The position numbers and the translations under genes are program-made. From Oscillospiraceae bacterium (GTDB lineage Bacteria; Bacillota; Clostridia; Oscillospirales; Ruminococcaceae), in assembly GCA_902362965.1 (NCBI GenBank), contig CABIYQ010000037.1, positions 1 to 5,963 of the forward strand: a stretch of 5,963 bases of DNA. Reading direction: 5' to 3'. This document shows positions 1 through 5,963 of the stretch, piece by piece; position 1 is the stretch's first letter; the number at the start of each line of letters is the position of its first letter. A model generated the notes under the pieces. That model did not search any database. It was given only the letters and a program-made list of their open reading frames with translations, and was not told the origin of the DNA.

Positions 1-1
1 G

Positions 2-664
2 TGTGTTACAAAGATAAAGTATCTGAGGGAAAATGTAGGAAGAGGCGTCAAGGCTGTTGTTCCCGACTACAAAGCCGACTATGAGGGTATTATTAACGTT
101 ACAAATTCCGTTGTAATAAACGGCGTTACGCTTAGTAATGCACAAGCCACAGCGTGGGTCGCAGGTGCGGACGCTTCCGCTTCAAACGTTCAGAGCAACA
201 CATATAAAATCTATGTGGGTGCGGAAAGTGTTGCAGGAGCTAAAACCCATGAACAGGCAGTTGCGGCAATCCAGAACGGCGAGTTTTTCTTTTCATATTC
301 CGAAAATGGAGATGTAATTGTTGAGTATGACATAAACAGTCTTACATCGTTTACAGACAGAAAAGACAAATCCTACAGCAAGAACAGGGTTCTGAGAGTA
401 TTTGACAGCTTTGCAGAATCTATTAGATTGAATTTCCCGCCTAATAAATACAGCAACAATGAAAACGGCTGGGATATTATGGACGGTATGGGAAGAAGTA
501 TTTTAAAGCAATTTTTTGACGCAGGAGCTATCCGGAATGTTGACTATGATTCTGATTTTGCAGTGGTCAGGGGCGAAAGCAAGGGCGACAGTACTTATTT
601 CAATGTAGGAATTCAGCCTGTAGACAGTGCGGAAAAGTTATATTTTACAGTAAAGACCAGATAA
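2..664 (+). CDS. xkdK: Phage tail sheath protein, C-terminal part (5' end outside window)
   Basis: The frame is open from the first bases to TAA at 662-664, giving about 220 residues with no start of its own; the GTG at 215 is an internal valine, not a start. Sheath subunits form the contractile outer cylinder around the tail tube of myophage-like tails. What is seen: a region around residues 35-70 with VTNSVVINGVTLSNAQATAW followed by a Gly/Ala/Ser-rich turn, an acidic/aromatic strand region (FFFSYSENGDVIVEYDINSL), the stretch NRVLRVFDSFAESIRLNF, and a C-terminal strand pattern ending IQPVDSAEKLYFTVKTR. This pattern is recalled from XkdK/YqbM-type sheaths, where the C-terminal domain packs against the tube and neighbouring subunits. 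The next gene is a tube protein, which is the usual order in such modules. The family call is from memory of the fold signature, without a database search; the N-terminal half cannot be judged. Confidence 0.88.
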   Translation, partial: CVTKIKYLRENVGRGVKAVVPDYKADYEGIINVTNSVVINGVTLSNAQATAWVAGADASASNVQSNTYKIYVGAESVAGAKTHEQAVAAIQNGEFFFSYSENGDVIVEYDINSLTSFTDRKDKSYSKNRVLRVFDSFAESIRLNFPPNKYSNNENGWDIMDGMGRSILKQFFDAGAIRNVDYDSDFAVVRGESKGDSTYFNVGIQPVDSAEKLYFTVKTR

Positions 665-670
665 GGAGGT
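663..670 (+). promoter_or_regulatory. Strong ribosome binding site for the tube gene, overlapping the sheath stop
   Basis: AAGGAGGT at 663-670 is a near-perfect anti-16S match, 6 bases before the ATG at 677. Its first two bases are the last two of the sheath TAA stop, so ribosomes ending sheath translation are placed directly on it. This fits tightly coupled, high expression of two proteins needed in many copies. Confidence 0.9.
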
Positions 671-676
671 TAAGTT

Positions 677-1108
677 ATGGAAAGATACAACGATAACCCA
701 ATAGCGCTCAGCGAGGGAAAGGTTTTTGTAGACGGTGTGCAGATACTTGACGGTGTTAAGTTTGAATTGAAATTTACACCTGATGTGTATACCGGAAAGG
801 TATTGGGAGAACGTTCCCCAAGCTCGCGCTGGATGGGATATACAATTACGGGAACTATCACAAGAAGAATATCAACTCCATGGTATAAGGAGATAGTTCA
901 GAAATATCAGAAAGACGGAATAACGCCTGAATGCACGATCCAAGGCGTAATGGACGATAAAGGCTCTGATTATTATCAGATGTACGGTTCTGATACTGTT
1001 ACCGCAGTAGGCTGCGTATTTACAGGCGACATTCCTCTTATGGCTCTGGATACTGCCGGAGGAGTAAGAGAGGACGCTATTTCTTTTAATGCTAAAGATG
1101 TGATTTAA
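677..1108 (+). CDS. xkdM: Phage tail tube protein, XkdM-like
   Basis: This is a complete 143-residue protein, the usual size for XkdM-type (DUF2001) tail tube subunits. These stack as rings into the inner tube through which DNA passes and around which the sheath contracts. Seen in the sequence: an N-terminal segment with ALSEGKVFVDGVQILDGVKF, a central loop with VYTGKVLGERSPSSRWMGY followed by the strand TITGTITRRIST, a strand-rich middle ending VTAVGCVFTGDIPLM, and a polar C-terminus. The Gly-Glu-Arg loop followed by a Gly-Thr-rich strand is characteristic of this family as I know it. The start is set by AAGGAGGT at the correct spacing. It lies 12 bases after the sheath gene and is followed by a hairpin and the assembly chaperone gene. 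Nothing is missing or broken. Confidence 0.92.
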   Translation: MERYNDNPIALSEGKVFVDGVQILDGVKFELKFTPDVYTGKVLGERSPSSRWMGYTITGTITRRISTPWYKEIVQKYQKDGITPECTIQGVMDDKGSDYYQMYGSDTVTAVGCVFTGDIPLMALDTAGGVREDAISFNAKDVI

Positions 1109-1132
1109 GACGTGTGTTAACGTCTTATTTTT
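1106..1132 (+). terminator. Terminator-like hairpin after the tube gene (possible partial terminator)
   Basis: TAAGACGT at 1106-1113 and ACGTCTTA at 1120-1127 form a perfect 8-bp stem with a 6-base loop, followed at once by TTTTT at 1128-1132. The left arm contains the tube stop codon. The shape is that of an intrinsic terminator, but only three of the eight pairs are G-C, so a weak or partial terminator is more likely than a complete one. No convincing promoter is seen downstream, so the chaperone and tape measure genes probably depend on read-through here. Confidence 0.55.
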
Positions 1133-1202
1133 ATGTCCGAAAGCGGTCAAGACGTAAAACTGCTCCGCAAAAAACTATTATAATATTATGGAGGTCATAA
1201 AA
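1109..1202 (+). other. 94-base spacer between tube and chaperone genes, with repeated AAGACGT motif
   Basis: This is the only real intergenic gap in the window; elsewhere the genes are spaced by 12 bases or overlap. Besides the terminator-like hairpin it holds another copy of AAGACGT at 1149-1155, able to pair with the terminator right arm (1120-1126). That copy lies inside the loop of a second weak hairpin, 1142-1147 with 1159-1164 (six pairs, one of them G-U). A TATAAT at 1179-1184 has no credible -35 partner. The end of the spacer carries the ribosome binding site of the next gene. Confidence 0.6.
1190..1195 (+). promoter_or_regulatory. Ribosome binding site that decides the chaperone start
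   Basis: GGAGGT at 1190-1195 lies 7 bases before ATG 1203. An in-frame ATG at 1188 overlaps this site and has only A/T-rich sequence upstream with no site of its own. The true start is therefore 1203, not 1188. Confidence 0.85.
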
Positions 1203-1664
1203 ATGACAAAGAATTTAAGCTATTTCATGAGAGAACAGAAGGAAGAAATCGTAAATGCTCCTGCACCGGAAAGTTTCGTTGACGAAAACGGAAACCGTCT
1301 TGAACTTGAAATTAAAACAATTTCCAATGACAAGATAAGAAAAATTCAGGACAATTACCGCAAGCGTTCTATTGCTCTGGATAATTCAGGAAATCCTTAT
1401 CTATCGAACGGTGAAGTAGTATTCCAGACAGAAAATGATATCAACAGAGCAATGAGACATATCGTCGCTGAAGCATTGGTTTATCCCGATTTAAAATCTA
1501 AGGAGCTAATGGACTTTTATCATTGTTATGATATCAGTGAAATGCCTCTTAAAGTATTTCACAGACCGGGAGAATACAGTCAGGTATTTAATTCCGTTAT
1601 GTCAGTGCTTGGACTTATAAAAAAGGACGAAGATTCAGACGAAGTTAAAGAAGCAAAAAACTAA
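1203..1664 (+). CDS. xkdN: Tail assembly chaperone, XkdN-like, short (unshifted) form
   Basis: This 153-residue cytoplasmic protein has the position (between tube and tape measure genes) and character of XkdN-family tail assembly chaperones. These coat the tape measure protein during tail assembly and are absent from the finished tail. Seen: an N-terminal MTKNLSYFMREQKEEIVNAP, then FVDENGNRLELEIKTISNDKI with a helix of charged residues, a middle with the helix AMRHIVAEALVYPDL followed by KSKELMDFYHCYD, and a C-terminal VFNSVMSVLGLIKKDEDSDE tail that is highly acidic then lysine-rich. The last two codons AAA AAC form part of the slippery heptamer and are followed by tandem TAA TAA. The short form should be the main product. 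The family name rests on recognition of sequence pattern and gene order. Confidence 0.87.
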   Translation: MTKNLSYFMREQKEEIVNAPAPESFVDENGNRLELEIKTISNDKIRKIQDNYRKRSIALDNSGNPYLSNGEVVFQTENDINRAMRHIVAEALVYPDLKSKELMDFYHCYDISEMPLKVFHRPGEYSQVFNSVMSVLGLIKKDEDSDEVKEAKN

Positions 1665-1861
1665 TAACCTGCAAGGGATCGTTTGAATACTGGGCGCATG
1701 TCTTATGGCAGCGCCACGGACTGCGTATGGAAGAGTTTGAGAAAATGCCTAAACGCACAAAACTCTTCTACATTGCGTCCGAATTGTGCGAGTTAAACGA
1801 CCCTTGCAGGGTAGATATACAAATTTTGCTTGCTATGCTTAAATGCGGGGTGAGGCTGTAA
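1203..1861 (+). CDS. Long tail assembly chaperone made by -1 frameshift (219 residues predicted)
   Basis: A -1 slip at 1655-1661 lets ribosomes bypass the tandem stops and read on from CTA at 1661-1663 to TAA at 1859-1861, adding 66 residues. The extension begins LITCKGSFEYWAHVLWQRHG, continues through the region EEFEKMPKRTKLFYIASEL, and ends MLKCGVRL. It is helical and aromatic-rich, with four cysteines. It has no start codon with a ribosome binding site of its own, since the internal ATG at 1727 has none. The open frame fills the whole gap between the short form and the tape measure gene, strong evidence that it is translated by fusion. A short form plus a minor frameshifted long form is the conserved arrangement of tail assembly chaperones in long-tailed phages (for example lambda gpG/gpGT). 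In those systems the extension recruits tube subunits to the chaperone-coated tape measure protein. Frameshift efficiency cannot be read from sequence. Confidence 0.88.
1655..1661 (+). promoter_or_regulatory. Programmed -1 ribosomal frameshift site, A AAA AAC
   Basis: The heptamer AAAAAAC fits the X XXY YYZ pattern in the correct phase. The zero-frame codons are AAA (1656-1658) and AAC (1659-1661), which re-pair as AAA AAA after a one-base backward slip. TAA TAA follows directly in the zero frame at 1662-1667. I see no clear Shine-Dalgarno-like stimulator 10-14 bases upstream; the likely stimulator is the downstream structure starting at 1668. Confidence 0.9.
1668..1810 (+). promoter_or_regulatory. 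Long-range RNA stem downstream of the frameshift site, enclosing nested hairpins
   Basis: Bases 1668-1677 (CCTGCAAGGG) are perfectly complementary to 1801-1810 (CCCTTGCAGG): ten pairs, seven of them G-C. The stem starts 6 bases after the heptamer, within the usual spacing for a -1 frameshift stimulator. The 123-base interior holds a GGCGC/GCGCC hairpin (1693-1697 with 1711-1715) and a long hairpin, 1728-1738 with 1760-1770, of eleven pairs with one G-U. CGCACA in the loop of that hairpin (1754-1759) can also pair with TGTGCG at 1785-1790, giving a possible pseudoknot. The inverted repeats are directly visible; the role as a frameshift stimulator is inference. Confidence 0.6.
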
Positions 1862-1863
1862 TG
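1850..1863 (+). promoter_or_regulatory. Ribosome binding site and TAATG stop-start overlap for the tape measure gene
   Basis: The GAGG at 1852-1855, within GTGAGG at 1850-1855, lies 5 bases before ATG 1861, a moderate site. The stop of the -1 chaperone extension (1859-1861) shares one base with this ATG. Ribosomes that frameshift therefore end exactly on the tape measure start, which may couple tape measure synthesis to long-chaperone synthesis. Confidence 0.75.
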
Positions 1864-4800
1864 TCATATGTAATGAATGCCGTATTTAAGGCAACAGACG
1901 GGATAAGTCCTATATTAACAAGCATAGGTCAAATCGGAGAAAAGGTTGTTGCCGGTCTTGAAGACGGTTTTCTCGGCGTAAACTCCTCTGTTGGGCAGTC
2001 GGCAAAAATGTTTTCGGAAGCCTCCGCCTCAATATCAAAGATTTCCGGCGAAATGTCGGGTATTGTATCACAGTCAGAACAGGTTTCCGCTGCAATAGAC
2101 GGAGAATCCGAGACATTGAGAAAAAATGCACAGTCATTGCAGCTGAAAGCAGATGAAGCCGAACGTGCGGCAGAAGCTGACAGAAAGCATTATGAAGAAC
2201 TTTTAAATCAGAGTACGGCCGAAGAAAAAGCTTCTGAATCTATGAGCCAAAGCGTAGAAATTGCACGTCAAAGGGCTGAGACCTCAGAACAAATCGCTGC
2301 CGGATTGCGTGAAGAAGCGGATGCTGCCGAACAAGCATATATTAATTTGGATAATAATGCTCAGGCGGCTGTTCAGGCGGCTCAGGCGGAAGATAAGCTT
2401 GTCGATTCGGTAAATAAGGCGGCACAATCTGAACAAAAAGCTGCTGATGCGTTGGAAAATTCTGATTCTTCCATGAATCGTACTGCTAAAACCGCAACAT
2501 CGACGGCAACCTCTTTTGCGAAGCTTGAAGCCAGCACTTCGGGTAATATATCCGCTACAAGAGCTCTTGCTAAAGAATTTTCTAATGAAGCTGAAAAGTT
2601 AAGACTGGCAGCGATAGAAGCACATAAAGACGCAGATGCCAAAAGACAAGCTGCGCAAGTGGCAAAAGAGTTGCATGAAAATCTTAAATCGGAGCTTTTG
2701 ACAGTACGGGAAAATACCGAAGCTTCAAAAGAAGATACAAAGGTTCTTGCCGAACGAACCGAACAAGCAAGACGTTTTGCTAAGGCTAAGGAAGAAGCTG
2801 CTAAGCGAGCTGAAAAGAAGGCACAGAATTTAGAATCTGACACTGCCGCAGCTAAAAAAAATGCCGCTGCTTTGGAAGAAGCTGCACAAGCAGACGAACA
2901 ATTATATAACTCTGCAAACAAAACTGCTTCTGCTGAGCAAAAAGTAGCCGACTCTCTCAATAAATCCGAACAGGAGGCTAAGGAGTACGGCGCCGCCATG
3001 ATAAAGGCGGCTGATGACAGCGAAAAGCTAGGAGACAAGGGCGGTAACGCTATTTCTGAACTGGAATCAATTATTGCAGGTGCAGGAATAGTCATGGGGC
3101 TTAAAAAAATCGGCGAAGCGTTTCTTGATTGCAGTAATTCAGCGGCACAGTTTGAGGCAAGTATTGCAAAGGTTTCAACAATTGCCGATACAAGTCAGGT
3201 TTCCTTGAGTACTATAGAATCAGATATTATGGCTCTTTCACGTTCAACCGGACAAGGTGCAGGCGATTTAACAGAAGCTTCGTATCAGGCAATTTCAGCC
3301 AGTGTCGATACTGCCTATGCCGTTAAGTTCGTTGATGAAGCCAATAAGCTTGCTGTGGGCGGTTTTACTCAACAGGCAACAGCTGCGGACGTACTGACAA
3401 CGGCTATAAACGCTTATGGGTTAGCCGTATCAGAAGCGACACAAGTGTCAGATATGCTGATAACAACTCAGAATCTCGGTAAAACAACAGTTGACGAACT
3501 TGCTCAGAACATGGGGCGTGTTATCCCTCTTGCAGCGGCATATAACGTTGAAATGGATAATCTTTCTACGGGTTATGCTATTCTCACAAAAAACGGTATT
3601 GCCACGGCAGAGTCAACGACATATTTAAAATCCATGCTGAATGAACTCGGTGATACAGGAAGTGCAGTTGCCGGAGTTTTACAGGAACAAACAGGACAGT
3701 CTTTTGCACAGCTTACAGAAAGCGGTTATTCACTGGGTGATGTACTGACTGTAATCGGAGACAGCGTAAACGGTGATACCACGGCATTTAATAACCTTTG
3801 GGGAAGTCAGGAAGCCGGAATCGGTGCGTTGGCTTTGTTTAATGCAGGAGCGGCAGAGTTTAACAGCACTCTGGGCAAAATGCAGGATTCAGCCGGAGCG
3901 ACTGAAAAAGCGTACATGACTATGACCAATACCACGGAACACGCTCAGAAGAGAATGCAGAACGCTTTCAGCAATCTTGGTATTACAATAGGTTCGCAGC
4001 TGAATCCGGTTATTTCAGATTTGTATAACGGTGTTGCTGATGTTGTAGACGGGTTCTCGGAATTTACCGATGAACATCCGGGCGTGACAGCGGCAATTAC
4101 AGGGGTAAGTGTTACTTTAGGAATAGGCACTGTAGCTTTGACCGGATACAGCGTCGCTTCTAAGGTGGCTTCGGCGGCAACTAAAACCTTTACCGCTGTT
4201 TTACAAGCGAATCCTCTGGTAAAAGGAGCTATGATTGCTGTTGGTATAGCAGGTGTAGTTGCAGGAGTAGCTTCGTTTACAAATGTAATTAAAAGCAATA
4301 CTGATGCCGTTGAGGACTACAACGGAACGCTTGAACAATGCAGTACAGAAATTGACAATACCAGAACAGCTTATGAAAATGTCTGCAATATGTACGGAGC
4401 TGAATCTCAGGCGGCACAAGGTCTTGCTTCTGAACTTGAAACTCTTAATGCTCAGTATCAAAAAGGTGGAGGATTTGCAGCTGATTATGCTCAGCGATTG
4501 GAAGAAAGCAAGGAAGCCCTTGCTTCGTTCACTACTGAATACAACAGCAAAATGGACAGTATCGACAAAGATTGGCAAAATGGAATGGTTGCAGTAGCTC
4601 AGCTTGAAGCATTATCCAAGCAGTCTGAATTAACCAATGCCGACCTTGATATGATGTCTCAATATGCCGATTACCTTAATAATACATTTAATTGTAATAT
4701 TGAGGTTGATTATGATACGGGTAAATTAACAGGGTTCGATCCGACTAATATAAATTCACAGATGGCAACATTTGCTCAGGAGAGTATTAAGGATTATGCT

Positions 4801-5963
4801 CAATCTAAGCTTGCATCAGGAGATGTTTCTACAGAATACCTAAACGCTGTTCGTTCATTAGAGGATTTTGAAAAGAAGTCTAAAGTTCAGATATATGAAG
4901 ATTTGAAGGAATTGGGCAGGTCAAGTGATTCAATAACTGCTGAAGAAATACAAGGTATGCTGGAAACTGATGAAGACTATGCCGAAACTTACAAAGGATT
5001 TATCAATGATGTAAGTAATTATAAAAATCAGCTTTATACATTGTATACTGATGCCGGTTATGAAGATGGTTGGGATTCATATATTGGTTCTCTTGATGAT
5101 GTAGCCAATGTTTACAACGATTTAGGGAAATCAGCGAAAGAAGCTCAGAAAGCCATGACGCCTGAAGAAGCAATTTCAGAAGTATGGGCAGCTAAAGAAG
5201 AAGAGATAAATCAACTCGCTCAGGCTTATGACGAGGCATATACCGCTATAAGAACAGACCTTGACGGTATGTTCGGGTTGTTTGAAGAAGCAAGCATAAA
5301 TCTTGAAAATACGTTGTCTCTTGATGGTGCTATAGACAATCTTGAAAGTCAGATTGATTATTTCAACCAATATGAAGAAGCTCTAAGTCGGCTTTCTGAT
5401 ATGGGAGTTGATAATTCTATAATTGAACAGTTGGATCCAGAGCAGGCGGTTGCTTTTGCTCAGCAATTGGGTGAAATGGACACTTCACAAGCGGCGGCTA
5501 AGATAGAAGAGTTAAACGGTTCATTTGATAAATTATCTGAAACGAAAGATAAAGTTGCCGAGAAAATGGCGGATGTTGAAACGGAATTTTCGGAAAAACT
5601 TGATGATATTAAAAAACGACTCGGTGAAGCTGTTGATGACATGGAACTTGGCAAAGAAGCTGCTGATTCTGCAAAGCTTACAATGGACGGATACATATCC
5701 CAACTTAAATCTAGTGGAGATACAGCAGTGTCGGAAGCTCAAAACATTGCACGCAGAATCACTGCTGCACTAAATGTTAACGTTTCTCCGACAATATCAA
5801 CCGATAGTTCCTCATCAGGTTCAACACCGTCAGTAACAACAACGCCTTCATCTTCAGGTACAACTACTGCAACAACAGTTACAAGGAATGCAAACGGTAC
5901 AACATATGCCGATGATGTTTTTATTGCGGGTGATGAGGGCCCTGAGCTTATTATAGGAAAAAA
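1861..5963 (+). CDS. Phage tail tape measure protein, TP901-like core (3' end outside window)
   Basis: The frame runs from ATG 1861 to the window edge, at least 1367 residues with no stop. The tape measure protein sits extended inside the growing tube, fixes tail length and is released during infection. Domains in order: residues 1-60, short N-terminal region; about 60-400, alanine/glutamate/lysine/glutamine-rich coiled coil with internal repeats; about 425-720, a TP901-type tape measure core, starting near SAAQFEASIAKVSTIADTSQ and including LTEASYQAISASVDTAYAV and AYGLAVSEATQVSDMLITTQ; about 741-806, two glycine/alanine-rich hydrophobic segments, possibly membrane-inserting during DNA injection; about 815-1310, mixed helical sequence rich in Asp, Asn, Tyr and Glu; 1309-1340, Ser/Thr/Pro-rich linker; then TTYADDVFIAGDEGPELIIG, the motif commonly near tape measure C-termini. 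No peptidase or lysozyme motif was noticed. ATG 1873 is a possible alternative start but fits the ribosome binding site less well. Confidence 0.93.
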   Translation, partial: MSYVMNAVFKATDGISPILTSIGQIGEKVVAGLEDGFLGVNSSVGQSAKMFSEASASISKISGEMSGIVSQSEQVSAAIDGESETLRKNAQSLQLKADEAERAAEADRKHYEELLNQSTAEEKASESMSQSVEIARQRAETSEQIAAGLREEADAAEQAYINLDNNAQAAVQAAQAEDKLVDSVNKAAQSEQKAADALENSDSSMNRTAKTATSTATSFAKLEASTSGNISATRALAKEFSNEAEKLRLAAIEAHKDADAKRQAAQVAKELHENLKSELLTVRENTEASKEDTKVLAERTEQARRFAKAKEEAAKRAEKKAQNLESDTAAAKKNAAALEEAAQADEQLYNSANKTASAEQKVADSLNKSEQEAKEYGAAMIKAADDSEKLGDKGGNAISELESIIAGAGIVMGLKKIGEAFLDCSNSAAQFEASIAKVSTIADTSQVSLSTIESDIMALSRSTGQGAGDLTEASYQAISASVDTAYAVKFVDEANKLAVGGFTQQATAADVLTTAINAYGLAVSEATQVSDMLITTQNLGKTTVDELAQNMGRVIPLAAAYNVEMDNLSTGYAILTKNGIATAESTTYLKSMLNELGDTGSAVAGVLQEQTGQSFAQLTESGYSLGDVLTVIGDSVNGDTTAFNNLWGSQEAGIGALALFNAGAAEFNSTLGKMQDSAGATEKAYMTMTNTTEHAQKRMQNAFSNLGITIGSQLNPVISDLYNGVADVVDGFSEFTDEHPGVTAAITGVSVTLGIGTVALTGYSVASKVASAATKTFTAVLQANPLVKGAMIAVGIAGVVAGVASFTNVIKSNTDAVEDYNGTLEQCSTEIDNTRTAYENVCNMYGAESQAAQGLASELETLNAQYQKGGGFAADYAQRLEESKEALASFTTEYNSKMDSIDKDWQNGMVAVAQLEALSKQSELTNADLDMMSQYADYLNNTFNCNIEVDYDTGKLTGFDPTNINSQMATFAQESIKDYAQSKLASGDVSTEYLNAVRSLEDFEKKSKVQIYEDLKELGRSSDSITAEEIQGMLETDEDYAETYKGFINDVSNYKNQLYTLYTDAGYEDGWDSYIGSLDDVANVYNDLGKSAKEAQKAMTPEEAISEVWAAKEEEINQLAQAYDEAYTAIRTDLDGMFGLFEEASINLENTLSLDGAIDNLESQIDYFNQYEEALSRLSDMGVDNSIIEQLDPEQAVAFAQQLGEMDTSQAAAKIEELNGSFDKLSETKDKVAEKMADVETEFSEKLDDIKKRLGEAVDDMELGKEAADSAKLTMDGYISQLKSSGDTAVSEAQNIARRITAALNVNVSPTISTDSSSSGSTPSVTTTPSSSGTTTATTVTRNANGTTYADDVFIAGDEGPELIIGK
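2377..2466 (+). repeat. Protein-level repeat in the tape measure coiled coil, copy B
   Basis: Residues 173-202 (starting AAQAEDKLVDSVNKAAQSEQ) match residues 341-370 at 16 of 30 positions without gaps, by hand count. A weaker relative lies at residues 103-131 (nt 2167-2253), starting AAEADRKHYEE. The nucleotide sequences have diverged strongly, so any duplication is old. Confidence 0.6.
2881..2970 (+). repeat. Protein-level repeat in the tape measure coiled coil, copy C
   Basis: Residues 341-370 (starting AAQADEQLYNSANKTASAEQ) are the partner of residues 173-202. They share AAQA, NK, EQK and AD..L..S at fixed spacing. The offset is 168 residues, exactly 24 heptads, so the repeat keeps the coiled-coil register. 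Against residues 103-131 there are 10 identities at an offset of 238 residues, 34 heptads. Confidence 0.6.
4081..4278 (+). other. Paired hydrophobic segments in the tape measure protein
   Basis: Residues 741-764 (GVTAAITGVSVTLGIGTVAL and following) and 787-806 (VKGAMIAVGIAGVVAGVASF) are glycine/alanine/valine-rich and uncharged, joined by a short polar stretch with one proline. Such paired segments are common after the core of TP901-type tape measure proteins and could span the host membrane during DNA entry. Membrane insertion itself is inference. Confidence 0.65.

Follow-up and report, generated by a model that had tools for sequence, protein, structure and literature searches.

At the end of a phage tail assembly chaperone gene, a branched long-range stem is predicted between two arms, at positions 1668–1686 and 1793–1810. 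It is a likely stimulator of −1 frameshifting there and would thereby set the ratio of the chaperone product G to the extended product GT; we put the probability of this reading at about 0.83. Coordinates refer to the window, that is, the whole stretch of DNA that was analyzed (5963 nucleotides of contig CABIYQ010000037.1 from an Oscillospiraceae bacterium). The long-range stem is predicted because the two arms are complementary and covary across related phages. A long-range stem at a distance typical of stimulators had been proposed in a preliminary description of this DNA, and the proposal stands: the predicted pairing probability is high, compensatory changes occur among relatives, and the structure goes beyond what the encoded protein imposes.

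The window carries a contractile-tail phage module in the order sheath (2–664), tube (677–1108), chaperone, −1 extension, and tape measure, with the features from the chaperone onward on the plus strand. The chaperone gene (1203–1664), read in the 0 frame from an ATG at 1203 to a TAA at 1662–1664, encodes an XkdN-like tail assembly chaperone (Phage_TAC_5) and is the equivalent of gene G. Its ATG is preceded by GGAGG at 1190–1194, and the same start is found in many relatives; the open reading frame list offers 1188 as an alternative, and the segment 1188–1664 matches PF08890 (E = 2.8e-20) and phrog_389 (E = 2.8e-22). The gene ends in GCA-AAA-AAC-TAA. Direct reading places the in-frame slippery heptamer A AAA AAC at 1655–1661, with the 0-frame TAA directly behind it, inside a 6-nt spacer (1662–1667) that leads to the stem. 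The −1 frame extension (1655–1861), the equivalent of T, runs for 68 codons from the heptamer to a TAA at 1859–1861, as indicated by translation and by conservation in relatives. The pair thus has the G/GT layout, with a chaperone before the tape measure and an overlapping −1 extension. The extension piece 1667–1861 (64 residues) gave no Pfam or PHROG match at the limits used; despite this, the peptide is well conserved (YWAHxLWQRHxLRxExF). In the public records of three relatives, L172 (Dulem virus 37), L286, and L287, the T extension is unannotated, and the gap after the chaperone is either blank or occupied by a short hypothetical CDS.

The tape measure gene (1861–5961) runs off the window and was assigned from matches of 1843–5961 to phrog_28775 (E = 1.3e-82) and PF10145 (E = 4.9e-25). 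Its ATG and the T stop share a base in the sequence TAATG, and GGGGTGAGG is found upstream (1843–1863). Among the 70 clusters of relatives (see below) with enough sequence, 51 have an open frame of 150 nt or more that begins near the T stop, the commonest arrangement being a one-base overlap (17 clusters), and an SD-like motif, loosely defined, accompanies 47 of these 51 frames. The overlap and the downstream frames hint that tape-measure synthesis may be coupled to that of GT.

The outer part of the 5′ arm, CCTGCAAGGG at 1668–1677, is by direct reading the exact reverse complement of CCCTTGCAGG at 1801–1810 and begins 6 bases past the heptamer, just as the preliminary description had it. That description envisaged a lone 10-bp stem closing a 123-base loop, and in this respect the predicted structure differs: in the minimum free energy (MFE) structure the helix resumes past a bulged A at 1678, where 1679–1686 (TCGTTTGA) pairs with 1793–1800 (TTAAACGA). 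The predicted stem comprises 18 bp in all, begins 6 nt past A AAA AAC with a C–G pair (C1668–G1810), spans 143 nt, and closes a predicted three-way junction with two hairpins. The hairpins, at 1693–1715 and at 1717–1781 (the latter with an 11-bp helix, 1728–1738/1760–1770), are placed from the MFE structure only. Pair probabilities are 0.979 to 1.0 for the ten outer pairs, which remain at or above 0.979 when 551 nt of context are folded, and 0.70 to 1.0 for the eight inner pairs. The outer part of the 3′ arm, identified by its complementarity and by covariation, lies over the Pro-Cys-Arg codons of the extension, and the far end of the stem is 50 nt ahead of the tape-measure ATG. Rfam covariance models gave no match up to E = 5 for 1550–1950.

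Viral and genome contigs were searched for comparison loci with the chaperone, the extension, and a DNA pattern, which gave 284 loci plus the window, many being overlapping fetches from one contig. In these, 271 sites combine the heptamer with a −1 extension in which a W...[LM]WQ motif occurs; they represent 83 distinct extensions and 72 clusters at 95% identity, the 72 having been selected for the same slip site. The 0 frame stops immediately after the heptamer in 55 of the 72 clusters and one codon later in the other 17. Among loci fetched by chaperone similarity, many from overlapping contigs, 88/91 have an in-frame AAAAAAC near the 0-frame stop, as do all four further relatives looked at (L173 and L285–L287); the three chaperone loci with no such heptamer are L078, which ends at a contig edge, L079, and L083. 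L079 and L083 are chaperone relatives that matched up to residue 138 only. A DNA-pattern scan of viral sequences used a pattern that fixed GG at columns 22–23, inside the 5′ arm, and 80 of its 110 matching stretches were listed. Sweeps of genomes by protein (E = 1e-10) gave matches in 4/396, and by DNA pattern in 1/391 (G001, already known).

Sixty-seven clusters could be aligned without gaps; L004, L046, L067, L082, and L199 were omitted because of indels or another extension end; with L046 and L067 included, register 174 would gain two stems. L174 and L204, with short chaperone sequences, were kept off the tree described below. Six loci with another type of extension (L085, L091, L173, and L285–L287) were left uncounted and fold into other local or branched hairpins. 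Among these, L286 (1281–1490) and L287, from the Lactobacillus phages phi jlb1 and Lj771, have AAAAAAC followed by a different extension whose predicted fold is branched, begins 8 nt later, and has a 9-bp stem reaching to about +97–105; it is possibly a second long-range stimulator of its own origin.

The predicted fold of the extension is more stable than its coding content would lead one to expect. After the heptamer, the extension has an MFE of −74.9 kcal/mol, compared with −53.5 (SD 4.4) and −51.4 (SD 4.8) kcal/mol in two codon controls that keep the protein; this corresponds to z of about −4.9, and 0/400 controls were as low in either set. A comparison with codon-preserving shuffles had been proposed as a check in the preliminary description. 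Dinucleotide shuffles of 1662–1861 gave a similar picture (z = −5.5, 0/200 as low). Considered alone, the arm duplex of the window is less extreme (p = 0.02 against codon shuffles, p < 1/300 against codon resampling). When 35 overlapping 150-nt coding windows, taken from sheath, tube, chaperone, and extension and from the opening part of the tape measure gene, were scanned, the structure peak lay at the extension (z = −4.25), the second-lowest window being in the tube gene (z = −2.54). Across the family, the mean fold z against codon resampling is −2.57, with z < −2 in 47/72 clusters.

The earlier hand estimate for a chance 10-base inverted repeat, near one in a hundred (and much less for a well-placed one), came close to what was found. 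In 20,000 random recodings that kept the extension protein and followed the codon usage of the family, any 10-bp inverted repeat occurred in the extension 388 times, and a perfect 10-bp stem starting 4 to 8 nt past the heptamer 38 times. Shuffling the window's own codons, which retains the complementary codons, gave 4720 and 382 of 20,000, respectively.

Covariation was assessed in 36 window-type clusters, chosen by protein motif and not by pairing, and aligned without gaps. For an 11-pair helix, 81.3% of cells are paired, compared with 65.7% after shuffling and 30 to 54% when the partner was slid by 1 to 3 columns. The arms covary, as the check for compensatory changes proposed in the preliminary description was meant to reveal: 62 cells are two-sided compensatory, compared with 24.6 (SD 4.1) in shuffled and 15 to 26 in slid controls. 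The covariation score is 0.369 versus 0.148 after shuffling, with 0/500 shuffles as high as 0.369, and column pair 17–153 shows all four Watson–Crick types. Counted in these 36 clusters as pairs with any two-sided change (7 vs. 6.5 shuffled) or as further pair types (20 vs. 18.4), there is no excess. RNAalifold, given no structure, partly recovered the stem (columns 17–19 and 21–23) in a weak consensus of −4.0 kcal/mol, in which two-sided changes preserve stem pairs only.

Because such shuffles ignore relatedness, three more tests were applied, based on mutual information, arm swaps, and a tree. With the clusters divided into classes A, B, and C by pairing score, a division that favors each class's own register, corrected mutual information ranked 17–153 first of 7875 column pairs in class A and placed five stem pairs (17–153, 16–154, 20–150, 19–151, and 18–152) among the top 14; the top pair in class B was 15–126, on register 141, and ranks 2 to 4 in class C fell on register 153. 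In the undivided 67 clusters, ranks 1, 2, 3, and 5 fall on registers 170 and 153 or one position away from them. A plain covariation score computed for all column pairs was noisier than corrected mutual information and the pair counts given above: by this score, two of the top ten pairs in class A are on the stem (17–153 and 19–151), and none of the top 25 pairs in the undivided 67 falls on the three registers. When arms are exchanged between phages, pairing weakens by a mean of 5.4 kcal/mol (own arms −20.1, swapped −14.7; z = −15.5), and 0/5000 arm permutations reach the true pairing. The own partner is among the best 5% of swaps in 30/72 clusters and the best 10% in 41/72; the arm duplex also beats codon shuffles at p = 0.05 in 44/72 and codon resampling in 47/72. 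On a quick chaperone tree, in which 11 of the 62 inner branches are starred, pair 17–153 needs six Watson–Crick state changes among the register-170 clusters.

The branch hairpins show no covariation. One further potential pairing, 1706–1710/1746–1750 (columns 52–56/92–96), joins TGGCA to TGCC, both nearly invariant; the RNAalifold consensus pairs columns 53–55 with 93–95, and the MFE fold of the window does not. Since these stretches encode conserved Trp-Gln and Met-Pro, they offer no covariation by which to judge the pairing.

The far arm occurs in more than one place. In the 67 ungapped clusters, the best register is 170 in 30, 153 in 10, and 141 in 10, and the remaining 17 are scattered, some of them one to four off these three. 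The far arm lies over the P-C-R codons in register 170, which is that of the window, over S-E-L-x-E in register 153, and over I-A-S-E in register 141; relative to 170, it is displaced by 17 or 29 nt, and the position of the T stop varies as well. Random recoding (n = 100) gave mean counts of 3.6, 4.7, and 1.4 for registers 170, 153, and 141 (maxima 9, 9, and 4), and recoding matched for column and residue (n = 100) gave 10.0, 5.1, and 2.9 (maxima 18, 12, and 8). Registers 170 and 141 are therefore above every control, and the count for 153 lies within the column-matched range, making it the least certain of the three. The excess in mean score against the two controls has z values of 15.0 and 9.9 for 170, 7.7 and 5.0 for 141, and 4.2 and 3.3 for 153. 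In 11 of the 67, none of the three registers gives a strong stem without gaps, though a shifted or bulged version suits some of these. On the tree, the register labels need seven changes, with 141 and 153 mostly in one part and 170 over the rest, and the starred branches force only two register changes for each label.

What stays constant across relatives is the position of the 5′ arm near the heptamer. With any fold allowed, nucleotides 5–16 past the heptamer are mostly paired (long-range pairing of 0.5 or more) with partners at least 60 nt away in 59/72 clusters, compared with 339/1080 recoded controls. The preliminary description had taken relatives that keep the heptamer but freely break the pairing as evidence against a stem; such evidence is present in part, in the other 13 clusters, whose 5′ arm is not mostly long-range paired and which are a real exception. 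Long-range pairing exceeds that of recoded controls by 0.06 at nucleotides 1–6, by 0.38 at 7–12, and by 0.33 at 13–18; the excess then stays at 0.22 to 0.24 up to nucleotide 36 and is about zero further on. A spacer of 5 or 6 nt was found in 26 of the 47 clusters with a duplex at or below −18 kcal/mol (range 3–9), in a search limited to nucleotides 4–22 that left 25/72 clusters uncounted; a scan of all positions agrees.

One protein residue follows the pairing. In the window-type clusters, residue 51 of the extension is Cys in 18 of the 19 with GCA or ACA at columns 17–19 and Val in all six with AAC, CAC, or TAC, and the other 11 of the 36 are mixed. The Cys codons are the reverse complements of GCA and ACA, and the Val codons those of NAC. 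The simplest reading of these sequences is that RNA pairing steered residue 51. In another relative, L049, the 5′ arm fits register 153, yet CCCTTGCAGAC is present at the register-170 site, where it resembles an orphan far arm from an earlier register.

The proposed mechanism would run as follows. When AAA occupies the P site and AAC the A site, the ribosome would have the base of the stem at its mRNA entry. Most ribosomes would continue and terminate at the TAA adjoining the slip site, and a minority would slip back one base and enter the T extension. Since 0-frame ribosomes stop at the slip site or one codon past it, the extension is presumably crossed by shifted ribosomes only, which would leave its RNA free to use a distant partner. 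The coding sequence of the extension appears to have been shaped to supply that partner, and across relatives the 3′ arm is sited at any one of up to three places within this coding stretch.

The complementarity could in principle be a by-product of conserved residues (K/R-G-S and P-C-R) combined with codon bias, with no RNA function. Both arms do encode conserved residues, same-column codons alone lift the register-170 mean, out of 67, from 3.6 to 10.0, and the count for register 153 does not leave the column-matched range; against this, register 170 is seen in 30/67 clusters when 100 column-matched recodings never exceed 18, the window keeps its z of about −4.9 with the protein held fixed, and residue 51 itself tracks the pairing. 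A pure coding by-product is accordingly rejected for register 170 by the codon-preserving controls, and we consider this explanation as a whole extremely improbable. Only slightly less improbable is that the stimulator consists of the stem base or a branch hairpin, and that the long-range partner is incidental or belongs to one of several folds that can replace each other, a pseudoknot perhaps being involved. The use of more than one register, the 13/72 clusters that do without clear long-range pairing, and the relatives with another extension type that fold locally or into different branched hairpins would all suit this idea, but the strongest covariation falls on the long-range helix and not on the branch hairpins.

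A selected RNA structure whose main job lies elsewhere, in shielding from nucleases or in tuning translation of the downstream tape measure, is also unlikely. It would gain from the proximity of the stem to the tape-measure ATG, 50 nt further on, and from the open frames that so commonly start near the T stop, often with a one-base overlap. The structure peak, however, sits at the extension, and on the 5′ side the excess pairing sets in at a constant distance past the heptamer, whereas the 3′ arm and the T stop move; this combination speaks for frameshift stimulation rather than for a function at the start of the tape measure. As for the possibility that an upstream SD-like stimulator is a feature of the family, such motifs occur at chance (47/72 vs. 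44.6 expected), and this candidate was rejected.

Beyond stimulation of frameshifting by the long-range stem, we offer a speculative extension, doubtful but worth stating: the element might act as a self-limiting frameshift valve, in which one GT event would make another less likely for a short time, and whose far arm has been rewired in evolution. Since the closing stem spans most of the shifted frame, a shifted ribosome would tear it open, and it would stay open until that ribosome had passed the far arm, so that at high ribosome traffic GT molecules would be spaced out relative to G. Rewiring would proceed by shifting the far arm onto codons elsewhere in the same protein, and amino acids such as the Cys or Val at residue 51 would change to serve the RNA pairing. 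A feedback of ribosomes on the stem, an idea already raised in the preliminary description, would fit the anatomy, in that the 0 frame stops after the heptamer or one codon later in 72/72 clusters.

Frameshifting of the G/GT type in tail chaperones is widely conserved among long-tailed phages, and in lambda and its counterparts the ratio of the two products is important for tail assembly, according to the available portion of PMC5009743. Lambda, as described there, shares with the window a chaperone before the tape measure, a −1 shift near the end of G, and the fusion of T to G. Its heptamer, which we located in the lambda sequence, is G GGA AAG instead of A AAA AAC, the same portion of PMC5009743 names no downstream RNA stimulator for it, and its best long-range arm duplex is −14.6 kcal/mol, compared with −26.2 kcal/mol in the window. 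The corresponding 200 nt of lambda also fold strongly (−71.6 kcal/mol, a raw value taken without a codon control). More generally, that text names no covariation-supported stimulator for a tail-chaperone G/GT frameshift, and titles and abstract openings in the open-licence literature yielded no description of the window structure. The 72-cluster family supplies naturally occurring variants of the arms, in which changes compensate one another and more than one register is used, and it makes several questions testable: how far away the second strand of a stimulatory helix can be, how a constraint on the RNA redirects residues of the protein, and whether the frameshift ratio responds to ribosome traffic.

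The closest parallels for the structure come from insertion sequences. In the part of PMC4066793 available to us, known bacterial stimulators are said to start generally 5 to 8 nt downstream, and A AAA AAC is described as having low efficiency in E. coli yet as very likely being used by IS elements; such inefficiency would be consistent with the window's needing a strong stimulator. The stimulator of IS911 is a three-way junction (Rettberg 1999, as cited in the available parts of PMC5009743 and PMC4066793), and a branched three-way-junction structure a few nucleotides past the slip site is likewise predicted in the window. IS911 also uses an upstream SD-like stimulator, whereas none of the SD-like stimulator motifs given in that part of PMC4066793 occurs in the 19 nt before the window heptamer, and the closing arms here lie far apart in phage T coding sequence, in more than one register. 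According to the empirical rule given in the same part of PMC4066793, branched hairpins of the IS3 family measure 17 to 140 nt and start 4 to 10 nt past the motif. The window element starts 6 nt past its motif with a C–G pair and is predicted to be branched, but its closing span of 143 nt lies slightly beyond the upper limit, for which reason we describe it as working like the IS911/IS3 type and not as a member. The preliminary description had called so long a stem unusual for a stimulator, which is half right given IS3-family hairpins of up to 140 nt. The element also differs from the IS3 family in belonging to a phage tail gene and not a transposase, and in the covariation and register switching reported here. 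A distant partner is also used by IS3411-type ALIL pseudoknots and by the long-distance stimulators of plant viruses (PMC5009743, available portion); those pair a loop with a distant loop, whereas here a plain helix closes the whole element. Branched stimulators are thus already known, and what sets this element apart is a covarying long-range stem inside a phage T frame, with alternative far arms.
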